From assembly GCF_018618415.1 (NCBI RefSeq), contig NZ_JACSMA010000001.1:1116001-1180000 (forward strand): a stretch of 64,000 bases of DNA. Direction: 5' to 3'. This document shows, piece after piece, positions 1 through 64,000 of this stretch (its first letter is position 1; every line of letters starts with the position of its first letter). The notes under the pieces are model-generated. The model searched no databases. It was not told the DNA's origin and worked only from the letters and a program-made list of their open reading frames with translations. The stretch is from Exiguobacterium sp. s146 (GTDB lineage: Bacteria; Bacillota; Bacilli; Exiguobacteriales; Exiguobacteriaceae). The position numbers were made by a program, and so were the translations under genes.

Positions 1-2
1 TC

Positions 3-485
3 GTCGATACGGCGTCCGGGGAGCGGAGAATGCTCCGTAAAGAAGCCGCACAGGCGATCGAGAAATTGATGGCCGGTGCGAAAACGGCCGGAATCGATTT
101 GAAAGGGACGAGCGCGTTCCGTTCATACGACTATCAAGTCCAATTGTTTAACGCTTACGTCGCCAAAGACGGAAAAGAACAAGCGATGAAGTATTCGGCA
201 CCGCCGGGCCATTCTGAACATCAGACGGGACTCGCCATCGACGTCTCGAGCGCCTCGGTCGGGTATCAATTGACACAAAGCCTTGAGCAGACGAAAGAAG
301 GCAAGTGGTTGGCCGACAACGCCCATAAATATGGGTTCATCGTCCGCTATCAACGTGCCTACGAAGCGGAGACGGGTTATATGTTTGAACCGTGGCACTT
401 ACGCTACATCGGGGTGGAACATGCGACGAACGTTCACAAGACGAACGTCCCGTTCGAACGCTATCTCGAGCAATCCATGAATTAA
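3..485 (+). CDS. D-alanyl-D-alanine carboxypeptidase, VanY/M15B family (5' partial)
   Basis: The reading frame is already open at the window edge, so the true start lies upstream and only about 160 residues are seen. The peptidase M15B core is visible: the FRSYDYQ segment, the zinc-ligand stretch GHSEHQTGLAID (His and Asp ligands), and the C-terminal EPWHLRYIG, whose Glu and His complete the metal and catalytic site. The family trims the terminal D-Ala of peptidoglycan stem peptides outside the membrane, so a signal peptide or anchor is expected in the missing part. It ends 11 bp before plsY. The family call is firm; substrate detail is inferred. Confidence 0.88.
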   Translation, partial: VDTASGERRMLRKEAAQAIEKLMAGAKTAGIDLKGTSAFRSYDYQVQLFNAYVAKDGKEQAMKYSAPPGHSEHQTGLAIDVSSASVGYQLTQSLEQTKEGKWLADNAHKYGFIVRYQRAYEAETGYMFEPWHLRYIGVEHATNVHKTNVPFERYLEQSMN

Positions 486-496
486 GGGGAATCGCG

Positions 497-1114
497 ATGC
501 CTTATTTGACAGAAATCATCATGATCATCATCAGCTATCTACTCGGTTCAATCCCGTTCGCCCTCCTCGTCGGTAAGCTCGGCTATAAAGTCGATGTCCG
601 CGAGCACGGGAGCGGGAACTTGGGCACGACGAACACGTTTCGCGTGCTCGGGAAGAAAGCCGGTACGATCGTCCTGCTAGGCGATATGGGGAAAGGCTTG
701 GTCGCAGCGTTATTGCCGCTCCTATTCGGGAGCGAGATGAGCCTGCTCCTCGCCGGGATTCCGGCCATCATCGGCCACTCTTATCCCATCTTCGCCAAAT
801 TCAAGGGCGGAAAATCGGTGGCGACGAGCGCGGGCGTGCTGCTCGCGGCGTTCTCGTGGTTTTTCGTCGTCGTCGTCGGTACGTTTATCGTGACGCTGCT
901 CGTCTCAAAGATGGTGTCGCTCTCGTCGATGGCAGCCTCTGTCGTCGCACTCGTGACGGTCGTCGTCTATGGCCTCATGACGAAAGACTGGTTGCCGCTC
1001 ATCGTCATCGTCCCGCTCGCCTTGTTCATCATCATCAAGCACCGTTCGAACTGGGAACGCATCCGTGCGGGCACGGAACCGAAAGTGCCGCTGTTTCAAA
1101 AACGAAAAGGATAA
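497..1114 (+). CDS. plsY: glycerol-3-phosphate acyltransferase PlsY
   Basis: This membrane enzyme transfers the acyl group of acyl-phosphate to glycerol-3-phosphate, the first step of phospholipid synthesis in Gram-positives. The protein is 205 aa, the usual size, with several hydrophobic helices and the three PlsY motifs: GSIPFALLVGK near the N-terminus, HGSGNLGTTN, and GHSYPIFAKFKGGKSVAT. The ATG at 497 follows AAGGGG. A longer frame opens at 392 but overlaps the upstream peptidase and lacks homologous sequence, so the shorter start is preferred. Confidence 0.95.
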   Translation: MPYLTEIIMIIISYLLGSIPFALLVGKLGYKVDVREHGSGNLGTTNTFRVLGKKAGTIVLLGDMGKGLVAALLPLLFGSEMSLLLAGIPAIIGHSYPIFAKFKGGKSVATSAGVLLAAFSWFFVVVVGTFIVTLLVSKMVSLSSMAASVVALVTVVVYGLMTKDWLPLIVIVPLALFIIIKHRSNWERIRAGTEPKVPLFQKRKG

Positions 1115-1418
1115 CGACTGGACCGAACTGATTATCTCTCTGTATGGGAGTGTTGGTTTGGTCTATTTTTGTAGGAGGGACGCACATGTTAGATTGGATC
1201 GATCCGACCGATGCATTGACATATGTTTCGTGAGTTACAAAAAAAATTGAGTGGTGAATCACTCTTTACGAGATGATTGTTGTGGATTTCCGTTGATTTT
1301 TGACGATAATTACGAAAAAAGTGTTGGATTTGCCCGTTCTTTACTTTCTGTTTACGTTAAATTTACATCCGTTCGCTACACTGAAAAAGGAAGCGATATT
1401 TGCGGAGGAGGCAGGGAA
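1115..1418 (+). other. intergenic leader region with a 15-codon ORF
   Basis: About 300 bp without a long gene. At 1186-1233 there is a 15-codon frame (MLDWIDPTDALTYVS) behind a strong ribosome-binding site, TAGGAGGGA, seven bases before the ATG. A short hairpin GAGTG/CACTC with trailing T residues follows at about 1249-1268 and could be a weak terminator. Downstream is AT-rich DNA that should hold the promoter of the DeoR gene. No RNA family was recognised. Confidence 0.4.
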
Positions 1419-2189
1419 GTGTCTTTAATTGGAGAAGAACGTAAACAAAAGATTGTTGAATGGATAGAGCGGGAAGGCAAAGTGAAGACGAGCGAGTTGA
1501 TTGAACGGTTGAACGTCTCGGGGGAGTCGATTCGGCGCTACTTAGAAGAATTGGAGAAAGAACATCGCATTAAACGGGTGTATGGCGGAGCGGTGCTCCA
1601 TCAGAGCGTCTCGTTCCAGCCGATGATGATCTCGAATATGGATGGGATTCGCCGCATCGCCTATACGGCGTTCCAGCTCGTCGAGGATGACATGTTGCTC
1701 TATATCGGACACGGCGTCGCTCCGGAACAGGTCGCGGCCCGGCTTCGCGGACGGAATTTGACCGTCGTCACCCCGTCGCTCATGGTCGCCAAGGCGCTCT
1801 TCGAGCAACGAGCGAAGGGTGTATTCACGGGAGACATCCAATTGCTCGGCGGAACGATCGACCCGAAACACCTCGTCACCGTCGGCGAGCACGTCCTGCA
1901 GCAACTGAAGACGTACGTGTTCGATATGGCCATCTTGTCCGTCGAGGGGGTCGATGCCTCGCTTGGCTTGACGTGTGACGCCCATGGTCTCTCGACCGTG
2001 ACGCAGGCGGTCCTCGATCAAACCCGTCAATGTTACTTGCTCGCCGATCATACCCAGTTCAACCAACAAAAACGATACCGCGTCTCCGACTTTTCAAAAG
2101 TAACGACGGTCATCTCGGACTTCCCGGAACCGACGGATTGGAAACGCGTATTAGCGGAGCACGAGGTCGAATGGCGCTTCGCTCCATAA
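1419..2189 (+). CDS. DeoR/GlpR-family transcriptional regulator
   Basis: A 256-aa sugar-phosphate-responsive repressor. The N-terminal winged helix-turn-helix is clear (KVKTSELIERLNVSGESIRR, then a YGGAVL turn typical of the family), followed by a DeoR C-terminal sensor with the glycine-rich DMLLYIGHG segment and a final DHTQF motif. The GTG at 1419 is chosen because it lies just after TGCGGAGGAGG and gives the normal family N-terminus; the frame continues upstream to 1251 without homology. It is followed after 14 bp by cutC, probably one operon. The effector cannot be read from sequence. Confidence 0.85.
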   Translation: MSLIGEERKQKIVEWIEREGKVKTSELIERLNVSGESIRRYLEELEKEHRIKRVYGGAVLHQSVSFQPMMISNMDGIRRIAYTAFQLVEDDMLLYIGHGVAPEQVAARLRGRNLTVVTPSLMVAKALFEQRAKGVFTGDIQLLGGTIDPKHLVTVGEHVLQQLKTYVFDMAILSVEGVDASLGLTCDAHGLSTVTQAVLDQTRQCYLLADHTQFNQQKRYRVSDFSKVTTVISDFPEPTDWKRVLAEHEVEWRFAP

Positions 2190-2203
2190 GGAGGAGTGAT
2201 TTC

Positions 2204-2866
2204 ATGATTGAAGTGATTGTGACGACATTGAAAGAGGCCAGACTGGCCGAACGTTATGGGGCGGACCGCCTCGAACTGATTGCGGATATGCAGGCAGGAG
2301 GAACGACGCCGAGCTTTGGGACGATTCGAAACGTCTTGGAACACGCGACGATTCCCGTGCATGTCATGATTCGTCCCCATACGGATTCGTTCGTCTATGA
2401 CGCTGACGATGCCGAGACGATACTGGCGGATATCGGTCTGTGCCGTGAACTTGGGGCCGACGGGATTGTATTCGGTGCTTTGACGGCGGACGGGCGCATC
2501 GATGAGGCGCTACTCGGGGAAGTGATTAAACATAAGGGCGAGATGGCGCTTACGTTCCACCGGGCCATCGATGACGCAGCCGACTTGATGGACGCGATCA
2601 CGGTATTGAACGATTTCCCAGAAGTCGACCACGTCCTGACGTCCGGCGGACAAGCGACAGCGCTCGAAGGTTTAGAGCGATTGAGTGCGATGCATGAGGT
2701 GGCGGAGATGAACATCCTCCCGGGTGCCGGCATCACGGCCGACAATGTGGCAAATCTCATCGATCGGCTCGGTGTTGATTTCGTCCATGTCGGTGGCGGT
2801 GTGCGTACTGACGGCCGTTTGGATGAGCACAAGTTCAAGGCAATCAAGCAACAGATGGCACGCTAA
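2204..2866 (+). CDS. cutC: CutC family protein (copper homeostasis type)
   Basis: A 220-aa TIM-barrel protein of the CutC family, recognised by the N-terminal GADRLEL, QAGGTTPS, HVMIRPHTDSF and GAD-GIVFG segments and the C-terminal TSGGQATALEGLERL and NILPGAGI. The family was linked to copper tolerance in E. coli, but a catalytic role is not established. ATG 2204 follows AAGGAGGAG; the frame opening at 2030 overlaps the upstream gene and is rejected. Co-transcription with the DeoR regulator suggests a carbohydrate-related role rather than copper, which is inference. Confidence 0.88.
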   Translation: MIEVIVTTLKEARLAERYGADRLELIADMQAGGTTPSFGTIRNVLEHATIPVHVMIRPHTDSFVYDADDAETILADIGLCRELGADGIVFGALTADGRIDEALLGEVIKHKGEMALTFHRAIDDAADLMDAITVLNDFPEVDHVLTSGGQATALEGLERLSAMHEVAEMNILPGAGITADNVANLIDRLGVDFVHVGGGVRTDGRLDEHKFKAIKQQMAR

Positions 2867-2889
2867 AACAGTCGGCTGACTGTTTTTTT
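2865..2889 (+). terminator. intrinsic terminator after cutC
   Basis: A 7-bp stem AACAGTC/GACTGTT with a 4-base loop GGCT, followed by a run of T, directly after the cutC stop codon. Confidence 0.85.
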
Positions 2890-2924
2890 GCTATAATGAA
2901 GAAAACGATACTGTAGGTGAAGTC

Positions 2925-3575
2925 ATGCAATCATCAGTCTATAAACAATTTGCCCTCCGGATGTTGTCCGGTAACTGGGGTATCTCGCTTCTCGCGGTCG
3001 TGGCGACGATGCTCGTTCAGGCGGTCATCACGACGCAGCTCGATTTGGAATCGACGGATCCGAGCGTCCTGTTCGTGTCAATCGGTCTGCTGTACGCGGC
3101 AACCGTCTTGCTCGCGCCGCTCGAACTCGGTCGCAACTGGGTGTTCCTCGATATCGCCAAAGCGGAGAAGCCTTTGTTCGGGCTCTTGTTCGATGCGTTC
3201 GGTTCGCTCAAAGATTACGTTCGAGCGGTCACGTATTATGCCGTCTTTTACCTCGGGTTGAACGTGCTCATGCTGTTCTTCATCGTCCCGGGCGTCTGGT
3301 TCTATTTGACGTATCGCATGGTCCCGTTCGTGTTACGGGACCAACCGGAACTGTCCGCGTTTCAAGCGATGCGGGCAAGCCAGCGTCTCATGCGCGGCCA
3401 TAAACGGACGATGTTACGCTTGTATGCGAGTTTCATCGGCTGGTATGTGCTCGTCATGTTCACGGGGGGATTGGCCTATATTTTCGTGCAACCCTATATC
3501 AGTACGGCGCTCGCAGGATTATATCTCGAAATCAAGGCGCAGACAGATGCAAACGAACAACCGGTCGGCTTATGA
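2925..3575 (+). CDS. DUF975 family integral membrane protein
   Basis: A 216-aa protein with about five hydrophobic segments and the DUF975 signature near the C-terminus: SQRLMRGHKRTMLRLYASFIGWYVL. It also has the hydrophobic WFYLTYRMVPFVL stretch where members have a loop rich in aromatic residues. Function is unknown; members are predicted multi-pass membrane proteins. It stands alone between two terminators, with a TATAAT-like -10 at about 2892, so it is probably a single-gene unit. Its stop codon lies in the loop of the following terminator. Confidence 0.75.
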   Translation: MQSSVYKQFALRMLSGNWGISLLAVVATMLVQAVITTQLDLESTDPSVLFVSIGLLYAATVLLAPLELGRNWVFLDIAKAEKPLFGLLFDAFGSLKDYVRAVTYYAVFYLGLNVLMLFFIVPGVWFYLTYRMVPFVLRDQPELSAFQAMRASQRLMRGHKRTMLRLYASFIGWYVLVMFTGGLAYIFVQPYISTALAGLYLEIKAQTDANEQPVGL

Positions 3576-3590
3576 GCCGACCGGTTGTTT
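3556..3590. terminator. bidirectional terminator
   Basis: A perfect 14-bp stem, ACAACCGGTCGGCT pairing with AGCCGACCGGTTGT, loop TATG, with T-rich tails on both strands. It serves the DUF975 gene on the plus strand and the YdaT-like gene on the minus strand. Confidence 0.92.
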
Positions 3591-3824
3591 TTATGTGCCG
3601 TGCCGATCCGACTTTTTCGGGTCGGGGGCGGCGCTGAACTCAGCTTTCTCTTCTTTTGAGGCATTTTCATGCCACTTCTTCGCTTGTTCCGTGGCGATCG
3701 GAATCGCCTTTTGATCGGAGTATCCTTGGGCGAGCAAGGCGTTGGCGATATCGATGGCTTTCTTTTTGACGAGCGGGTCGAAGTTTTTCAGTGATTCTGG
3801 ATAGTCTTTCATGTTCCATGGCAT
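3591..3824 (-). CDS. YdaT-like small stress-type protein
   Basis: A 77-aa, highly charged protein starting MPWNMKDYPESLKNF and containing KKKAIDIANALL and AIPIATEQAKKW. These segments match what I recall of the N-terminal part of Bacillus YdaT-type general-stress proteins, which carry an additional DUF2188 region absent here. No enzyme motif is visible. It is a single gene on the minus strand ending in the shared terminator. The function is unknown; stress linkage is by family only. Confidence 0.6.
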   Translation of the reverse strand: MPWNMKDYPESLKNFDPLVKKKAIDIANALLAQGYSDQKAIPIATEQAKKWHENASKEEKAEFSAAPDPKKSDRHGT

Positions 3825-3870
3825 CTCTCATCGCTCCCTTCTGTACTACTAATTCCACGACCGGGACGAT

Positions 3871-4743
3871 TCAAACGTCCTGATGCATGTAGTATTCGAT
3901 GAGCGCCTGGGTCCCTTTCTCACCATAACCGTTCTCTTCGAGGATGGAGTAAAGTTTATACGCCAACTCAAGGCTCGGTAGTTTGATGTTCAACTGTTCG
4001 GCGCTCTCGAGGGCGAGTTTCATGTCCTTCAGGAAGTGTTTGATGAAGAAACCAGGGGCATAGTCCTCGACAATCATCCGGGGAACAAGGTTCTCGAGCG
4101 TCCAGCTACCGGCGGCGCCGCCCCGAATCGTCTGGCGTAATTGATCGGGATTGAGCCCGGCCCGTTTCGTGAAGGCGAGCATCTCGGCGTTGCCCATCAT
4201 GATACCAGCAATGGCGATTTGGTTGGCGAGCTTCCCATATTGTCCACTTCCAGCATAGCCCATCCGCTCAATCGATTGACCCATCGCCTCGAACAGCGGT
4301 CGCGCCTTCGTGAAGGCGTATTCGCCACCGCCGACGAGAATCGACAACGTGCCGTTCTTGGCCCCGACGTCACCACCCGTGACCGGAGCGTCGAGTGGGA
4401 GCAAGCTGCGATCGATGGCGGCCTCGGCGATTCGCTCGGCCAGGAGCGGTGAAGACGTCGTCATATCGATGACGAGCGTGCCCGGCTCGGCTGATTGTAA
4501 AATCATTCCGTCCCCGAAATAAAGGCTCTCGACGTCAGACGGGTAACCGACGATGGTGATGACGGCATCAGCGTGTTGACAGACGGCTTCGACCGAATCA
4601 CACCAACGAACACCTTCCGCCAATAAATCAGTAGCCTTCTCTTTTGTCCGTGTATACGCTTGGACTTCGAATCCCGCCTTCATCAAGTTTCTGACCATCG
4701 ATTGACCCATCACACCGAGTCCGATAAATCCGACTGTCTTCAT
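3871..4743 (-). CDS. 3-hydroxyisobutyrate dehydrogenase-family NAD(P)-dependent oxidoreductase
   Basis: A 290-aa beta-hydroxyacid dehydrogenase. The N-terminal Rossmann motif GFIGLGVMGQSM (residues 5-16), the substrate-binding DAPVTGGDVGAKNGTL (118-132) and the catalytic Lys171 in GKLANQ are all present. The family oxidises or reduces 3-hydroxy acids such as 3-hydroxyisobutyrate, tartronate semialdehyde or glyoxylate; the actual substrate is not clear. The start codon overlaps the stop of the upstream ABC exporter by 4 bp (ATGA), so the two are translationally coupled in one operon. Confidence 0.88.
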   Translation of the reverse strand: MKTVGFIGLGVMGQSMVRNLMKAGFEVQAYTRTKEKATDLLAEGVRWCDSVEAVCQHADAVITIVGYPSDVESLYFGDGMILQSAEPGTLVIDMTTSSPLLAERIAEAAIDRSLLPLDAPVTGGDVGAKNGTLSILVGGGEYAFTKARPLFEAMGQSIERMGYAGSGQYGKLANQIAIAGIMMGNAEMLAFTKRAGLNPDQLRQTIRGGAAGSWTLENLVPRMIVEDYAPGFFIKHFLKDMKLALESAEQLNIKLPSLELAYKLYSILEENGYGEKGTQALIEYYMHQDV

Positions 4744-6473
4744 AGTTGATTGCCTCCTAAAAGTTGTTGTTTCACGAGTCGTTCATAGAGCGCGTTGTCT
4801 CGAAGCAACTCTTGATGCGTCCCGAGCCCACTGATGCCGCCATCCTCGAGCACGACGATTTGGTCGGCATGTTGGACGGTCGAGAGGCGGTGGGCGATGA
4901 CGAGCGTCGTCCGTCCTGTCATGAGCCGGTCGAGCGCTTCCTGGACAACGCGCTCGGATTCCGAGTCAAGGCTTGACGTCGCCTCGTCGAGTAATAAGAT
5001 TTGCGGGTCACGTAACAGTGCACGGGCGATGGCGAGCCGTTGGCGCTGTCCGCCCGATAAGCGGACACCGCGCTCGCCGATCTCTGTGTCGAGCCCGTCC
5101 GCCATCGCCTCGATGAACGACCAGGCGTTGGCCATGTCACAGGCGTGACGAATCTCATCCTCGGTCGCGGTCCGGGTCAAGCCGTATAGGATATTTTGCC
5201 GCACCGTCCCGGATAGGACGGGCGAATCTTGGGCGACGTAGCCGATGACTTGTCGCCATTCGTTTCGGCCATACGTTGCGATGTTTTGGTCCCCGTAACG
5301 GATGAGACCGCTCGACGGGAGGTAGAACTGCTCGACGAGGGCGAACAGTGTCGTCTTGCCGGCACCGCTGCGTCCGACGATGGCCGTCGTGGCACCGAAC
5401 GGGACAGTGAGCGACACGTCGTCAATGACCGGTTGGTCGCCATAGCGGAACGTCAAGCCCTCAAACGAGAGTGACGACTGCCGAATCGTCGACGGGTCAT
5501 CCGTATACGGTTCTGGCTCGATGGCGAGCAGCTCGGAGATTCGTTCGGTCGCCCCGCGAGCTTTCTGAAGCCGGGTGATAAATTCCGTCATCGTGATGAG
5601 CGGCGTGATGATTTGGAACAAGTACAGCATGAACGCGAGCAATGAGCCGGTCGACAAGGCGCCGGTCGAGACCCGATAAGCCCCGAAGCCGAGAATAGCG
5701 ATGAGCATCGCGGTCAACGTGACGTTCAAGAGCGGAATCAAAATTGCCTGAATTCGTCCTTCACGCACACCGAGGCCGAAGAGACGCTCGATTCGGCGTT
5801 TTCCTTCTGCGACCTCGACGGATTCGGTCGCCTGTGATTTGACGAGCCGAATCTCTCCGAGCAATTCGGCGAAGAATCCCGACAAGTCGCCGAGCTCGTG
5901 TTGTGTCGCCTTGGCGATTTTGCGAAGTTTCCGTCCGAGCGGGATGACGATCAAGAGGGTCGTCGGCACAGAGAACAAGATGACGAGCGTCATCTGCCAG
6001 TCAAGCGTGAACAAGATTCCGACGGCGCCGATGACCGAGACGAACGACGTCAAGAGACGGACGCTCTGTTCGGACAAGAGTTGCTGTAACGTCGTCGTAT
6101 CGTTATTTAACCGCGAGACGAGATCGCCTGATTTGACGCTGTCATAGAACGGGATTGGCAGTGCGACGAGATGCTCCCATAATGTCGTCCGCAAATTGGC
6201 GACGACTCGTTGTCCGACGATATGTAACCAGTAAATCGAAATCGCGCTCGAGACGACTTGAATGAGGAATGCCGCCACGAAAATCGCGACGAGGCGGGCG
6301 TCGAGTGCGGCCTCGCTCCAATTGTCGACGACGCGTTGCAAGATGAGCGGGATGGCGAGTGACGCCATCGCTTGAAGCAATGAAATCAATACGGCACCGA
6401 TAAACAGACCTTTCGGTGGTCGAGCGACACGGAACAAGCGTAGAAATGCTTGCCATGTGGATGTGGACTCCAT
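4740..6473 (-). CDS. ABC multidrug exporter, fused permease and ATPase (BmrA/LmrA type)
   Basis: A 577-aa half-transporter: six transmembrane helices in roughly the first 310 residues, then a nucleotide-binding domain with Walker A GRSGAGKTT, signature LSGGQRQR, Walker B ILLLDEATS and the switch His in IAHRLST. It should work as a homodimer in the membrane, exporting drugs or lipids. The start at 6473 follows AAAGGGGGA; a frame opening 51 bases upstream has no ribosome-binding site. It is transcribed with the downstream dehydrogenase and diverges from sbcD. Confidence 0.9.
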   Translation of the reverse strand: MESTSTWQAFLRLFRVARPPKGLFIGAVLISLLQAMASLAIPLILQRVVDNWSEAALDARLVAIFVAAFLIQVVSSAISIYWLHIVGQRVVANLRTTLWEHLVALPIPFYDSVKSGDLVSRLNNDTTTLQQLLSEQSVRLLTSFVSVIGAVGILFTLDWQMTLVILFSVPTTLLIVIPLGRKLRKIAKATQHELGDLSGFFAELLGEIRLVKSQATESVEVAEGKRRIERLFGLGVREGRIQAILIPLLNVTLTAMLIAILGFGAYRVSTGALSTGSLLAFMLYLFQIITPLITMTEFITRLQKARGATERISELLAIEPEPYTDDPSTIRQSSLSFEGLTFRYGDQPVIDDVSLTVPFGATTAIVGRSGAGKTTLFALVEQFYLPSSGLIRYGDQNIATYGRNEWRQVIGYVAQDSPVLSGTVRQNILYGLTRTATEDEIRHACDMANAWSFIEAMADGLDTEIGERGVRLSGGQRQRLAIARALLRDPQILLLDEATSSLDSESERVVQEALDRLMTGRTTLVIAHRLSTVQHADQIVVLEDGGISGLGTHQELLRDNALYERLVKQQLLGGNQL

Positions 6474-6578
6474 GATTCGTCCCCCTTTCCTATTAACTTT
6501 CGCTGTTTCGAAAACAAGTGTCAAGACGTCGAATCGTACACCGGAATAATGCTAGAATGGAATCAGAGGTGAAGTCGC

Positions 6579-7685
6579 ATGAAATGGATACATACGGCCG
6601 ATTGGCATTTAGGTAAAATCGTCCATGGCCGCCATATGACAGAAGAACAACAAATTATTTTATTTGAGTCATTCTTACACATCGTCGACGAGGAGAAGCC
6701 GGATGCCATCGTCGTCGCCGGTGACTTATATGACCGGGCCGTGCCGCCCGTCGAGGCCGTCGACCTGCTCGATGAGATGTGGCGTGCGCTCGTCCTCGAG
6801 CGGGGCATCCCCGTGCTCGCCATCGCCGGCAATCACGATTCGGCCGAGCGGCTCCAATACAGCTCCAAACTGTTGACGAAAGTCGGGCTCCATATCGTCG
6901 GGAAGGTTGACCCAGGCGCAGGACCGATTGTCGTGAACGACATCCCGTTTTATTTGATGCCGTTCCTGGAGCCGGCGCGTATCCGCTATGCGTTCGGCGA
7001 CGAGTCGATTCGGACCCATCATGACGCGCTCGCCGCGGTCGTGGAATCTTACGGGACGATCGACCCGAAAGCCGTCGCTGTCGGACACAGTTTCGTCGCC
7101 GGCGGCCTCGAGACCGATTCCGAACGGCAACTGTCCGTCGGGACGGCCGGGCAAGTCGCGAAAGGGCTGTACGCCCCGTTCGGTTATACTGCGCTCGGAC
7201 ACCTGCATAACCGCGACGCCATCCGCGACGACCGCATCTCGTACAGCGGGTCGCTCATGAAATATTCGTTCTCCGAGGCGACCCATGTGAAATCGGTCGA
7301 CATCATCGAGTGGGACGGGGGATGGACACGCCGTCGGCGCCCGCTAACAGCTCGTCGAGACTTGCGCATCTTGACTGGGACGCTGAACGAGTTGCTCGAC
7401 CCGTCATTTTATCAAGACGAGGCCGTCGACGACTATTTGAAGATCGTCTTGACCGATGAGCGTGCGTTGTTCGACCCGATGGCGAAGTTACGGACCGTCT
7501 ATCCGAACATCTTGCATCTCGAACTGGAGTTGTTGCGGCGTCAAGACCAGACGTCTCGCTTCGAACGAGAAAAACTTGAGCGGCAATCGGTCGAGGACGT
7601 TTATATGGACTTTTTTAAAGCCGTCCATGGCCGCGATGCCGATGCGACGGTGCGACGTTTCTTAGAAGGGGAGGAATCGATTTGA
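6579..7685 (+). CDS. sbcD: exonuclease subunit SbcD
   Basis: A 368-aa Mre11-type metallophosphoesterase. The nuclease motifs are in order: HTADWHLGK, VVAGDLYDRAVPP, AIAGNHDS and ALGHLHNRD. With SbcC it forms the complex that opens hairpins and degrades protein-blocked DNA ends in the cytoplasm. ATG 6579 follows GAGGTGAAG. The gene overlaps sbcC by 4 bp (TTGA), so translation is coupled. Confidence 0.96.
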   Translation: MKWIHTADWHLGKIVHGRHMTEEQQIILFESFLHIVDEEKPDAIVVAGDLYDRAVPPVEAVDLLDEMWRALVLERGIPVLAIAGNHDSAERLQYSSKLLTKVGLHIVGKVDPGAGPIVVNDIPFYLMPFLEPARIRYAFGDESIRTHHDALAAVVESYGTIDPKAVAVGHSFVAGGLETDSERQLSVGTAGQVAKGLYAPFGYTALGHLHNRDAIRDDRISYSGSLMKYSFSEATHVKSVDIIEWDGGWTRRRRPLTARRDLRILTGTLNELLDPSFYQDEAVDDYLKIVLTDERALFDPMAKLRTVYPNILHLELELLRRQDQTSRFEREKLERQSVEDVYMDFFKAVHGRDADATVRRFLEGEESI

Positions 7686-10600
7686 GACCGGAACAATTGA
7701 CCATCACCGCCTTCGGTCCTTACGCCGAGACGGAACACATCGATTTCACGCAACTCGAGGGACGTTCGATGTTCGTCATCAGTGGCCGGACCGGTGCCGG
7801 CAAGACGACAATCTTTGACGCGATGACGTTCGCGCTCTATGGCCGGGCAAGTGGGGCGCTCCGGAACGCCAGCGACTTCCGAAGCCAATACGCGGATCCG
7901 GAACGGAAGACCGAAATCGACTTCTCGTTCACGATTCGCGACGAACGGTATCGCATCGTCCGGCAACCGCAACAACCGCACCCGAAAAACAAGACGCCGA
8001 TTCCGCATGAGGCGGTGCTCTATGAATGGAAGGACGCCTGGAAGCCGCTCGCGACGAAAGTGAACGACGTCGAGCAGACGATTGAATCGTTGTTGCAGCT
8101 GAGCTATGAGCAATTCAGCCAAATCTTGCTGTTACCGCAGAACCAGTTCCGTCAGCTCCTCGATTCCGATTCGACGAAGAAGCAACAGATTTTACAATCG
8201 ATCTTCAAGACGGAGGCGTACCGCGCCTTTCAGGAAGAATGGATTGAACGTTACGGCAAGTACCGCAAACGTGTCGAATGGGCGGTCGAGACGACGCGTC
8301 TAAAACTGTTGGAGCTCGAAGATGAGGCCGTCGAAGACATGTCGACCCGCAACTTGCCTGACATCGTGACGTGGCTCGACGCCCGGGAGGAACGTCTCTT
8401 GGCGACGAGGGACGCGCTACAGGCACAGCGTCGGACTGGTGAGGAACGGCTCGAGGCGTTGCGCCGAGATGTGAATCAGGCGACAGCGCTCGTCGAGTTG
8501 ATGGAAGAGCGGGATGTGCACGAGACATCGCTCGAGGCGTTCCGTAAAGCGGCCGAGGCGCGCGAACAACGTCAAACGCTCATCCAGCGACTGGAACAAG
8601 TGGCGAGCGTCAATCCGCTCTATCAACGTACCGAAACGGTGCGGCACGATATCGAGCGGTTAACACGTGAACGCGATGCATCTCGTAAACGGGACGAAGG
8701 CTACGCCACACAGCTGAAGGCGTTGGAAGCAGAAGCCGTGGCCATCACGGGCATGCGCCAGGAAGCCGATCAAGCCACAAGGCGCGTCAATGCGATTGAC
8801 GAGATGCTCCCGTACGTCGATGAATGGCACCGTGCCACGCGACATCGGGAAGACTTGAAGCGACAGCTAGAGCCGCTCGGCCAGTTCTCAGAAGAAGCGC
8901 GTCTCCAGGAACTCCAAGCGACTGAAGCCGACCTTCTGGCCAAACTCGAGCACGCTCCGGACCCAGACGAGCTTGTCGAGGCGGAACGGCGCTATAGTCA
9001 GCTCCAACAACAGGCTCGACTCGAGGCGAAAGTGGTCGAGGTCACGGAACGGCTCGCCGCCTGTGAACGGAGCGGCAAGGACATCCAACGACAATTCACT
9101 TCTCAAACAGAACGGGTCGACCAATTCGTTGAGGCCGAGCACGCCCGCATGGCCGACATGCTGCGTGAACAGCTCGAGACGGGCGAACCTTGTCCGGTCT
9201 GCGGCTCATTGACCCACGGACACGTCGAGCGGACAGAGACGTCGATTGATGAGGCCGGTCATCGTTCAGCCGTTGAGGCATTGAAACGGATTGAGGCTGA
9301 ACTCCATGAGGCGCGCGCGGATTATCGGGCGCTCAAACGACAACTCGATGAACTGATTCGTGAACGCGATCTCGCTCAGGTCGAATTGAAACTCGACGGT
9401 GTGGCTGACACCGCGTTGCAACACCAAGACGCACGTGTCCGACAGTTGCGTCAACAGGCCGAAGAACGTCAACGGCATGAACGTCTCCTGCGTGCGACGA
9501 CGACCGAATTGAAGCAACTCGAGACAGCGAAACGTATACAGGCTGATGAGCGCCAAAAGCTGTTTGAACAGCTCCAAACCGTTCAAGAGAAACTCGAGTC
9601 GATGCGTCAACCCGATGGGACGACGTTAGAGATGCTAAAGACCGAGCGGAGTCAGCTCACGACGCGACTTGCAAGCATCGAACGGGACGTGACGGCGTAT
9701 GAACGTCGGCTCGACGAACTTAATCGATTGAAGTGGGGAGAAGCGGAGCGGCTCCGTCTCCTCGGCGAACAACTCGAGTTCGAGCACGGTCGTCTTTCCG
9801 AAGCGACGACTGAACTCGAGGCGGCGCTTGAAAAGGTCGAGTTGACCGAAGCCATGTTCAAAGAGTATCGCGCGCGCGTCGAGCAACTGCCCGAGCTGCG
9901 CGAGCGTCAAGCGACCGAGCTTGAAAAAGGGGTCCGGCTCGAACACGCGCTCAAGGCGCTCAATGAGAAAATCGGGGACCGCCCGCGACCAAATCTAGAA
10001 CAGCTCCAGGAACGACTACAGGAGGAAAGCCGTTCGTTTGACGCACTGTCCGAACAACACGTGACGGCAGACGGGCAGCTGAAACGCCATCGCCACATCG
10101 TTGACGAATGGAATGCGCTTCGCGAGAAGACGGATGAGGATCAACGGAATCTCGAGACGGTCAAATTGATTGCCGACACGGGGCGGGGCCAAAATCCACA
10201 AAAATTGACGTTCGAGACGTACGTGCAGACGGCGTTCTTCGATCAAATACTCCATGCGGCCAACGTCCATCTCGATCAGATGACGAGCGGACAGTTCCAA
10301 TTGGAGCGGAAAATCGAGACGGCGAAAGGAAATGCCAAGTCCGGTCTCGAATTATTAGTCTTTGACGCCTATACCGGTCAGTCACGCCGGGTCCAAAACT
10401 TATCGGGCGGCGAGGGCTTCAAAGCATCGCTCTCGCTCGCTCTCGGACTGGCCGAAGTCGTCCAGCAATTGAGTGGCGGGGTCAGTCTCGAGACGATGCT
10501 AATCGACGAAGGGTTCGGGACGCTCGACGCCGAATCACTCGATCAAGCGATTGAACTGCTCATGTCGCTACAATCGAGCGGTCGGCTCGTCGGGGTCATC

Positions 10601-10693
10601 AGCCACGTCCAAGAATTAAAGGACCGGGTCGACGCCCGGATTGAAGTCAAGAAATCAAGGAGCGGGTCGACGATCCAGCTCATCGTGGAGTGA
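7682..10693 (+). CDS. sbcC: exonuclease subunit SbcC (SMC/Rad50-like ATPase)
   Basis: A 1003-aa Rad50-type ATPase beginning with TTG inside the sbcD stop region. Walker A GRTGAGKTT is at residues 35-43 and the Q-loop ILLPQNQFRQLL follows. A long coiled coil is broken by a zinc-hook CPVC (Cys504 and Cys507). The C-terminal lobe has the signature LSGGEGFKASLSLALGL and Walker B MLIDEGFGTLD. It powers SbcD through ATP-driven conformational change. Confidence 0.96.
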   Translation: MRPEQLTITAFGPYAETEHIDFTQLEGRSMFVISGRTGAGKTTIFDAMTFALYGRASGALRNASDFRSQYADPERKTEIDFSFTIRDERYRIVRQPQQPHPKNKTPIPHEAVLYEWKDAWKPLATKVNDVEQTIESLLQLSYEQFSQILLLPQNQFRQLLDSDSTKKQQILQSIFKTEAYRAFQEEWIERYGKYRKRVEWAVETTRLKLLELEDEAVEDMSTRNLPDIVTWLDAREERLLATRDALQAQRRTGEERLEALRRDVNQATALVELMEERDVHETSLEAFRKAAEAREQRQTLIQRLEQVASVNPLYQRTETVRHDIERLTRERDASRKRDEGYATQLKALEAEAVAITGMRQEADQATRRVNAIDEMLPYVDEWHRATRHREDLKRQLEPLGQFSEEARLQELQATEADLLAKLEHAPDPDELVEAERRYSQLQQQARLEAKVVEVTERLAACERSGKDIQRQFTSQTERVDQFVEAEHARMADMLREQLETGEPCPVCGSLTHGHVERTETSIDEAGHRSAVEALKRIEAELHEARADYRALKRQLDELIRERDLAQVELKLDGVADTALQHQDARVRQLRQQAEERQRHERLLRATTTELKQLETAKRIQADERQKLFEQLQTVQEKLESMRQPDGTTLEMLKTERSQLTTRLASIERDVTAYERRLDELNRLKWGEAERLRLLGEQLEFEHGRLSEATTELEAALEKVELTEAMFKEYRARVEQLPELRERQATELEKGVRLEHALKALNEKIGDRPRPNLEQLQERLQEESRSFDALSEQHVTADGQLKRHRHIVDEWNALREKTDEDQRNLETVKLIADTGRGQNPQKLTFETYVQTAFFDQILHAANVHLDQMTSGQFQLERKIETAKGNAKSGLELLVFDAYTGQSRRVQNLSGGEGFKASLSLALGLAEVVQQLSGGVSLETMLIDEGFGTLDAESLDQAIELLMSLQSSGRLVGVISHVQELKDRVDARIEVKKSRSGSTIQLIVE

Positions 10694-10698
10694 GACCG

Positions 10699-11481
10699 AT
10701 GAAACATATGGAAACGAAAACAACGTTAGTGGCCCACCTGCAACAGGCGGGCATACGCCAAGGGGACGCACTGTTCGTCCATACGTCCCTATCCAAACTG
10801 GGCTGGGTATGCGGCGGTCCTCAGACCGTCATCGAGGCGCTCCAAGAAGCGGTCGGACCGGACGGGCTCATCATGATGGCGACCCAGAGCGGGGACAATT
10901 CAAATCCTGCGGAATGGGAAGCCCCGCCGGTCCCGGTCGAATGGTGGCAGACGATCCGTGATGAGATGCCGGCGTATGACCCGGCGAAAACAGCGACCCG
11001 AGGCATGGGCCGGGTCCCAGAACTGTTCCGAACGTATCCGGACGTATTCCGGAGCGACCACCCGATGTGGTCGGTCGCCGCATGGGGACGGGACGCCAAA
11101 CAAATCGTGGCCGGGCATACGATTGACGTCGGCTTCGGGCCAGGGTCGCCGCTCGAGCGGATGATTGAGCGCGATGCAAAGATTGTCCATCTCGGATCGC
11201 CGCTCGATGCGACGACGTTATGGCATTATGCCGAATACGGGATTGACGGTCCGGTGAAACCGTTCGAATGTGCGTTAATGGAGAACGGTCGACGGGTGTG
11301 GAAGACGTTCGAACATATCGATGTCAACAGTGACCCGTTCGGCGCCATCGGAGAGAATATCGTCAAGCGGGCCGACGTCAAGACGTTCACGATTCACGAG
11401 GCGACGTGTTACGTCATCCCGTCTGACACGTGGGAGCCGGTACAACACGCGCTCGTCGCCTTACGGAGCTGGCTCCGGTAA
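10699..11481 (+). CDS. AAC(3)-family N-acetyltransferase
   Basis: About 260 aa of the antibiotic N-acetyltransferase family (PF02522), to which Bacillus YokD belongs. Seen are FVHTSLSKLGWVCGG, GTxxMATQSGD-like LIMMATQSGD, the RGMGRVPELFRTYP stretch, RSDHPMWSVAAWG and LHLG-type IVHLGSPLDATTLWHYAE. Chromosomal members acetylate amines; whether this one confers aminoglycoside resistance cannot be told. The GTG at 10690 overlaps the sbcC stop, but ATG 10699 is better spaced from the GGAGTGAG site. It probably belongs to the sbcDC transcript. Confidence 0.85.
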   Translation: MKHMETKTTLVAHLQQAGIRQGDALFVHTSLSKLGWVCGGPQTVIEALQEAVGPDGLIMMATQSGDNSNPAEWEAPPVPVEWWQTIRDEMPAYDPAKTATRGMGRVPELFRTYPDVFRSDHPMWSVAAWGRDAKQIVAGHTIDVGFGPGSPLERMIERDAKIVHLGSPLDATTLWHYAEYGIDGPVKPFECALMENGRRVWKTFEHIDVNSDPFGAIGENIVKRADVKTFTIHEATCYVIPSDTWEPVQHALVALRSWLR

Positions 11482-11521
11482 GACGGTTGATGCGAACTAT
11501 ATTTAGGAGAGGGGCACTGCG

Positions 11522-12409
11522 ATGAATCGCTGGGTCAAATATGTTGGAATCGCTGTCGGGGTGTTGGTGCTCGTCGCGTTTCTTGCCGTCGTGGGCATCT
11601 CGGCCCATATCGGGGATCAATTGACGTCACCTGAACGGGAGACGTTGACGTTCACCCCGAAGACGCTAGGCGTCAAGTATGAGAACATCACGATTGAATC
11701 AGAGGATAAACAAGATTTATACGGCTGGTGGATTCCGCATCCGACGCCGCGCGCGACGATCGTCTTCGCGCACGGTTACGGGAAGAACCGGGAACAGACC
11801 GATTTGCCGCTCAAAGAATTGATTCCGGAATTCCATGAGCAAGGGTATCAGTTCTTGACGTTCGACTTCCGTGGCTCCGGGATTTCCGAAGGGGACCGTG
11901 TGACGGTCGGAGCGAAAGAGCAATCCGACCTTGCTGCGGCCATCGCATATGCGAAAGAACGCTCGGACGGACCAATCGTCTTGTATGGCGTGTCGATGGG
12001 TGCCGCGACGGCGCTCGCGACGGCTGACGAGACCGATGTGGCTGCCGTCATCGCCGATAGCCCGTTTAGTGACCTCCGTGGCTACCTTGAGACGAACTTG
12101 CCGGTATGGAGCGATTTGCCGAACTTCCCGTTCACGCCGGTCATCATGACGGTGACGCCTTGGTTCACCGGGCTCGACGCGGATGTGGTCAAACCGATTG
12201 ATGATATGCCTCAAATCGAGGCACCGGTATTATTGATTCATAGTCAAGGTGACGATGCCATCCCGGTGAGCGAGAGCGAGCAATTGGCTGCGGCCGGGGA
12301 AGATGTCGAGCTATGGGTGACCGAGAATGATGGACACGTGCAGTCGCATCGCTCGTTCCAGACCGAATATCGTCAGACGGTATTCGAGTTTTTAGAGCGG
12401 GTGTTATAA
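11522..12409 (+). CDS. membrane-anchored alpha/beta hydrolase
   Basis: A 295-aa protein with an N-terminal hydrophobic segment (residues about 8-28) that could be an anchor or uncleaved signal. The alpha/beta hydrolase fold follows, with oxyanion motif FAHGYGKNR, the FDFRGSGISEGD strand-turn, nucleophile elbow GVSMGA, a late Asp in SQGDDAIP and the catalytic His in NDGHVQSH. It resembles Bacillus YqkD-type lipases/esterases; the substrate is unknown. A second paralogue of similar design lies at 46529-47428 on the other strand. Confidence 0.82.
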   Translation: MNRWVKYVGIAVGVLVLVAFLAVVGISAHIGDQLTSPERETLTFTPKTLGVKYENITIESEDKQDLYGWWIPHPTPRATIVFAHGYGKNREQTDLPLKELIPEFHEQGYQFLTFDFRGSGISEGDRVTVGAKEQSDLAAAIAYAKERSDGPIVLYGVSMGAATALATADETDVAAVIADSPFSDLRGYLETNLPVWSDLPNFPFTPVIMTVTPWFTGLDADVVKPIDDMPQIEAPVLLIHSQGDDAIPVSESEQLAAAGEDVELWVTENDGHVQSHRSFQTEYRQTVFEFLERVL

Positions 12410-12410
12410 A

Positions 12411-12441
12411 CGAGGAGTCTAGGGAAACCTGGACTCTTTTT
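12411..12441 (+). terminator. intrinsic terminator after the hydrolase
   Basis: Stem GAGTCTAGG / CCTGGACTC (one G-T pair) with loop GAAA and a following T run. Confidence 0.85.
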
Positions 12442-12500
12442 ATGAGAAGGGGCATCGGCACGTTGTCGATCAGTAACGTGAAACCGATTGGAGTGGGCAT

Positions 12501-12911
12501 ATGGCAAAAATTCAACATGAGGACGTAACGATTGAATTGTTCCCAAGAAAATATTCAGAAACAGGGGATGACGTGTTCATCGCTTCCTTGCTCACAATCG
12601 AGGTCGAACAGCGATTCATCTTCAAGTTTTACGGGTCGTTACTCCTCGAGTCAGAGTTCCAGGATCTATTGTTTCAAATGAGAACGTTACTAGATGGCAC
12701 CTCGGACAAGTATTTACTCGATCCGATTGAACCGTATTTCGTGTTGAGGATTGAACGTAAAGCAGACGCCTTATATAAATGGACGTTCTGGGCCAGGAGT
12801 GGACCGAAGTGAGTGGATGCATTCTTCTTCCCGCAACAAGAGATGGAACAGTTCTATAGCCAGTTGGAGCAGGAGATGACTGAAATCTTACCGCCGCCAT
12901 TTTTGCCTTGA
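12501..12911 (+). pseudogene. orphan small protein gene interrupted by an in-frame TGA
   Basis: The frame runs 103 codons from ATG 12501 (after GGAGTGGGCAT) to TGA 12810-12812, then stays open in the same frame for 32 more codons to TGA 12909-12911. The downstream part (with PQQEMEQFYSQLEQEM) reads like genuine protein, acidic and amphipathic, so the intact product was probably 136 aa. Nothing suggests selenocysteine. The overall look, an acidic cytosolic protein ending in a QL helix, faintly recalls WapI-type immunity proteins; this is weak. Either a nonsense mutation or a truncated but functional form. Confidence 0.55.
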
Positions 12912-12995
12912 TTCACGTTGAAACAAGTAAACAATTAGGGACCGGTCACATATTCGATCAATTTGCTGGAACTAATTAAAATTGGAGTGAAAGGT

Positions 12996-13751
12996 ATGGA
13001 GACGATTTCGTTACGGTTCTGTTTTAAAGAGGACATTGGGACAAGAAGTGACGCCATGAACTTTTTGGAGTTGTTGAATCAGTTCGAGGTACAACTATCA
13101 AGAGTTGGATTTTACGAGCCGGTCAAGCAAGCATTTTCTAAAGAAGTATTTCAAGAAATGTGGATTGACGGATTCGAGGACAGTTATAGTTTTATGAGCA
13201 GATTAGAGAAACGAAAGAGTTACATTAATATGAATACTCGAGGCGGATTACCAGGCAGTGCGGGATTTGACTTCGTGCTTAGTAAACAGCAATTTCTGTT
13301 GGAACAAACAAAATGGATCGACCTGTTTCGTTTCGTATGTGAGACATGGAAACCTTATCGGGCATCAATTGGACTAGATTTAGATAGGGATGTATTTGTA
13401 GATACACAAGAACTTTTAGACAATACGATTTTTTGGACATATGAGCGGGATGAGTTCTGTTTCTTAAAAGTGCGTGAAGTGAGTTGGATTAACTATTGGA
13501 GTCACGCGTTACTGGAGCATGGAAACATCGAAACGATTGAAGCGTTTGATTGGGAAGCGGTTGATCCTGGAGCGGACGGCGCATATTTTCAACTGACCGA
13601 GGCGTTTGATGATCCAAGCTTCATGATACGACGTGAAGCAGCCCGAACGCATATCGGTGTAGGAGTATTATTGAGAAAAGTGATAGATGAAGACTTGATG
13701 AAAGAAGCGGAGTGGCTACGGTCTTCTGACTTCTCGCTCGATGACGTTTAA
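12996..13751 (+). CDS. hypothetical protein, orphan cluster
   Basis: A 251-aa soluble, acidic protein that I do not recognise. ATG 12996 is preferred over TTG 12963 because ATTGGAG lies 8 bases upstream. It has no signal peptide, membrane helix or known catalytic motif; it is rich in aromatic residues (FWTYERDEFCF, SWINYWSHALLEHG). Size and composition would fit an immunity protein of a polymorphic-toxin system (for example the DUF3396-like type VI immunity group), but that is only a resemblance. It lies between two other orphan genes and its base composition is more AT-rich than the flanking core genes. Confidence 0.6.
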   Translation: METISLRFCFKEDIGTRSDAMNFLELLNQFEVQLSRVGFYEPVKQAFSKEVFQEMWIDGFEDSYSFMSRLEKRKSYINMNTRGGLPGSAGFDFVLSKQQFLLEQTKWIDLFRFVCETWKPYRASIGLDLDRDVFVDTQELLDNTIFWTYERDEFCFLKVREVSWINYWSHALLEHGNIETIEAFDWEAVDPGADGAYFQLTEAFDDPSFMIRREAARTHIGVGVLLRKVIDEDLMKEAEWLRSSDFSLDDV

Positions 13752-13770
13752 AACAGGGGGAGCGACTGAG

Positions 13771-14125
13771 GTGGAAAAAAACAGAACAATTTGTAAAGGC
13801 TGTATACGAGACCGTCGTACAGGAAGGGCTTCACACGTATAGGGAAATGTACGAAGAGGAAGTGTCATCATCAGATACCGATCTGTATAGTCAGGCGATT
13901 CACATGTATCAACAGATGGATGCGGAACAACAAAAGTTAATGATGCATCTTATGGAAGTCGTGATGGTGGATACGGTCTCTAACGTCTTCGGGGTGATTG
14001 ACGGTAGTTCGTCCCTCAATGATTCAGACATGGAAGCGACAGTACTGCTCGATGATGTGGACACGGAAGGGGAACTGCAAGAATCCTTCATTGGTTACTT
14101 ACAGGAGGAAGACTTGTATCCGTGA
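13771..14125 (+). pseudogene. orphan acidic protein gene with an apparent one-base slip in a poly-A run
   Basis: The long open frame has an internal ATG at 13847 (92 aa), but coding-like sequence continues upstream (TEQFVKAVYETVVQEGLHTYREM) with no start in that frame. A GTG at 13771, nine bases after AGGGGGAG, starts a frame that reads GTG GAA AAA A; if the seven A at 13775-13781 were six, it would join the long frame as MEKTEQFVKA. So the gene is either frameshifted at this run, expressed through slippage, or carries a sequencing error. The 117-aa product is acidic, helical and of unknown function. Confidence 0.55.
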
Positions 14126-14146
14126 TGGATGTAAAATTGATGTTAC

Positions 14147-14172
14147 TGGGCGCAATCTGCGTCCCTTTTTTG
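14147..14172 (+). terminator. intrinsic terminator closing the orphan cluster
   Basis: Stem GGG-CGCA / TGCG-T-CCC with a one-base bulge and a run of six T. Confidence 0.75.
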
Positions 14173-14212
14173 TTATGATGAGTGATGAAAAGGAAAGAAA
14201 GAAGGTTTGTTC

Positions 14213-15061
14213 ATGGACGTCTCAGCATTACTATCGTTTCTGTTGCTCGGAACGCTCATCGGGATTTTGAGCGGATTCTTCGGCATCGGTGGCGGGATTT
14301 TACTCACGCCGCTCCTGCTCGTCTTCGGATACGAGGCGAGTGCGGCCATCGCCCTCAGTCTCATGCTCACGCTCGGATCGACGACGGCCGGTACGATCTC
14401 TCACATCAAATTAAAGAACGTCAACTCGAAACATGCGCTCTTGATTGGTGCGTTTGGAGTCGCCGGTACGTGGGTGGCGACTCCGCTCGTGTTATATCTC
14501 GAGACGCTCGACGGGGCGAAACCGGTCATCTCGCTCGCCTATATCGCGCTGTTGACGTATTTTGCCGTCTCGTTCTTCCGGTCGAAACAGCATGAGGAGG
14601 GCAGCGTCGGTTCGGAGTCGGTCCCTCGCCTCGGATTCATCGGAATGTTCGGGGGCTTCATCTCGTCACTCATGGGTGTCAGTGGCGGCTTCGTGTTGAC
14701 ACCGCTTCAAGTCAAATTGCTCAACACCGAGATGAAACGGGCCGTCGGGACGAGTATCGCTGCGGCCTTCCTCATCGTCGTCTCGGGTGTGATTAACTAT
14801 GCCGTCGCTGGCGCCGATGTGAACTATTGGCACGGCTTGGCGCTCATCGCCGGTGCGATGATTGGTTCGCCGATTGGGGCGAAACAGTTGCAGCGGTTCA
14901 GTTCGCAACTCGTCAAAAAGGCGCTCGGGGGCTTCTATGTCGTCGTCGCCATCAGTGTCGCTCTCAATTTGCTCGGCTATAATGACATTTCACTCGGACT
15001 GCTCGTCGTGCTCGCGCTCTCGTTCATCGTCGCGCTGTTCATCCGACCACGTTCGAAGTGA
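14213..15061 (+). CDS. TauE/SafE family anion exporter
   Basis: A 282-aa membrane protein with about eight hydrophobic helices and the duplicated TauE/SafE glycine motif: GILSGFFGIGGGILLTPLL at the N-terminus and GFISSLMGVSGGFVLTPLQ in the second half. The family moves sulfite, sulfoacetate or related organosulfur anions across the membrane; the substrate here is unknown. ATG 14213 is spaced seven bases from AAGG, better than the TTG at 14207. Confidence 0.87.
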   Translation: MDVSALLSFLLLGTLIGILSGFFGIGGGILLTPLLLVFGYEASAAIALSLMLTLGSTTAGTISHIKLKNVNSKHALLIGAFGVAGTWVATPLVLYLETLDGAKPVISLAYIALLTYFAVSFFRSKQHEEGSVGSESVPRLGFIGMFGGFISSLMGVSGGFVLTPLQVKLLNTEMKRAVGTSIAAAFLIVVSGVINYAVAGADVNYWHGLALIAGAMIGSPIGAKQLQRFSSQLVKKALGGFYVVVAISVALNLLGYNDISLGLLVVLALSFIVALFIRPRSK

Positions 15062-15064
15062 AGC

Positions 15065-15094
15065 CAAACCCTCGTCTTCGGACGGGGGTTTGTT
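15065..15094 (+). terminator. terminator after the TauE gene
   Basis: Stem AAACCCTCGTC / GACGGGGGTTT around a TTCG tetraloop, T-rich tail. A nearly identical hairpin of opposite sense sits at 15170-15194. Confidence 0.88.
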
Positions 15095-15169
15095 TGTGTA
15101 GATGACACAACGGCATCCCGTTCAGATAGGAGCAATGTACTGAGCGTTGGTCACCTGTTCAATACAGTA

Positions 15170-15194
15170 AAAAAACCCCGTCCGAAGACGAGGT
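15170..15194 (-). terminator. terminator of the small basic protein gene
   Basis: On the minus strand ACCTCGTC-TTCG-GACGGGGT followed by seven T, directly after the stop of the gene at 15196. Confidence 0.88.
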
Positions 15195-15195
15195 A

Positions 15196-15390
15196 TTAAC
15201 GTCTAGCAATATGGTCAATGTTTTCCTGAATCTCCCCGACCTTACTCTTCGCTTCACGAAGACGTTCTTCGAACGCATCGATGTCGCGTTTTTCACGCCG
15301 CGGTTTGTCTTCTCCGTGGCGTTGTCCTTTCGGCGAACGATGGAGATGGGTCGCTTTGACCAATCGCTTGCGAAACGTTGAATCGCTCAT
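15196..15390 (-). CDS. small basic hypothetical protein
   Basis: A 64-aa highly charged protein with a basic N-terminal half (RKRLVKATHLHRSPKGQRHG) and a heptad-like C-terminal helix (AFEERLREAKSKVGEIQENI) that could form a coiled coil. ATG 15390 follows AAGGGGGTGT. No family was recognised. It is flanked by its own terminator, which argues that it is expressed. Confidence 0.6.
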   Translation of the reverse strand: MSDSTFRKRLVKATHLHRSPKGQRHGEDKPRREKRDIDAFEERLREAKSKVGEIQENIDHIARR

Positions 15391-15453
15391 AAGGACACCC
15401 CCTTCCATACTATATACGTTCCACCTATACTTTCCGCTGAAACGTTCAAACCT

Positions 15454-15984
15454 TCAGGAAGCGAGAGTTCGGCGCATTTGAGGATTGGTCGCGACCTTAT
15501 AGGCGATGGCTGCCGCCAACACCGCTTTGATTGAGTCTCCGAGGATGAACGGGATGTTCACTTTGAGGGCATCGATGAATGTTATGCCGAACACGGCTTG
15601 AAGTCCGAGACTGCCGAGCACATAGACGAGACCGAGTCCGATGACGACGTTATAGGCGACGAGCGCTGGGAACGAACGATGACGTTCCGATAACCAGCCG
15701 ATCAAGAAGGCCGCAATCGGGAAGGCGAGCAGATAGCCGACCGTCGGGCCGACGAACGGGGCGAGTCCGCCTGACCCACTCAACACCGGTAATCCGATTA
15801 AACCGAGCAACAGATACACGACGACGGCGAGTCCGCCTTTTTTGGCACCGAGAACGGATGCGACCGTCATGATGCCGAGCATTTGCAGGGTGATTGGGAC
15901 CGGACCGATTGGGATGGCGATCGAGCCGATGCTCGCGAGCAGAGCGGCGCCGATGGCGATTTGTGTCAAATCATGAATTTTCAC
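15454..15984 (-). CDS. bioY: biotin transporter BioY
   Basis: A 176-aa S-component of the biotin ECF transporter, starting with GTG and predicted to have six membrane helices. Typical segments are PIGPVPITLQMLGIM, GAKKGGLAVVVYLLLGLIGLPV and GPTVGYLLAFPIAAFLIGWL. It takes up biotin, alone or with the shared EcfAA'T module, which is not in this window. A BirA operator lies 18 bp upstream of the start, so it should be repressed when biotin is plentiful. Confidence 0.94.
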   Translation of the reverse strand: MKIHDLTQIAIGAALLASIGSIAIPIGPVPITLQMLGIMTVASVLGAKKGGLAVVVYLLLGLIGLPVLSGSGGLAPFVGPTVGYLLAFPIAAFLIGWLSERHRSFPALVAYNVVIGLGLVYVLGSLGLQAVFGITFIDALKVNIPFILGDSIKAVLAAAIAYKVATNPQMRRTLAS

Positions 15985-16001
15985 TATGTAAACCTCTTTT
16001 C

Positions 16002-16030
16002 TGTTAACGTTGACTAAAAATAGGTTAACA
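16002..16030 (-). promoter_or_regulatory. BirA operator in front of bioY
   Basis: Two perfect inverted heptamers TGTTAAC and GTTAACA separated by 15 bp, the spacing and sequence of Bacillota BirA boxes. They lie 18-46 bp upstream of the bioY start. BirA loaded with biotinyl-AMP binds such sites and represses transcription. Confidence 0.88.
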
Positions 16031-16122
16031 TCAATTCCGAGTCATGACAAGTAGAAAATTAGGACTTGGTCACAAAGGGCTGGAACTTCCAACAAATGAC
16101 GATCATCGAATGCCAATGACGG

Positions 16123-16455
16123 TTATAGGGCAGTCATCGCTTCCCTCGACTTGAATTGTTTGGGGGTCATGCCTGTATATTGTTTGAAGACTTTCAAGAA
16201 TTGACTTTGGTCACGGAAAATGAGCCATGTGTAAATCTCTGAAATGGGGTCATCCGTATACTTCAGCAGTTTTTTTGCTACCGTCACTTTTTCTCTCAAG
16301 ACGTATTCCGTAGATGACAGGCCGACCTCTTTTATAAAGAGCGAGGACGAGTAGTTCGGATAAAGCCCCACGAACTGAGCGACACGCTTTAACGACGTGT
16401 CCTCGTATAACTGTTCGACTATGGCAACGGAATGCTCGAGCGTAAGAAGAAAAAG
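16123..16455 (-). pseudogene. AraC-family regulator remnant (DNA-binding domain only)
   Basis: An open stretch of about 111 codons from just after a TGA at 16456-16458 to 16123 encodes an AraC/XylS DNA-binding domain: LYEDTSLKRVAQFVGLYPNY, LREKVTVAKKLLKYTDDPISEI and the second-helix FRDQSQFLKVFKQYTGMTPKQFK. The N-terminal sensor part is missing and there is no good start before the domain, so it appears to be the decayed 3' end of a YesN/YesS-like regulator. It could still be made from the ATG at 16371, but that would cut into the first helix-turn-helix. Confidence 0.65.
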
Positions 16456-16526
16456 TCATTTGATTGGTATAAGCACGGATTCGCATCGAATGGCGAACAA
16501 TTATAATCAACGAGTCATCCACACGA

Positions 16527-16562
16527 ACAAGCGTCCATTCCTCGCGGAACGGACGCTTGTTT
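16527..16562 (-). terminator. hairpin downstream of argH
   Basis: A long near-perfect stem ACAAGCGTCC / GGACGCTTGT with an inner TTCC/GGAA pairing about TCGC, 12 bp past the argH stop. The minus-strand tail is only moderately T-rich. Confidence 0.65.
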
Positions 16563-16573
16563 TGATGTCATCG

Positions 16574-17956
16574 TCACACCTTAGTCGGTAACTTCGCTTT
16601 TGCCTCGCTCAATTGGGTGCGAACCGAGTCGAAGCCCGTCCCGCCGTAACTGTTGCGGCGTTTGACGGCCGTCACCGGCGAGAGCGCCACGTAGACGTCC
16701 TGCTCAATCAATTCGGAATGCGCTTGATACGTCTCGAGTGGAAGTTCTGCCAAATACAGGCGATGGTCGATACAGTAGCGGACGAGTGTCCCCGTCACTT
16801 CGTGTGCCTCACGGAACGGCATCCCTTTCGCCGTCAAATAGTCAGCGAGTTCGGTCGCGTTCGAGAAATCACGCTCGGTCGCTTGTTTCATCGTATCGGT
16901 ATGGAACGTCATGTCTTGAATCATGCCGGCCATGATGCTGAGGCTGCCTTGGACCGTCTTGACGGTGTCGAACATGCCTTCTTTGTCTTCCTGCAGATCT
17001 TTGTTATAGGCGAGCGGGAGACCTTTCATGATTGTGAGCAGTCCCATCAGGTTGCCGACGACGCGTCCCGATTTCCCACGGACGAGCTCGGCCATGTCTG
17101 GATTTTTCTTCTGCGGCATCATGCTCGAGCCGGTCGAGAACACGTCGGAAATGGTGATGAATTTGAACTCCTCGCTGCTCCAGAGAATCAATTCCTCACA
17201 GAAACGTGACAAGTGCATCATGAGGAGTGACGCGTTCGACAAATATTCCAAGATGAAGTCCCGGTCGCTGACGGCGTCGAGGCTGTTCGGATATACGTTG
17301 GCGAAGCCGAGCAGTTCGGCCGAACGATGGCGGTCGATCGGGAACGTCGTCCCGGCGAGTGCCCCGGCACCGAGCGGGCTCATGTCGATCCGTTTCAAGC
17401 TGTCGCTGAAGCGTTCCTTGTCACGCTCGAGCATCCAGAAGTAGGCGAGCAAGTGATGGGAGAGTGAGACCGGTTGCGCCCGTTGCAGATGCGTATAGCC
17501 TGGCATAATCGATTCGACGTTATCTGAGGCGTGGTCATAGAGCGCCGTCTGCACGGCTTCAATCCCTTCAATCGTCTCGAGGATACGGCGTTTCAAATAA
17601 AGGTGCATATCGGTCGCGACCTGGTCGTTCCGGCTGCGTGCCGTATGCATCTTGCCCGCGATTGGTCCGATTTCTTCATGCAACAACGCCTCGAGGTTCA
17701 TATGGATATCTTCATGGAAGACGTTGAACGTCAATTCGTTTGCTTGCGCCTTTTTAGCTAGCGTCTGCAAACCCGCGATGATTTGTGCGACTTCTTCTGT
17801 CGTCAAAATCTGTTGCTCCCCGAGCATCGTCACGTGGGCGATGCTCCCTTCGATATCTTCTAACACGAGCTGGGCGTCGAAATGAATCGAGGCACCGAAC
17901 TCGTCGACCCATTCACTGGCCGTCTGTTCGAACCGGCCGCCCCATAGTTTACTCAT
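16574..17956 (-). CDS. argH: argininosuccinate lyase ArgH
   Basis: A 460-aa lyase that splits argininosuccinate into arginine and fumarate, the last step of arginine synthesis, in the cytosol. Conserved segments are MSKLWGGRF, the catalytic [28 protein letters not shown] and the fumarase-superfamily signature [19 protein letters not shown] 17956 is used; a frame extending to 18088 only overlaps argG. It overlaps the 3' end of argG by 8 bp. Confidence 0.96.
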
Positions 17957-19160
17957 GCACCATCGTTCCTTTCTCGGCGAGCACTTCCGCTTGCACTTTC
18001 GTCGGCAGTCCCCAAAGTTTGATGAAGCCGACGGCCGCCTGTTGGTCGAACGTGTCGGCTGACGTATATGTCGCGAGGTGCTCGTCATAGAGCGAGATCG
18101 GCGATTTCCGTCCGTCGACGATGGCTTGTCCTTTGAACAGTTTCATCCGGACCGTACCCGTCACCGTCTGTTGCGTCTCATCGATGAAGGCGAGGAGTGC
18201 CTTCGTGAGCGGTGAGTACCAGAGACCGTTATAGATCGTCTCCGTCAACTTTTGTTCGACAATCGGTTTGAAATGGGCGACTTCCCGGACGAGCGTGAGC
18301 GCCTCGAGCGCTTGGTGCGCCGTGATGAGTGTCATCGCACCTGGTGCCTCGTATACTTCCCGCGATTTGATGCCGACGACCCGGTTTTCGATGTGGTCGA
18401 TTTTCCCGATGCCATGGGCTCCGGCGACGATATTCAACTGCTCAAGAATCGATGTGAACGTCGCCGCTTGTCCATTGATGGCGACCGGGATTCCAGCGTT
18501 GAATTCGATTTCGACATACGTCGGTTCGTTCGGTGTGTCTTCGAGTTGCGCCGTCAATTCATAGGCGCTCGCTGGTGGAGCGGCCCAAGGATCCTCAAGG
18601 ATTCCGCATTCGACGGCCCGTCCCCAAATGTTTTGGTCGATCGAGAACGGTTCTTCTTGGACGATTGGAATCGGGATGCCGTGTTCGGCCGCATAGGCGA
18701 TTTCTTCTTCCCGTGACCATTTCCATTCCCGGACCGGCGCGATGATTTCAAGCGACGGGTCGAGCGCATGGATCGACACTTCGAACCGGACTTGGTCGTT
18801 GCCTTTCCCCGTGCATCCGTGAGCGACGGCGACAGCGCCTTCAGCTTGTGCGACCTCGACTAGCTTCTTCGAGATGAGCGGGCGCGATAGGGCTGAGACG
18901 AGCGGATAGACGCCTTCATACATCGTATGGGCCTGCATCGAGTAACGGGCGAAATCGTTGACGAATTCATCGACCGCATCGATGACGACCGATTTGACGG
19001 CCCCGACTTTGAGTGCCTTCTGTTGAATGCGCTCTAAGTCTTTTCCTTCGCCGACGTTCAAACAGCAGGCGATGACGTCATACCCTTGTTCATCCAACCA
19101 TTTAATTGCGACCGATGTATCAAGTCCACCTGAATAAGCTAATACGAGTTTTTGTTTCAT
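17949..19160 (-). CDS. argG: argininosuccinate synthase ArgG
   Basis: A 403-aa ATP-dependent ligase joining citrulline and aspartate. The N-terminal PP-loop [16 protein letters not shown] and the [15 protein letters not shown] motif are diagnostic. The start at 19160 follows GTGTAAGGAA. argG and argH form an operon. Two AT-rich palindromes that resemble ARG boxes lie 16-49 bp upstream of the start, implying ArgR/AhrC repression by arginine. Confidence 0.96.
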
Positions 19161-19175
19161 TTCCTTACACCCCTT

Positions 19176-19209
19176 ATACATAATTATTCATCTGTATTTA
19201 TAAATATAC
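19176..19209 (-). promoter_or_regulatory. candidate tandem ARG boxes upstream of argG
   Basis: ATACATAATTATTCAT (19176-19191) resembles the ATGAATAATTATTCAT-type ArgR half-site pair with mismatches on one side, and GTATTTATAAATATAC (19194-19209) is a second near-palindrome two bases away. Two adjacent boxes upstream of an arginine gene are the usual arrangement. Confidence 0.55.
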
Positions 19210-19251
19210 GAATTACTCTAACGTATGATTCATCGGAAAGCAACCTTTTTG

Positions 19252-19285
19252 ACGAAAAAAAAAGAATCACTTGTGAAAGTGATCC
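19252..19285 (-). terminator. terminator of the CapA gene
   Basis: Minus strand: GATCACTTT-CAC-AAGTGATTC followed by nine T, just after the stop codon at 19287. Confidence 0.92.
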
Positions 19286-19286
19286 T

Positions 19287-20447
19287 TCATTGGACGATTT
19301 CGAGCTCAGGCATCCACTGGGACATATGTTGGCTCGTGGCCTCAAACAGCTCTGGCTTGGCCGACTGGAGCGGGACGACCTCGAACGGACCGTCTGCGCT
19401 TGCACGGCGCGTGAACGTCGGATAGAACATCGGGTTGGCGAGTTCGATCGTCTCGTTGTCGTCCTCGACCGTCTTGACGACATCAATGCCGACGATGCCG
19501 CCCGTATTCCGGTCGTCCCCTTGTTGACCGGACAAGAAGTTGCCGAGCGAGTAGGCGACGAACGTCCGGTTGCCTTCGGCGCCTTCGACCCAGGCGACCG
19601 GTTGGAGCACGTGAGGATGGTGGCCGATGATGAGGTCGACCCCGAGGTCGGACAGTTGTTGGACGAGCGTCTGTTGCGCCTCGTTCGGGACCGTCTCGTA
19701 CTCGTTCCCAAAATGAAGCGAGACGACCGTGATGTCGGCCGCTTGCTCGGCCGCTTCGATTTCTGGCGTCATCGCCTCGAGATCGATGTAATTGACGTGA
19801 TACGGTTGTTTCGGCACGACACCGTTCGTCCCGTACGTATAGGCAAGAAAGGCGAACGAGATGTCATTTTCGGTCAGCGTTCGCAATTCGGCCTTGTCCG
19901 CTTCTGATAAGAAGGAGCCGGTATATGGCATACCAATCTCGTTCCAATGCGCGATTGAGTTCTCGATGGCCGTCACACCACGGTCGAGCGTATGGTTGTT
20001 CGCGGTCGTCACCAGGTCGATGCCCGCGTCTTGAAGCGCATCGCCGACCTCAGACGGACTGTTGAAGGCAGGGTAACTCGATAAGCCAATCTCACTGCCG
20101 CCAATCATGCTCTCCTGGTTGGCGATGGCGATGTCGGCCTCGGTCAAAATCGGCGCAATCGGTTCGAAGGCGGAAGTGAAATCATAGCCGTCCCCGCTCT
20201 TGGCGGCGTTATAAACACTGTCGTGTAACAAGATGTCGCCGATCGCATAGAGCGACGTTGTCGTCACGACCGGTTCTGGCTCTTCGGGAACGGGTGCCGG
20301 AGCTTCCGCCTCGGTCTCAGGCGTGGCTGTCTCCGGTTGTTCCGTAGACGTCTCGACGTCGGCGGTCGCACAGCCGAACAGCAGGAGGAGGGGCAAGGTC
20401 AACATCGTTTGTTTATATCGGATTACTCGTTTCAACGGACGAGTCAC
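19287..20447 (-). CDS. CapA-family lipoprotein (poly-gamma-glutamate capsule type)
   Basis: A 386-aa protein with a lipoprotein signal: hydrophobic MLTLPLLLLFGC with the lipobox Cys26. An acidic Pro/Glu/Thr linker (about 30-62) follows, then a CapA metallophosphatase-like domain with YAIGDILLHDS, ANQESMIGG, TTANNHTLDRG, SLHFGNEY, IGHHPHVLQP and YSLGNFLSGQ. Members act in capsule assembly or release at the cell surface; no pgs/cap synthesis genes adjoin it, so its role is open. Confidence 0.87.
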   Translation of the reverse strand: MTRPLKRVIRYKQTMLTLPLLLLFGCATADVETSTEQPETATPETEAEAPAPVPEEPEPVVTTTSLYAIGDILLHDSVYNAAKSGDGYDFTSAFEPIAPILTEADIAIANQESMIGGSEIGLSSYPAFNSPSEVGDALQDAGIDLVTTANNHTLDRGVTAIENSIAHWNEIGMPYTGSFLSEADKAELRTLTENDISFAFLAYTYGTNGVVPKQPYHVNYIDLEAMTPEIEAAEQAADITVVSLHFGNEYETVPNEAQQTLVQQLSDLGVDLIIGHHPHVLQPVAWVEGAEGNRTFVAYSLGNFLSGQQGDDRNTGGIVGIDVVKTVEDDNETIELANPMFYPTFTRRASADGPFEVVPLQSAKPELFEATSQHMSQWMPELEIVQ

Positions 20448-20524
20448 TTCCTTTCATATGGTTCAGATAGGTCTACTTCACTCATTCGCCATGGAAGAAG
20501 AATGTCCTTGTCAGGGGACAAGAA

Positions 20525-20556
20525 AAAAGTGCCAGGCAATCGTAGCCTGGCACACT
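20525..20556 (-). terminator. terminator of putP
   Basis: Stem GTGCCAGGC / GCCTGGCAC with minus-strand tail TTTTTTC, directly downstream of the putP stop. Confidence 0.92.
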
Positions 20557-20561
20557 GTTTG

Positions 20562-22049
20562 TTAAATTCGTTCTGTCTTCAAGATGTGTTCCATTTCCTC
20601 GAACTCGTTCGTGATGATCGAGCTCGGCGGCGGTGTCATCAAACTGACGACATAGATGGCGAGGCTCGACAACAAGAACGCTGGAATCATCTCATACAGC
20701 TCGCCGAAGGTCCCGAACCAATCGGCAGCAAAGTTTTTCCAGACGATGACGATCAATGCCCCAGTCAACATACCGGCCAGCGCACCTTGACGTGTCGTCC
20801 GCTTCCAGAACAGGCTGAACAAGATGAGTGGCCCGAATGACGAGCCGAATCCGGCCCAAGCATAGCCGACCAAGTTCAAAATCGTGTCATCCGCCCCGAA
20901 CGCGAGCCAAATCGAAATCAACGAGACGAGGATGACGGTAATCCGGCCGACCATGACGAGTTCGCGGTCGCCGGCGTCTTTTCGGAAGAACTTCTGATAG
21001 AAGTCGGTCGTCGCGGCACTCGATGAGACGAGCAGCTGTGACGAGATCGTCGACATGATGGCAGCGAGCAAGGCTGCGAGTAACACACCGGTGATGAGAT
21101 CGACGAACAACAAATCAGATAAATTGATGAAAACATTTTCCGGGTTGTCGATTTCAAGTCCGCGCTGGGTGTAGTAGGCGAGGCCGAACAATCCGGTCGC
21201 CATCGCCCCGACGACGGTGAACAACATCCACGAGATGCCGATGCGTCGTGCTTTCTTGATGTCCTGCAACTTCTCGATGGCCATAAAACGGACGATGATA
21301 TGCGGTTGTCCGAAGTAACCGAGTCCCCAAGCGAATAGCGAGACGATACCGATGAGCGATTGCCCCGTCAATGGATCAAGTAACGCCTCATCGATATCAC
21401 CGATCGTCTGGAACGCGGCGCTCACCCCGTCGGTCGCCGTGATGGCGATGGCCGGTACGAGGATGAGAGCGAACAACATGATCAGCCCTTGGACGAAGTC
21501 GGTCCAACTGACGGCCAAAAAGCCACCGATGAACGTATACAAGATGATAATTGAAGCCAAAATGACGACCCCGGTCCCGAAATTGATATTAAAGACGGCT
21601 TCGAACAAGCGACCACCGGCCACGAACCCGCTCGTGGCGTATAGCGTGAAGAACACGAGTGTCACGGCCGCCGAGAACGTCCGGAGCGTCCCGCGTGAAT
21701 CTTTAAATCGTTTCTCAAAGAAATCTGGAATCGTGATGGCATCCTCGGACAAATACGAATATGTCCGTAAGCGAGGTGCGACGAGCAACCAGTTCAAATA
21801 CGCACCGATCGTCAACCCGATGACGATCCATCCGCTCGAGAGTCCGGTCGCAAACATCGCCCCCGGCAACCCCATCAATAGCCAACCACTCATATCGGAA
21901 GCACCGGCCGACAAAGCCGCCACGGCCGGACCAAGGCCGCGTCCTCCGAGCATATAGTCGCCGATGCTCTCAGTCCGCCGATAGGCGATGACACCGAGTA
22001 ACACCATGAGCGCCATATACACTGTAATCGAAATCAATACACCGTTCAT
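20562..22049 (-). CDS. putP: sodium/proline symporter PutP
   Basis: A 495-aa sodium:solute symporter with about 13 membrane helices. The PutP hallmarks are ESIGDYMLGGRGLGP, ALSAGASDMSGWLLMGLPGA and SWTDFVQGLIMLFALI. It imports proline with sodium for catabolism or osmotic protection. It is a single-gene unit with its own terminator, and a perfect cre site sits 23-36 bp upstream of the start, pointing to CcpA-mediated carbon repression. Confidence 0.93.
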   Translation of the reverse strand: MNGVLISITVYMALMVLLGVIAYRRTESIGDYMLGGRGLGPAVAALSAGASDMSGWLLMGLPGAMFATGLSSGWIVIGLTIGAYLNWLLVAPRLRTYSYLSEDAITIPDFFEKRFKDSRGTLRTFSAAVTLVFFTLYATSGFVAGGRLFEAVFNINFGTGVVILASIIILYTFIGGFLAVSWTDFVQGLIMLFALILVPAIAITATDGVSAAFQTIGDIDEALLDPLTGQSLIGIVSLFAWGLGYFGQPHIIVRFMAIEKLQDIKKARRIGISWMLFTVVGAMATGLFGLAYYTQRGLEIDNPENVFINLSDLLFVDLITGVLLAALLAAIMSTISSQLLVSSSAATTDFYQKFFRKDAGDRELVMVGRITVILVSLISIWLAFGADDTILNLVGYAWAGFGSSFGPLILFSLFWKRTTRQGALAGMLTGALIVIVWKNFAADWFGTFGELYEMIPAFLLSSLAIYVVSLMTPPPSSIITNEFEEMEHILKTERI

Positions 22050-22071
22050 ACAACATCCCCCTCACTCATAA

Positions 22072-22085
22072 TGAAAACGCTTTCA
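22072..22085 (-). promoter_or_regulatory. CcpA binding site (cre) upstream of putP
   Basis: TGAAAACGCTTTCA is a full match to the catabolite-responsive element TGWAARCGYTWNCA and lies within the expected promoter of putP. Confidence 0.85.
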
Positions 22086-22172
22086 AATATGATGGATTGC
22101 ACCATGACAAAATTTTGTCACAAAAATGAATGAAGTGCACGATTTTGTTTGACGATTGACCAAATAATCAAA

Positions 22173-22730
22173 TTATTTGGCGAAGCAAGACGTGAGATGG
22201 TCGTTGACGAGGCCTGTCGCCTGCAGGTGGGCATAGACCGTCGTCGGTCCTAAAAATTTGAATCCGCGACGTTTCAAGTCCTTGCTCACTTGATGGGACA
22301 ATTCGGTCGTGGCAGGGATGTCGTCGGTCAATTCCCACTCGTTGCGAATCACCGTGTTGTCGACGAACGACCAAATGTAGGCATCGAACGTCCCGAACTC
22401 TCGTTGAATCTCGAGAAATCGCTTGGCGTTATTGATGGACGCCTCGATTTTTTGTCGGTTTCGGACGAGGCCAGGATTGGTCAGCAACCGTTCCACGTCC
22501 GCTTCGTCGAACGTCGCGACGGTCGTGACGTCAAACCCGGCATAGGCGTCCCGATAATGCTCGCGTTTCCGTAAGATGGTGATCCAGCTGAGACCGGCCT
22601 GGGCGCTCTCGAGCGTCAAACATTCGAAGTGCTTTTGATCATCATGGACGGGTTTGCCCCATTCCTCATCGTGATAACGAACGTACAACGGGTCGGTACC
22701 GCACCATGGGCAACGTGTAACTTCAGTCAT
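22173..22730 (-). CDS. tag: DNA-3-methyladenine glycosylase I
   Basis: A 185-aa base-excision repair enzyme that removes 3-methyladenine. The N-terminal RCPWCGTDPLYVRYHDEEWG, the LTLESAQAGLSWITILRKRE segment and the C-terminal FKFLGPTTVYAHLQATGLVNDH are characteristic of Tag. The Cys and His residues that bind its structural zinc are at the N- and C-termini. Single gene, divergent from the DedA gene. Confidence 0.94.
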   Translation of the reverse strand: MTEVTRCPWCGTDPLYVRYHDEEWGKPVHDDQKHFECLTLESAQAGLSWITILRKREHYRDAYAGFDVTTVATFDEADVERLLTNPGLVRNRQKIEASINNAKRFLEIQREFGTFDAYIWSFVDNTVIRNEWELTDDIPATTELSHQVSKDLKRRGFKFLGPTTVYAHLQATGLVNDHLTSCFAK

Positions 22731-22831
22731 GTCATGTCCTCGCTTTCTTTCAAGTACTTCATTTTAACATGTTGCTTCGGTTTTTGACCGGGCGTGACGG
22801 GTATAGTAGGAACTATTGGAGGGTGAAGCAC

Positions 22832-23452
22832 ATGAGAGACTGGATGATCCAGGTCATTGAACAGTTCGGTTACTTCGGTATCGCGTTCATGATCTTTATT
22901 GAGAACGTGTTCCCGCCGATTCCTTCGGAAGTCGTCCTCTTGTTCGGCGGATTTTTCGCCGTGAAGACCGATTTGATTGTCCCGCTCGTCATCTTCGCAG
23001 CGACGGCAGGCGCCATCCTAGGAGCGGTCCTGTTGTATGGTATCGGACTGTATTTGGATGTCGAACAGATCGAAAAATGGACGAAACGCTACGGCAAATG
23101 GATTCGGCTCGACATTGCCGACGTGCATCGGGCCGACGCCTGGTTCGATAAATACGGGGGATGGATGGTGTTTTTTGGCCGCTTGATGCCGGTCGTGAGG
23201 AGTTTGATTTCAATCCCGGCCGGTATGTCGAATATGCCGTTCTTGAAATTTTTATTGCTCAGTACGGCGGGGACGGTAATTTGGAATACGATTCTCATCT
23301 ATATCGGCATTCGTGTCGGCGAGAACTGGGAATCGATTTTAAGCTATTTGGATGTGTATTCGTATGCCATTTACGGACTTCTGGCCGTCGGGGTAATCGT
23401 GTTTTTCATTTGGCGCAAAAAACGCAAGAAGAAACAGGCCTCTTCATTCTAA
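22832..23452 (+). CDS. DedA family membrane protein
   Basis: A 206-aa membrane protein with the DedA/VTT signature: IENVFPPIPSEVVLLFGG in the first half and FGRLMPVVRSLISIPAGM in the second, plus several membrane helices and a basic tail. DedA proteins are lipid flippases/scramblases or undecaprenyl-phosphate translocases. ATG 22832 follows TTGGAGGGTG; the frame opening at 22769 lacks homology. Confidence 0.9.
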   Translation: MRDWMIQVIEQFGYFGIAFMIFIENVFPPIPSEVVLLFGGFFAVKTDLIVPLVIFAATAGAILGAVLLYGIGLYLDVEQIEKWTKRYGKWIRLDIADVHRADAWFDKYGGWMVFFGRLMPVVRSLISIPAGMSNMPFLKFLLLSTAGTVIWNTILIYIGIRVGENWESILSYLDVYSYAIYGLLAVGVIVFFIWRKKRKKKQASSF

Positions 23453-23496
23453 ACGACAAGGACCGATCCTCATACGAAGATCGGTCCTTGTCGTTT
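23451..23496. terminator. bidirectional terminator between DedA and antiporter genes
   Basis: A stem of about 19 bp, AAACGACAAGGACCGATC pairing with GATCGGTCCTTGTCGTTT, placed exactly between two convergent stop codons. Confidence 0.92.
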
Positions 23497-24671
23497 CATC
23501 GATTTGCATCATCCTTGTTCTCGTCAGGCAAGACTCTTTCAAGTTTTTCCTCCGTCTTCGCCGCTAAAATCTCAGAGAAACGGAACAAAACGATTCCGAT
23601 GATGGCCGAGACAAAGATATATAGCCCGACGAACAAGTTGATTGCCCCGTTCGACAAGGCTGTGAACAGAATCGAGAACTCCCCGCGCGGAGCGAGCGAG
23701 AAACCCGCCTCGTTGGCTTGAATACGTGTCAGGCCATACAGACGGCCCCCGACGCGGCCGACGATCCATTTCGATAACACACCCCAGACGATTAAAACGA
23801 AGAAGAGCGCGTTGACGATGACGCCTTGTTCCAAGTTGATTGAAATTCCGAACGAGATGAAGAAAATCGGTAAAAACAAATCGCGAACGGGGACGGTCAA
23901 CCGTTTCAACGGGCGCACGTCGTGGATGCCCGCCAGCATAATCCCGGCGATGAACGCACCGAGAATCTCAGACAGTCCGAACACCATCCCGATTCCGGCG
24001 AAAAAGAGAATCAAGCCGATCAAGCCAATGCTCGCGTCATCTTGCCGCAACAGATGTTTGGTGATCTTTGGTTGTTTTTTAACGAAGCGCGATCCGATAA
24101 AGAGCAACACGCCGAAGATGAGAAACCCAGCGAAGACTTTCCCGATATCGGACACTTCAATCGGCTCATCTTGGATGATGAACGGCGCGACGGTCAAAAT
24201 GAGCGGGGCGAACATATCCTCGAAGATGAGTAACGCCAGGACGAACTCTTTCACATCTTCATGCTTATCGGCATGTCGTTCGAGCAGGCGTGCCGAAATC
24301 GACGAGCTCGTCGCAAATAAGACGGCACCGATTAAAAAAGATTGTGAAAAATCGAGTCCGAACAGCAGGGCAATCCCAATCGTGACGCCAAAGGCGAGCA
24401 AAATATCCAAAACGCCTGCCTTCCATACCCGTTTGAGGCGCTTCATCAACTCGCCGAGCGGAAACTTCAAACCGAGTAAAAAGAATAACAGGATAATCCC
24501 GATTTCGCCGGCGATTTTAAAGACCTCGTTTCCGTCCCAGAAAAAGCCGACGACGACGCCGATTGCAATAAAGGCAAGAATACTTGGGAAGAATAACCGC
24601 TCGATTATGAGACTGAGCACGGAAATGACGGCTAACGCTAAACCGAGCAAGACGATCATATTTAGTTCCAT
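23496..24671 (-). CDS. CPA2-family monovalent cation:proton antiporter
   Basis: About 390 aa with some twelve membrane helices, of the KefB/KefC/GerN type. Visible are LLFFLLGLKFPLGEL, the discontinuous-helix region FATSSSISARLLE and a second conserved FFISFGISINLEQG. There is no C-terminal TrkA-N/KTN domain, so it is not a glutathione-gated Kef; it probably exchanges Na+ or K+ for H+. ATG 24671 is used (ATG 24680 is possible). Confidence 0.85.
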   Translation of the reverse strand: MELNMIVLLGLALAVISVLSLIIERLFFPSILAFIAIGVVVGFFWDGNEVFKIAGEIGIILLFFLLGLKFPLGELMKRLKRVWKAGVLDILLAFGVTIGIALLFGLDFSQSFLIGAVLFATSSSISARLLERHADKHEDVKEFVLALLIFEDMFAPLILTVAPFIIQDEPIEVSDIGKVFAGFLIFGVLLFIGSRFVKKQPKITKHLLRQDDASIGLIGLILFFAGIGMVFGLSEILGAFIAGIMLAGIHDVRPLKRLTVPVRDLFLPIFFISFGISINLEQGVIVNALFFVLIVWGVLSKWIVGRVGGRLYGLTRIQANEAGFSLAPRGEFSILFTALSNGAINLFVGLYIFVSAIIGIVLFRFSEILAAKTEEKLERVLPDENKDDANR

Positions 24672-24711
24672 ATGACACACCAGATATCAGACAGGATTAC
24701 TGGGTAACGAA

Positions 24712-25131
24712 TCAGTCTCGGTTCCATTGGTATTCCATCCCGACCGATTCCGGACGAGAATAGTCGAAGCCGAATTGACGGTACAGTCCGTCTGCCGGGA
24801 TGTCTGCGATGAGACTGATGATAGCCGTCTCGTCCGCCTCCTGCATAATCCAGGCCATCAAATGCTCCATGATCAATTTTCCGAGCCCGAGCCCCTGACA
24901 CTCCGGGTCGACGACGATATCGACAAGGTGGAACACCATACCGCCGTCGCCAACGACACGGCCCATCCCGACCATGTGATCGTCTTTATACAGACAAACG
25001 CCATATAACGTGTTGGCCAGCCCTTTCACAGTTCCCGAGTCGGAACGTTTCGGCATCCCGGCGATGACCCGCAGGCGCTGATGTTCCTCCGGTGTCGGTG
25101 TCTCGATTCGTACTTCCACTTCATTGACCAT
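24712..25131 (-). CDS. GNAT family N-acetyltransferase
   Basis: A 139-aa single-domain acetyltransferase. Motif A is VDIVVDPECQGLGLGKLIMEHL (the acetyl-CoA pyrophosphate loop), followed by ADGLYRQFGFDYSRPESVGMEY at the C-terminus. The acceptor is unknown. It stands alone upstream of the antiporter on the same strand. Confidence 0.85.
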   Translation of the reverse strand: MVNEVEVRIETPTPEEHQRLRVIAGMPKRSDSGTVKGLANTLYGVCLYKDDHMVGMGRVVGDGGMVFHLVDIVVDPECQGLGLGKLIMEHLMAWIMQEADETAIISLIADIPADGLYRQFGFDYSRPESVGMEYQWNRD

Positions 25132-25257
25132 ATCGCTACTTCCTCTCTGTACACAAGTTAAAATTATTTTCCCGCTATATTGAATCGGTAAACCTTGATT
25201 TCCGGTCCGCGTTATTCAAATAATGAAACCAGGATATGAAAAAAAGGACGTGTTCAG

Positions 25258-25806
25258 ATGATAGAAGGTCAAACGATTTTACCCGCCCTGCGTGATATGC
25301 GAGACCTCGAAAAATTTGTAAAAGGCCCGTTTAACATCGGTGTCCTGCTCGAAGTGCACGTCGCCCGGCTCGATGCCGTGTTTCAGTTATTGGCGGCTCA
25401 CAATAAACACGTCTTCGTCCATCTCGACTTGATTCAAGGATTGAAGGCAGATGAGTATGCGACCGAGTATATTTGCCAGACGTATCGTCCTTATGGCATC
25501 ATCTCGACGAAAGGAAGCGTCATTTTAAAAGCGAAGCAAAAACAGGTCAAAACGGTCCAACGTTTGTTTTTAATCGATTCGAGCTCGCTCGAGCGAAGCT
25601 ATCGCCTCATCAAGCGGACGCAACCGGACTATATTGAAGTGTTACCGGGTCTCGTCCCGAAATATATCCGGGCCGTGAAGGCGGAAACCGGAATCCCGGT
25701 CTTTGCCGGCGGACTGATTTCGTCGACCGAGGAAGTCGAGGCCGCCCTCGAGGCCGGTGCGACGGTCGTGACGACGTCCGACCAACGGCTTTGGACGAAC
25801 GGATAG
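25258..25806 (+). CDS. glpP: glycerol-3-phosphate responsive antiterminator GlpP
   Basis: A 182-aa RNA-binding regulator. The family segments ILPALRDMRDLEKF, KHVFVHLDLIQGLKADEYATEYI, GIISTKGSVILKAKQ, LIDSSSLERS and EVLPGLVPKYI are all present. With glycerol-3-phosphate bound, GlpP prevents termination in glpFK and glpD leaders. In this window it is alone; the genes it controls must lie elsewhere. Confidence 0.93.
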   Translation: MIEGQTILPALRDMRDLEKFVKGPFNIGVLLEVHVARLDAVFQLLAAHNKHVFVHLDLIQGLKADEYATEYICQTYRPYGIISTKGSVILKAKQKQVKTVQRLFLIDSSSLERSYRLIKRTQPDYIEVLPGLVPKYIRAVKAETGIPVFAGGLISSTEEVEAALEAGATVVTTSDQRLWTNG

Positions 25807-25855
25807 GAATCAAATCCATCGAATCCGGGTATGTGATTTTGCAGGAGGGATGTAT

Positions 25856-26560
25856 ATGAAACAAGTTATGATTATCACAGGTGTCAGCCAAGGGATTGGA
25901 CATGAATTGGCACGTCATTTCCGCGACATGTATCACGTCATCGGACTCGATAAAGGCGATGATCCGCAACTGGACGGAGTGACGTTTCACGAGCTGGATT
26001 TGGGTGACCATGGGGCAATCGCTCGCGTATTCGCCGACATTCAGCGCAAAGTCGGTGTCGCTCACGTGCTGATCAATAATGGCGGCGTCTCCTCGCTCGT
26101 CAAACCGATGGCCGAACTTGACGTCGAGACGTTCAAGCAAGTGATTGACGTCAACCTTGTCGGGACGTTCGCTTGTGCCAAAGCGTTCTTATCGTTGAAC
26201 GAGGGAGCGGGATATGGCCGCATCATCAACCTGGCCTCGACGCGCTCACTTCAAAACGAGCCCGATTGGGAAGCGTACGGCGCGTCGAAAGGCGGCATCG
26301 TGTCATTGACCCAATCGATGGCGGTATCGCTCGCGGAGCGCCCGATTACGGTGAATGCGATCAGTCCCGGTTGGATTCACACGTCGGATGAGGCACTCCG
26401 TAACATCGACCATGCGCAACATCCGTCGGGCCGGGTCGGAAAACCGGACGATATCGTCCGTGCGGTCGCTTATTTAATTGATGAACAGAACGATTTCGTC
26501 AACGGGCATAACCTCGTCGTCGACGGCGGAATGACGAAAAAGATGATTTACGAGCCGTAA
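25856..26560 (+). CDS. SDR-family oxidoreductase
   Basis: A 234-aa classical short-chain dehydrogenase. The cofactor motif GVSQGIGHELA is near the N-terminus, then NNGGVSS, the catalytic YGASK (Tyr-x-x-x-Lys) and the ISPGWIHT loop. The C-terminal DGGMTKKM is typical. ATG 25856 is eight bases past GGAGGG and preferred over the ATG at 25850. The substrate is unknown. Confidence 0.88.
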   Translation: MKQVMIITGVSQGIGHELARHFRDMYHVIGLDKGDDPQLDGVTFHELDLGDHGAIARVFADIQRKVGVAHVLINNGGVSSLVKPMAELDVETFKQVIDVNLVGTFACAKAFLSLNEGAGYGRIINLASTRSLQNEPDWEAYGASKGGIVSLTQSMAVSLAERPITVNAISPGWIHTSDEALRNIDHAQHPSGRVGKPDDIVRAVAYLIDEQNDFVNGHNLVVDGGMTKKMIYEP

Positions 26561-26672
26561 TCGGAAGAAACAGGACCATTACCCTATGTTTTAATTCATG
26601 ATATGAGTAGATGGGACTAGTCGCGGGTAAAGGATGGGGACATATTATGAACCCATTGAAGGAGGAATCGCC

Positions 26673-27527
26673 GTGCACCAGTTGATTGAAGAGGCACTCC
26701 GATTCGCGGCCGTCCAACACGACGGACAGTTTCGAAAAGGAACGAATATTCCCTACTTGACCCATCCCGTCGCCGTGTCGATGCTGCTCGTCGAAGACCG
26801 ACAACCTGTCCCGGTCGTGGCGTCCGGCCTGCTCCATGATTTGCTCGAAGACACGTTGACGTCCCCTGAAGAAATCGAGGAACGGTTCGGAAGTGAAGTG
26901 AGACGACTCGTCGAAGCGGTGTCCGAACCCGGGAAGCATCTTTCGTGGGAGGAACGGAAACGGATGACAGTTCAGCACGTGCAGACGATGCAGTACGACG
27001 AAGTGGCGCTCTTGGCGGCGGACAAGCTACATAATCTTCGTTCGATACGACTCGACGTCGAGTCTGCCGGGAGACAAGTGTGGGACCGGTTCAGACGACC
27101 GCTCCGCGACCAGTCATGGTATTATCACGAGCTGTTGCAAGCGTTCAAACCGTTCCGTCAGACGACGACGCTCATCGAGTCGTTCGAGACCGAGTTGAAC
27201 TTATTGTTTTACGGCGTCGCTGACGAGCGCTTCGCCAAACTCGGAAAATTATTTGACGTCATCCAGCGAGGATTCCACGAAGAGGATTGGCTCCAAGAAA
27301 CGACGACGCTCTGTCAGACCGCCTACGAGATACATGAATCGATGCGCGAGGGCTATCGTCACGGTACGGACGTCAATCAACCAGAGCTTGAGGGCTTGTC
27401 CGCTCAATTGAAGGAAGCGGGACTCTGGGAACCATTGCCGCTCCCGATGCTTCAAGCGATCGATGAACTGTCTTACCGGACGGCGATGCCCATCGATGAC
27501 GTCGTCGGACATTTAAAGATCGAATGA
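26673..27527 (+). CDS. HD-domain phosphohydrolase, RelA/SpoT hydrolase-like
   Basis: A 284-aa protein starting with GTG, six bases after AAGGAGGA. The N-terminal HD domain has the SpoT/MESH1 order: His31 (LTHPVAV), HD at 55-56 (LLHDLLEDT), the E59-D60 pair and Asp117 (AADKLHN). These are metal and catalytic residues of Mn-dependent ppGpp-type hydrolases. There is no synthetase domain; the C-terminal 130 residues are unlike Rel. It may be a small alarmone hydrolase or an unrelated nucleotide phosphatase. Confidence 0.75.
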   Translation: MHQLIEEALRFAAVQHDGQFRKGTNIPYLTHPVAVSMLLVEDRQPVPVVASGLLHDLLEDTLTSPEEIEERFGSEVRRLVEAVSEPGKHLSWEERKRMTVQHVQTMQYDEVALLAADKLHNLRSIRLDVESAGRQVWDRFRRPLRDQSWYYHELLQAFKPFRQTTTLIESFETELNLLFYGVADERFAKLGKLFDVIQRGFHEEDWLQETTTLCQTAYEIHESMREGYRHGTDVNQPELEGLSAQLKEAGLWEPLPLPMLQAIDELSYRTAMPIDDVVGHLKIE

Positions 27528-27556
27528 TTGTCAAATGAATTGTAACGTGATATATT
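27528..27556 (+). promoter_or_regulatory. sigma-A promoter of the riboswitch transcript
   Basis: TTGTCA (27528-27533), a 17-bp spacer and TATATT (27551-27556). The -35 begins at the stop region of the HD gene. Confidence 0.85.
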
Positions 27557-27567
27557 CGTCGTGAACA

Positions 27568-27706
27568 TAAGAGGGGGAGTAGCGACCACAGCTGTGGTCG
27601 ATGGGTCGTCATTACGGTGCAACGCACTCGGTCCATCGAGCTTCTTACCAAGTCCGCAAGACCTTTTTATGGATGCTTTTTTCGGCGTCCATATAAAGGT
27701 CTTTTT
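27568..27706 (+). ncRNA. yybP-ykoY (manganese) riboswitch with terminator
   Basis: The leader carries the conserved parts of this family: GGGGGAGTAGCG, then CGTCATTACGG and the closing GTCCGCAAGACC, which bracket the paired region. It ends in a long terminator hairpin (AAGACCTTTTTATGGATGC with GCGTCCATATAAAGGTCTT, then T5) whose left arm is the last part of the aptamer. Mn2+ binding is known to stabilise the aptamer and free the downstream gene from termination. Confidence 0.9.
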
Positions 27707-27735
27707 GAATTCACGAAAAGGGGAGATTTATTCAA

Positions 27736-28737
27736 ATGGTATTTATTTATTTCATCTTGGCCGCTGCCATCACCGTGTACGCCGCCATGAAACTCTCGAC
27801 TTACGCTGACGTCATCAGTGAGAAGTCGACGATGAGCGGGATGCTGGTCGGCACCGTGTTGCTAGCCGGTGCGACATCGTTGCCGGAAGTGACGACAAGC
27901 GTCTCGGCCGTCATGATTAACAACCCGGATATCGCCATCGGGAACATGCTCGGGTCAAACTTGTTCAACATCTTCATCTTGGCGATGTTCGATCTGTTCT
28001 ATCGTCAGAAACGCCTGTTCAATGAGGCAAACCGAGATCATCTCTATACGGCCGGTCTCGGTCTCATGTTGACGCTCGTCACGATGATTGCCCTGATCGT
28101 GCGCATCGATTTCACGATTCTCGGCATCGGGATTGATGCTTTGTTGATTGCGGCATTGTACGGAATCGGGATTTACTATATCGGAAAACGCCCGCAACAA
28201 CCTGCCGTTGAGCGGAAGGCTGCCCACGAGGCCGTACAAAAAGTCGGCGCCAGCGCGACGAGTTCAATCACGGTCAAACGTGCGGTCATCGGCTTCATCA
28301 TCGCCGCCCTCGTCATCATGGCGGCCGGGACGGCTCTCTCGGTGTTGGGTGATCAAATCGCCGTCGTCACGGGCCTCGGTTCGAGCTTCGTCGGTAGCTT
28401 CTTGATTGCCGCGACGACCTCGCTCCCGGAGGCGGTATCGGTATTTGTCGCCTTGAAACTCCGTAACGTCAACTTGGCGTTCGGTTCGATTTTAGGAAGT
28501 AACATCTTCAACATGCTCATCATCGCCATGTCGGACGTGTTTTACCGCAACGGTTCGATTCTGGCCGACGTGTCGGCGTCTCACTTGGTGACAGCAATCG
28601 GCATCACGATTTTGTCGGTATTGGTCATGTATACGCTCCTACGTAAAGACGTGACATCAAAGTTCCGCTATGTCTTACCGTCAGTGCTCGTCGTGCTCGT
28701 CTACTTCGCTTCGTCTTACTTCATCTTCATCGGTTAA
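27736..28737 (+). CDS. Na+/Ca2+-exchanger superfamily cation exporter, probably Mn2+/Ca2+
   Basis: A 333-aa protein with two homologous halves of about five helices. Each half carries a CaCA alpha-repeat: GATSLPEVTTSVSAVMI with GNMLGSNLFNI, and ATTSLPEAVSVFVALKL with GSILGSNIFNM. The Glu and Ser/Asn residues of the ion site are intact in both. The manganese riboswitch in the leader suggests that this member exports Mn2+ (inference) rather than only Ca2+. Confidence 0.87.
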   Translation: MVFIYFILAAAITVYAAMKLSTYADVISEKSTMSGMLVGTVLLAGATSLPEVTTSVSAVMINNPDIAIGNMLGSNLFNIFILAMFDLFYRQKRLFNEANRDHLYTAGLGLMLTLVTMIALIVRIDFTILGIGIDALLIAALYGIGIYYIGKRPQQPAVERKAAHEAVQKVGASATSSITVKRAVIGFIIAALVIMAAGTALSVLGDQIAVVTGLGSSFVGSFLIAATTSLPEAVSVFVALKLRNVNLAFGSILGSNIFNMLIIAMSDVFYRNGSILADVSASHLVTAIGITILSVLVMYTLLRKDVTSKFRYVLPSVLVVLVYFASSYFIFIG

Positions 28738-28740
28738 TCT

Positions 28741-28774
28741 GGCACGGTGTCCTCCGAGACACCGTGTTTTTTGT
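28741..28774 (+). terminator. terminator after the exchanger
   Basis: Stem CACGGTGTC / GACACCGTG, loop CTCCGA, then TTTTTTGTTT. Confidence 0.92.
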
Positions 28775-28839
28775 TTACTTGGTTTCGAGGAATCACTTTT
28801 CATCGTCTTGGGTATAGAAGGAGGGAAGGAGGGGTGGCG

Positions 28840-29901
28840 ATGCAAATGCATTCTGTGGAACGTTTAGATGAGTATGTCGTCTTGATTCCGGCCTATAATC
28901 CGGATCAAGCGCTCGTCACACTTGTCCGTGAGCTGAAAGAGATTGGATTCGTCCATGTCATCGTCGTGAACGATGGAAGTGTCGAGACGTCCCGGCCTGT
29001 ATTTGAAGAAGTCGGGAAGTGGGTGACGTCCGTCCTCATCCATGAGCGGAATCAGGGCAAGGGCGCAGCGTTGAAGACGGGGATCCGTCACGTCGTCGAA
29101 CAGTTCCCGGACACGCACGGGGTCATTACTGTCGATGCCGATGGGCAACACCTGCCGGAAGATGTCCGCCATGTATATGAGGCGGGGCTTCATAGGCCGC
29201 ATCATCTGGTCATGGGTTGCCGTGATTTCTCTGGGGCGCACATCCCGTTTCGGAGCCGATTCGGGAACCAGATGACACGTGGTGTCATGCTCGTCGGCAG
29301 CGGACTCCGGTTGAAAGACACGCAGACCGGTTTGCGGGCGGTCCCACTGCGCTATGCGGAACAGTTGCTGGATGTGCCAGGGAACCGCTATGAGTTCGAG
29401 ATGAACATGTTGACGTTCACGAAACGTTGGCAAGTCCCGATTCAACAGATTCCGATTCAAACCGTGTATGTGGCTGAGAACGCCTCATCTCATTTTCGTC
29501 CGGTCATCGACTCGATTCTGATTTATCGCATGTTTTTGGCTTATTCATTATCCTCGGTCGCTTCATTTTTATTAGACATCGGCGCCTATGCCTTATTCAT
29601 CTTTTTATTGAATCCGTGGTTCGAGACGACCCATGTCTTGATTGCGACGGTATTGGCCCGCATCATCTCGTCCTTATTCAATTATGTCGTGAACCGAAAA
29701 GTCGTGTTCCACTCGAAAGCGAGACGGGCGATGCCGAAGTATTTCGGGCTCGTCGGCGTACAGATGGCATTGTCGGCCGGTCTCGTCTATGTATTGTTCC
29801 TGGTGATTCGGGACGGGGAAGTATGGATTAAAGTGCTCGTCGACAGTCTCTTGTTCGTCCTCAGTTATTACGTCCAAAAAAGATGGATCTTTAAACGGTG
29901 A
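28840..29901 (+). CDS. GT2 glycosyltransferase fused to GtrA-like membrane domain
   Basis: A 353-aa two-domain protein. Residues 1-230 are a dolichol-phosphate-mannosyltransferase-like GT-A domain with LIPAYNPD, IVVNDGS and the metal-binding DADGQH. From about 235 a GtrA/DPMS-like domain of four helices follows (LLDIGAYALFIFLLNPW, FNYVVNRKVVFHSK, the final VQKRWIF). It probably makes a polyprenyl-phosphate sugar and helps flip it for wall or lipid glycosylation. ATG 28840 sits after GGAAGGAGGGG. Confidence 0.87.
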   Translation: MQMHSVERLDEYVVLIPAYNPDQALVTLVRELKEIGFVHVIVVNDGSVETSRPVFEEVGKWVTSVLIHERNQGKGAALKTGIRHVVEQFPDTHGVITVDADGQHLPEDVRHVYEAGLHRPHHLVMGCRDFSGAHIPFRSRFGNQMTRGVMLVGSGLRLKDTQTGLRAVPLRYAEQLLDVPGNRYEFEMNMLTFTKRWQVPIQQIPIQTVYVAENASSHFRPVIDSILIYRMFLAYSLSSVASFLLDIGAYALFIFLLNPWFETTHVLIATVLARIISSLFNYVVNRKVVFHSKARRAMPKYFGLVGVQMALSAGLVYVLFLVIRDGEVWIKVLVDSLLFVLSYYVQKRWIFKR

Positions 29902-29930
29902 CAGGCCAAGACGATTGTCTTGGCCTGTCT
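29901..29930. terminator. hairpin between convergent genes
   Basis: Perfect 12-bp stem ACAGGCCAAGAC / GTCTTGGCCTGT with loop GATT; only a weak T tail on either side. Confidence 0.65.
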
Positions 29931-29944
29931 GACGTACATGTAGT

Positions 29945-30511
29945 TTAATAGGCGAGCTTCCCGAGCTTGACCGACGTATACCGGTGCAACTCACGCGGGT
30001 CATCAATGCCGGTCTTCTGCATCATGTCACGCATGAGCAGGGCGCAGACGCGGGCATCCTCAGCCGCATCGTGGTGGATGAACGGGACGTTCAAATATTC
30101 CGCCATCGTGTTCAGCTTGTGATTCGGAAGTCCGGGGTATAGTTTTCGCGACAGCTTGACGGTACAACCGTACTCGATTGTCGGGAACGTATATAAATCA
30201 TATTTGGCGATCGCTTTTTTGAAAGCGCCCATATCGAATGAAGCGTTGTGCGCCATGACGAGGTCGACGTTACGGAACGTCGGATAAAGCTGTTCGAGCA
30301 CCTCGGGTAACGCCGGCGCATCCCAGACGTGACTCGGCCGGATGCCGTGGACGCGGATATTACCAGCGTCGAAGTCTTCTTCTGGATTGACGAGCAGTTG
30401 GTTCGTCTCGATGATTTCACCGTCGACGAGCAGGCTCCAGCCGACCGAGCAGATGCTGCGACTATCGCGGTTGGCCGTCTCGACGTCGATGGCAAGGATG
30501 GAATGTGACAT
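29945..30511 (-). CDS. DEDDh 3'-5' exonuclease (DnaQ-like)
   Basis: A 188-aa exonuclease-only protein. The five catalytic residues of the DEDDh type are present: Asp9 and Glu11 (AIDVETAN), Asp93 (NASFDMG), His147 and Asp152 (HHDAAEDARV). It lacks polymerase or helicase domains, so it is a stand-alone proofreading or repair nuclease related to PolC/DnaQ epsilon domains. Single gene. Confidence 0.9.
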   Translation of the reverse strand: MSHSILAIDVETANRDSRSICSVGWSLLVDGEIIETNQLLVNPEEDFDAGNIRVHGIRPSHVWDAPALPEVLEQLYPTFRNVDLVMAHNASFDMGAFKKAIAKYDLYTFPTIEYGCTVKLSRKLYPGLPNHKLNTMAEYLNVPFIHHDAAEDARVCALLMRDMMQKTGIDDPRELHRYTSVKLGKLAY

Positions 30512-30539
30512 AATCGGTCCCTTTCTCTAAAAACAAGTA

Positions 30540-30572
30540 TAAAAAAAGTCTAACATATCGTTAGACTAAAAA
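30540..30572 (-). terminator. terminator of the copper-protein gene
   Basis: Stem AGTCTAAC / GTTAGACT with seven T on the minus strand, directly after the stop codon. Confidence 0.9.
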
Positions 30573-30576
30573 GCGA

Positions 30577-30909
30577 TTATGCGGCTGCCAAGTTCCGGCA
30601 CGCCTCGGCACAGCGCAGACACGCCTCGGCGCAGCGTTGACAATGGTCGTGCAAGTGCCGGCCACATTCGACGGCACATGTGTCACACACCTGCGCACAG
30701 AGTGCACCGATTGGTTTCATGAAGGCCGAATCCGTCTCGAGTGCGTTCAAGGCGAGGGCGCATACCTCCGAACATTCTTTCGTGAGCCGGATGCATTCGG
30801 CGACCATCAATAAATCCTCTTCTTGTAAACATTTTGAGAAACAGTGATTGCTTGCCCGCATGCAGTCGATGACGGCTAAAACGGTCTCTTCGACAGAGAC
30901 ACGATCCAT
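30577..30909 (-). CDS. four-helix bundle copper-binding protein (DUF326/Csp type)
   Basis: A 110-aa protein with 13 Cys arranged along helices: DCMRASNHCFSKC, RLTKECSEVCA, CAQVCDTCAVECGRHLHDHCQRCAEACLRCAEACR. This is the pattern of cytosolic copper-storage four-helix proteins, where inward-facing thiols hold many Cu(I) ions. There is no Tat or Sec signal, so it is cytosolic. It is transcribed alone. Whether it stores copper here is inferred from the family. Confidence 0.88.
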   Translation of the reverse strand: MDRVSVEETVLAVIDCMRASNHCFSKCLQEEDLLMVAECIRLTKECSEVCALALNALETDSAFMKPIGALCAQVCDTCAVECGRHLHDHCQRCAEACLRCAEACRNLAAA

Positions 30910-30984
30910 AGTAAGTCCCCCTTAGAATAATGATGTCTTACAATCATTACCCGCTACCAGGTGACTTAAACCGGGCACAGACGC

Positions 30985-31016
30985 AAAAAAGTCACCCCTC
31001 AAATGAGTGGTGACTT
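30985..31016 (-). terminator. terminator of the tRNA-Ala transcript
   Basis: Minus strand AAGTCACCACTC / GAGGGGTGACTT stem with six T, seven bases past the tRNA 3' end. Confidence 0.88.
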
Positions 31017-31022
31017 CGATAA

Positions 31023-31095
31023 TGGAGCATAGCGGGCTCGAACCGCTGACCTCCACGCTGCCAGCGTGGCGCTCTCCCAGCTGAGCTAATGCCCC
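31023..31095 (-). tRNA. tRNA-Ala (GGC anticodon)
   Basis: A 73-nt cloverleaf on the minus strand: acceptor GGGGCAT/ATGCTCC, D-arm TAGCTCAGCTGGGAGAG, anticodon stem-loop CACGCTGGCAGCGTG with anticodon GGC (reads GCC), and T-arm GGTTCGAGCC. CCA is not encoded. It has its own promoter and terminator. Confidence 0.96.
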
Positions 31096-31106
31096 GTTCG
31101 AAAATT

Positions 31107-31136
31107 ATTATATCATCCTAGTAAAACGTTTGGCAA
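31107..31136 (-). promoter_or_regulatory. promoter of tRNA-Ala
   Basis: Minus strand TTGCCA (31131-31136), 18-bp spacer, perfect TATAAT (31107-31112), 11 bp before the tRNA 5' end. Confidence 0.82.
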
Positions 31137-31229
31137 TGGGTATTTTTAAATTTTTTTGAACAAAGTTTAATCCGGCCTAAACGTGGGAAAATCATGAGTA
31201 ATATTATTCTACGAAAGCAGGTGTCATCC

Positions 31230-32093
31230 ATGGAAATGATTTTACTCGCACTCTTACCTGCCTTGATGTGGGGGAGTATCCCGCTCATCGTTTCAAAAGT
31301 CGGCGGCAAGCCGATTCAACAGTTGATTGGGACGACGATCGGGGCGATGGTGATGGCGGTCATCATCGCACTCGTCTTCAGTCCGGAGTTCACGACGCTC
31401 GCGCTCGTGACCGGTTTCATCTCCGGTGTGTTCTGGGCACTCGGACAATATTTACAGTTCCAATCGTTCCAAATTTTAAGTGTATCGAAAGCGATGCCGA
31501 TCAGCACCGGGATGCAGCTCGTCGGGACGTCCTTGTTCGGCGTCATCGTGCTCGGTGATTGGCAGACGTCGACCGAACTGTGGCTCGGGTTCTCCGCGCT
31601 CGTGTTGATTATCATCGGGGCGGCGCTGACGTCGTATCAACAGAAGAAAGACGGCGACAGCAGCGGCGCCTTGAAGAAAGGCTTGCTCGTCCTGCTCGTG
31701 TCGAGCATCGGGTACGTGACGTACGCCGTCTTGACGAACTATTTCGAGGTCGACGGCATCACGGCCATCTTGCCGCAATCGGTCGGGATGTTCATCGCAG
31801 CACTGTTGTTCAGCCTGCGAGAGAAAGACGTCAAAAAGTTCGATCCGAAGACGTTCAAAAACATCTTGGCCGGTCTGGCCTGGGGAATCGGGAACTTCGG
31901 TCTGTTCGTCTCGAGCGGTGAGGTCGGCATCGCCACCTCGTTCGCCTTATCCCAATTGAACGTCGTCGTGGCGACGCTCGGTGGGATCTATCTATTGAAA
32001 GAAGAGAAGACGACGAAAGAACGTGTCTTCGTCTTCATGGGAATCGGGCTCATCGTCGTGGCCGGGTTCATGCTCGGGATTGCGAAGAGCTAA
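31230..32093 (+). CDS. glcU: glucose uptake protein GlcU (GRP transporter family)
   Basis: A 287-aa ten-helix membrane protein of the glucose/ribose porter family, the same length as Bacillus GlcU. Conserved regions are LPALMWGSIPLIVSKVGG, SGVFWALGQYLQFQSF, GMQLVGTSLFGV and LAGLAWGIGNFGLF. It imports glucose by proton symport independent of the PTS. No gdh gene lies next to it. ATG 31230 is chosen over 31194 because homology begins there. Confidence 0.92.
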   Translation: MEMILLALLPALMWGSIPLIVSKVGGKPIQQLIGTTIGAMVMAVIIALVFSPEFTTLALVTGFISGVFWALGQYLQFQSFQILSVSKAMPISTGMQLVGTSLFGVIVLGDWQTSTELWLGFSALVLIIIGAALTSYQQKKDGDSSGALKKGLLVLLVSSIGYVTYAVLTNYFEVDGITAILPQSVGMFIAALLFSLREKDVKKFDPKTFKNILAGLAWGIGNFGLFVSSGEVGIATSFALSQLNVVVATLGGIYLLKEEKTTKERVFVFMGIGLIVVAGFMLGIAKS

Positions 32094-32103
32094 ATGAATT
32101 TTA

Positions 32104-32143
32104 TAAAGAAGGACCAGGTTGATTGATGCGACTTGGTTCTTTT
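32104..32143 (+). terminator. terminator after glcU
   Basis: Twelve-pair stem AGGACCAGGTTG / CGACTTGGTTCT (with G-T pairs), loop ATTGATG, then seven T. It marks the last host-like sequence before the AT-rich insert. Confidence 0.88.
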
Positions 32144-32762
32144 TTTAGTTAAAGAGAAATGAATTCATGTATCTACAATAAATAAAAAAATTAGGAATGT
32201 TAGTGAGTGGGATTTGAATAAATATATTATAAATTATGCAAAAGAATTTTTTAAGAAGATGAAACAGTTTTGTTGTTTCAGATAGCATATTGAGTTTGGT
32301 GTTATGGTTGATTAATTTAGCGAGCGCGACCTCTTCAATGACGTATAATCAAACCGCCAGCTTTCGAGTGGCTTAATTCTCGTTGGAGATGGCCAGCTTT
32401 CGAGTGGCTTAATTCTCGTTGGAGATGGAATGAAAGCTCTCATTAAAAAGTTATTTAAAAGGGCGAATTGAATCAGGCAGCGATTTCAGAACTAATGATT
32501 GCCAGTATAAATCATCCTAAAAATAAGTACAATTCATAGAATTGTAATGAGTTAAATTTAGAATAATATGATTTTTTTAATGATATGAGTTTCTAATTAA
32601 AGGGTATTGATTCACCACTTTGATATGGCAAGATTTTTGATTTTTAGTGCAACAAGTCAAATTTCGCATTTTTTATAGGGGCTAGTATAACAAATCCTTT
32701 ATTGCGATAGGTTTGCTATTTTAGAACTAGATTGTCATAATAAAAATTATAGGAGGGATAAA
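32144..32762 (+). other. AT-rich non-coding leader of the defence pair
   Basis: About 620 bp without a credible gene and far richer in A+T than the flanks. It contains the exact 36-bp tandem repeat described separately, a TATAAT at 32345-32350 just before it, and the AGGAGGG ribosome-binding site of the ATPase gene at its 3' end. No protein remnant was recognised in any frame. Confidence 0.6.
32357..32428. repeat. two exact tandem copies of a 36-bp unit
   Basis: Copies at 32357-32392 and 32393-32428 are identical and directly abutting. Each unit begins CCAGCTTTCGAGTGG and ends CGTTGGAGATGG. Within a unit CCA...TGG and CGAG...CTCG can pair to a small hairpin. There is no spacer between copies and no further copy was seen nearby. 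Confidence 0.9.
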
Positions 32763-34118
32763 ATGCTATCACGACTTTTTATAGAGAATTTTTTATCTTT
32801 TAAAGGAAAACACGAAATTAGCTTTAATCATGGTTCAAGTAATGCAAGAATATTTAAAAATAATATTTTATTTGAGTACGAAGAATTTGGAAAGAAGAGA
32901 GTCATACTCAACGGGCTGCTTGTTTTGGGAGCCAATGCATCTGGGAAGTCTAATATTGTAAATGCGATGTCTTCTATGAAATCAATATATTTAAACAGTT
33001 TTGATTATAATACTCTAAGCGATATTAATTCTACAGTTAAAGAATTCATGTTCAAAGAGCGTAGCGAAGAATCAATTCCTACAACACTTGGTACTGAAAC
33101 GATTCAATCCGTAAATAATGATAATTACAAAATAAATTATGAAATAAGCATCGATTCTAGAACGCAGAAAATTATTTACGAAACTCTTTCGTACTCTAAA
33201 ATTCTTAAAACTACCGTAGCTTCTTCTACCAACATTTTTGTTAGAAAAAACGGAAAAATAAATCATTTCTCTTCAAATATCAAACAAATTATAAAAAAAA
33301 TTGAGCAAGATAATATTGAGTATAAATCTTTATTATCGTTATTGAACTTTGATTTAAATAAAGATTTCTTTAAAGAAGAAATGGAGAGTATTGAATATGA
33401 CATAGTACAACAGTTTGGATTATTTTTATCAGATAATTTCTTCACTGTTGACTCTACTCCTAGACATGACGTTTTTCCTGAAAAGTTATTAGAAAATCCA
33501 GACTTCAAAGAATACATATTAGAAAGCTTACATGATTTCGATTTTTCAATTTCTGATTTCTCAATCCAAGACATGTCGCTAGATTTATCAGAAGCTCTTG
33601 AAAATAACAAGTTAATGAATGACTTGCCTGATTTCTTAAGAAAGCAAGTTATAAATGATTTGAAGAGACAAAATCAATATATTGTACATGCAATTCATGA
33701 AATAGATAACGTTGAGTATCCCCTTGGTTTGGGATCAGAATCAAATGGGACAAGAAAATTTCTTAAAAATTCATTTGATATCTATGAAGCTCTATTTTCT
33801 GAAAAAATATATGTAGCAGATGAATTTGATAGTAAATATCATTTTAATATTCAGAAGGGAATTATAAATAAGTTTATAAATAACTATTATGATAATGGTA
33901 AAAAATCTCAGTTTTTAATAGTTTCACATAATCCATTATTGCTTAATCAACAATATTTTGCAAAAGAACAAGTTTTATTTGTTGAAAAAGAAAGAGATAC
34001 TCAAGAGTCTATTACTTATCCTTTAAGTGATTTTAAAGAGATTACTTATAATAATCACAACTGGGCGAATATGTATTTAGAAGGACGTTTAGGCGCTATT
34101 CCCGAGGTGATAATTTAA
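32763..34118 (+). CDS. AAA15/ABC-type ATPase, RloA/AbiLi/AriA-like defence protein
   Basis: A 451-aa ABC-related ATPase of the AAA15/AAA21 group. It starts with the SMC-like RLFIENFLSFKGKHEISF. Walker A is GANASGKS (56-63), a degenerate signature lies around GSESNGTRKFL (324-334), the Walker B is KIYVADEFD (348-356) and the switch His is in VSHNPLLL (387-394). The middle is a poorly conserved helical insert. Such ATPases are sensors in two-gene abortive-infection systems. It overlaps the next gene by one base (TAATG). The gene is very AT-rich, unlike its surroundings, so it was acquired. Confidence 0.85.
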   Translation: MLSRLFIENFLSFKGKHEISFNHGSSNARIFKNNILFEYEEFGKKRVILNGLLVLGANASGKSNIVNAMSSMKSIYLNSFDYNTLSDINSTVKEFMFKERSEESIPTTLGTETIQSVNNDNYKINYEISIDSRTQKIIYETLSYSKILKTTVASSTNIFVRKNGKINHFSSNIKQIIKKIEQDNIEYKSLLSLLNFDLNKDFFKEEMESIEYDIVQQFGLFLSDNFFTVDSTPRHDVFPEKLLENPDFKEYILESLHDFDFSISDFSIQDMSLDLSEALENNKLMNDLPDFLRKQVINDLKRQNQYIVHAIHEIDNVEYPLGLGSESNGTRKFLKNSFDIYEALFSEKIYVADEFDSKYHFNIQKGIINKFINNYYDNGKKSQFLIVSHNPLLLNQQYFAKEQVLFVEKERDTQESITYPLSDFKEITYNNHNWANMYLEGRLGAIPEVII

Positions 34119-34768
34119 TGAGAGATAAAGCACCTAAATCTACCGTTCATGTTTATTTTCCTGAAGCTTCTTGTAAAGGAACAAAAATAAATCTCTCGGA
34201 AGACTTTTATTTAAAACATTCATTTCAACGTAACGCCAAAAAAGTTTTAAAAACTTATGGCTTCGAACACCAAAAAGATTTTTTAAAAAAATATAAAAAA
34301 AATGAACATAATGATCAATTTTTTATAGTGTGCGATACAGACATATCTCCTTCCCGTAATAATATTGATATTGTGAAGAGAGACTTAAACTCTTATCAGG
34401 CAAAATATCCTAGAGCTAAATTGATTCTCTCAGCTCGAAGTTTTGAAACATGGCTATGTATGTATAATAATAAGATATATACTAAACCTTTCACTACACA
34501 AGGTGTATTAACTGATGATATGCAAATGAATGGATACGAAAAAAAAGAAGATTGGTTCAAAAAAAATGCTAAATATCTTTACGATAATTATGAGGACGCG
34601 ATATCTACAAGTAAACGAAGTAAGAAGAATGTTTTTGAATCGCATGGACTAACAACATTAAATTTGAATGATCATCCAGGAACATTAAATAGTAATATAA
34701 TTCATCAACTTGTAACATTGACCCCGTTTACCTATTTCGATATTTTAATTGGTGAATTGATGAATTGA
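34118..34768 (+). CDS. RloB/AbiLii-like protein with TOPRIM-type motif
   Basis: A 216-aa protein paired with the AAA ATPase. The fold cues of RloB are present: an N-terminal Glu16 in VYFPEASCKG, where family members have a CEG-x-TE motif; Asp73-x-Asp75 in FFIVCDTDIS; and FETWLCMY (109-116), matching the family FE-x-WLL-x-H. Glu plus DxD is the TOPRIM metal site, so it is probably the nuclease effector. The N-terminal motif deviates from the usual CEGxxTE. Function in phage defence is inferred from known AbiL, RloAB and PARIS pairs. Confidence 0.75.
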   Translation: MRDKAPKSTVHVYFPEASCKGTKINLSEDFYLKHSFQRNAKKVLKTYGFEHQKDFLKKYKKNEHNDQFFIVCDTDISPSRNNIDIVKRDLNSYQAKYPRAKLILSARSFETWLCMYNNKIYTKPFTTQGVLTDDMQMNGYEKKEDWFKKNAKYLYDNYEDAISTSKRSKKNVFESHGLTTLNLNDHPGTLNSNIIHQLVTLTPFTYFDILIGELMN

Positions 34769-34799
34769 ATTCTATAAAATTGTTACTACTGGAATAGTT

Positions 34800-34843
34800 A
34801 AAAGACGCGGCCACAATGTGATATGGCCGCGTCTTTTCATTTT
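34800..34843. terminator. bidirectional terminator downstream of msrA
   Basis: Stem AAAAGACGCGGCCA / TGGCCGCGTCTTTT of 14 bp with a 10-base loop. The GC-rich stem is host-like and marks the right edge of the AT-rich insert. Confidence 0.9.
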
Positions 34844-34855
34844 CAATTATAATGA

Positions 34856-35383
34856 TTAGACCTTTTCCGCCCACGCTACATCTATAAATTCATCACGCCC
34901 TGAAATAGCGCGATCTTCCTTATAGTGTTTTGGATTCTTCTTATGGAAATCTTGATGGTACTCCTCGGCCGGATAGAACACATCAGCCGGCAAGATTTTC
35001 GTGACGATTGGCTGTTTGAAGCGTCCGCTCGCCGCGAGCTCGTCCCGGCTCTTCTCGGCCGCGATGCGCTGCTCCTCAGTATGATAGAAGATGGCCGGCG
35101 CATATTGGCTGCCTCGGTCTTGGAACTGGCCGCCGTCGTCGGTCGGGTCGGTCTGAATCCAATACAGTTCGAGCAGTCGCTCATATGCGAACAGCGTCGG
35201 ATCGAACGTGATCTCGACGACCTCGTAGTGTCCCGTCGTCCCTGTCTTCACTTGTTCATACGTCGGGTCGTCGACGTGACCTCCCGTATAACCCGATACG
35301 ATCGATTCGATGCCGGGTTGTTCCTCGAACGGCGTCACCATGCACCAAAAACACCCACCTGCGAATGTTGCTTTCTCCATCAT
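34856..35383 (-). CDS. msrA: peptide-methionine (S)-S-oxide reductase MsrA
   Basis: A 175-aa MsrA with the catalytic GGCFWC (Cys11) near the N-terminus, [32 protein letters not shown] and [14 protein letters not shown]. It repairs oxidised methionine in proteins using thioredoxin. The first of two adjacent ATG codons, five bases past AAGGGGGA, is used. The longer frame to 35533 is an artefact, since that DNA is the SAM riboswitch. Confidence 0.94.
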
Positions 35384-35407
35384 GTTGTCCCCCTTATGCT
35401 CATTCCC

Positions 35408-35545
35408 AAAAAAAAGCGCCCATGTCATCGACATGAGCGCTCTGTCATATCGGCCAAGGCTTACGCCTTGCTGGAAGTAGCACCTTGCCGAAGCAGGTTG
35501 CTGTGAAGTCATAGAGCCAGGTCTCTCGTTCACTCAAGATATCGA
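35408..35545 (-). ncRNA. SAM-I (S-box) riboswitch with terminator, controls msrA
   Basis: Reading the minus strand: GATATCTTGAGTGAACGAGAG, the GCTCTATGACTTCACAGCAACCTG core, AAGGTGCTACTTCCAGCAAG, and GATATGA closing the aptamer. It is followed by the terminator AGCGCTCATGTC-GAT-GACATGGGCGCT and eight T. S-box RNAs terminate transcription when SAM is high. The hairpin ends 25 bp before the msrA start. Confidence 0.93.
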
Positions 35546-35563
35546 TATGTAGTTGGTGACAGC

Positions 35564-35593
35564 ATCATACCATCTGTCTCGAAGTGACGTCAA
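35564..35593 (-). promoter_or_regulatory. promoter of the SAM riboswitch-msrA transcript
   Basis: Minus strand TTGACG (35588-35593), 18-bp spacer, TATGAT (35564-35569). The -35 overlaps the stop codon of the small membrane protein gene upstream. Confidence 0.8.
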
Positions 35594-35751
35594 CGATTTG
35601 ATGTTCGTCGGAGTTGCAGCAAAGTGGCAACGATAATCAAAACGATGAGCCCGATTGAGATTGGCCAGACGAACGGCTGGTCGCCGGCAAACAGTTGTAA
35701 GAAGAACAGGGCGAACACGGCAAGCAAGACAATCACGTACGAACGGTTCAT
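35590..35751 (-). CDS. 53-aa two-helix small membrane protein
   Basis: A short gene with ATG 35751 eight bases after AGGGAGG. It begins MNRSYVIVLLAVFALFFLQL (first membrane helix), has a short GDQPFVWP turn, a second helix ISIGLIVLIIVATLL and a basic QLRRTSNR tail. No family was recognised. Its stop lies in the -35 of the msrA leader promoter, so read-through could feed that transcript. Confidence 0.7.
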   Translation of the reverse strand: MNRSYVIVLLAVFALFFLQLFAGDQPFVWPISIGLIVLIIVATLLQLRRTSNR

Positions 35752-35862
35752 AGTAACCTCCCTTTTCTTTCAGTGTACCAAGTTACACATTCGTTGGCGA
35801 TCGAAAACAGGAATTCCAATCACGATAGCGAATACGAACGAGTGACCAAAGGAGGAAACAAC

Positions 35863-37266
35863 ATGACTGAACCAAACACTTATTTTGAACTCGATATCGA
35901 GACCGCCCATCGCGGATATAAAGAAGGGACGTTCACGGCGCGTGACGTGACAGCCTACTATTTGACCCGAATCGCCCAGTTGAACGACAAGCTGAGAGCG
36001 GTCATCCAAGTGAATCCGGACGCCTTGTTCGAGGCAGAAGCGGCGGATCGTGCCTATCAACGAGGCGAACGATTACCGTTGCTCGGCATCCCGGTGCTGA
36101 TCAAAGACAATGTCGAGACGGCCGGACTGATGAAGACGACGGCCGGTGCCGTCGCCCTGGCGCATCATTTCGCAGGCCGGGATGCCCACCTCGTCGAGCG
36201 CTTGCGGGCGAGCGGGGCCATCATCCTCGGGAAAGCGAATTTGTCCGAATGGGCCAACTTTTTGACCGAGGGGATGCCGAACGGTTGGAGCGGGGTCGGT
36301 GGCCAGACGCTCAATCCATATGGCGACAAGCTCGATGTCGGCGGGTCGAGTTCAGGTTCGGCATCAGCGGTCGCGGCGAACTTGACGTTACTCGCCGTCG
36401 GCAGTGAGACGAGCGGTTCGATTATCCATCCAAGCGTTCATAACGGTATCGTCGGCATCAAGCCGACCGTCGGTTTGGTTAGCCGTAGTGGCATCATACC
36501 GATCTCTCGGTCGCAGGACACGGCCGGACCGATGGCTCGGACGCTCCGGGATGCGGTGCTCGCCCTTGAGGCGATGGTCGGGGAAGACCCGGCAGACCCG
36601 GCGACGACGCACCTTCCGGTCGGACCGCCGTATCGCACGTGTCTCGATGAACGCCAAGCGGTCGGGATGCGTGTCGGGGTCGTCAAGACCGATTTGTCGG
36701 AAGAAGAGCAGGCGCTCTACGACGAAGCGATCGCCTTGCTGAAACAGAGCGGCATCGAGGTCGTCACCGTCGACTTGCCGTCCAAAGCAGGGCTCGACCA
36801 AGGCGATATCTTGTATCATGAGTTCAAGCTCGGGATTGAGGCATATCTCGCCTCGACGACGCTCCCGTTCGAGACGCTGTCGGATTTAATCAACTGGAAC
36901 AACAGCCATACAGAGTCAATCCCGCACGGACAGAAGACGTTCGAGAAAGCGGAACATCACTCAGGTCGCTTGATTGAGGCCGCCTATTTGACGCGGAGAC
37001 TCGATGACGTCTATCACGCCAAGACGGACGGTATCGACCGATTGTTGGCCGAGCAGGGACTCCATGCACTCGTTTTGCCGCATGACCACAATTACGACAT
37101 GGCGGCGAAAGCTGGGCATCCGACCATCACCATCCCGTATCGCTTGAAAGCGAGCGGAGCCCCGTTCGGTCTGTCGTTCACCGGGACGAGCTATGCTGAA
37201 CGCGACTTGATTCGTCTCGCCTATGCGTTCGAGTGTCATGTGACACGTCCCGTCCCACCGTTATAA
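35863..37266 (+). CDS. amidase signature family protein
   Basis: A 467-aa amidase with the Ser-cisSer-Lys triad: Lys81 in VLIKDNVETAG, the glycine/serine loop GGSSSGSASAVAANL (cis-Ser about 162) and the nucleophile region GSETSGSIIHP (Ser186). GatA-type GIVGIKPTVGLVSRSGIIP follows. No gatB or gatC adjoins it, so it is a stand-alone amidase that hydrolyses an unknown amide. ATG 35863 follows AAAGGAGGAAAC. Confidence 0.9.
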   Translation: MTEPNTYFELDIETAHRGYKEGTFTARDVTAYYLTRIAQLNDKLRAVIQVNPDALFEAEAADRAYQRGERLPLLGIPVLIKDNVETAGLMKTTAGAVALAHHFAGRDAHLVERLRASGAIILGKANLSEWANFLTEGMPNGWSGVGGQTLNPYGDKLDVGGSSSGSASAVAANLTLLAVGSETSGSIIHPSVHNGIVGIKPTVGLVSRSGIIPISRSQDTAGPMARTLRDAVLALEAMVGEDPADPATTHLPVGPPYRTCLDERQAVGMRVGVVKTDLSEEEQALYDEAIALLKQSGIEVVTVDLPSKAGLDQGDILYHEFKLGIEAYLASTTLPFETLSDLINWNNSHTESIPHGQKTFEKAEHHSGRLIEAAYLTRRLDDVYHAKTDGIDRLLAEQGLHALVLPHDHNYDMAAKAGHPTITIPYRLKASGAPFGLSFTGTSYAERDLIRLAYAFECHVTRPVPPL

Positions 37267-37335
37267 GAACGTTGCACCGGTCGTCCACGTCCGCTACAAT
37301 GGTACGTATGCGGATTGAAGAAAGGACAGATAGCA

Positions 37336-38397
37336 ATGAAACCATCTATATACGGGCTGACATTCGATCAGCTGACGGAAGCGTGCGTCTCTTGGGGATA
37401 CAGCGCCTTCCACGCGAGACAAATCTGGGACTCGCTCTATATCGACCGAGTCAAACACATCGAGGAAATCTCGGTACGGGCCGAGGTGCGTGAGGCGCTC
37501 GCCGCCGAATACGTCATCTCGACACAAGACCTGTTCGTCAAACAAGAAGCGGGCGACGGGACGGTCAAATTTTTACTTAAACTGCACGACGGACACTATA
37601 TCGAGACCGTGCTCATGCGTCATAAATACGGACGTTCGGTCTGTGTGACGACGCAAGTCGGCTGCAACATTGGCTGTAGCTTCTGCGCGAGCGGTCTCTT
37701 GAAGAAGACACGTGATTTGACGGCCGGCGAAGTCGTCGAACAAATCATGACCGTCCAACATTATTTGGACGAGGTCGGGGAAGGTGCCCGCGTCAGCCAT
37801 ATCGTCGTCATGGGAATCGGGGAACCGTTTGATAACTTTGACAACTTGGTCGATTTCCTCCGTGTCGTCAAAGATGAGCGCGGACTCGCCATCGCACCAC
37901 GTAAAATCAACGTGTCGACGAGCGGGCTCGCCGACAAGATTTACAAGTTCGCGGATCTCGACCTGCGCATCAATTTGGCGTTGTCGCTTCACGCCCCGAA
38001 CGATGCGCTCCGGACGCAAATCATGAAAATCAACCGAGCGTTCCCGCTCGACAAACTCATGCCGGCCATCCGGTATTACGTCGAGAAGACGAACAAACGG
38101 ATCACGTTCGAGTACATCTTGCTCTCGAAAGTGAACGATTTGCCGGAGCACGCCGAGGAACTCGCCGACTTGATTGATGACATTAAAGACAAGTCGTACG
38201 TCAACTTGATTCCGTACAACCCGGTCAACGAGCATATCCAGTATGAGCGGAGCACGTCCGAGGACATCATGGCGTTTTACGACGTCTTGAAGAAACGGGG
38301 CATCAATACCGGTGTCCGCCTCGAGCACGGTACCGACATCGATGCGGCCTGTGGCCAGTTGCGCAGCAAGCACATGAACGTCGAAGGCGCCAAATGA
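37336..38397 (+). CDS. rlmN: 23S rRNA (adenine2503-C2)-methyltransferase RlmN
   Basis: A 353-aa radical-SAM enzyme. The iron-sulfur ligands are Cys110, Cys114 and Cys117 in [33 protein letters not shown] and a C-terminal Cys in [10 protein letters not shown], which takes part in methyl transfer, are also present. It methylates A2503 of 23S rRNA and A37 of some tRNAs. There is no Cfr-specific sequence cue; it is placed as RlmN on context and length. ATG 37336 is preferred over 37315. Confidence 0.94.
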
Positions 38398-38399
38398 CA

Positions 38400-38437
38400 G
38401 CTACTCCTTGAATCACGTGATTCAAGGAGTTTTTTTG
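38400..38437 (+). terminator. terminator after rlmN
   Basis: Perfect inverted repeat CTCCTTGAATCACGTGATTCAAGGAG (first arm CTCCTTGAATCAC) followed by seven T. Confidence 0.93.
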
Positions 38438-38550
38438 TCTTGGCCGACGTTTTTTCAGTTGCCCGGTTGCTATTTTGGGAAATGTTGAATAGAGATGGCC
38501 CCCTCAGGGAATAGTCACTTGAAATCAATGTAGAGAGTGGAGGCAATTCA

Positions 38551-39432
38551 ATGGAGACAGTAAACGCTGCGTTGTGGATTCGAGTTCGAAATACGCTTGG
38601 GGAAGGCCCGTGTTGGGATGCGGAACTGAAACGCTTCTATTGGGTCGATATCGAGGGACATACACTGTGGTGGTACGATGAGAAAGAGGATGAGCTGTCG
38701 TCGTTCGATATGGGGCAACAGATCGGATTTGCGGTCCCGAAAGTGACGGACGGTGTCGTCGTCGGCTTGAAAGATGGGATTTATGAGTGGGACGAGACGT
38801 CAAAAGAGCTCGATAAAATCGTCGAACTCGACGACCCGGAAGGAAAACTTCGGTTCAATGACGGGAAAGCCGACCCGTACGGACGCATCTTCGCCGGGAC
38901 GCTGCATCTGGAGGACGAAGATGAGCAGGCGACGCTATACCGCCTGAATCGCGATGGCACGACCGAGGTCATGCTGAGCGAGTTGACATTGTCGAACGGA
39001 CTGACATGGTCACCCGACCATTCGACGTTCTATCATATCGATACACCGACCGAGACGGTCCGTAAGTACGCGTTCGACTTGAAGACGGGGACGCTCGGCG
39101 AAGGGGAGGCCATCATCGATTTCACGGTCGAGGAAGGGTTCCCGGACGGCATGACATCCGATGAGGAAGGATTCTTATGGATTGCCCACTTTGCCGGCGG
39201 CCGCGTCTCGCGCTGGAACCCGAACACAGGGGAAAAAGTGCTCGAGGTGCTCGTGCCGGCCCCGAACGTCACGTCGTGCTGTTTCGTCGGTGATGATTTG
39301 AACCAACTCGCCATCACGACGGCTCGTGAGGGGATGGATGACGAGGCGCTCAACGCCCATCCGGACGCGGGGTCGGTCTTTAAAATCGATACAGACGTGA
39401 AAGGGATGCCGCTCTATCGGTTTGGACGATAA
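38551..39432 (+). CDS. SMP-30/gluconolactonase family protein
   Basis: A 293-aa six-bladed beta-propeller lactonase. Seen are LGEGPCWDAELKRFYWVDI (the metal-binding Glu in GEGP), RFNDGKADPYGRIFAGT, LSNGLTWSPDHSTFYHIDT and FPDGMTSDEEGFLWIAHFAGG with the catalytic Asp in the DGM segment. Family members hydrolyse sugar lactones with a divalent metal. The substrate is unknown. It may be co-transcribed with the small protein 12 bp downstream. Confidence 0.88.
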   Translation: METVNAALWIRVRNTLGEGPCWDAELKRFYWVDIEGHTLWWYDEKEDELSSFDMGQQIGFAVPKVTDGVVVGLKDGIYEWDETSKELDKIVELDDPEGKLRFNDGKADPYGRIFAGTLHLEDEDEQATLYRLNRDGTTEVMLSELTLSNGLTWSPDHSTFYHIDTPTETVRKYAFDLKTGTLGEGEAIIDFTVEEGFPDGMTSDEEGFLWIAHFAGGRVSRWNPNTGEKVLEVLVPAPNVTSCCFVGDDLNQLAITTAREGMDDEALNAHPDAGSVFKIDTDVKGMPLYRFGR

Positions 39433-39444
39433 GGAGGTAAGGAG

Positions 39445-39708
39445 ATGGTAAAGCGATTGCTCGTTCGTGCAGGCATCGGTTTGGCACTCGCGGCAGTGGC
39501 CCGGGTCGGGATCCAAAAACTATTGGATGCGAACCGGGAAGACGACCACACATATTTAAATCCGCGCTGGGACGAGGCCCCGAGTGTCGATGCCGATAAG
39601 GATGAGGATGAGGTCGGTCTGACACAACTCGATTCGATTTATCGGGCCGAATGGCAGGCGAACGCGTATCCCCGCTCCGAGGCGGAACGGAAGGCGTTGG
39701 AAGAGTAA
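39445..39708 (+). CDS. small membrane-anchored acidic protein
   Basis: An 87-aa protein with an N-terminal hydrophobic helix (LLVRAGIGLALAAVARVGI) after two basic residues and a strongly acidic cytosolic or surface tail (DADKDEDEVGLTQLD). The site GGAGGTAAGGAG precedes its ATG. Not recognised. Confidence 0.6.
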   Translation: MVKRLLVRAGIGLALAAVARVGIQKLLDANREDDHTYLNPRWDEAPSVDADKDEDEVGLTQLDSIYRAEWQANAYPRSEAERKALEE

Positions 39709-39714
39709 GGGGAG

Positions 39715-39747
39715 CGAGCACGTCCGGAAACGGGCGTGTTTTTTTCT
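39715..39747 (+). terminator. terminator before the zinc GTPase gene
   Basis: Stem GCACGTCCG / CGGGCGTGT with GAAA loop and seven T. Confidence 0.82.
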
Positions 39748-39775
39748 TGACAAGACAAAGCCGACCCGTCATTAT
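39747..39775 (+). promoter_or_regulatory. promoter of the CobW-family gene
   Basis: TTGACA (39747-39752), 17-bp spacer, CATTAT (39770-39775), with the Zur box immediately downstream. Confidence 0.65.
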
Positions 39776-39777
39776 CT

Positions 39778-39798
39778 AAAAAGTAATGATTACGATTT
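39778..39798 (+). promoter_or_regulatory. Zur operator
   Basis: The 21-bp AAAAAGTAATGATTACGATTT agrees with the Bacillus Zur consensus AAATCGTAATnATTACGATTT at all but two of the defined positions. It covers the likely transcription start, so Zur with zinc should repress the GTPase gene. Confidence 0.83.
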
Positions 39799-39811
39799 AG
39801 GGGTGGTATTT

Positions 39812-41005
39812 ATGAATCGAATTCCAATCACGGTGCTATCCGGTTATTTAGGGAGCGGCAAGACGACGTTGATGAATCATCTGTTGAACAACCGTATCGG
39901 CAAGAAATATGCGGTCATCGTCAACGACATGAGCGAGCTGAACATTGACGAACGGTTGATCAAGCAGGGCGGTTTCTCGCGGACGGACGAAAAATTGGTC
40001 GAGTTATCGAACGGCTGCATTTGTTGCACGCTCCGTGAGGATCTGCTCGAAGCGGTGCAGGACATCACGAAAGACCGTGATCTCGACGGGATTATCATCG
40101 AATCATCCGGCATCTCAGAACCGATTCCGGTCGCTCAAACGTTTACATACGTCGATGACGCCCTCGGCATCGACTTGACGAACCGTGTCTATATCGATGC
40201 GATGGTGACGGTCGTCGATGCATATAGGTTCTTGAAAGACTTCAATTCGGGCGAGTCGCTCCACGAGCGCAAACAAGCCATTGATGAGACGGACGTGCGC
40301 GAAGTCGTCGACCTGCTCGTCGATCAAATCGAATTCGCGGACATCATCGTCTTAAACAAAGCGGACCGTGTGACCGAGTCGGAACTGGCCGAGATGGCCG
40401 GGCTGTTAAAGGCGCTCAATCCAACCGCCAAGCTGTTGACGTCGGTCCACGCGAATGTTGAATTGACCGAATTGCTCGACGTCAACCTGTTCGATTTCGA
40501 GCAGGCGATGCACGCCGCCGGCTGGATTCAAGAGCTCGAGGCAGAAGAACATACTCCGGAGACAGAAGAATACGGCATCAGCTCGTTCGTCTACCGTCGA
40601 CGGCGCCCGTTTCATCCGGCGCGGCTCCACGCCTGGATTGAAACGTTCCCGGAACAGGTCGTCCGTGCCAAGGGCTTCTTATGGATCGCGTCCCGGAACG
40701 ACCTCGCTTGCCTCTTCTCGCAGGCCGGTTACGCCTCGACGCTCGAACACGCGGGACGTTGGCTTGCGACGCTGCCGGAAGAGGAGCGTCGCCTCATGTT
40801 CGCGGCAGAACCCGAGCTCGCCGCCGATTACGTCGAACCGTACGGAGATCGCCAGACAGAGCTCGTCTTGATTGGACAGCGGATGGAGCGTGCGGCGATT
40901 GAGGCCGGGCTCGACACGTGTCTGTTGACGGATGCGGAGATGGCTTCTGACTGGACGACGTTGCACGACACGCTTCCGGGAAATGGTATCGTGACTTTCT
41001 CATAA
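39812..41005 (+). CDS. zagA: zinc-responsive CobW/COG0523 GTPase (ZagA/YciC type)
   Basis: A 397-aa G3E GTPase metallochaperone. Walker A is GYLGSGKTTL, the zinc-binding GCICC lies in SNGCICCTLRED, the Walker B-type IIESSGISEP follows, and NKAD gives guanine specificity. The CobW C-terminal domain starts at SSFVYRRRRPFHP. The Zur operator and the size matching Bacillus YciC/ZagA support a role in delivering zinc to essential enzymes under zinc starvation. ATG 39812 is preferred over GTG 39803. Confidence 0.87.
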   Translation: MNRIPITVLSGYLGSGKTTLMNHLLNNRIGKKYAVIVNDMSELNIDERLIKQGGFSRTDEKLVELSNGCICCTLREDLLEAVQDITKDRDLDGIIIESSGISEPIPVAQTFTYVDDALGIDLTNRVYIDAMVTVVDAYRFLKDFNSGESLHERKQAIDETDVREVVDLLVDQIEFADIIVLNKADRVTESELAEMAGLLKALNPTAKLLTSVHANVELTELLDVNLFDFEQAMHAAGWIQELEAEEHTPETEEYGISSFVYRRRRPFHPARLHAWIETFPEQVVRAKGFLWIASRNDLACLFSQAGYASTLEHAGRWLATLPEEERRLMFAAEPELAADYVEPYGDRQTELVLIGQRMERAAIEAGLDTCLLTDAEMASDWTTLHDTLPGNGIVTFS

Positions 41006-41009
41006 ACCG

Positions 41010-41038
41010 TTTACAAACGCGAAGTGTTCGTCTATACT
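41010..41038 (+). promoter_or_regulatory. promoter of the TPP riboswitch transcript
   Basis: TTTACA (41010-41015), 17-bp spacer, TATACT (41033-41038), immediately after the upstream stop codon. Confidence 0.85.
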
Positions 41039-41069
41039 TCTCGTTGCATAGACAACCGCATACATTGGA

Positions 41070-41157
41070 CTACACTAGGGGTGCTTCGGCTGAGATGTGA
41101 GCATGGCTCCGATCCCTTATGACTCGATCCGGGTAATACCGGCGTGAGGAAGTGTGG
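41070..41157 (+). ncRNA. TPP (THI-box) riboswitch
   Basis: The aptamer has P1 CTACACT/AGTGTGG, the GGGGTGC...GGCTGAGATG segment and the highly conserved CCTTATGACTCGATCCGGGTAATACCGGCG stretch split across the thi-box. It is followed by a terminator at 41193-41221, so binding of thiamine pyrophosphate should stop transcription of ykoFEDC. Confidence 0.96.
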
Positions 41158-41192
41158 CACTTTTTCTAATGAATTTGTAAATTGGACGAGTG

Positions 41193-41221
41193 GCCGCATT
41201 CTCATGGATGCGGCTTTTTTG
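41193..41221 (+). terminator. riboswitch-controlled terminator
   Basis: Stem GCCGCATTC / GGATGCGGC and six T between the TPP aptamer and ykoF. Confidence 0.9.
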
Positions 41222-41248
41222 TGCATACATAACAAGGGGGAATAGAAC

Positions 41249-41842
41249 ATGAACAACCAATGTGGAACGAGCCCGATTGTCGGGTTCCGCTTTACGCTGA
41301 GCCCGATGACGTCTGATTTTGTGAGCGTCATCAAGGGGGCATTGAAAGAGACGGATTTGCAAAACGTTTGGCGTCATACCGACGATGTCTCGACGGTCAT
41401 CCGTGGACGGAGTGAGCATGTGTTCGATGTGGCCAAAGCCGTCCTGTCACATGCGACGAAGACGGGGACCCACGTCTCGATGAGCGGGACGTTCTCAGTC
41501 GGCTGTCCAGGAGATACAATGGGAGACAATCTGCTCGACGTGACGACAGAGCCTGTGAACGGCAGAGTCCGTGCGCAATACGTCTCTTCACAATTCGCAC
41601 TCTATCCGCTCGGTGACACGCAGTATATGGATATTATTTATGAGGAGATTGCGTTTGCAAAGGAGCGCGGCGTGTTTAATGATTCGATGCACTATGCCTC
41701 TGGAATTCACGGCCAGATTGAGCCGGTGTTCGCATTTTACGAGGCGACATTTAATCGGGTTCGTGAGAAAACGAGCCACGTTGTCATGACGGTCACGTTC
41801 AGTGTGAACAGTCCGTCACATGAGGGACGTACGAATGCTTAA
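41249..41842 (+). CDS. ykoF: YkoF, thiamine/HMP-binding protein
   Basis: A 197-aa protein with two YKOF/Tiguar repeats (the first starts GFRFTLSPMTSDFVSVI, the second QFALYPLGDTQYMDIIYEEIA). YkoF binds thiamine precursors (hydroxymethylpyrimidine or thiamine) in the cytosol and is always tied to the ykoEDC transporter. It is the first gene of the TPP-controlled operon; its stop overlaps the start of ykoE by 8 bp. Confidence 0.92.
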   Translation: MNNQCGTSPIVGFRFTLSPMTSDFVSVIKGALKETDLQNVWRHTDDVSTVIRGRSEHVFDVAKAVLSHATKTGTHVSMSGTFSVGCPGDTMGDNLLDVTTEPVNGRVRAQYVSSQFALYPLGDTQYMDIIYEEIAFAKERGVFNDSMHYASGIHGQIEPVFAFYEATFNRVREKTSHVVMTVTFSVNSPSHEGRTNA

Positions 41843-42410
41843 ATCGTGGAAGCTAAAAGAAATCGTCTTGTTGGCCATATTGTCGGTCGTGTTCGCTGTC
41901 GTTTATTTGGCGTTCGTCCATGTCGGAAATCTATGGGCCGGCTTGATTGGCCCGATCGCGTACGAGTGGATCTTCGGCATCTGGTTCATCGTCTCGATTA
42001 TTGCGGCTTACATCATTCGCAAGCCTGGCGCTGCGTTGTTGTCAGAAGTGCTAGCGGCATCGATTGAAATGATGATTGGCAATGCCATTGGACCGCGTAT
42101 CATTCTCGTCGGAATCATTCAAGGGCTAGGGGCCGAGGCCGCGTTCGCGGTCACTGGGTACAGAAGGTATGACCTATGGGTACTCATGTTGGCTGGATTC
42201 GGTGCGGCCGTGACAAGTTTTGCCTATACATACGTCATGGGTGGGCTCGCTGCCCTCAGTCCGACGTACGTGGCGACGATGTTCGCACTGCGCGCAACGA
42301 GTGGGATGCTCATTGCCGGGGTAGGCGGTAAGATTTTGAGTGACTTGTTGCTTCGGACGGGTGCACTTGAAGGATATGCTGTCGCTCGTCAGGGACGTGT
42401 GCATGGTTGA
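41835..42410 (+). CDS. ykoE: YkoE, ECF transporter substrate-specific component
   Basis: A 191-aa membrane S-component with about six helices, with LAFVHVGNLWAGLIGPIAYEWIFGIWFI and EVLAASIEMMIGN typical of YkoE. It binds the thiamine precursor in the membrane. ATG 41835 follows GAGGGA, whereas ATG 41820 lacks a site. The 3' end overlaps ykoD by 8 bp. Confidence 0.92.
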   Translation: MLKSWKLKEIVLLAILSVVFAVVYLAFVHVGNLWAGLIGPIAYEWIFGIWFIVSIIAAYIIRKPGAALLSEVLAASIEMMIGNAIGPRIILVGIIQGLGAEAAFAVTGYRRYDLWVLMLAGFGAAVTSFAYTYVMGGLAALSPTYVATMFALRATSGMLIAGVGGKILSDLLLRTGALEGYAVARQGRVHG

Positions 42411-43731
42411 GGCAGAACAGCTGGCGTTCCGCTATCCGGACAAACCGTGCGAGGTATTGACGGACATCACGCTTCAATTGACGGCTGGAAGGACGCTCAT
42501 CACCGGGGCGAGCGGATCAGGGAAATCGACATTGTTCTCGTTGATGAATCGTCTGTATCCAGATAACTGTGATGGGATTGTGACGGGCAAACTGCACTTG
42601 TTTAATCGTTCTTATGATGTGTATGAAGCAGGTGAGGTAAACCGTCGTGTCGGGACAGTGTTTCAAGATCCAGATAGTCAGTTCGTCATGCAGACGGTGG
42701 AGGAAGAATTGATTTTTACGCTCGAAAACTTTGGCGTGCCCAGGGAGGAGATGATGCCTAAAGTGGTTGCGATGTTAGAAACGTTGCGCTTGACCGACTA
42801 TCGCCACCGGACCATCCATGATCTGTCGGGAGGAGAGAAGCAACAAATCGCCGTCGCCTGTGCGTTGATAGGACGACCGGAATGGCTCTTACTCGATGAG
42901 CCGCTCGCACACCTCGATCCTGAGACGGCCAAACGTTTCGTGCATTGGCTCGACACCGTCGCGCAGACGGTAAACGTTGTCGTCATCGAACATCGACCAT
43001 TCATTTGGGGTGGGTTTTTCGACAGAGAGGTGGGGCTCGTGAACGGGCGCGTCAGCTATGACGGACCGTTCGTTGCTCGCCCGGACTATACCTTCTCGCC
43101 GATTATGGTCAAACGAGGCAAAGAAATGTTATTTCACGTACCGCAATTGGAACGAAATACATTTAAACTAGCAACGAGCGAGGTAAGCATCGGCGAGGGT
43201 GACCTCATTGCCGTCCTCGGTCGAAACGGAAGTGGGAAGTCGACTTGGCTGAGAAGTCTCGCTCGCCATCATCGTGAAGTCGGACTCGTCCCACAATCTC
43301 CGGCACATCTGTTTATCACGAATGATGTGACACGTGAACTCGCATATAATCATAACCGACCAATCGAGGACATCATGGAACGGCTCGGGCTTGGGTCGTT
43401 GCGGGATGACCACCCGCTTTCGCTGAGCCACGGTCAAAAACGAAGGCTCGCCATCGGCGTGATGATGCTCTCGGGTAAACAGCTCATCGCGTTTGATGAG
43501 CCGACTGCCGGACAAGATGAGGAATCGCTTCGTGCGCTCTATGAGTTAATGGCTGAACGAACTCGCGCCGGCCAGACGGTTTTGTTTGTGACGCATGATC
43601 TTAGTTTCGCCCGAATTGCGAACACCTTCTATTTGATGCGTGGTGGGAACTTGAGCGGACCATATGATGACTCACTTTGGGATGAGACAGAATTACTACA
43701 ATCTCACGGCTTATTGCTGGAGGAATCGTGA
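42403..43731 (+). CDS. ykoD: YkoD, double ATPase of the thiamine-precursor ECF transporter
   Basis: A 442-aa protein with two fused ABC ATPase domains. First: Walker A GASGSGKST, signature LSGGEKQQ, Walker B LLLDEP. Second: Walker A GRNGSGKST, signature LSHGQKRR, Walker B IAFDEP. It drives ykoE/ykoC uptake from the cytosolic face. It starts inside ykoE and its stop overlaps the ykoC start. Confidence 0.92.
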   Translation: MVEAEQLAFRYPDKPCEVLTDITLQLTAGRTLITGASGSGKSTLFSLMNRLYPDNCDGIVTGKLHLFNRSYDVYEAGEVNRRVGTVFQDPDSQFVMQTVEEELIFTLENFGVPREEMMPKVVAMLETLRLTDYRHRTIHDLSGGEKQQIAVACALIGRPEWLLLDEPLAHLDPETAKRFVHWLDTVAQTVNVVVIEHRPFIWGGFFDREVGLVNGRVSYDGPFVARPDYTFSPIMVKRGKEMLFHVPQLERNTFKLATSEVSIGEGDLIAVLGRNGSGKSTWLRSLARHHREVGLVPQSPAHLFITNDVTRELAYNHNRPIEDIMERLGLGSLRDDHPLSLSHGQKRRLAIGVMMLSGKQLIAFDEPTAGQDEESLRALYELMAERTRAGQTVLFVTHDLSFARIANTFYLMRGGNLSGPYDDSLWDETELLQSHGLLLEES

Positions 43732-44468
43732 TGACGTTCCATGAGATGAACCCGACCATTAAATTTCTGACCGTCACGTTGCTCATGTTCGGCCTCGCCT
43801 TTATCTATAACCCATGGACCCCACTCACCGTATTCATTGGCATACTAATCCTTCAGTCGCTGTTTTCTTCCATTAGCTGGAGGCGGTGGGGGCTGTTCAT
43901 GATTCCCTTTTTATTCACCGCGCTCGGGACGTTATGGACGACACTCGTCTTTGGAAAGGAGACGGGCGGGGAAATTCTCTTCACGTTGTTAGGCAACGAT
44001 GTCACTGCCGAGAATGTGATGCTGGCAGCGACACTCGCCTTACGGGTGTTAGCATTCACGGCGGTGTCACTCCTGTTCACACTGACGACGGACCCCAAAC
44101 GGTTCATCTACAGCTTGATGCAACAAGGGAAGTTGTCGCCCAAAATCGCTTACAGTGTCTTCGTCGGTTTTCGTTTCTTCCCGATTTTAAAACATGAACT
44201 GATGCAATTGTATGAGACGCATGCTTTACGAGGCATACGGTTAGAGACGCGACTCGATCACATACGACATGCCCCGAAGTTAATCATTCCACTTCTTGCG
44301 GGCGCGATTCGTCAAGCGGAACGAATCGCTTTCTCGATGGAGGCGCGCGGGTTCACGGGGGAGCCTCGAGCTACCTATGAAGTGGTCCCCGTCACGCGGA
44401 GTGACTTTCTGATGGCGTCGCTCTTACTTCTATTGTTCGGAGTTAGCGCGTGGCTTGGCATAAAATAA
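43731..44468 (+). CDS. ykoC: YkoC, ECF transporter transmembrane component
   Basis: A 245-aa EcfT-type permease with five or six helices and the characteristic coupling region (SLMQQGKLSPKIAYSVFVGFRFFPIL and ERIAFSMEARGF, an EcfT Ala-Arg-Gly signature). It links the S-component YkoE to the ATPase YkoD. Last gene of the operon, ending at a bidirectional terminator. Confidence 0.92.
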   Translation: MTFHEMNPTIKFLTVTLLMFGLAFIYNPWTPLTVFIGILILQSLFSSISWRRWGLFMIPFLFTALGTLWTTLVFGKETGGEILFTLLGNDVTAENVMLAATLALRVLAFTAVSLLFTLTTDPKRFIYSLMQQGKLSPKIAYSVFVGFRFFPILKHELMQLYETHALRGIRLETRLDHIRHAPKLIIPLLAGAIRQAERIAFSMEARGFTGEPRATYEVVPVTRSDFLMASLLLLLFGVSAWLGIK

Positions 44469-44503
44469 AAACAAGACGACTCACTCGGAGTCGTCTTGTT
44501 TCG
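44468..44503. terminator. bidirectional terminator after ykoC
   Basis: Stem AAACAAGACGACTC / GAGTCGTCTTGTTT around ACTCG; the right arm lies in the end of the convergent gene at 44481. Confidence 0.9.
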
Positions 44504-45068
44504 TTTCTTTCACGATTCTAAACTTCGGTTTGACCGATTCGTTATTGAACGCCTCGAGCACGGTGTTCTCGTTGGCCATACGAATCTGTTGCGGCTCGCC
44601 TTTTGACGTCGTGCCGATACAGAACATATGAGCCTCGTGGTCGGCGAACAGCGCCTTATACGGAGTGGCGTGGTGCATCAAGCGACCTGGCGAGCCCCAG
44701 CCGACGATTGCCATCCCGCCGCTCGCCTCGACTTCATCGAGCGTTTCCTCCACGTAATGAAAGTTGACCTCGTCGAGCTGTGACTCGACGTATGGCAGGT
44801 TGTCATTGATGGCGAGCGTCGGGACGAGACTGATGACGCGCATCTCACGGATCGGTTGTGCGAGATGGTTCCGCATGAGCATATAGGCCCGCTGCGTGGT
44901 CGTGCCGGACAAGAAGGCATCGCTCATCCGGGGCGAATAGATGATGACGGCACAGATGACGCCATCGACGACATCGGTGAACTCGTACGTTCGCATATAT
45001 CGTTTCGTCTTATCTTCATTGAAGACGGACTTGACGCGAATCGTCACTTCCTCGATATGGGTGTTCAT
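44481..45068 (-). CDS. DUF1643-like protein
   Basis: A 195-aa soluble protein that resembles the DUF1643 group: an early IIYSPRMSDAFLSGTTTQRAYM where members have a NPS-x-AD loop, a central RVISLVP and GMAIVGWGSPGRL, and a late MFCIGTTSKGEPQQIRM. Family function is unknown. Ribosome-binding site TGAGGAAAT precedes the ATG. It lies downstream of the transglycosylase gene on the same strand, 34 bp away. Confidence 0.6.
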   Translation of the reverse strand: MNTHIEEVTIRVKSVFNEDKTKRYMRTYEFTDVVDGVICAVIIYSPRMSDAFLSGTTTQRAYMLMRNHLAQPIREMRVISLVPTLAINDNLPYVESQLDEVNFHYVEETLDEVEASGGMAIVGWGSPGRLMHHATPYKALFADHEAHMFCIGTTSKGEPQQIRMANENTVLEAFNNESVKPKFRIVKETKQDDSE

Positions 45069-45102
45069 AATATTTCCTCACTTTTGCTCAAATAGTGCCA
45101 GG

Positions 45103-45795
45103 TCAGACCCAGCCAGCGAACCATTCCAAATAGCGGATCGTATAGCGGGCGACTTGCTGCGTCGCCGACGCCTTGTCATCCGGTAAATAAGACACGTCGG
45201 TTTGATATGACTCATAAAACGACATCACATCGTTGACATACTGCTCGCTTCGGTTGTACTCGAAGATGGCGTTCCGAATCGAATCGGTCGAATCTGCCGT
45301 CGTCCCACCGTGCTCGCTCAAATAATAGGCGGCTGCATGGGCCGAATCGACGAGACTGTGCGGGTCGGCTTGGCCGTCGTTGTTACCGTCACGTCCGAGA
45401 CCGCCATACTGTTCGATGAGGGCGAGGTCTGTCAAATCGATCTCGTCCTCGGGCACGTCTCCTTTTTGGTCGTCGGTGTCGTACTGCCAACCGAGCCACG
45501 TCCGCGGCATGAATTGGAACGGACCAATCGCCCCGACCGATGAACGCATCGATGAGCTATGAGAGAAAATCGTCTCGACACGATGCACCGCGGCGAGGAG
45601 TCGCCAATCGACGTCATAGGTCGCTGCCGCCTCCTCATACACGTCGCGATGGACGGCCGGGATGCCATGATCTCCGTAGTAGGCCCGGTAAAGGGCGTTG
45701 TTCACTTTATCATGTTGACCAAACCAGCCGATTGCGCCGAGGCACAGCACGATCACAAGCATGAGACCGGTCAGTCGCAAAATCAATCGTTTCAA
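45103..45795 (-). CDS. membrane-anchored lytic transglycosylase
   Basis: A 230-aa protein starting with TTG seven bases after AGGAGGC. An N-terminal membrane helix (LTGLMLVIVLCLGAIGW) is followed by an SLT domain: the catalytic Glu in AAVHRVETIFSHSS, GAIGPFQFMPRTW and the DGNNDGQADPHSL calcium-like loop, then AAAYYLSEHGG. It cuts the glycan strand of peptidoglycan from the outer face of the membrane. The frame opening at 45822 is not used since its site is missing. Confidence 0.87.
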   Translation of the reverse strand: MKRLILRLTGLMLVIVLCLGAIGWFGQHDKVNNALYRAYYGDHGIPAVHRDVYEEAAATYDVDWRLLAAVHRVETIFSHSSSMRSSVGAIGPFQFMPRTWLGWQYDTDDQKGDVPEDEIDLTDLALIEQYGGLGRDGNNDGQADPHSLVDSAHAAAYYLSEHGGTTADSTDSIRNAIFEYNRSEQYVNDVMSFYESYQTDVSYLPDDKASATQQVARYTIRYLEWFAGWV

Positions 45796-45873
45796 GATTC
45801 CGCCTCCTAGCTTTCTAGACAATACCCGAATAGTGTAGCATATAGCTAACAGGAAGGACAGGAGTGGATATTC

Positions 45874-46572
45874 ATGCTCGAACAGGCCGTCTTTACCATC
45901 ATTCTCGTGTACTTATTGATTGTCCAATTGTTCAACGCCCGGTTGATGAAACCGATGATTGAGACGCTCGGGCGAGGCCGCGTGTACGATCAGACCGTCA
46001 AGTCGGCGTGGGGGCTCTGTTTGCTGTTGCTCGCCCTCATCTTTTTGTTCCGCGTCCCGCCTGAAGCGGTAGGGCTCGGTTTCGCCCCGGTCGAGGGGGA
46101 TTTGCGTGCCTGGCAGTTCTTCTTTCTGACGAGCGTGCTCATCTCTGTCTTGATTGCATGCTATCTGCTCGTGAAAACGTCACCGGGTTTACGGCATCGG
46201 TTACGGCCTTATTATGAGCTCGAGATTGAGAAGCTGTTATTGCCACATACGAACCAGGAGGCGCGAGCGTGGGGTGCCGTATCCTGGACGGCCGGTGTGA
46301 CCGAGGAGTTCATTTTCCGTGGCGTGCTGCTCTACACGGTGTCCCTGTGGTGGGACGTCTCGTCCCCGATGCTCGCCTTGATTGGCGGGGCGTTGTTCGG
46401 TCTAGCCCACGCCTACCAAGGTGTCCGGGGTATCCTTGTGACCGGTCTCGTCGGGTGGGGACTTGGCTATTTATACTTGGCGATGGGCATCCTATGGCCG
46501 GTGATGATCGTTCATGCCTTGCTCGACCTTATCGCGGGACCGATTCATGTCGCCGATTCAAAAACTGACTGA
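45874..46572 (+). CDS. CPBP family intramembrane metalloprotease
   Basis: A 232-aa membrane protein with the three CPBP (Abi/Rce1) motifs: EEFIFRG (Glu-Glu-x3-Arg), FGLAHAYQ (Phe-x3-His) and HALLDL (His-x3-Asp). These form a metal site within the membrane. Members act as proteases or in bacteriocin immunity. Its 3' end overlaps the convergent hydrolase gene by 44 bp. Confidence 0.9.
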   Translation: MLEQAVFTIILVYLLIVQLFNARLMKPMIETLGRGRVYDQTVKSAWGLCLLLLALIFLFRVPPEAVGLGFAPVEGDLRAWQFFFLTSVLISVLIACYLLVKTSPGLRHRLRPYYELEIEKLLLPHTNQEARAWGAVSWTAGVTEEFIFRGVLLYTVSLWWDVSSPMLALIGGALFGLAHAYQGVRGILVTGLVGWGLGYLYLAMGILWPVMIVHALLDLIAGPIHVADSKTD

Positions 46573-47428
46573 CAGCCGCCTCATAGGCGGGCTGGTCTTT
46601 CAAGATACAGTTCGTATGTTCCGCGCCATGAATGAGGGCGAGCTCATTTTGGCGGTTGAGCGCATTCATCTCGACGGACATCCATGTCGGCACGAAATCG
46701 TCCTCGGTCCCATGGATGAACAAGACCGGCGCATCGATCGCCGCGAGCGCTCGTTTCGGGCGGACTTGGTGCATCCGGAATCCGGCCCGCGTCCAAAGGA
46801 AGTAATTGATTCCAGGCAACAACAAATCGCCAGGCAGTCGGTGCAGGACGTTCAACTGATGACGCATGAGTTGTCTCATGTCATCGAACGGGCACTCAGC
46901 GATCAAAAAGTCGACATCGGTCAAAGGTCCGGCTTGCAAAATCGAGGCGGCGCCCATCGATACGCCATGCAGGCCAACCTCGGAGACGGACTCGTTGGCC
47001 CGCAACCAATCGACCCAATCGACGATGTCATGTTTCTCATGATAGCCGTACGACGCGTACACGCCCTCTGATTCACCGTGGGACCGTAAATCGACGGCGA
47101 GCAGATTGTAACCGAGGCGATGGAACATCGCCAAATGCGGGGCCATGAAGCTGTGTGACGCCGTATAACCGTGCACGAACACGATCCACTTCGTCGACCC
47201 TTCGTTACGGTAGACACGCCCATAGAGTCGATATCCGTCTTGAGAGCGGAGCGAGACGTGCTCGAACGGCACGTCGTGATAAAAGGATTGATCTTCCTTC
47301 GTATAGGGGGCCAACAGCATCTCGGGCGTCTTCCGTTTCCCTCGTGTCATGCGCTTGAACGCATAGTAGCTGATGGCATAATAGCCAGTGAATAATGTTG
47401 CGAGTCCAACCTTCCATCTTTTCTGCAT
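46529..47428 (-). CDS. alpha/beta hydrolase, membrane-anchored
   Basis: A 299-aa protein with an N-terminal hydrophobic segment and the hydrolase motifs VFVHGYTASHSF (oxyanion), DLRSHGESEG, the nucleophile elbow GVSMGAAS, the Asp in HGTEDDFVP and His in GAEHTN. It is similar in plan to the 11522-12409 protein. ATG 47428 is eight bases after AAAGGAGCG. Substrate unknown. Confidence 0.83.
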   Translation of the reverse strand: MQKRWKVGLATLFTGYYAISYYAFKRMTRGKRKTPEMLLAPYTKEDQSFYHDVPFEHVSLRSQDGYRLYGRVYRNEGSTKWIVFVHGYTASHSFMAPHLAMFHRLGYNLLAVDLRSHGESEGVYASYGYHEKHDIVDWVDWLRANESVSEVGLHGVSMGAASILQAGPLTDVDFLIAECPFDDMRQLMRHQLNVLHRLPGDLLLPGINYFLWTRAGFRMHQVRPKRALAAIDAPVLFIHGTEDDFVPTWMSVEMNALNRQNELALIHGAEHTNCILKDQPAYEAAVSQFLNRRHESVPR

Positions 47429-47611
47429 CTGAACCGCTCCTTTCCACATTATTGTACCCGAAAACGCGTTTTCAATTCACGCACCATGTGGGACGGGGCG
47501 TGCTTTGTGTGACGGAACGCCAAGGCTTATGTGTGACAACCCAGATTGTGCCGAACAGAGATGCCGCATATGATGAGTGCGGACAGTCACCAACTGGGAG
47601 GATGCGGACCG

Positions 47612-48037
47612 ATGGAGCGACAGGCGATGTATCAGTTTTTACAGGCATGTTTGGCGGGACAGACGGATTATACGGTGGAAGGGGTGACGTTTTATCGCGC
47701 CCCGACGCACGGGGAGCGACAGCACGCAATCATCTTGGACGTGTTGATTGACCGCTATATATGTCGGCCGGGACAGACGATCGAACTGTCGGTCCCGGAT
47801 CTCGCCGCTTCGATTGACGTGTCAGCGGACGAGATTGTCCGGTCGGTACTCGCGCTCGCCCGCATCACGCTCGTCTCGCAGCATATTGAAGAACGATTGA
47901 TTCGTGTCGTCTCGGCGGGCATCGATGAAGCGGGTCGACTGACGCTCGTCATCGACTTCAACGCCTGGCTGACACATCATTTAGGACATCTATCGGGCGA
48001 GTGGGTCGAGCTGCCGGCTCGCGTGCCTATCATGTGA
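47612..48037 (+). CDS. hypothetical protein with a helix-turn-helix-like middle
   Basis: A 141-aa soluble protein. After a short N-terminal helix, the region RQHAIILDVLIDRYICRPGQTIELSVPDLAASIDVSADEIVRSVLAL reads like a winged-helix DNA-binding unit (split here for description: LSVPDLAASIDV as turn, SADEIVRSVL as recognition helix). No wing motif or family match is clear. ATG 47612 follows GGGAGGATGCG. The function is unknown. Confidence 0.55.
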   Translation: MERQAMYQFLQACLAGQTDYTVEGVTFYRAPTHGERQHAIILDVLIDRYICRPGQTIELSVPDLAASIDVSADEIVRSVLALARITLVSQHIEERLIRVVSAGIDEAGRLTLVIDFNAWLTHHLGHLSGEWVELPARVPIM

Positions 48038-48048
48038 TTCTGTGAACG

Positions 48049-48092
48049 ACAAAAAGGGAAGGCCGCGACGGACGCGGTCTTCCCTTTTTTAA
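48049..48092. terminator. bidirectional terminator before hrtA
   Basis: Stem AAGGGAAGGCCGCG / CGCGGTCTTCCCTT with A5 and T6 flanks; ends both the 47612 gene and the hrtBA operon. Confidence 0.92.
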
Positions 48093-48736
48093 TGACGGGG
48101 CGATGGTTGGAGTCGCCCGTCCTGGAGCAACAGCACCCGGTCACAGACGTCGAGCATGCGTTCATCGTGGGTAATGACGAGGACGCGCCGTCCGTGTCGA
48201 TGTGCCTCGGTGACGAGCAATTCCATCACGCGACGACCGTTCTCGAAATCAAGGCTCGCCGTCGGTTCATCGGCCAACAGGAGCCGTGGGCGATTGATGA
48301 GGGCACGGGCGACGGCGACGCGCTGGCGTTCGCCACCCGACAAGTGCTTCGGCAGTTGATTGAGCCGATGACTCAGACCGAGGACGTCGAGCAGGTGGAG
48401 CGGGTCCTGTTTAGATTCGCTTTCGGCCTGGACGAGCTCGAGTTGTTCCCGAACCGTCAAATACGGGACGAGGTGGGCCTGCTGAAACACGAAGCCGATT
48501 TCATTCAATCGGAGCAAGCGCCGTTCTTCTTCGCCCGCGGCGAGCAACTCCCGTCCCTCGAGCTCGATGTGCCCGACGTCAGGTCGTTTCAACAAACCAA
48601 GAATTTGGAGCAACGTACTCTTTCCGCTCCCGCTCGGTCCGATGATGCCGATACATTCCCCAGGCTCGATCTGTAATTCGATGCCACGCAAAATCGGCTG
48701 TCCGTCATACGTATGGCAAATATTCGTCAGTTTCAT
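48089..48736 (-). CDS. hrtA: haem efflux ABC transporter ATPase HrtA
   Basis: A 215-aa MacB/LolD-type ATPase with Walker A GPSGSGKST, signature LSGGERQR, Walker B LLLADEPTASLD and switch His in ITHDE. Next to the permease and an HssRS-like two-component pair, it fits HrtA, which powers export of excess haem. Its start overlaps the hrtB stop by 4 bp. The order hrtB-hrtA is the reverse of Staphylococcus. Confidence 0.83.
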   Translation of the reverse strand: MKLTNICHTYDGQPILRGIELQIEPGECIGIIGPSGSGKSTLLQILGLLKRPDVGHIELEGRELLAAGEEERRLLRLNEIGFVFQQAHLVPYLTVREQLELVQAESESKQDPLHLLDVLGLSHRLNQLPKHLSGGERQRVAVARALINRPRLLLADEPTASLDFENGRRVMELLVTEAHRHGRRVLVITHDERMLDVCDRVLLLQDGRLQPSPRH

Positions 48737-49740
48737 TGTCCGATTCCTCCTAGCGCGTCGGCGGCGTCAAGCCGGCGCAATTTCCAAAGCGGCAACAGCG
48801 TCCCGATGAGTGAGAGGACGGTCATGATTGCACCATATGCGAGCACGTTACCTAAGTCGAACCGGAACGGGATGGCGTCCGGGACGAACGCTTCGGTGAA
48901 GCCTGTCAGCAACGTGGCAAACAGACTCGCCGCGAGCACGGTGGCCATGACCTGGATGACGAGTGCCGTGCCAATCACCCGGGGACGAATGCCGATTGCT
49001 TTCAGTATCCCGAGTTCCGGGAGCTTTTGGAGCGTCAACATATAAAAGAAAGCGGTCAAGATGAATGCACCGATGAACAGCAGGAAACCGCGCATCATCG
49101 TGAACGTGCCTTGTTCCGCCGTATACCCGGGAACGGCCTCGACGACGTCCTGTTTCGTCATCACCACGAGTGAGGTGTCAGCTTCCCCGAGCCAGGCCGA
49201 GACGTAGGTGGGCTGACCGCTGGCCGTCTGTAACGCTTCCCACGTCTCTTCTGTTCCCCAGACGACCGGGGCGTGGCTATAGCGCCCGTCCGTCGTCCCG
49301 ACGATGTTGAAGGCATACCCAGACGCGAAGTCCCGGACCGTGTCCCCAATCTCGACGTCACCGAGAAAGCTCGAGTCGACGAGTACGTCCCCGACGGCGA
49401 GGTCAAGCTCGGGTCCAATCGTGGAATCTTTCGGCAGTGTGAACAGCGTAGCGTCCTGTTTTGTCGTCCCATGGACGAGCGTCATCGATTTGACGCCGAG
49501 CGGGGTGAGCGTTTCGGGCGTCGGTCGTTCGATGAACGAGCGGGTCAATTGCCCGTCCGCATCATCGGCCAGTTGAAACATCTCGACATCGAGTTCACGC
49601 AAGGTGGCCCCATTATCGTAGGCCAGGCCGTCCGCAAGTCCGGTGATCAATGTCGACAATAAGACGATCAGCAACGTGATTACGAAGATGAGCGAAAATT
49701 TTCGTTTTTGCCGCCACATCTCTTTCAATCCTAAATTCAT
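48733..49740 (-). CDS. hrtB: haem efflux ABC transporter permease HrtB
   Basis: A 335-aa FtsX/MacB-type permease: an N-terminal membrane helix (FSLIFVITLLIVLLSTLIT), a periplasmic-type domain of about 180 residues, then three helices (FLLFIGAFILTAFFYML, LVIQVMATVLAASLFATL, YGAIMTVLSLIGTLLPLW). The MNLGLKEMWRQKRKFSL start is as in HrtB. It should move haem out of the membrane. The start lies directly at a terminator-like hairpin containing its own Shine-Dalgarno site. Confidence 0.83.
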   Translation of the reverse strand: MNLGLKEMWRQKRKFSLIFVITLLIVLLSTLITGLADGLAYDNGATLRELDVEMFQLADDADGQLTRSFIERPTPETLTPLGVKSMTLVHGTTKQDATLFTLPKDSTIGPELDLAVGDVLVDSSFLGDVEIGDTVRDFASGYAFNIVGTTDGRYSHAPVVWGTEETWEALQTASGQPTYVSAWLGEADTSLVVMTKQDVVEAVPGYTAEQGTFTMMRGFLLFIGAFILTAFFYMLTLQKLPELGILKAIGIRPRVIGTALVIQVMATVLAASLFATLLTGFTEAFVPDAIPFRFDLGNVLAYGAIMTVLSLIGTLLPLWKLRRLDAADALGGIGQ

Positions 49741-49772
49741 AAAAAAGCCTCCTTCATAGCGATGAAGGAAGC
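49741..49772 (-). promoter_or_regulatory. hairpin burying the hrtB ribosome-binding site
   Basis: On the minus strand GCTTCCTTCAT-CGCT-ATGAAGGAGGC pairs along 11 bp (one G-T), then TTTTTT and the hrtB ATG. The right arm contains AAGGAGG, so the folded RNA both ends transcription and hides the site of translation. It probably isolates hrtBA from hssRS read-through. Confidence 0.8.
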
Positions 49773-49782
49773 ATAACTGACC

Positions 49783-49802
49783 GAGATGAACGGAAGATGA
49801 AC
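49783..49802 (-). promoter_or_regulatory. HssR-type direct-repeat operator
   Basis: Minus strand GTTCATCTT, two bases, GTTCATCTC. The Staphylococcus HssR site is the direct repeat GTTCATATT-N2-GTTCATATT, so spacing and seven of nine bases in each half agree. It lies 43-62 bp upstream of the hrtB start. Confidence 0.8.
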
Positions 49803-49806
49803 AAGA

Positions 49807-51153
49807 TTACAAAGTGACGTAAAAGATGGTACCTGTTCCGAGCCGGGATTCGACGGTCAACGTGCCGCCGTGCAGGTGGACGATATCTCGGGCGATGGCG
49901 AGCCCGAGCCCGGTGCCCCGTCCGGACCGGGAGGCGTCCCCTTTATAGAACCGCTCGAACAGCCGAGCCTGCGTCGCCTCATCCATCCCGACGCCGACGT
50001 CCTGAATCGAGACGGTCGGTCGTTCGGCTTGATACGCCTTGATGGTAATGAGGTCTCCTTCTGCCGAAGCGTGAATCGCGTTCGTCAGCAAATTGGACCA
50101 CACTTGGGCCAGCAAGAGCGGGTCGCCGGTCACGACGAGCGTCGAATCGAGGTCCGTGGCGACAGCAATCCCTTTCTCGTCGAGTTGGAACGTGTGCCGG
50201 CGGATGACATCCTCGATGGAGGCACGTACATCGACCGGTGTCGTTAACGACACGTTGGCCTCATCGAGTCGGGCGAGGAGCAGTAACTGTCTCGTCAGCT
50301 CGGACAGACGCGACGCCTCATCGCGTATGATGGCGGCATGCGCCTTCGTGGCACCGTCGGTCGTTTCGACGAGTTCCGAGGCGTAGCCTTTGATGGACGT
50401 GAGCGGGGTCTGAAACTCATGGGAGACGCTCGAGACGAAACGTCTGCGCTCGCCTTCCGATTTTTCAAGCGAATCGACCATATCGTTGAAGCGGCGGGAG
50501 AGCGTGCCGATTTCATCGTTGCGCTCAATCGGCAGGTCACGCGGTCGGCCGCCGGACGCGACCGAATCGGTAGCTGCGGTCAACGTCCGTAGCGGGCGGA
50601 CGAGTTGACTCGTCGACAAGGCGATCAAGATGAACGCGAGTCCGGTCAACAACGCGAAAAACAAGCCGACGAATAAATGCAGCTCGCGGATTTGGGCACT
50701 CAGGTCGGGACGGATGAAGACGGCGTCGTTCCCATCGATGCTAAACCCGTACGTGTTGACTGCCTCGTTGTCGAACAGTCCGAGCCAAAACAAATGGAAC
50801 GGATAGGTGTGCATCCCGTCATACGTCTCGCCGGCCCTGACAGAGGCGATGACGTCGGCATCGAGCCCCTCGTCCCGGAACGTTCCACCATAGCGTTCAA
50901 TCGTATCGTCCGGTCGGACGACGAGCAACTGATACCCGGTCTGCGCGAGCAACGTATAAAACGTGGACGTCTCACCGTCGGTATGAGTCGCGAAGTATGT
51001 TTGCGCAGCCTCGGCCGTCTGTTCGGTCTTATCGCTATAGGACGGTTGCCACCACATGTAGTAGGCGACGTTGCTGACGAGCAGGGCGAGGGCGCCCGAC
51101 AACAGTAAAATCATGAACACGGTCAAGACGATTCGCGTATAGAGCGTCTTCAT
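49807..51153 (-). CDS. hssS: haem sensor histidine kinase HssS
   Basis: A 448-aa kinase with two membrane helices (about 11-30 and 160-180) enclosing an extracellular sensor, a HAMP linker (STSQLVRPLRTL), the phospho-acceptor His in VSHEFQTPL, N-box LLTNAIHA and G-boxes DVGVGMD and GRGTGLGL. The extracellular region has a GLFDNEAVNTYGFSI and AVFIRPDLS, very like Staphylococcus HssS. It senses haem and phosphorylates HssR. Start overlaps the hssR stop by 4 bp. Confidence 0.85.
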   Translation of the reverse strand: MKTLYTRIVLTVFMILLLSGALALLVSNVAYYMWWQPSYSDKTEQTAEAAQTYFATHTDGETSTFYTLLAQTGYQLLVVRPDDTIERYGGTFRDEGLDADVIASVRAGETYDGMHTYPFHLFWLGLFDNEAVNTYGFSIDGNDAVFIRPDLSAQIRELHLFVGLFFALLTGLAFILIALSTSQLVRPLRTLTAATDSVASGGRPRDLPIERNDEIGTLSRRFNDMVDSLEKSEGERRRFVSSVSHEFQTPLTSIKGYASELVETTDGATKAHAAIIRDEASRLSELTRQLLLLARLDEANVSLTTPVDVRASIEDVIRRHTFQLDEKGIAVATDLDSTLVVTGDPLLLAQVWSNLLTNAIHASAEGDLITIKAYQAERPTVSIQDVGVGMDEATQARLFERFYKGDASRSGRGTGLGLAIARDIVHLHGGTLTVESRLGTGTIFYVTL

Positions 51154-51815
51154 GGCGTCACCTCAAACGTATAGCCGACGCCTCGTACCGTCCGAATCAT
51201 GTGACCTTCGTCGCGGAGACGACCCCGCAAGCGCTTGATGTGGACGTCGATCGTTCGGTCGTCCCCTTCAAACTCGAGTCCCCACACTTGCTCGATCAAT
51301 TCATCGCGGGTGAACACGCGACCTGGAAATGCGGCCAACTGATAGAGCAGCTCGAACTCTTTTTTCGGCAAGTGAATCGTCTCCTCATGCAGCTCGAGCC
51401 GATAGTCGCGCAAGTCGAGTTTGAGCGGTCCGGCGGTGACGACCGTGGCCGCATTCTTGGCATAACGTTTCGCGACGGCTTGGAGCCGGAACAGCAGTTC
51501 TTCCGGAATGAACGGTTTCGTCATATAATCGTCGGCCCCGTGCTCGAAACCGCTCCGTTTCTCTTCCCATTCCCCGAGGGCGGTCAACAGGATGACCGGG
51601 ACATCCGTCATCCGTTTCAGCCGCGAACAGAGCGTCCGCCCGTCTTGGCCCGGCAACAGGATATCGATGACGGCCGCATCGGCGGGTCGTTCTTCAAACA
51701 GTCGTTCGGCGACGGTCCCGTCTGTCGCCGTCGTGACGGTGTGGCCAGCCCGCTGTAGCGTCGTCTCAATCAGATGCAGGATGGCCAAATCGTCCTCTAC
51801 AATCAGTACGTGCAT
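51150..51815 (-). CDS. hssR: response regulator HssR
   Basis: A 221-aa OmpR-family regulator. The receiver has the acidic pocket in VLIVEDD, the phospho-Asp in DAAVIDILLPGQDG and the Lys in DDYMTKPF. The winged helix carries LPKKEFELLYQL and RTIDVHIKRLRGRL. Beside HssS and the haem exporter, and with an HssR-type repeat before hrtB, it fits HssR. Confidence 0.86.
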   Translation of the reverse strand: MHVLIVEDDLAILHLIETTLQRAGHTVTTATDGTVAERLFEERPADAAVIDILLPGQDGRTLCSRLKRMTDVPVILLTALGEWEEKRSGFEHGADDYMTKPFIPEELLFRLQAVAKRYAKNAATVVTAGPLKLDLRDYRLELHEETIHLPKKEFELLYQLAAFPGRVFTRDELIEQVWGLEFEGDDRTIDVHIKRLRGRLRDEGHMIRTVRGVGYTFEVTP

Positions 51816-51845
51816 GTCTCTCTTCCTTTCTTGTGAAGGATATCG

Positions 51846-51876
51846 AAAACAGGTGACCCGTGTCAGGTCACCTGGA
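51846..51876 (-). terminator. terminator of the 51879 gene
   Basis: Stem CAGGTGACC / GGTCACCTG, loop TGACACG, and T4 on the minus strand. Confidence 0.75.
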
Positions 51877-51878
51877 CG

Positions 51879-52769
51879 TTATGTCGCTTTGGTCAGTTCT
51901 TTGTGTAACGACCGGAGCGCCCGTAAGAAGGCGTCCTTGAAATACTTGTCTTCCTGAGCCTCGAGCGTCTCGAGCGCGGCCGCATCGCCGGCGCTCGCTT
52001 TCACGAGCAGGTTGACGACCGTCCCCCAGCGCTTGACGTGCTCGGGCTTCGGATGGTTCATCGCGACGGTCAACGTAAACCAATACGGTTGGTCCCGACG
52101 TTGTAGCGTGGCGATCATTTGTTTGGCCGTCATCGCTTCATCCTCGGAAGGTAACGTGGCCGTGGCGAACCAGCCGAGCAATCCGGCACTCATCGCCTCG
52201 AGTCGGGTTTTCGCGTCCGACTCGATCGGCTCACGCCCGAATTCGGAGATATTGACGAAGACGAGGCGGTCTTTGCGGTCGAGGTGGGTGATCCATCCTT
52301 TGACCGTCTTCAGTCTGTCTTTGTCTTTCGACTGGGCTTTGACCGTGTAGCCGTTCAATTTCCCGATATAAATGCGGAACTGGCCGCGGTCGAGTTGTTT
52401 ATCGACTTTGAACTCGATGTCCTGACCGACCGTGAACGGCTGGTTCTGTTTGTTGAGCGTCTCGCCCTTTTTCAGTTCCGGGCGTCGGACGATGTAACGG
52501 AGCGCCTCTTGCTCGGTCTTGTCGTCAAGTGTCCACAGATTGTTCGGTGTGACGTTCTTGAAACGATGTCGGCGGACGAAGATGTATTGATCGAGCGCCT
52601 CGACGGCATCGCTGACGGAATTTTTGCCGCTCAAATAATCGTCGGCGATATCTCGGAGCGTGATTGATTCGAGCCTGTCGATATGTCCGACATACGGGAC
52701 GTGCCCGACGACGAACAGGGCGGTGGCAATCAACTCGCTCTCGCGAGGGGTCAAAGGACGTTTGGCCAT
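51879..52769 (-). CDS. hypothetical protein of 296 aa
   Basis: Not recognised. It is a soluble, lysine-rich protein starting MAKRPLTPRESELIATALFV after AAAGGAAGTGC. A helical N-terminal part (to about 60) is followed by a charged middle with two mixed beta-like segments (FRIYIGKLNGYTVKAQSK; RLVFVNISEFGREPIES) and a helical C-terminus with several LE and EA heptads. No membrane helix or signal is present. It has its own terminator and stands alone. Confidence 0.55.
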   Translation of the reverse strand: MAKRPLTPRESELIATALFVVGHVPYVGHIDRLESITLRDIADDYLSGKNSVSDAVEALDQYIFVRRHRFKNVTPNNLWTLDDKTEQEALRYIVRRPELKKGETLNKQNQPFTVGQDIEFKVDKQLDRGQFRIYIGKLNGYTVKAQSKDKDRLKTVKGWITHLDRKDRLVFVNISEFGREPIESDAKTRLEAMSAGLLGWFATATLPSEDEAMTAKQMIATLQRRDQPYWFTLTVAMNHPKPEHVKRWGTVVNLLVKASAGDAAALETLEAQEDKYFKDAFLRALRSLHKELTKAT

Positions 52770-52939
52770 GGTGCACTTCCTTTCTTGCAGTCATATGATT
52801 TAGTATACCAAAAACAAATTTCGTCATGTTGTATGAATCGACCAGATGGAAAATTTTACAGGCATACAGGATTTCGTGGATTGATTGCGAATACTTGAAA
52901 TAAGATAGAGTTATGCGGATGTTGAGATGAGGTGATGAG

Positions 52940-53347
52940 ATGAAGCTATCGATCGATCCGGGGGATTATGTCGTGTTGATTGAAATCAACAAGGAAGTAT
53001 TGAAATGTACGTCCCTTGATCAGGCCGACTATGTCGACCGAGACCGCTATGAATTGGTCGGCCGGATGAGTGAGCGACTCCCGGCCGAGGTGATCGTCCC
53101 TTCCATCATCGACTATATTCGGTTCGGTAGTGGATATATCGGCGATAATATCGTCTGGGACAAAGAGACGGAATCGTTTTTCTGTCAACAGTTCGAGACG
53201 ATTGACGGCTCTCCACTCGGTGAGGACCTCAACGGGTTCACACCCGATCCATATCGGACGGAACTGGCGCGTTATTATACGTATTTGACCATCGGAAAGA
53301 TCGTCGATTATGAGATGGATGAGCCCGACGAACCGAACTATTGGTAA
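52940..53347 (+). CDS. hypothetical acidic protein of 135 aa
   Basis: Not recognised. A soluble, strongly acidic protein (start MKLSIDPGDYVVLIEINKEV after GAGGTGATGAG), with aromatic-rich patches and a C-terminal DEPDEPNYW. No domain is visible. It is a single gene between a divergent hypothetical gene and the subtilase. Confidence 0.55.
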   Translation: MKLSIDPGDYVVLIEINKEVLKCTSLDQADYVDRDRYELVGRMSERLPAEVIVPSIIDYIRFGSGYIGDNIVWDKETESFFCQQFETIDGSPLGEDLNGFTPDPYRTELARYYTYLTIGKIVDYEMDEPDEPNYW

Positions 53348-53452
53348 GCGTCGAAAAAATGTCACAATCTATTTTTCGATAAAAAGGGAAATTGATTCCG
53401 TAATTTGAGATAATGGGGACATCTTAGGAAGTGTGGATTGGAGCGGTAGGCG

Positions 53453-54907
53453 ATGAAAAAAATGATGCTTGTGGCGGCGCTCGCGCTGCTCGTGCCGACG
53501 TCAGTGGACGCGGCGAAGCCGGTCGTATTGGAGAAGCATGGTTACGTCGTGGCCGAGCCGAGGGTCGGGAACCAATATTATATCAAGCAAACGGGCACTG
53601 ATTTGGCGTGGAACACGACGCGCGGTGCGTCAGACATCGTGATCGCTTTAATCGACTCGTCGGCCGACCGGCGTCACAAGGAACTCTATAACGTCCCACG
53701 CGTCGTCAATTCGATGAAAGGCCCTTACAGCGTCGACTATCATGGGACACATACGGCTGGCATCATGTCGGGCCGTCACAACAAGTTCGGGATGGCTGGA
53801 CTAGCTCCGAACGTACGCTATCATTTTTATAACGTCTTTTACGGGAAGAATTCGGAATTCACGGATTCGTGGACCGTCGCCAAAGCGGTCGATACGGCTG
53901 TGGCGAAAGGGGCGAACATCATCAACCTGTCGCTCGGTGGCCAAGATTATGATCAAGTCCTCGCCGATTCGATTCGCCGGGCCCGGACCAAAGGCGTCAT
54001 CATCGTCGCCTCGGCCGGAAACGATGGCGAGAAGACCGTCTCGTTCCCGGCCAATATGAAGGAAGTCATCGCCGTCGGGGCGATTGACGCCAACCGTCGC
54101 GTCGCCGGCTTCAGCAATATGGCTGCGCAAGTCAAAATCGTCGCACCTGGGGTGAACATCTTGTCGCTCGGTCTGAACAACGGGTTCGTCTATATGGACG
54201 GGACATCGATGGCCGCGCCGATGGTATCGTCGGGTCTCGCACTCGTCAAGTCGGTCAATCCGTTCTTGACACCAGCCGATGTGGACGCGTTGCTGCAAAA
54301 GATGCCACGGACGAGTGGCAAGACGTACACGGAGTTGAATACGAAGCGGCTCCTCGATGCGACACCGCGTCCCGTGACGCTCTCGGTGCCGTCGACGCTC
54401 AAGAGCCGTTACGTCAAAGAAGCTAAACTGACGGTCATGAAAAAATCGAATGTGAAGACGACATACGCCTTATATCAAGGTACACGCAAAGTGAAGACGC
54501 TCTCGGCAGGGAATTCCATGTTCACGATGTACGCCGGTGGCGATTGGCTACCGAGCGGCTCGTATAAACTCCAAGCCGTCGTCACGGATGGTAAACATAA
54601 ACGTACGGCCAGTCGGTCCTTCAAGTATGTGAATCCCGTCAAGCCTGCGGTCGCGGTCAAAGCGTCCGACGGGGGCACGTTTGAATTAGCGACGACGCGA
54701 AAAGGGGTCGTCACCGTGCTCGATGCGAACAAAAAAGTCGTCTATGAGGCGCTTCATGTACCAGGCAAGTTCCCAGTCCGGAGCGACACGGGCGCCGTTT
54801 ACACGGTCGTCTTGAAACCGACCGACGTCTCGGAAAAAGTGGTGACGGTCAAGTATGCGCCACAACCGGTCCAAGCCGAGACGGACAGTTCGGCGGAATC
54901 GACATGA
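53453..54907 (+). CDS. secreted subtilisin-family serine protease
   Basis: A 484-aa S8 protease with a signal peptide (MKKMMLVAALALLVPTSVDA, cleavage about 20). The triad is Asp68 in IALIDSS, His97 in DYHGTHTAG and Ser252 in DGTSMAAPM, with oxyanion Asn190 in ASAGNDG. The catalytic domain ends near residue 305; the remaining 170 residues form two beta-rich, lysine-rich repeats that may bind the wall or substrate. There is no classical pro-domain; the 21-50 segment is short. Probably extracellular. Confidence 0.9.
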   Translation: MKKMMLVAALALLVPTSVDAAKPVVLEKHGYVVAEPRVGNQYYIKQTGTDLAWNTTRGASDIVIALIDSSADRRHKELYNVPRVVNSMKGPYSVDYHGTHTAGIMSGRHNKFGMAGLAPNVRYHFYNVFYGKNSEFTDSWTVAKAVDTAVAKGANIINLSLGGQDYDQVLADSIRRARTKGVIIVASAGNDGEKTVSFPANMKEVIAVGAIDANRRVAGFSNMAAQVKIVAPGVNILSLGLNNGFVYMDGTSMAAPMVSSGLALVKSVNPFLTPADVDALLQKMPRTSGKTYTELNTKRLLDATPRPVTLSVPSTLKSRYVKEAKLTVMKKSNVKTTYALYQGTRKVKTLSAGNSMFTMYAGGDWLPSGSYKLQAVVTDGKHKRTASRSFKYVNPVKPAVAVKASDGGTFELATTRKGVVTVLDANKKVVYEALHVPGKFPVRSDTGAVYTVVLKPTDVSEKVVTVKYAPQPVQAETDSSAEST

Positions 54908-54909
54908 AA

Positions 54910-54945
54910 AAACACCCGGAGCCAACGCATGGCTCCGGGTGTTGA
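54910..54945. terminator. bidirectional terminator
   Basis: Stem AACACCCGGAGCCA / TGGCTCCGGGTGTT, loop ACGCA, with A6/T6 flank on the minus side; shared by two convergent genes. Confidence 0.92.
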
Positions 54946-54946
54946 T

Positions 54947-55351
54947 TTATGCTTTCGTGATGGCTTCACCGCTCCAACGAATGTTTGCTTCTAAAACGTT
55001 GCCGTTGTCGTCGATATGTTCAAAACTCAGTTTCCCGTCGACGATAATCTCACAGAGACCGACGCGGACATCCTCGCTCCATGAACGACGTGTCTGAGTC
55101 GACGCGTCGAACGTCGGAATCGATTCAGGAAAACGTTCCTGTAAGTGGGCCAAGTTATGATGGTCGAAGTGATACGGACGTTTGGACAGTTCATTCGGTG
55201 CTTTAATGTCAAACGGCTCGAATCCTCGAACGAGTCGATTATTCCGGTAGAAGGCGAACACGCCGTTGTTCGGGTGGAGCGCTTTAATGTCATCGATTTC
55301 AATCACATAGGTCAGTCGTTGAATCCAACCTTTTTTTGCATCTTGACGCAT
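54947..55351 (-). CDS. hypothetical protein of 134 aa
   Basis: Not recognised. A soluble mixed protein; ATG 55351 follows AAGGAGGGATTTTG. The segments LHPNNGVFAFYRNNRLVRGFEPF and LCEIIVDGKLSFEHIDDNGNVLEANI look like beta strands. It lies just upstream of rnpB on the opposite strand, in the position where Bacillus has gpsB, but shows no GpsB features. Confidence 0.55.
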   Translation of the reverse strand: MRQDAKKGWIQRLTYVIEIDDIKALHPNNGVFAFYRNNRLVRGFEPFDIKAPNELSKRPYHFDHHNLAHLQERFPESIPTFDASTQTRRSWSEDVRVGLCEIIVDGKLSFEHIDDNGNVLEANIRWSGEAITKA

Positions 55352-55427
55352 CAAAATCCCTCCTTGTTCAATGGAACACGCCTTATTTTAGCGCTGACGC
55401 CGTTGAAAATCAAGTTCAGGTTCTCGG

Positions 55428-55456
55428 TTGTCATTTCACGGGTTATCCGCTACAAT
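55428..55456 (+). promoter_or_regulatory. promoter of rnpB
   Basis: TTGTCA (55428-55433), 17-bp spacer, TACAAT (55451-55456), seven bases before the RNA 5' end. Confidence 0.87.
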
Positions 55457-55462
55457 GGGTAA

Positions 55463-55855
55463 AGTGACTATGAGGTCTGGGCAATCGCGGGACGCAAGTC
55501 TTGAGGAAAGTCCATGCTCGCACAGCCTGTGATGGCTGTAGTGATCGTGCTACACGAAAAGATAAGTGTAGGCAACGCAAGTTGACGGCAGAAGAAGCAC
55601 CTAAGTCCTCGGATATGGTGCAAGCTTCTTGAAAGTGCCACAGTGACGGAGTCTGATCGGAAACGTTCAGAGTGGAACGAGGTAAACCCCACGAGCGAGA
55701 AACCCAAACTATGGTAGGGGAACTTCCTGACCGGAACCGAACGTGACGGAAGGCGCCAATCGGCGCAGATAGATGATTGTCACTCCATCGTGCCAGGGAG
55801 ACCGTTATGAGCACCGGAGTACAGAACATGGCTTACAGGGCAGCATAGTCTCTCA
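55463..55855 (+). ncRNA. rnpB: RNase P RNA, type B
   Basis: The catalytic RNA of ribonuclease P, about 390 nt. Conserved parts are GAGGAAAGTCCATGCTCGCACAG, GAAAGTGCCACAGTGACG, GTAAACCCCACGAGCGAGAAACCC, TAGGGGAAC, GATAGATGATTG and the 3' ACAGAACATGGCTTACAG. P1 is closed by GACTATG near the start and CATAGTC near 55845-55851. The lengthened central region and the sequence make it the Bacillus (type B) form. Confidence 0.97.
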
Positions 55856-55866
55856 TTTAACATTGA

Positions 55867-55908
55867 CCAGGAGTTCAAGCAATCCTACTTGAGCTCCTTT
55901 TTACATGA
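55867..55908 (+). terminator. terminator of rnpB
   Basis: Stem AGGAGTTCAAG / CTTGAGCTCCT followed by TTTTT. Confidence 0.87.
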
Positions 55909-55946
55909 CCATTTTAGGAGTAACACTTATAGAAAGTAGGGATACT

Positions 55947-57113
55947 ATGGCAAAACGAAAACTGATTGCCACCGCAGCGATGGGCATCGAAGCGCTCGTC
56001 GCCAAAGAAGTGCGCGACCTCGGCTACACGTGTGAGGTCGAGAACGGACGCGTCTATATCGACGCAGAAATGGAAGACATTCCACGATTGAACCTGTGGC
56101 TCCGGACGGCAGACCGCGTCAAGCTCGTCGTCGCCGAATTCAAGGCGACGACGTTCACAGAACTGTTCGACGGTGTCGTCGAACTGCCTTGGACGGATCT
56201 CATGCCGTGGGACGCCCGTTTCATCGTCGACGGCCGCTCGGTCAAGTCGAAGTTGTTCTCGATCCGCGACTGTCAGAAAATCACGGAGAAAGCGATTGTC
56301 GACGCGATGCAACGTGGCTATAACAAGCCGGGCGAATGGCTCCCGAAAACGGGCGCCTACTATCCGATTGAAGTCGCCTTGTTGAAAGACGTGGCGACGA
56401 TCACGATCGACACGTCAGGTGACGCGCTTCACCGTCGTGGTTACCGCGAGCTCCATTCACAGGCCCCGCTCAAAGAGACGATGGCTGCGGCGATGATTCA
56501 GCTGACGAACTGGAAGCCGGACATGCCGTTCTACGACGTCTTCACCGGTTCAGGGACGCTCGCCATCGAGGCGGCGCTCATCGGTCGTAACATCGCGCCT
56601 GGTCTCAACCGTGAGTTCTGCTCACAAGACTGGCCGTGTGTACCGAAGAAAGCCTGGTATGATGCCATCAATGAAGCGAACGAGAAAGCGGAGTGGGACA
56701 AACCGCTCAAAATCCACGGCATCGACCTCGACCCACGCATGGTCAAGCTCGCCAAGGATAACGCCGAGCTCGCCGACGTCCGTGACGCCATCACGTTCGT
56801 TCACAGTGACGCGGCTGCCTTGAAGCCGAAAGAAGAGTACGGCGTCATCATCGGCAACCCGCCATACGGCGAACGGTTGCAGACCGAAGAAGAGATTATC
56901 GACCTGTACGAGCGGATTGGCCAACAGTTCGCCAAGTATCCTGGCTATAGCGTCTATATGTTGACGAGTTATGAGGACTTCGAGAAAGCGTACGGCCGTC
57001 CAGCGACGAAACGTCGTAAGCTGTACAACGGGAATATCGAGACGCAATACTACCAGTATTATGGTTTACGTCCAAAAAGACGCTCAACAGAGACGTTTGT
57101 AGAGGGTAAGTAA
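55947..57113 (+). CDS. ypsC: THUMP-domain class I SAM-dependent RNA methyltransferase (YpsC/RlmL type)
   Basis: A 388-aa methyltransferase. The N-terminal THUMP-like RNA-binding part spans about 1-160; the Rossmann methyltransferase follows with FYDVFTGSGTLAIEAAL (SAM-binding), GIDLDPRMVKLAKDNAELA and the N6-adenine-type catalytic GNPPYGERL. It lacks the second methyltransferase of proteobacterial RlmKL and so would modify 23S rRNA guanine in the RlmL manner (inference). rnpB-ypsC is the order seen in Bacillus. ATG 55947 is preferred over 55905. Confidence 0.92.
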   Translation: MAKRKLIATAAMGIEALVAKEVRDLGYTCEVENGRVYIDAEMEDIPRLNLWLRTADRVKLVVAEFKATTFTELFDGVVELPWTDLMPWDARFIVDGRSVKSKLFSIRDCQKITEKAIVDAMQRGYNKPGEWLPKTGAYYPIEVALLKDVATITIDTSGDALHRRGYRELHSQAPLKETMAAAMIQLTNWKPDMPFYDVFTGSGTLAIEAALIGRNIAPGLNREFCSQDWPCVPKKAWYDAINEANEKAEWDKPLKIHGIDLDPRMVKLAKDNAELADVRDAITFVHSDAAALKPKEEYGVIIGNPPYGERLQTEEEIIDLYERIGQQFAKYPGYSVYMLTSYEDFEKAYGRPATKRRKLYNGNIETQYYQYYGLRPKRRSTETFVEGK

Positions 57114-57168
57114 TCACCCATTGCACACTAATCGCACACTTTTTATTTTTTTCTGCCGCAGACACACG

Positions 57169-57194
57169 AAAACCGCTCCCTAGAGCGGTTTTTT
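57169..57194. terminator. terminator overlapping the integrase end
   Basis: Stem AAAACCGCTC / GAGCGGTTTT with loop CCTA; the integrase stop codon lies within it. T-rich on both sides. Confidence 0.87.
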
Positions 57195-58043
57195 TACGTC
57201 CTCGATCATGGTGGAGAAGAGCTCGGCCGTATCTCCCTGAGTAGTGTGCAATACGTGAGCGTAGATATCCATCGTCGTCTTGGCATCGGCATGCCCCAGA
57301 CGTTCTTGGATGACCTTCGCATGGACACCGGCCTTGATGAGCAGCGTCGCATGGGTATGTCGTAACTCACGCATCGTGATCTCAGGAATCTCGGCCGTTT
57401 TGACGGTCAGGGTATGGCGTCGTCGCAATCCGGAATACCAGACATAGGCGCCCTTGATGCCGAGGCAGACAAGGTCCTCGTCGTTGCGCCATCCGAACTT
57501 GACCATGTCATACTTCTGACGAAGCCGCGACTTCTCGAGGAAGCGGATCAACTGGTCGGGGATGGTGACGACCCGCACCTTTTTCCCTTTGGTCTGCTCG
57601 AACGAATAGCCGCCCTTCGTCTCGATGGCGGTACGGGCAATCGTGATCTGTTTCCGGTCGAAGTCGATGTCGGACCAACGGAGGGACGTCGCCTCGCGGG
57701 CACGCATGCCGGTATAGGCGATCAGGTGGACCGCTGTACGATAACCATTCGCCATCGTCTCATCCGCCGTCTCGAGGTAACGTCTCAGCTCATCAGGCGT
57801 GAGCGTCTTGTATTCTTTCAAGCCCTCCGACAGTTTCTCGACGGCAGCTATCGGGTTGTCACCTTTATAATAGCCCAGACGGCGCGCCCAGGAGAAGAAG
57901 CCGACATAGACGCTCCGGCGAATGTTGACGGTGTTCGGCTGTAAGCCAGAGTCGAGGTATTCACGGAGTAAACGTAGGCAGTGCTGCGGTTTCACGTTGT
58001 CCATGTTCAGGCGCTTGAACCAACCCGGCACGACGTCTCGATT
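57180..58043 (-). pseudogene. tyrosine recombinase/integrase, 5' end replaced by an IS30 remnant
   Basis: About 288 codons of a phage/ICE-type integrase. The core-binding helices (LRLLREYLDSGLQPNTVNIRRSVY) and the whole catalytic domain remain: Arg in AYTGMRAREATSL, His-x-x-Arg in RELRHTHATLL, GHADAKTT and nucleophile Tyr in MDIYAHV. The frame runs back to 58154, but there it is only the antisense of transposase DNA, so the arm-binding N-terminus is lost. Probably inactive. Confidence 0.8.
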
Positions 58044-58276
58044 TACTTTGCGGATCCCGGCACGCCTTCTCAGCGCGCCTTGAATGAAAATTCCAACGGG
58101 CTCCTGCGGAAAGACGGCTTGGCAAAGGAAATGGACTTCAACCAGGTGGATCAAACATTCATTTCGTCGGTGGCCGACAAGCGGAATAACATCCCAAGAA
58201 AGTCATTGAATTACCGCACACCGTTGGAGGCATTTTTGAGTCACCTGAATGGAGTCGATCTGTCTAGCTTAAATTG
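58038..58276 (+). mobile_element. IS30-family transposase 3' fragment
   Basis: Encodes the C-terminal part of an IS30 transposase: IYFADPGTPSQRALNENSNGLLRK (with the catalytic Glu in NENSNG) and NNIPRKSLNYRTPLEAFLSHL. The 5' two-thirds of the gene and one terminal repeat are absent. The junction with integrase sequence is near 58038-58043. Confidence 0.8.
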
Positions 58277-58292
58277 ACAAACGGAAGAATAT

Positions 58293-58332
58293 AAAAAGAC
58301 ATTCTCTTAAAAAATGGAGAATGTCTTTTTTA
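58293..58332. terminator. bidirectional hairpin after the pseudogene
   Basis: Stem AAAAAGACATTCTC / GAGAATGTCTTTTT with a 10-base loop. On the minus strand it follows the excalibur pseudogene. Confidence 0.8.
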
Positions 58333-58364
58333 CAATCATCATTGTTTTAATTTTTGGGTTGAAA

Positions 58365-58970
58365 TCATTCCCCGACCATCCCGTCATTGTCGTTATCACG
58401 CATATAAGGATAAAGCCAATGGTCGCTCATTATCGGCATCGTGAAACCGGCGTCTTTCGCCTATTGAATCGTCACCTGACCGTCTCCATTCGTATCTCAT
58501 CACCAGCAGGCTCGTTCGTGGCTGGGGATTCTAACTCACTTTCTGTGAGTGCCTCGTTCAACTCGTCCGGATTGACCTTGTCGAACGAGTCGGTAACCAC
58601 ATTTCTTTTGACCGTATATGTGTATTGGTAATGTGATGTAATATAAGTTTTCGTATCTAGATATGTGATGATCATTTTAAAGTCAATCGCGCCGCCGTCC
58701 TTACGGATAACATGTCACCTGTCGAGCTTACTGTATTCGACGCCTGAAACCTTAACGACCGTCTGACGTGACACGGATCAATTTACAATGCTCATTCGTG
58801 GACGCACAATACTCGCAATCCCCATATTTGATATCGACAGGTCCTTCTGTAATAGTCGCCGCACTTGATTCCGTGGTGCCCGGCTCGGACGTCTTGATGT
58901 TTTTCCTCTGTCGTAAGTATTTTTTCTGTGTTCTCTACTGTAGAGGAACTGCTCTATTGGGAACATCAGG
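58365..58970 (-). pseudogene. decayed excalibur calcium-binding-type lipoprotein gene
   Basis: On the minus strand coding-like segments recur in changing frames: ESSAATITEGPVDIKYGD, CEYCASTNEHCKLIRVTSDGR, VKVSGVEYSKLD, HVIRKDGGAIDFKM, ITYLDTKTYITSHYQYTY, NPDELNEALTESELESP, NGDGQVTIQ then a TAG where a Glu codon is expected, and AKDAGFTMPIMSDHWLYPY with MRDNDNDGMVGE at the end. The last part is an excalibur domain (Asp-rich Ca site). At least three frameshifts and one stop codon break the gene. The 5' end is not definable. Confidence 0.75.
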
Positions 58971-58975
58971 AAAAT

Positions 58976-59200
58976 AAAGGTATAGCTTGAGGTGCGGCTG
59001 AGTAAGTGAAATTCATTTCCTTTCTCTTTGAATGAATAGTTTCAGTATTACCAATTCTTTTATTTATCTGACTGTGAATCCAAGTTGTTTGAGACTCGTG
59101 TATATCCAATTTCATCATTAAGGACCTCTGTTCGTTTGCTTACTCATCAAATATAAAAAACGAACATTGATAAAAAGATGAGTTAATGGACAATTAAGAC
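58976..59200. other. AT-rich intergenic stretch
   Basis: No gene or RNA was recognised. Codons are not coherent in any frame. It separates the decayed region from the cadmium genes. Confidence 0.5.
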
Positions 59201-59240
59201 AAAATGAAAAGGACTATTTAAAGCCCTTTTCATTTTTTGT
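59201..59240. terminator. hairpin upstream of the cad operon
   Basis: Stem AAAATGAAAAGG / CCTTTTCATTTT with an 11-base loop. It could end transcription arriving from the left. Confidence 0.75.
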
Positions 59241-59336
59241 GAAAAGATAAACAAATATGTCTTTCTAACGTTCGTTAACGGGAATTACTATTAGAAAAAT
59301 CATTTTATGTTTTTCATTCAAATATTCACTTGAATA

Positions 59337-59364
59337 TTGACCAAGGAAAGGTATATACTATATT
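59337..59364 (+). promoter_or_regulatory. promoter of cadCA
   Basis: TTGACC (59337-59342), 16-bp spacer, TATATT (59359-59364). The -10 merges into the CadC operator. Confidence 0.8.
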
Positions 59365-59381
59365 CAAGTGAACACTTGAAT
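59362..59381 (+). promoter_or_regulatory. CadC operator
   Basis: Twenty-base palindrome ATTCAAGTGAACACTTGAAT overlapping the -10 and start site, as in the cad operons of Gram-positive plasmids. A degenerate copy lies at about 59318-59337. Confidence 0.87.
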
Positions 59382-59398
59382 ATCAATGGGGTGATAAT

Positions 59399-59767
59399 GT
59401 GAATAAGAAAGATACTTGTGAAATTTTTTGTTATGACGAGGAAAAGGTCAATCGAATACAAGGTGATTTAAAAACAATCGATATTGTTAGTGTTGCCCAA
59501 ATGTTAAAAGCAATTGCGGATGAAAATAGGGCAAAGATTACCTATGCTTTGTGTCAAGATGAAGAGTTATGTGTGTGTGATATAGCAAATATTATTGGTA
59601 TTACGGTGGCAAATGCTTCTCATCATTTAAGGACCCTTCATAAGCAGGGGATTGTAAGATATAGAAAAGAAGGAAAACTAGCGTTTTATTCGTTAGACGA
59701 TGAACATATTAGACAAATAATGATGATTGTACTAGAACATAAGAAAGAAGTGAATGTCAATGTCTGA
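59399..59767 (+). CDS. cadC: cadmium/lead-responsive ArsR-family repressor CadC
   Basis: A 122-aa metal sensor. Cys7, Cys11, Cys58 and Cys60 match the CadC metal site numbering, in CEIFC and LCVC. The winged helix ([22 protein letters not shown]) binds the upstream palindrome until Cd2+, Pb2+ or Zn2+ releases it. It begins with GTG. It overlaps cadA by 8 bp and the low-GC codon use differs from the core genes. Confidence 0.94.
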
Positions 59768-61931
59768 TCAAAAGGCAATAACATCTGAACAAGAAATGAA
59801 GGCCTATCGTGTACAAGGTTTTACTTGCGCAAACTGCGCGGGTAAATTCGAAAAAAATGTAAAACAGCTATCTGGAGTTGAGGATGCAAAAGTAAATTTT
59901 GGTGCATCTAAAATTGCTGTTTATGGTAATGCAACGATAGAAGAACTAGAAAAAGCAGGTGCATTTGAGAATCTCAAAGTGACACCTGAAAAATCTGCTC
60001 GCCAAGCATCACAAGAGGTAAAAGAAGATACGAAAGAAGATAAAGTGCCGTTTTATAAAAAGCATAGTACTCTACTTTATGCTTCCTTATTGATTGCCTT
60101 TGGTTATCTTTCCTCGTATGTGAATGGAGAAGAGAACATTGTTACTACCTTATTGTTTTTAGCATCCATGTTTATCGGAGGATTATCACTTTTTAAAGTT
60201 GGTTTGCAAAACTTACTACGTTTTGAATTTGATATGAAAACCCTTATGACAGTGGCTGTTATAGGTGGTGCTATTATTGGAGAATGGGCAGAAGTTGCCA
60301 TTGTTGTTATTCTCTTTGCAATCAGTGAAGCACTTGAGCGATTCTCTATGGATAGAGCAAGACAATCGATTCGTTCATTAATGGATATCGCTCCTAAAGA
60401 GGCACTTGTTAGACGTAATGGACAAGAAATAATGATTCATGTTGATGATATTGCTGTTGGGGATATCATGATTGTAAAACCTGGTCAAAAGATTGCGATG
60501 GATGGTGTAGTTGTAAGTGGGTACTCTGCCGTTAACCAAGCAGCTATTACAGGTGAATCAGTCCCTGTCGAGAAAACGGTTGATAATGAAGTATTTGCAG
60601 GTACCTTAAATGAAGAAGGATTACTTGAAGTAGAAATAACGAAACTTGTAGAAGATACAACAATTTCTAAAATTATTCATCTTGTAGAGGAAGCACAAGG
60701 GGAACGTGCTCCTTCGCAAGCATTTGTTGATAAATTCGCAAAATATTACACACCGATTATTATGATCATTGCAGCATTAGTTGCTATAGTCCCTCCATTA
60801 TTCTTTGATGGCAGTTGGGAAACATGGATTTATCAAGGATTAGCTGTTCTTGTTGTTGGTTGTCCTTGTGCGTTGGTTATATCGACTCCTATTTCTATTG
60901 TTTCAGCGATTGGAAATGCTGCGAAAAAAGGGGTCCTTGTAAAAGGCGGAGTGTATTTAGAAGAAATGGGCGCCTTAAAGGCTATTGCATTCGATAAAAC
61001 AGGAACATTAACAAAAGGGGTCCCAGCTGTAACTGATTATAATGTGTTGAACAAACAGATAAATGAAAAAGAATTACTATCCATTATTACTGCATTGGAG
61101 TATCGTTCTCAGCATCCTCTTGCTTCAGCCATCATGAAAAAAGCAGAAGAAGAAAACATTACTTATTCTGACGTACAGGTAGAGGATTTCTCTTCTATCA
61201 CAGGAAAGGGTATAAAGGGTATCGTAAACGGGACGACTTATTACATCGGTAGCCCGAAACTCTTTAAGGAATTATTGACTAATGATTTCGATAAAGACTT
61301 AGAGCAAAATGTTACTACTCTTCAAAATCAAGGTAAGACAGCCATGATTATTGGAACCGAAAAAGAAATACTTGCAGTTATTGCAGTTGCTGATGAAGTT
61401 CGTGAGTCAAGTAAGGAAATTCTTCAAAAGTTACATCAACTTGGAATCAAAAAAACAATTATGCTTACTGGTGATAACAAAGGCACTGCGAATGCTATCG
61501 GAGGGCAGGTTGGAGTATCTGATATAGAGGCAGAATTAATGCCACAGGACAAATTAGACTTTATTAAACAGTTGAGATCCGAGTATGGCAACGTAGCAAT
61601 GGTAGGAGATGGGGTCAATGATGCCCCTGCGTTAGCAGCTTCTACCGTTGGGATTGCAATGGGTGGAGCTGGTACAGACACAGCCTTAGAAACTGCAGAC
61701 GTCGCTCTAATGGGAGACGATTTAAGAAAACTTCCATTCACTGTAAAACTTAGCCGGAAAACTCTTAATATCATCAAAGCTAACATTACTTTTGCAATTG
61801 CTATTAAATTTATTGCCTTACTATTGGTTATCCCAGGTTGGTTAACGCTTTGGATTGCCATTCTTTCCGATATGGGCGCAACCCTTCTAGTAGCTCTAAA
61901 TGGTTTGCGACTAATGAGAGTGAAAGAATAA
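59760..61931 (+). CDS. cadA: cadmium-translocating P-type ATPase CadA
   Basis: A P1B-2 ATPase of about 723 aa. The N-terminal metal domain has FTCANCAGK; then come the membrane metal-site CPC (VVGCPCALV), phosphorylation DKTGT, TGES, TGDN and the hinge [10 protein letters not shown]. It exports Cd2+, Zn2+ or Pb2+ using ATP. Sequence is very close in plan to plasmid pI258 CadA. ATG 59760 is used (59754 also possible). It follows cadC in one operon. Confidence 0.95.
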
Positions 61932-61937
61932 AGGAAA

Positions 61938-61987
61938 AAGTGCTAAAAAGGGCTCTTCCAGACAGATGGAAATTCCTTTTTTAAAAA
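61938..61987 (+). terminator. possible terminator after cadA
   Basis: Imperfect hairpin AAAAAGGG...TCCA/TGGA...CCTTTTTT. It separates cadA from cadD, with a short AT-rich gap that could hold a cadD promoter. Confidence 0.5.
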
Positions 61988-62047
61988 GGACTCATTATGA
62001 GTATAACTTCTAAATATAATAAAAAATCAGTTAGTGAGTTGATGTAA

Positions 62048-62716
62048 TTGACTTTAATTTTGAACGTTATTTCTGCAATAGGGGCATTTATAGTTACCAA
62101 TATTGATGATATTTTTGTTTTGATGCTGCTATTTTCACAGGCAAAAGCACAGGTGAAAACGAGTGAAGGTTTAAAAGGTAACCAGACAGAGAATAAGCAT
62201 ATAACCCCTAAGGATATAATTATTGGACAATATCTAGGTTTTACCTTGTTAGTAGTAGTTAGTCTCTTAGGAACTTTTGGAGTTATGTTAATTCCAGAGA
62301 AATGGGTAGGATTACTTGGACTAATCCCAATCTATTTAGGGATTATGTTGTTTATAAAGGGAGAAGATGAGGATGAAAATGCAATTCTTTCAAGTTTAAA
62401 TTCTGGAAAGTATAATAATGTCTTTTTAAGTGTAGCATTTATAACATTTGCTAATGGCGGAGATAACATTGGAATATATGTTCCTTTCTTCTCTACTTTA
62501 ACCATGAACCAACTAGCAGTAACGGTTATTACTTTCTTTATTATGGTTGCGATTTGGTGTTTTATTGGATATCGTTTGGCAGCTTTTAAACATGTCTCTG
62601 AAACCTTAGAGAATTACGGTAGATGGATTATACCCATTGTCTTTATTGGTTTAGGAATCTATATCATAGTGGAGAACGAAACTTTCAGTGCCCTTTTGAG
62701 TTTAATAAATTATTAA
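62048..62716 (+). CDS. cadD: CadD-type cadmium resistance transporter
   Basis: A 222-aa membrane protein of the CadD family (LysE superfamily), with about six helices and the signatures FIVTNIDDIFVLMLLF, GQYLGFTLLVVVSLLG and FANGGDNIGIYVPFF. It starts with TTG. It gives cadmium resistance by an ATP-independent route, a second and different pump next to CadA. It may be transcribed separately. Confidence 0.87.
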   Translation: MTLILNVISAIGAFIVTNIDDIFVLMLLFSQAKAQVKTSEGLKGNQTENKHITPKDIIIGQYLGFTLLVVVSLLGTFGVMLIPEKWVGLLGLIPIYLGIMLFIKGEDEDENAILSSLNSGKYNNVFLSVAFITFANGGDNIGIYVPFFSTLTMNQLAVTVITFFIMVAIWCFIGYRLAAFKHVSETLENYGRWIIPIVFIGLGIYIIVENETFSALLSLINY

Positions 62717-62770
62717 AAAATAATCTGAACCGCCCCCCGTCAAGTAGACAGTGGAAATAATAAAAGTGAT

Positions 62771-63667
62771 TTAAGCGGCTTTCGCTCTATATTCTTTAGG
62801 GCTGAGGCCGTTTAATCGTTTTTGGTATCTTTCGTGATTATAAAAATAGATGTACTCATTTATGGCAATGTTAAGTTCTTCAAAGGTCTGATACTTATGT
62901 AAATAATACTTTTCACATTTTAACGTGCCGAAAAAAGATTCCATTGGTCCATTATCAATACAGCGACCAACCCGTGACATACTTTGAGTCATTCCTGCCG
63001 CCTCTAATTTACGCTTGAACGCCTTAGAGGTGTATTGGAATCCACGATCACTATGAATCAGTGGGTGTTCTTGATGCAATCGTACGATTGCCTGGTCAAG
63101 CGTTTTAAATACCAGTTGATTATTATTAGAGTGTCCCAGCACATAGCTAATAATGGATCCGTCATAAAGATCACGAATCACACTGAGATAGGCCTTCTTA
63201 GATAGGCCATATTTAAATTCTGTCACATCCGTTACCCATTTCTCATTCGGCTTTTTAACTGTGAATTCACGGTTTAATACGTTCTCTGCCACATGTTGTG
63301 GTGACGACTTTTTGTGCCGTTTTCGCTTCTGGCGGATGACCGAACGGATCTCATGGATACGCATGAGACGATAGATGCGCTTCTCATTGTATGCCGGCAG
63401 GTCATGCTGGCGTCGTCTGCGATTGACCGTCATGGTGATCCGTCGATAACCGTAGGTCCCGTTCACCTGGTCGTAAAGGAGGCGGATGTCTTCCAATAGG
63501 CTCAAGTTCTCTTCTTCGCGTACCGAGACGGTACGCTTCAACCATTTATAGTAGGCGGCCCGTGAGACCTGCGCGATCTCGCACAGGAGCACGACCGGGA
63601 ACGTGTCGGTCGTCGACATTTCCTCGATGACCATGTATCGCAATTGTAGCCTGATCTGGCTGATCAA
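62771..63667 (-). CDS. IS3-family transposase OrfB
   Basis: About 298 aa with the DDE core: Asp in KWVTDVTEFKY, Asp in PLIHSDRGFQYTSK and Glu in PMESFFGTLK, and the C-terminal YNHERYQKRLNGLSPKEYR. The N-terminal part is reached from orfA by -1 frameshifting at an A6G run (63691-63697 on the plus strand as CTTTTTT), giving KKVGGNREERLISQIRLQ. The intact frame suggests recent activity. Confidence 0.92.
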   Translation of the reverse strand: MISQIRLQLRYMVIEEMSTTDTFPVVLLCEIAQVSRAAYYKWLKRTVSVREEENLSLLEDIRLLYDQVNGTYGYRRITMTVNRRRRQHDLPAYNEKRIYRLMRIHEIRSVIRQKRKRHKKSSPQHVAENVLNREFTVKKPNEKWVTDVTEFKYGLSKKAYLSVIRDLYDGSIISYVLGHSNNNQLVFKTLDQAIVRLHQEHPLIHSDRGFQYTSKAFKRKLEAAGMTQSMSRVGRCIDNGPMESFFGTLKCEKYYLHKYQTFEELNIAINEYIYFYNHERYQKRLNGLSPKEYRAKAA

Positions 63668-63674
63668 CCTCTCC

Positions 63675-63796
63675 TCTCGATTTCCTCCAACTTTTTTAGG
63701 AACAGGTTCTCGGCACGAAGGCGCTCGTTCTCCCGCTCGATCTGTTGAATGCGACGTTCGAGCTTCTCCTCGTTGGTCAGTTCCTCTTCTTTACTT
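63675..63796 (-). pseudogene. IS3-family orfA remnant
   Basis: The end of orfA: SKEEELTNEEKLERRIQQI, then ERENERLRAENLFLKKLEEI, the leucine-zipper-like tail of OrfA. The helix-turn-helix part is absent. Contains the slippery A6G for OrfAB fusion. Confidence 0.8.
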
Positions 63797-63826
63797 GACC
63801 GTGTACTATGGTACACGGTTTATAAT
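63795..63826 (+). promoter_or_regulatory. MerR-type promoter/operator of the mercury operon
   Basis: TTGACC (63795-63800) and TATAAT (63821-63826) are 20 bp apart, the over-long spacing typical of MerR-regulated promoters. The spacer and -35 hold a perfect palindrome, ACCGTGTAC-TATG-GTACACGGT (63798-63819). Confidence 0.88.
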
Positions 63827-63845
63827 ATTCATGGGGTGAAATAAG

Positions 63846-64000
63846 ATGATTTATCGAATTAGTGAGTTTGCAGATAAATGTGGAGTTAATAAAGAAACGA
63901 TCAGATATTACGAGCGAAAAAATTTATTACAAGAACCTCACCGAACGGAAGCTGGTTATCGGATATATTCATATGATGACGTTAAGCGTGTTGGGTTTAT
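63846..64000 (+). CDS. merR: mercury resistance regulator MerR (3' partial)
   Basis: The first 51 residues only. It begins [20 protein letters not shown], then [20 protein letters not shown] and [11 protein letters not shown]. This is the MerR N-terminal DNA-binding domain and is near-identical in pattern to Bacillus MerR ([16 protein letters not shown]). GGGGTGA precedes the ATG. It should autoregulate from the MerR promoter. The window ends inside the gene; merA and others would follow. Confidence 0.87.

Follow-up and report, generated by a model that had tools for sequence, protein, structure and literature searches.

AbiL was first described in Lactococcus lactis in 1999 (reference lists in PMC10440598 and PMC3985639). 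In the accessible text of PMC3985639, the Fusobacterium AbiLii was toxic to E. coli and was not neutralised by its AbiLi, and the L. lactis AbiLii showed no toxicity there. A Clostridium RloB-type TOPRIM toxin with its AAA partner passed a neutralisation assay, according to the available sections of PMC10440598. In PARIS, as far as the accessible part of PMC12409363 describes it, AriB is retained by a hexamer of AriA; once a phage protein is sensed, AriB dimerises and cuts tRNA. A review of OLD nucleases, in the portion at hand, places systems whose ATPase and TOPRIM are encoded by separate genes among those yet to be understood (PMC10568477), and the literature searched, available in part, names no molecular target of any RloB protein.

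Here we describe a divergent pair of this kind in Exiguobacterium sp. s146. The window, i.e., the whole stretch of DNA analysed (64,000 nt of contig NZ_JACSMA010000001.1), carries the pair in an insert between glcU and msrA, with the following features:

31194–32093, glcU, left neighbour of the insert (Pfam Sugar_transport, 349.8 bits)
32106–32144, + strand, hairpin and T run 3' of glcU, left edge of the insert (-18.7 kcal/mol, z -6.3)
32356–32427, + strand, perfect tandem duplication (2 x 36 nt) immediately before the HTH remnant
32447–32593, + strand, remnant of an XRE-type HTH regulator gene, with three in-frame stops in 49 codons
32713–32741, + strand, possible weak promoter TTGCTA-17-CATAAT with extended -10
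32751–32757, + strand, ribosome-binding site of the ATPase gene, AGGAGGG, read from the sequence
32763–34118, + strand, abiLi-like gene for an AAA_21/ABC-type ATPase of 451 aa, intact ORF
34104–34111, + strand, likely ribosome-binding site of the partner gene, GAGGTGAT, within the end of the ATPase gene, read from the sequence
34118–34768, + strand, abiLii/RloB-like gene for a TOPRIM-type effector of 216 aa, intact ORF
34800–34837, no strand assigned, hairpin at the right edge of the insert, towards msrA (-23.3 kcal/mol, z -6.5)
34856, stop of msrA, right neighbour of the insert (NCBIfam MsrA, 196.5 bits, cut-off 108)

The sharp fall in G+C that the initial annotation had read between the glcU and msrA terminators was borne out, the G+C content being 0.285 for nt 32151–34790 versus 0.526 in the rest of the window, with none of 281 same-length stretches outside the insert as G+C-poor (lowest value 0.357). 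The NCBIfam RhaT/GlcU model scored glcU at 295 bits, under its cut-off of 320. The hairpin sequence 3' of glcU is common to four genomes whose site is likewise filled; neither edge hairpin was listed by a consensus terminator scan allowing loops of up to 8. Immediately ahead of glcU, about 1 kb away from the edge of the insert, is a tRNA-Ala (GGC) gene (31023–31095, - strand). A second AT-rich block of the window (57180–63667, about 0.34–0.40 G+C from 58 kb on), in which Pfam models matched an ArsR-family regulator, a heavy-metal P-type ATPase, a Cad-family transporter and an IS3-type transposase, with a phage-type integrase before it, looks like a cadmium-resistance island.

Both ORFs of the pair are uninterrupted and share one base (TAATG), and the Pfam matches over cut-off, AAA_21 for the ATPase (47.7 bits, cut-off 27) and RloB for the partner (39.5 bits, cut-off 31.5), indicate that neither gene is a chance ORF. 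Among PADLOC models the ATPase matched AbiLi (E 2.2e-55) and AriA (E 2e-14); the partner matched AbiLii weakly (E 1.3e-5, 24 bits), and three canonical partners scored 75–116 bits with the same model. NCBIfam gave no match for either protein at E up to 0.01. From the AbiLi score together with RloB over its cut-off, the pair is assigned by profile to the AbiL kind, and not to PARIS or Septu. The initial annotation, which had suggested such a profile search, had offered AbiL, RloAB and PARIS as candidates; AbiL stood, and PARIS did not, as no AriB or DUF4435 model of Pfam or PADLOC matched the partner at E up to 10. Its reading of the active sites was exact: the ATPase has Walker A GANASGKS at residues 56–63, a Walker B ending in ADE (D353-E354) and switch His389, and the partner has E16, D73-x-D75 and FETWL at 109–113 (F109, E110, T, W112), each where it had been placed, as is the overlap. 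In an alignment of 29 ATPases the Walker A, the S-x-G-T of the signature (SNGT, S327–T330), D353-E354 and H389 occupy columns that are invariant or nearly so.

A tblastn search with the partner returned one relative in 72,556 plasmid records, on plasmid pB of Exiguobacterium sp. PFWT01 (55.5% identity); the pB pair (KD909_RS15315/RS15320, NZ_CP073757.1) has an ATPase 62.1% identical to that of the window, and its partner scored 27 bits with the AbiLii model. No match to the partner was found in 50,697 phage records, and only its own genome was returned from 200 near-relative genomes (1/200) and, with a two-member partner profile, from 398 genomes of the phylum (1/398). Further searches for related loci, with each protein against genome contigs and with two-member alignments against viral contigs, gave no additional close relatives. 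The pair was not found in any of the 18 other Exiguobacterium genomes and is thus not a set of vertically inherited core genes; core inheritance was one of two outcomes that the initial annotation had named as fatal to its reading.

Distant AbiLi relatives of the ATPase are more widespread, with matches in 17 of 398 class genomes (own genome included), 121 plasmid records, 120 of them at less than 60% identity, and four phage records. An alignment of canonical RloB proteins matched 33 loci in viral contigs, near-copies L104–L106 among them, and in 32 of these a Walker A motif lies about 1.1–1.2 kb upstream of RloB, the remaining RloB ORF starting at a contig end; on many elements, therefore, the two genes are carried together.

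The window and pB sequences grouped as a single clade in maximum-likelihood trees of 45 ATPases and of 40 RloB proteins (support 100/100 and 100/99), and the stem of this clade was the longest branch of each tree (2.49 and 2.83 changes per column, against median end branches of 0.49 and 0.72). In the ATPase tree the letter make-up of the two sequences departs from that of the alignment (chi-square, p under 0.001), so that AT bias may have lengthened their stem; in the RloB tree neither was flagged. The 33 viral RloB loci contributed 30 sequences to one alignment (near-copies L105 and L106 and the cut L120 were left out), 24 to a second and 28 to the tree; of viral ATPases 31 were extracted, 28 of which were aligned and all 31 placed in the tree, and the class search supplied 9 partners and 11 ATPases. 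On this phylogenetic evidence the pair is a very divergent AbiL variant from a deep and so far tiny branch in Exiguobacterium. When the window and pB genes are compared by codon position, agreement at positions 1, 2 and 3 is 0.72, 0.82 and 0.50 for the ATPase gene and 0.64, 0.76 and 0.50 for the partner gene; of the four-fold sites, 22 of 64 and 14 of 31, respectively, are identical. Protein sequence was thus kept while silent sites came near saturation, from which we infer that both genes were probably functional over most of the time since the two loci split.

The branch is also marked by the loop after the first strand of the partner. Among 38 other RloB proteins, 35 have an xEG motif at the first strand followed shortly by [TSA]E, an arrangement that is usual, neither universal nor defining for the family. 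It is absent from the window and pB partners, which have instead PEA(S/D)C(K/R)G(T/E)K(I/V)(N/T)LSE, with a longer stretch before SE, in agreement with the earlier remark that the exact CEGxxTE is missing. The three remaining proteins have CGA or CGG (L116:3956-4600, L122:1307-1912 and L016:824-1441, with CGAEKTEP or CGGEETEP), and the loop thus varies elsewhere in the family too. Conserved in both the window and pB partners are E16, D73, D75 and E110, and hence the acidic TOPRIM set, with Glu following the first strand and DxD the third, is present in both members, with strands taken from structure models, of which that of the window partner is only moderate.

The new loop can be read in two ways. 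E16 may be the TOPRIM Glu, in a loop that has grown, or the CKG may be the counterpart of CEG, with the Glu lost. The models favour the first reading, since the canonical E29 directly follows strand 23–28 and E16 of the window partner stands two residues past strand 8–14, K20 lying six residues beyond that strand. The initial annotation had also named the lack of a TOPRIM fold in the partner as refuting. The model of the window partner (pLDDT 70.3) does not by itself suffice to establish that fold, and that no TOPRIM protein appeared among the best 50 structural matches listed for it was not counted against the fold; for a confident model of a canonical RloB the first structural match was the TOPRIM region of an OLD nuclease. 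Although AbiL has been known since 1999, PDB sequence searches gave no relative of either protein: the ATPase profile had no match, and the six weak rows for the partner profile (E 0.05–0.8; Ycf54, ferritins) were taken as unrelated.

A small HTH gene of the Cro/C1 (XRE) type (Pfam HTH_26, 33.8 bits, cut-off 22) stands ahead of the pair on pB. The roughly 610 bases 5' of the window pair hold a broken HTH gene and a tandem duplication, neither mentioned in the initial annotation. The remnant (32447–32593), of the same family as the pB regulator, gave DNA matches of about 90–140 bases at 72–76% (E 1e-17 to 1e-6), and tblastn within the 612-base stretch gave E 2e-13; with the pB header as DNA query the window relic was not reached at E up to 0.001. 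The sequence link is accordingly modest. The promoter call is weak, since shuffled sequences gave 16.0 promoter-like sites (sd 3.9) and the region itself 19. An RNA element, of type III toxin-antitoxin or retron-like kind, was considered for the 36-nt repeat and rejected: there are two copies only, with no Rfam match at E up to 1, the repeat is not present upstream of the pB pair and adjoins the decayed regulator, and a 31-base pattern tested for this reading had no exact copy in viral contigs.

The conserved plasmid header consists of a divergent 162-aa XRE gene and the small HTH regulator (L002:1366-1925; loci L081–L093 and L129–L134). Header DNA was matched in 14 of 19 genus genomes at 16 places, 13 of which are on contigs of 19–126 kb and three on contigs of 0.8–2.1 Mb, two of the latter matches spanning just 75 and 209 bases. 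It is also found in seven named Exiguobacterium plasmids, all typed mobilizable, two of which (111,141 and 68,746 bases) probably correspond to contigs already counted among the 13. In the six plasmids whose surroundings were examined besides pB, each typed MOBP, the header stands at the head of a VirD4-like gene, with a pLS20_p028-type conjugation gene beside it in five of the six. Its position resembles that of the divergent Rco switch of pLS20, as the accessible text of PMC4207663 presents it, and slot position, together with this analogy, suggests a possible tie between the slot and conjugation control.

Similarity among headers ends at the 3' end of the small regulator, and the cargo downstream differs from locus to locus, except that L083 and L085 start alike. 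Defence-type domains occur within about 6 kb of the header at 7 of 14 plasmid-type loci (the 13 and pB): AbiL (pB), an Eco57I-type methylase with a GHKL-type ATPase, DUF6791/ThiF, GmrSD_N, an AAA_5 (McrB-like) protein, TOTE conflict proteins and, as a weak seventh, an AAA/NACHT-like protein (AAA_22 27.2 bits, cut-off 27; NACHT under cut-off; no PADLOC match). Other cargo includes a subtilase at L081 and a Tn3 transposase at L090; on pCXA, probably the same plasmid as L090, a macrolide phosphotransferase is annotated beside the Tn3 transposase. At L083, L084, L087 and L093 no family was found in the first cargo gene (three loci) or in a later one (one locus), and L085, whose cargo ends at the contig end, was left out of the domain scan. 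With only 7 of 14 loci defence-like, the slot is not for defence alone. On its far side lie parA/parB at pB, L081 and L087, and a tyrosine recombinase at L082, L084, L088, L089 and L093 (partial at L091); neither was seen within the sequence examined at the other five loci.

The comparison of gene neighbourhoods proposed in the initial annotation showed the glcU–msrA site (loci L070–L080) to be variable. glcU is present in 19 of 19 genus genomes; in seven of them nothing but a single short, shared terminator-like stretch separates it from msrA, and these are thus empty sites. The gap measures about 1.1–2.0 kb in four genomes, 2.8 kb in the window and 4.2–8.7 kb in three, and in four genomes msrA was not within the sequence examined 3' of glcU. 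Content was identified at some filled sites only. In two of the last four genomes, G014 and G017, plasmid header DNA sets in about 200–290 bases past glcU, and the plasmid position at which it starts is nearly identical in both; behind it G014 has a GmrSD-type gene, and in G017 the header is cut short and followed by an ORF resembling, by eye, part of an IS3-type transposase (HTH_21 25.3 bits, under cut-off). A further genome, G010, has a YobI-type ATPase in the interval (PADLOC Tmn model, E 4e-92). The window insert fits this pattern, most of the plasmid header having already been lost, if it was ever there. The pair probably came horizontally, presumably from the Exiguobacterium plasmid slot into the variable glcU–msrA site.

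We consider abortive infection of the AbiL kind, by an ATPase-held TOPRIM nuclease in a divergent and probably plasmid-derived Exiguobacterium branch, the most probable working of the pair, though with a confidence well short of firm. By analogy with the behaviour of relatives, the AbiLi ATPase would form an oligomer that holds the RloB-type nuclease inactive and senses a phage product or activity. Upon infection a change of ATPase state would free or switch on the nuclease, which would use E16, D73, D75 and E110 around metal ions to cut a nucleic acid that the cell needs, RNA being the likeliest (for instance tRNA), and growth would stop before phage release. Oligomer, sensing, nuclease target, growth arrest and protection are all inferred from the relatives.

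The pair could instead be mainly a plasmid-maintenance toxin-antitoxin, with the partner as toxin, the ATPase as antitoxin and phage protection as a side effect. The nearest relative is plasmid-borne, with parA, parB and primase genes directly after it, the Clostridium RloB-type pair acts as toxin and antitoxin in the accessible account, and the annotation of plasmid pE52 has a RelE/ParE-type toxin-antitoxin pair close to the same slot. Neutralisation would not, however, call for so large an ATPase with its whole hydrolysis site in place, about half of the slot cargo is defence-like, and the Fusobacterium pair, in the text available, did not neutralise; we therefore regard this as unlikely, if the strongest of the alternatives. 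Somewhat less credit is given to the chromosomal copy being a decaying passenger that no longer works. The regulator gene in front is indeed broken, and the upstream region carries the tandem duplication and has no further plasmid similarity, but neither large gene is damaged, ribosome-binding sites and catalytic residues are in place, and that two long AT-rich ORFs stayed open while a small regulator decayed suggests that selection keeps them.

Similarly doubtful, and rated slightly lower, is that the changed loop has lost its metal site and the partner is not a nuclease but acts otherwise. When C-x-G is aligned, Lys or Arg stands at the canonical Glu, which 3 of the 38 other RloB proteins also lack; yet E16 occurs in both members and, in the window model, stands at nearly the same distance from its strand as the canonical E29 (two residues past and one past, respectively), and D73, D75 and E110 are kept. 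A PARIS-like system in place of AbiL is highly improbable, even if the mechanism may be alike: the AriA match of the ATPase is far surpassed by that of AbiLi (E 2e-55), and the partner belongs with RloB and AbiLii by profile.

The initial suggestion that this divergent member may define a new subtype is borne out by the longest branch in both trees, that of the ATPase perhaps lengthened by AT bias, and by the altered loop. We tentatively propose, as a minority view of our own data, that the window and pB pairs form a separate AbiL subtype with a rebuilt TOPRIM metal-binding loop, spread by a dedicated cargo slot. E16 would have moved upstream, with Lys/Arg at the usual Glu position and a longer loop before the conserved SE, and the slot would be defined, on MOBP plasmids of Exiguobacterium, by a small XRE regulator that faces the conjugation genes. 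Were this true, the target of the nuclease or the hold of the ATPase on it would have changed, and whole defence systems would be exchanged behind the XRE regulator, so that defence could switch together with conjugation. A literature search, with subscription papers mostly outside its reach, found neither an AbiL subtype with the PEA loop nor this plasmid slot. With its altered catalytic loop the branch offers a natural experiment on which residues underlie the toxicity of an RloB protein, and the slot by the conjugation genes would be a place to seek further defence genes in Exiguobacterium.

Compared with known systems, the pair differs from OLD family nucleases (class 2, e.g., 6nk8), which have ATPase and TOPRIM in one chain, and from RloAB linked to type I restriction, as it is flanked by glcU and msrA and not within a type I restriction-modification operon; on pB, hsdR lies about 5.5 kb from the pair, outside its operon. 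Septu (PtuAB) was rejected, the partner being RloB with no HNH model of Pfam or PADLOC at E up to 10. PARIS shares an ABC-type ATPase with a separate TOPRIM effector and likely a similar logic, to judge from the accessible part of PMC12409363, but the window partner is in the RloB and not the AriB family. The pB locus is the same pair with the same loop and an upstream HTH gene of the family of the window remnant; its regulator is intact and it lies on a plasmid, whereas the window has a broken regulator and a pair that sits on a 1.27-Mb contig. With AbiL the pair shares gene order, an AbiLi-profile ATPase, an RloB/AbiLii partner directly downstream and a plasmid-borne nearest relative, and differs in that both proteins are very divergent and the first-strand loop is rebuilt, as judged by profiles and trees. 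It is a variant of AbiL, far diverged and altered in its catalytic loop, and not a new kind of system.
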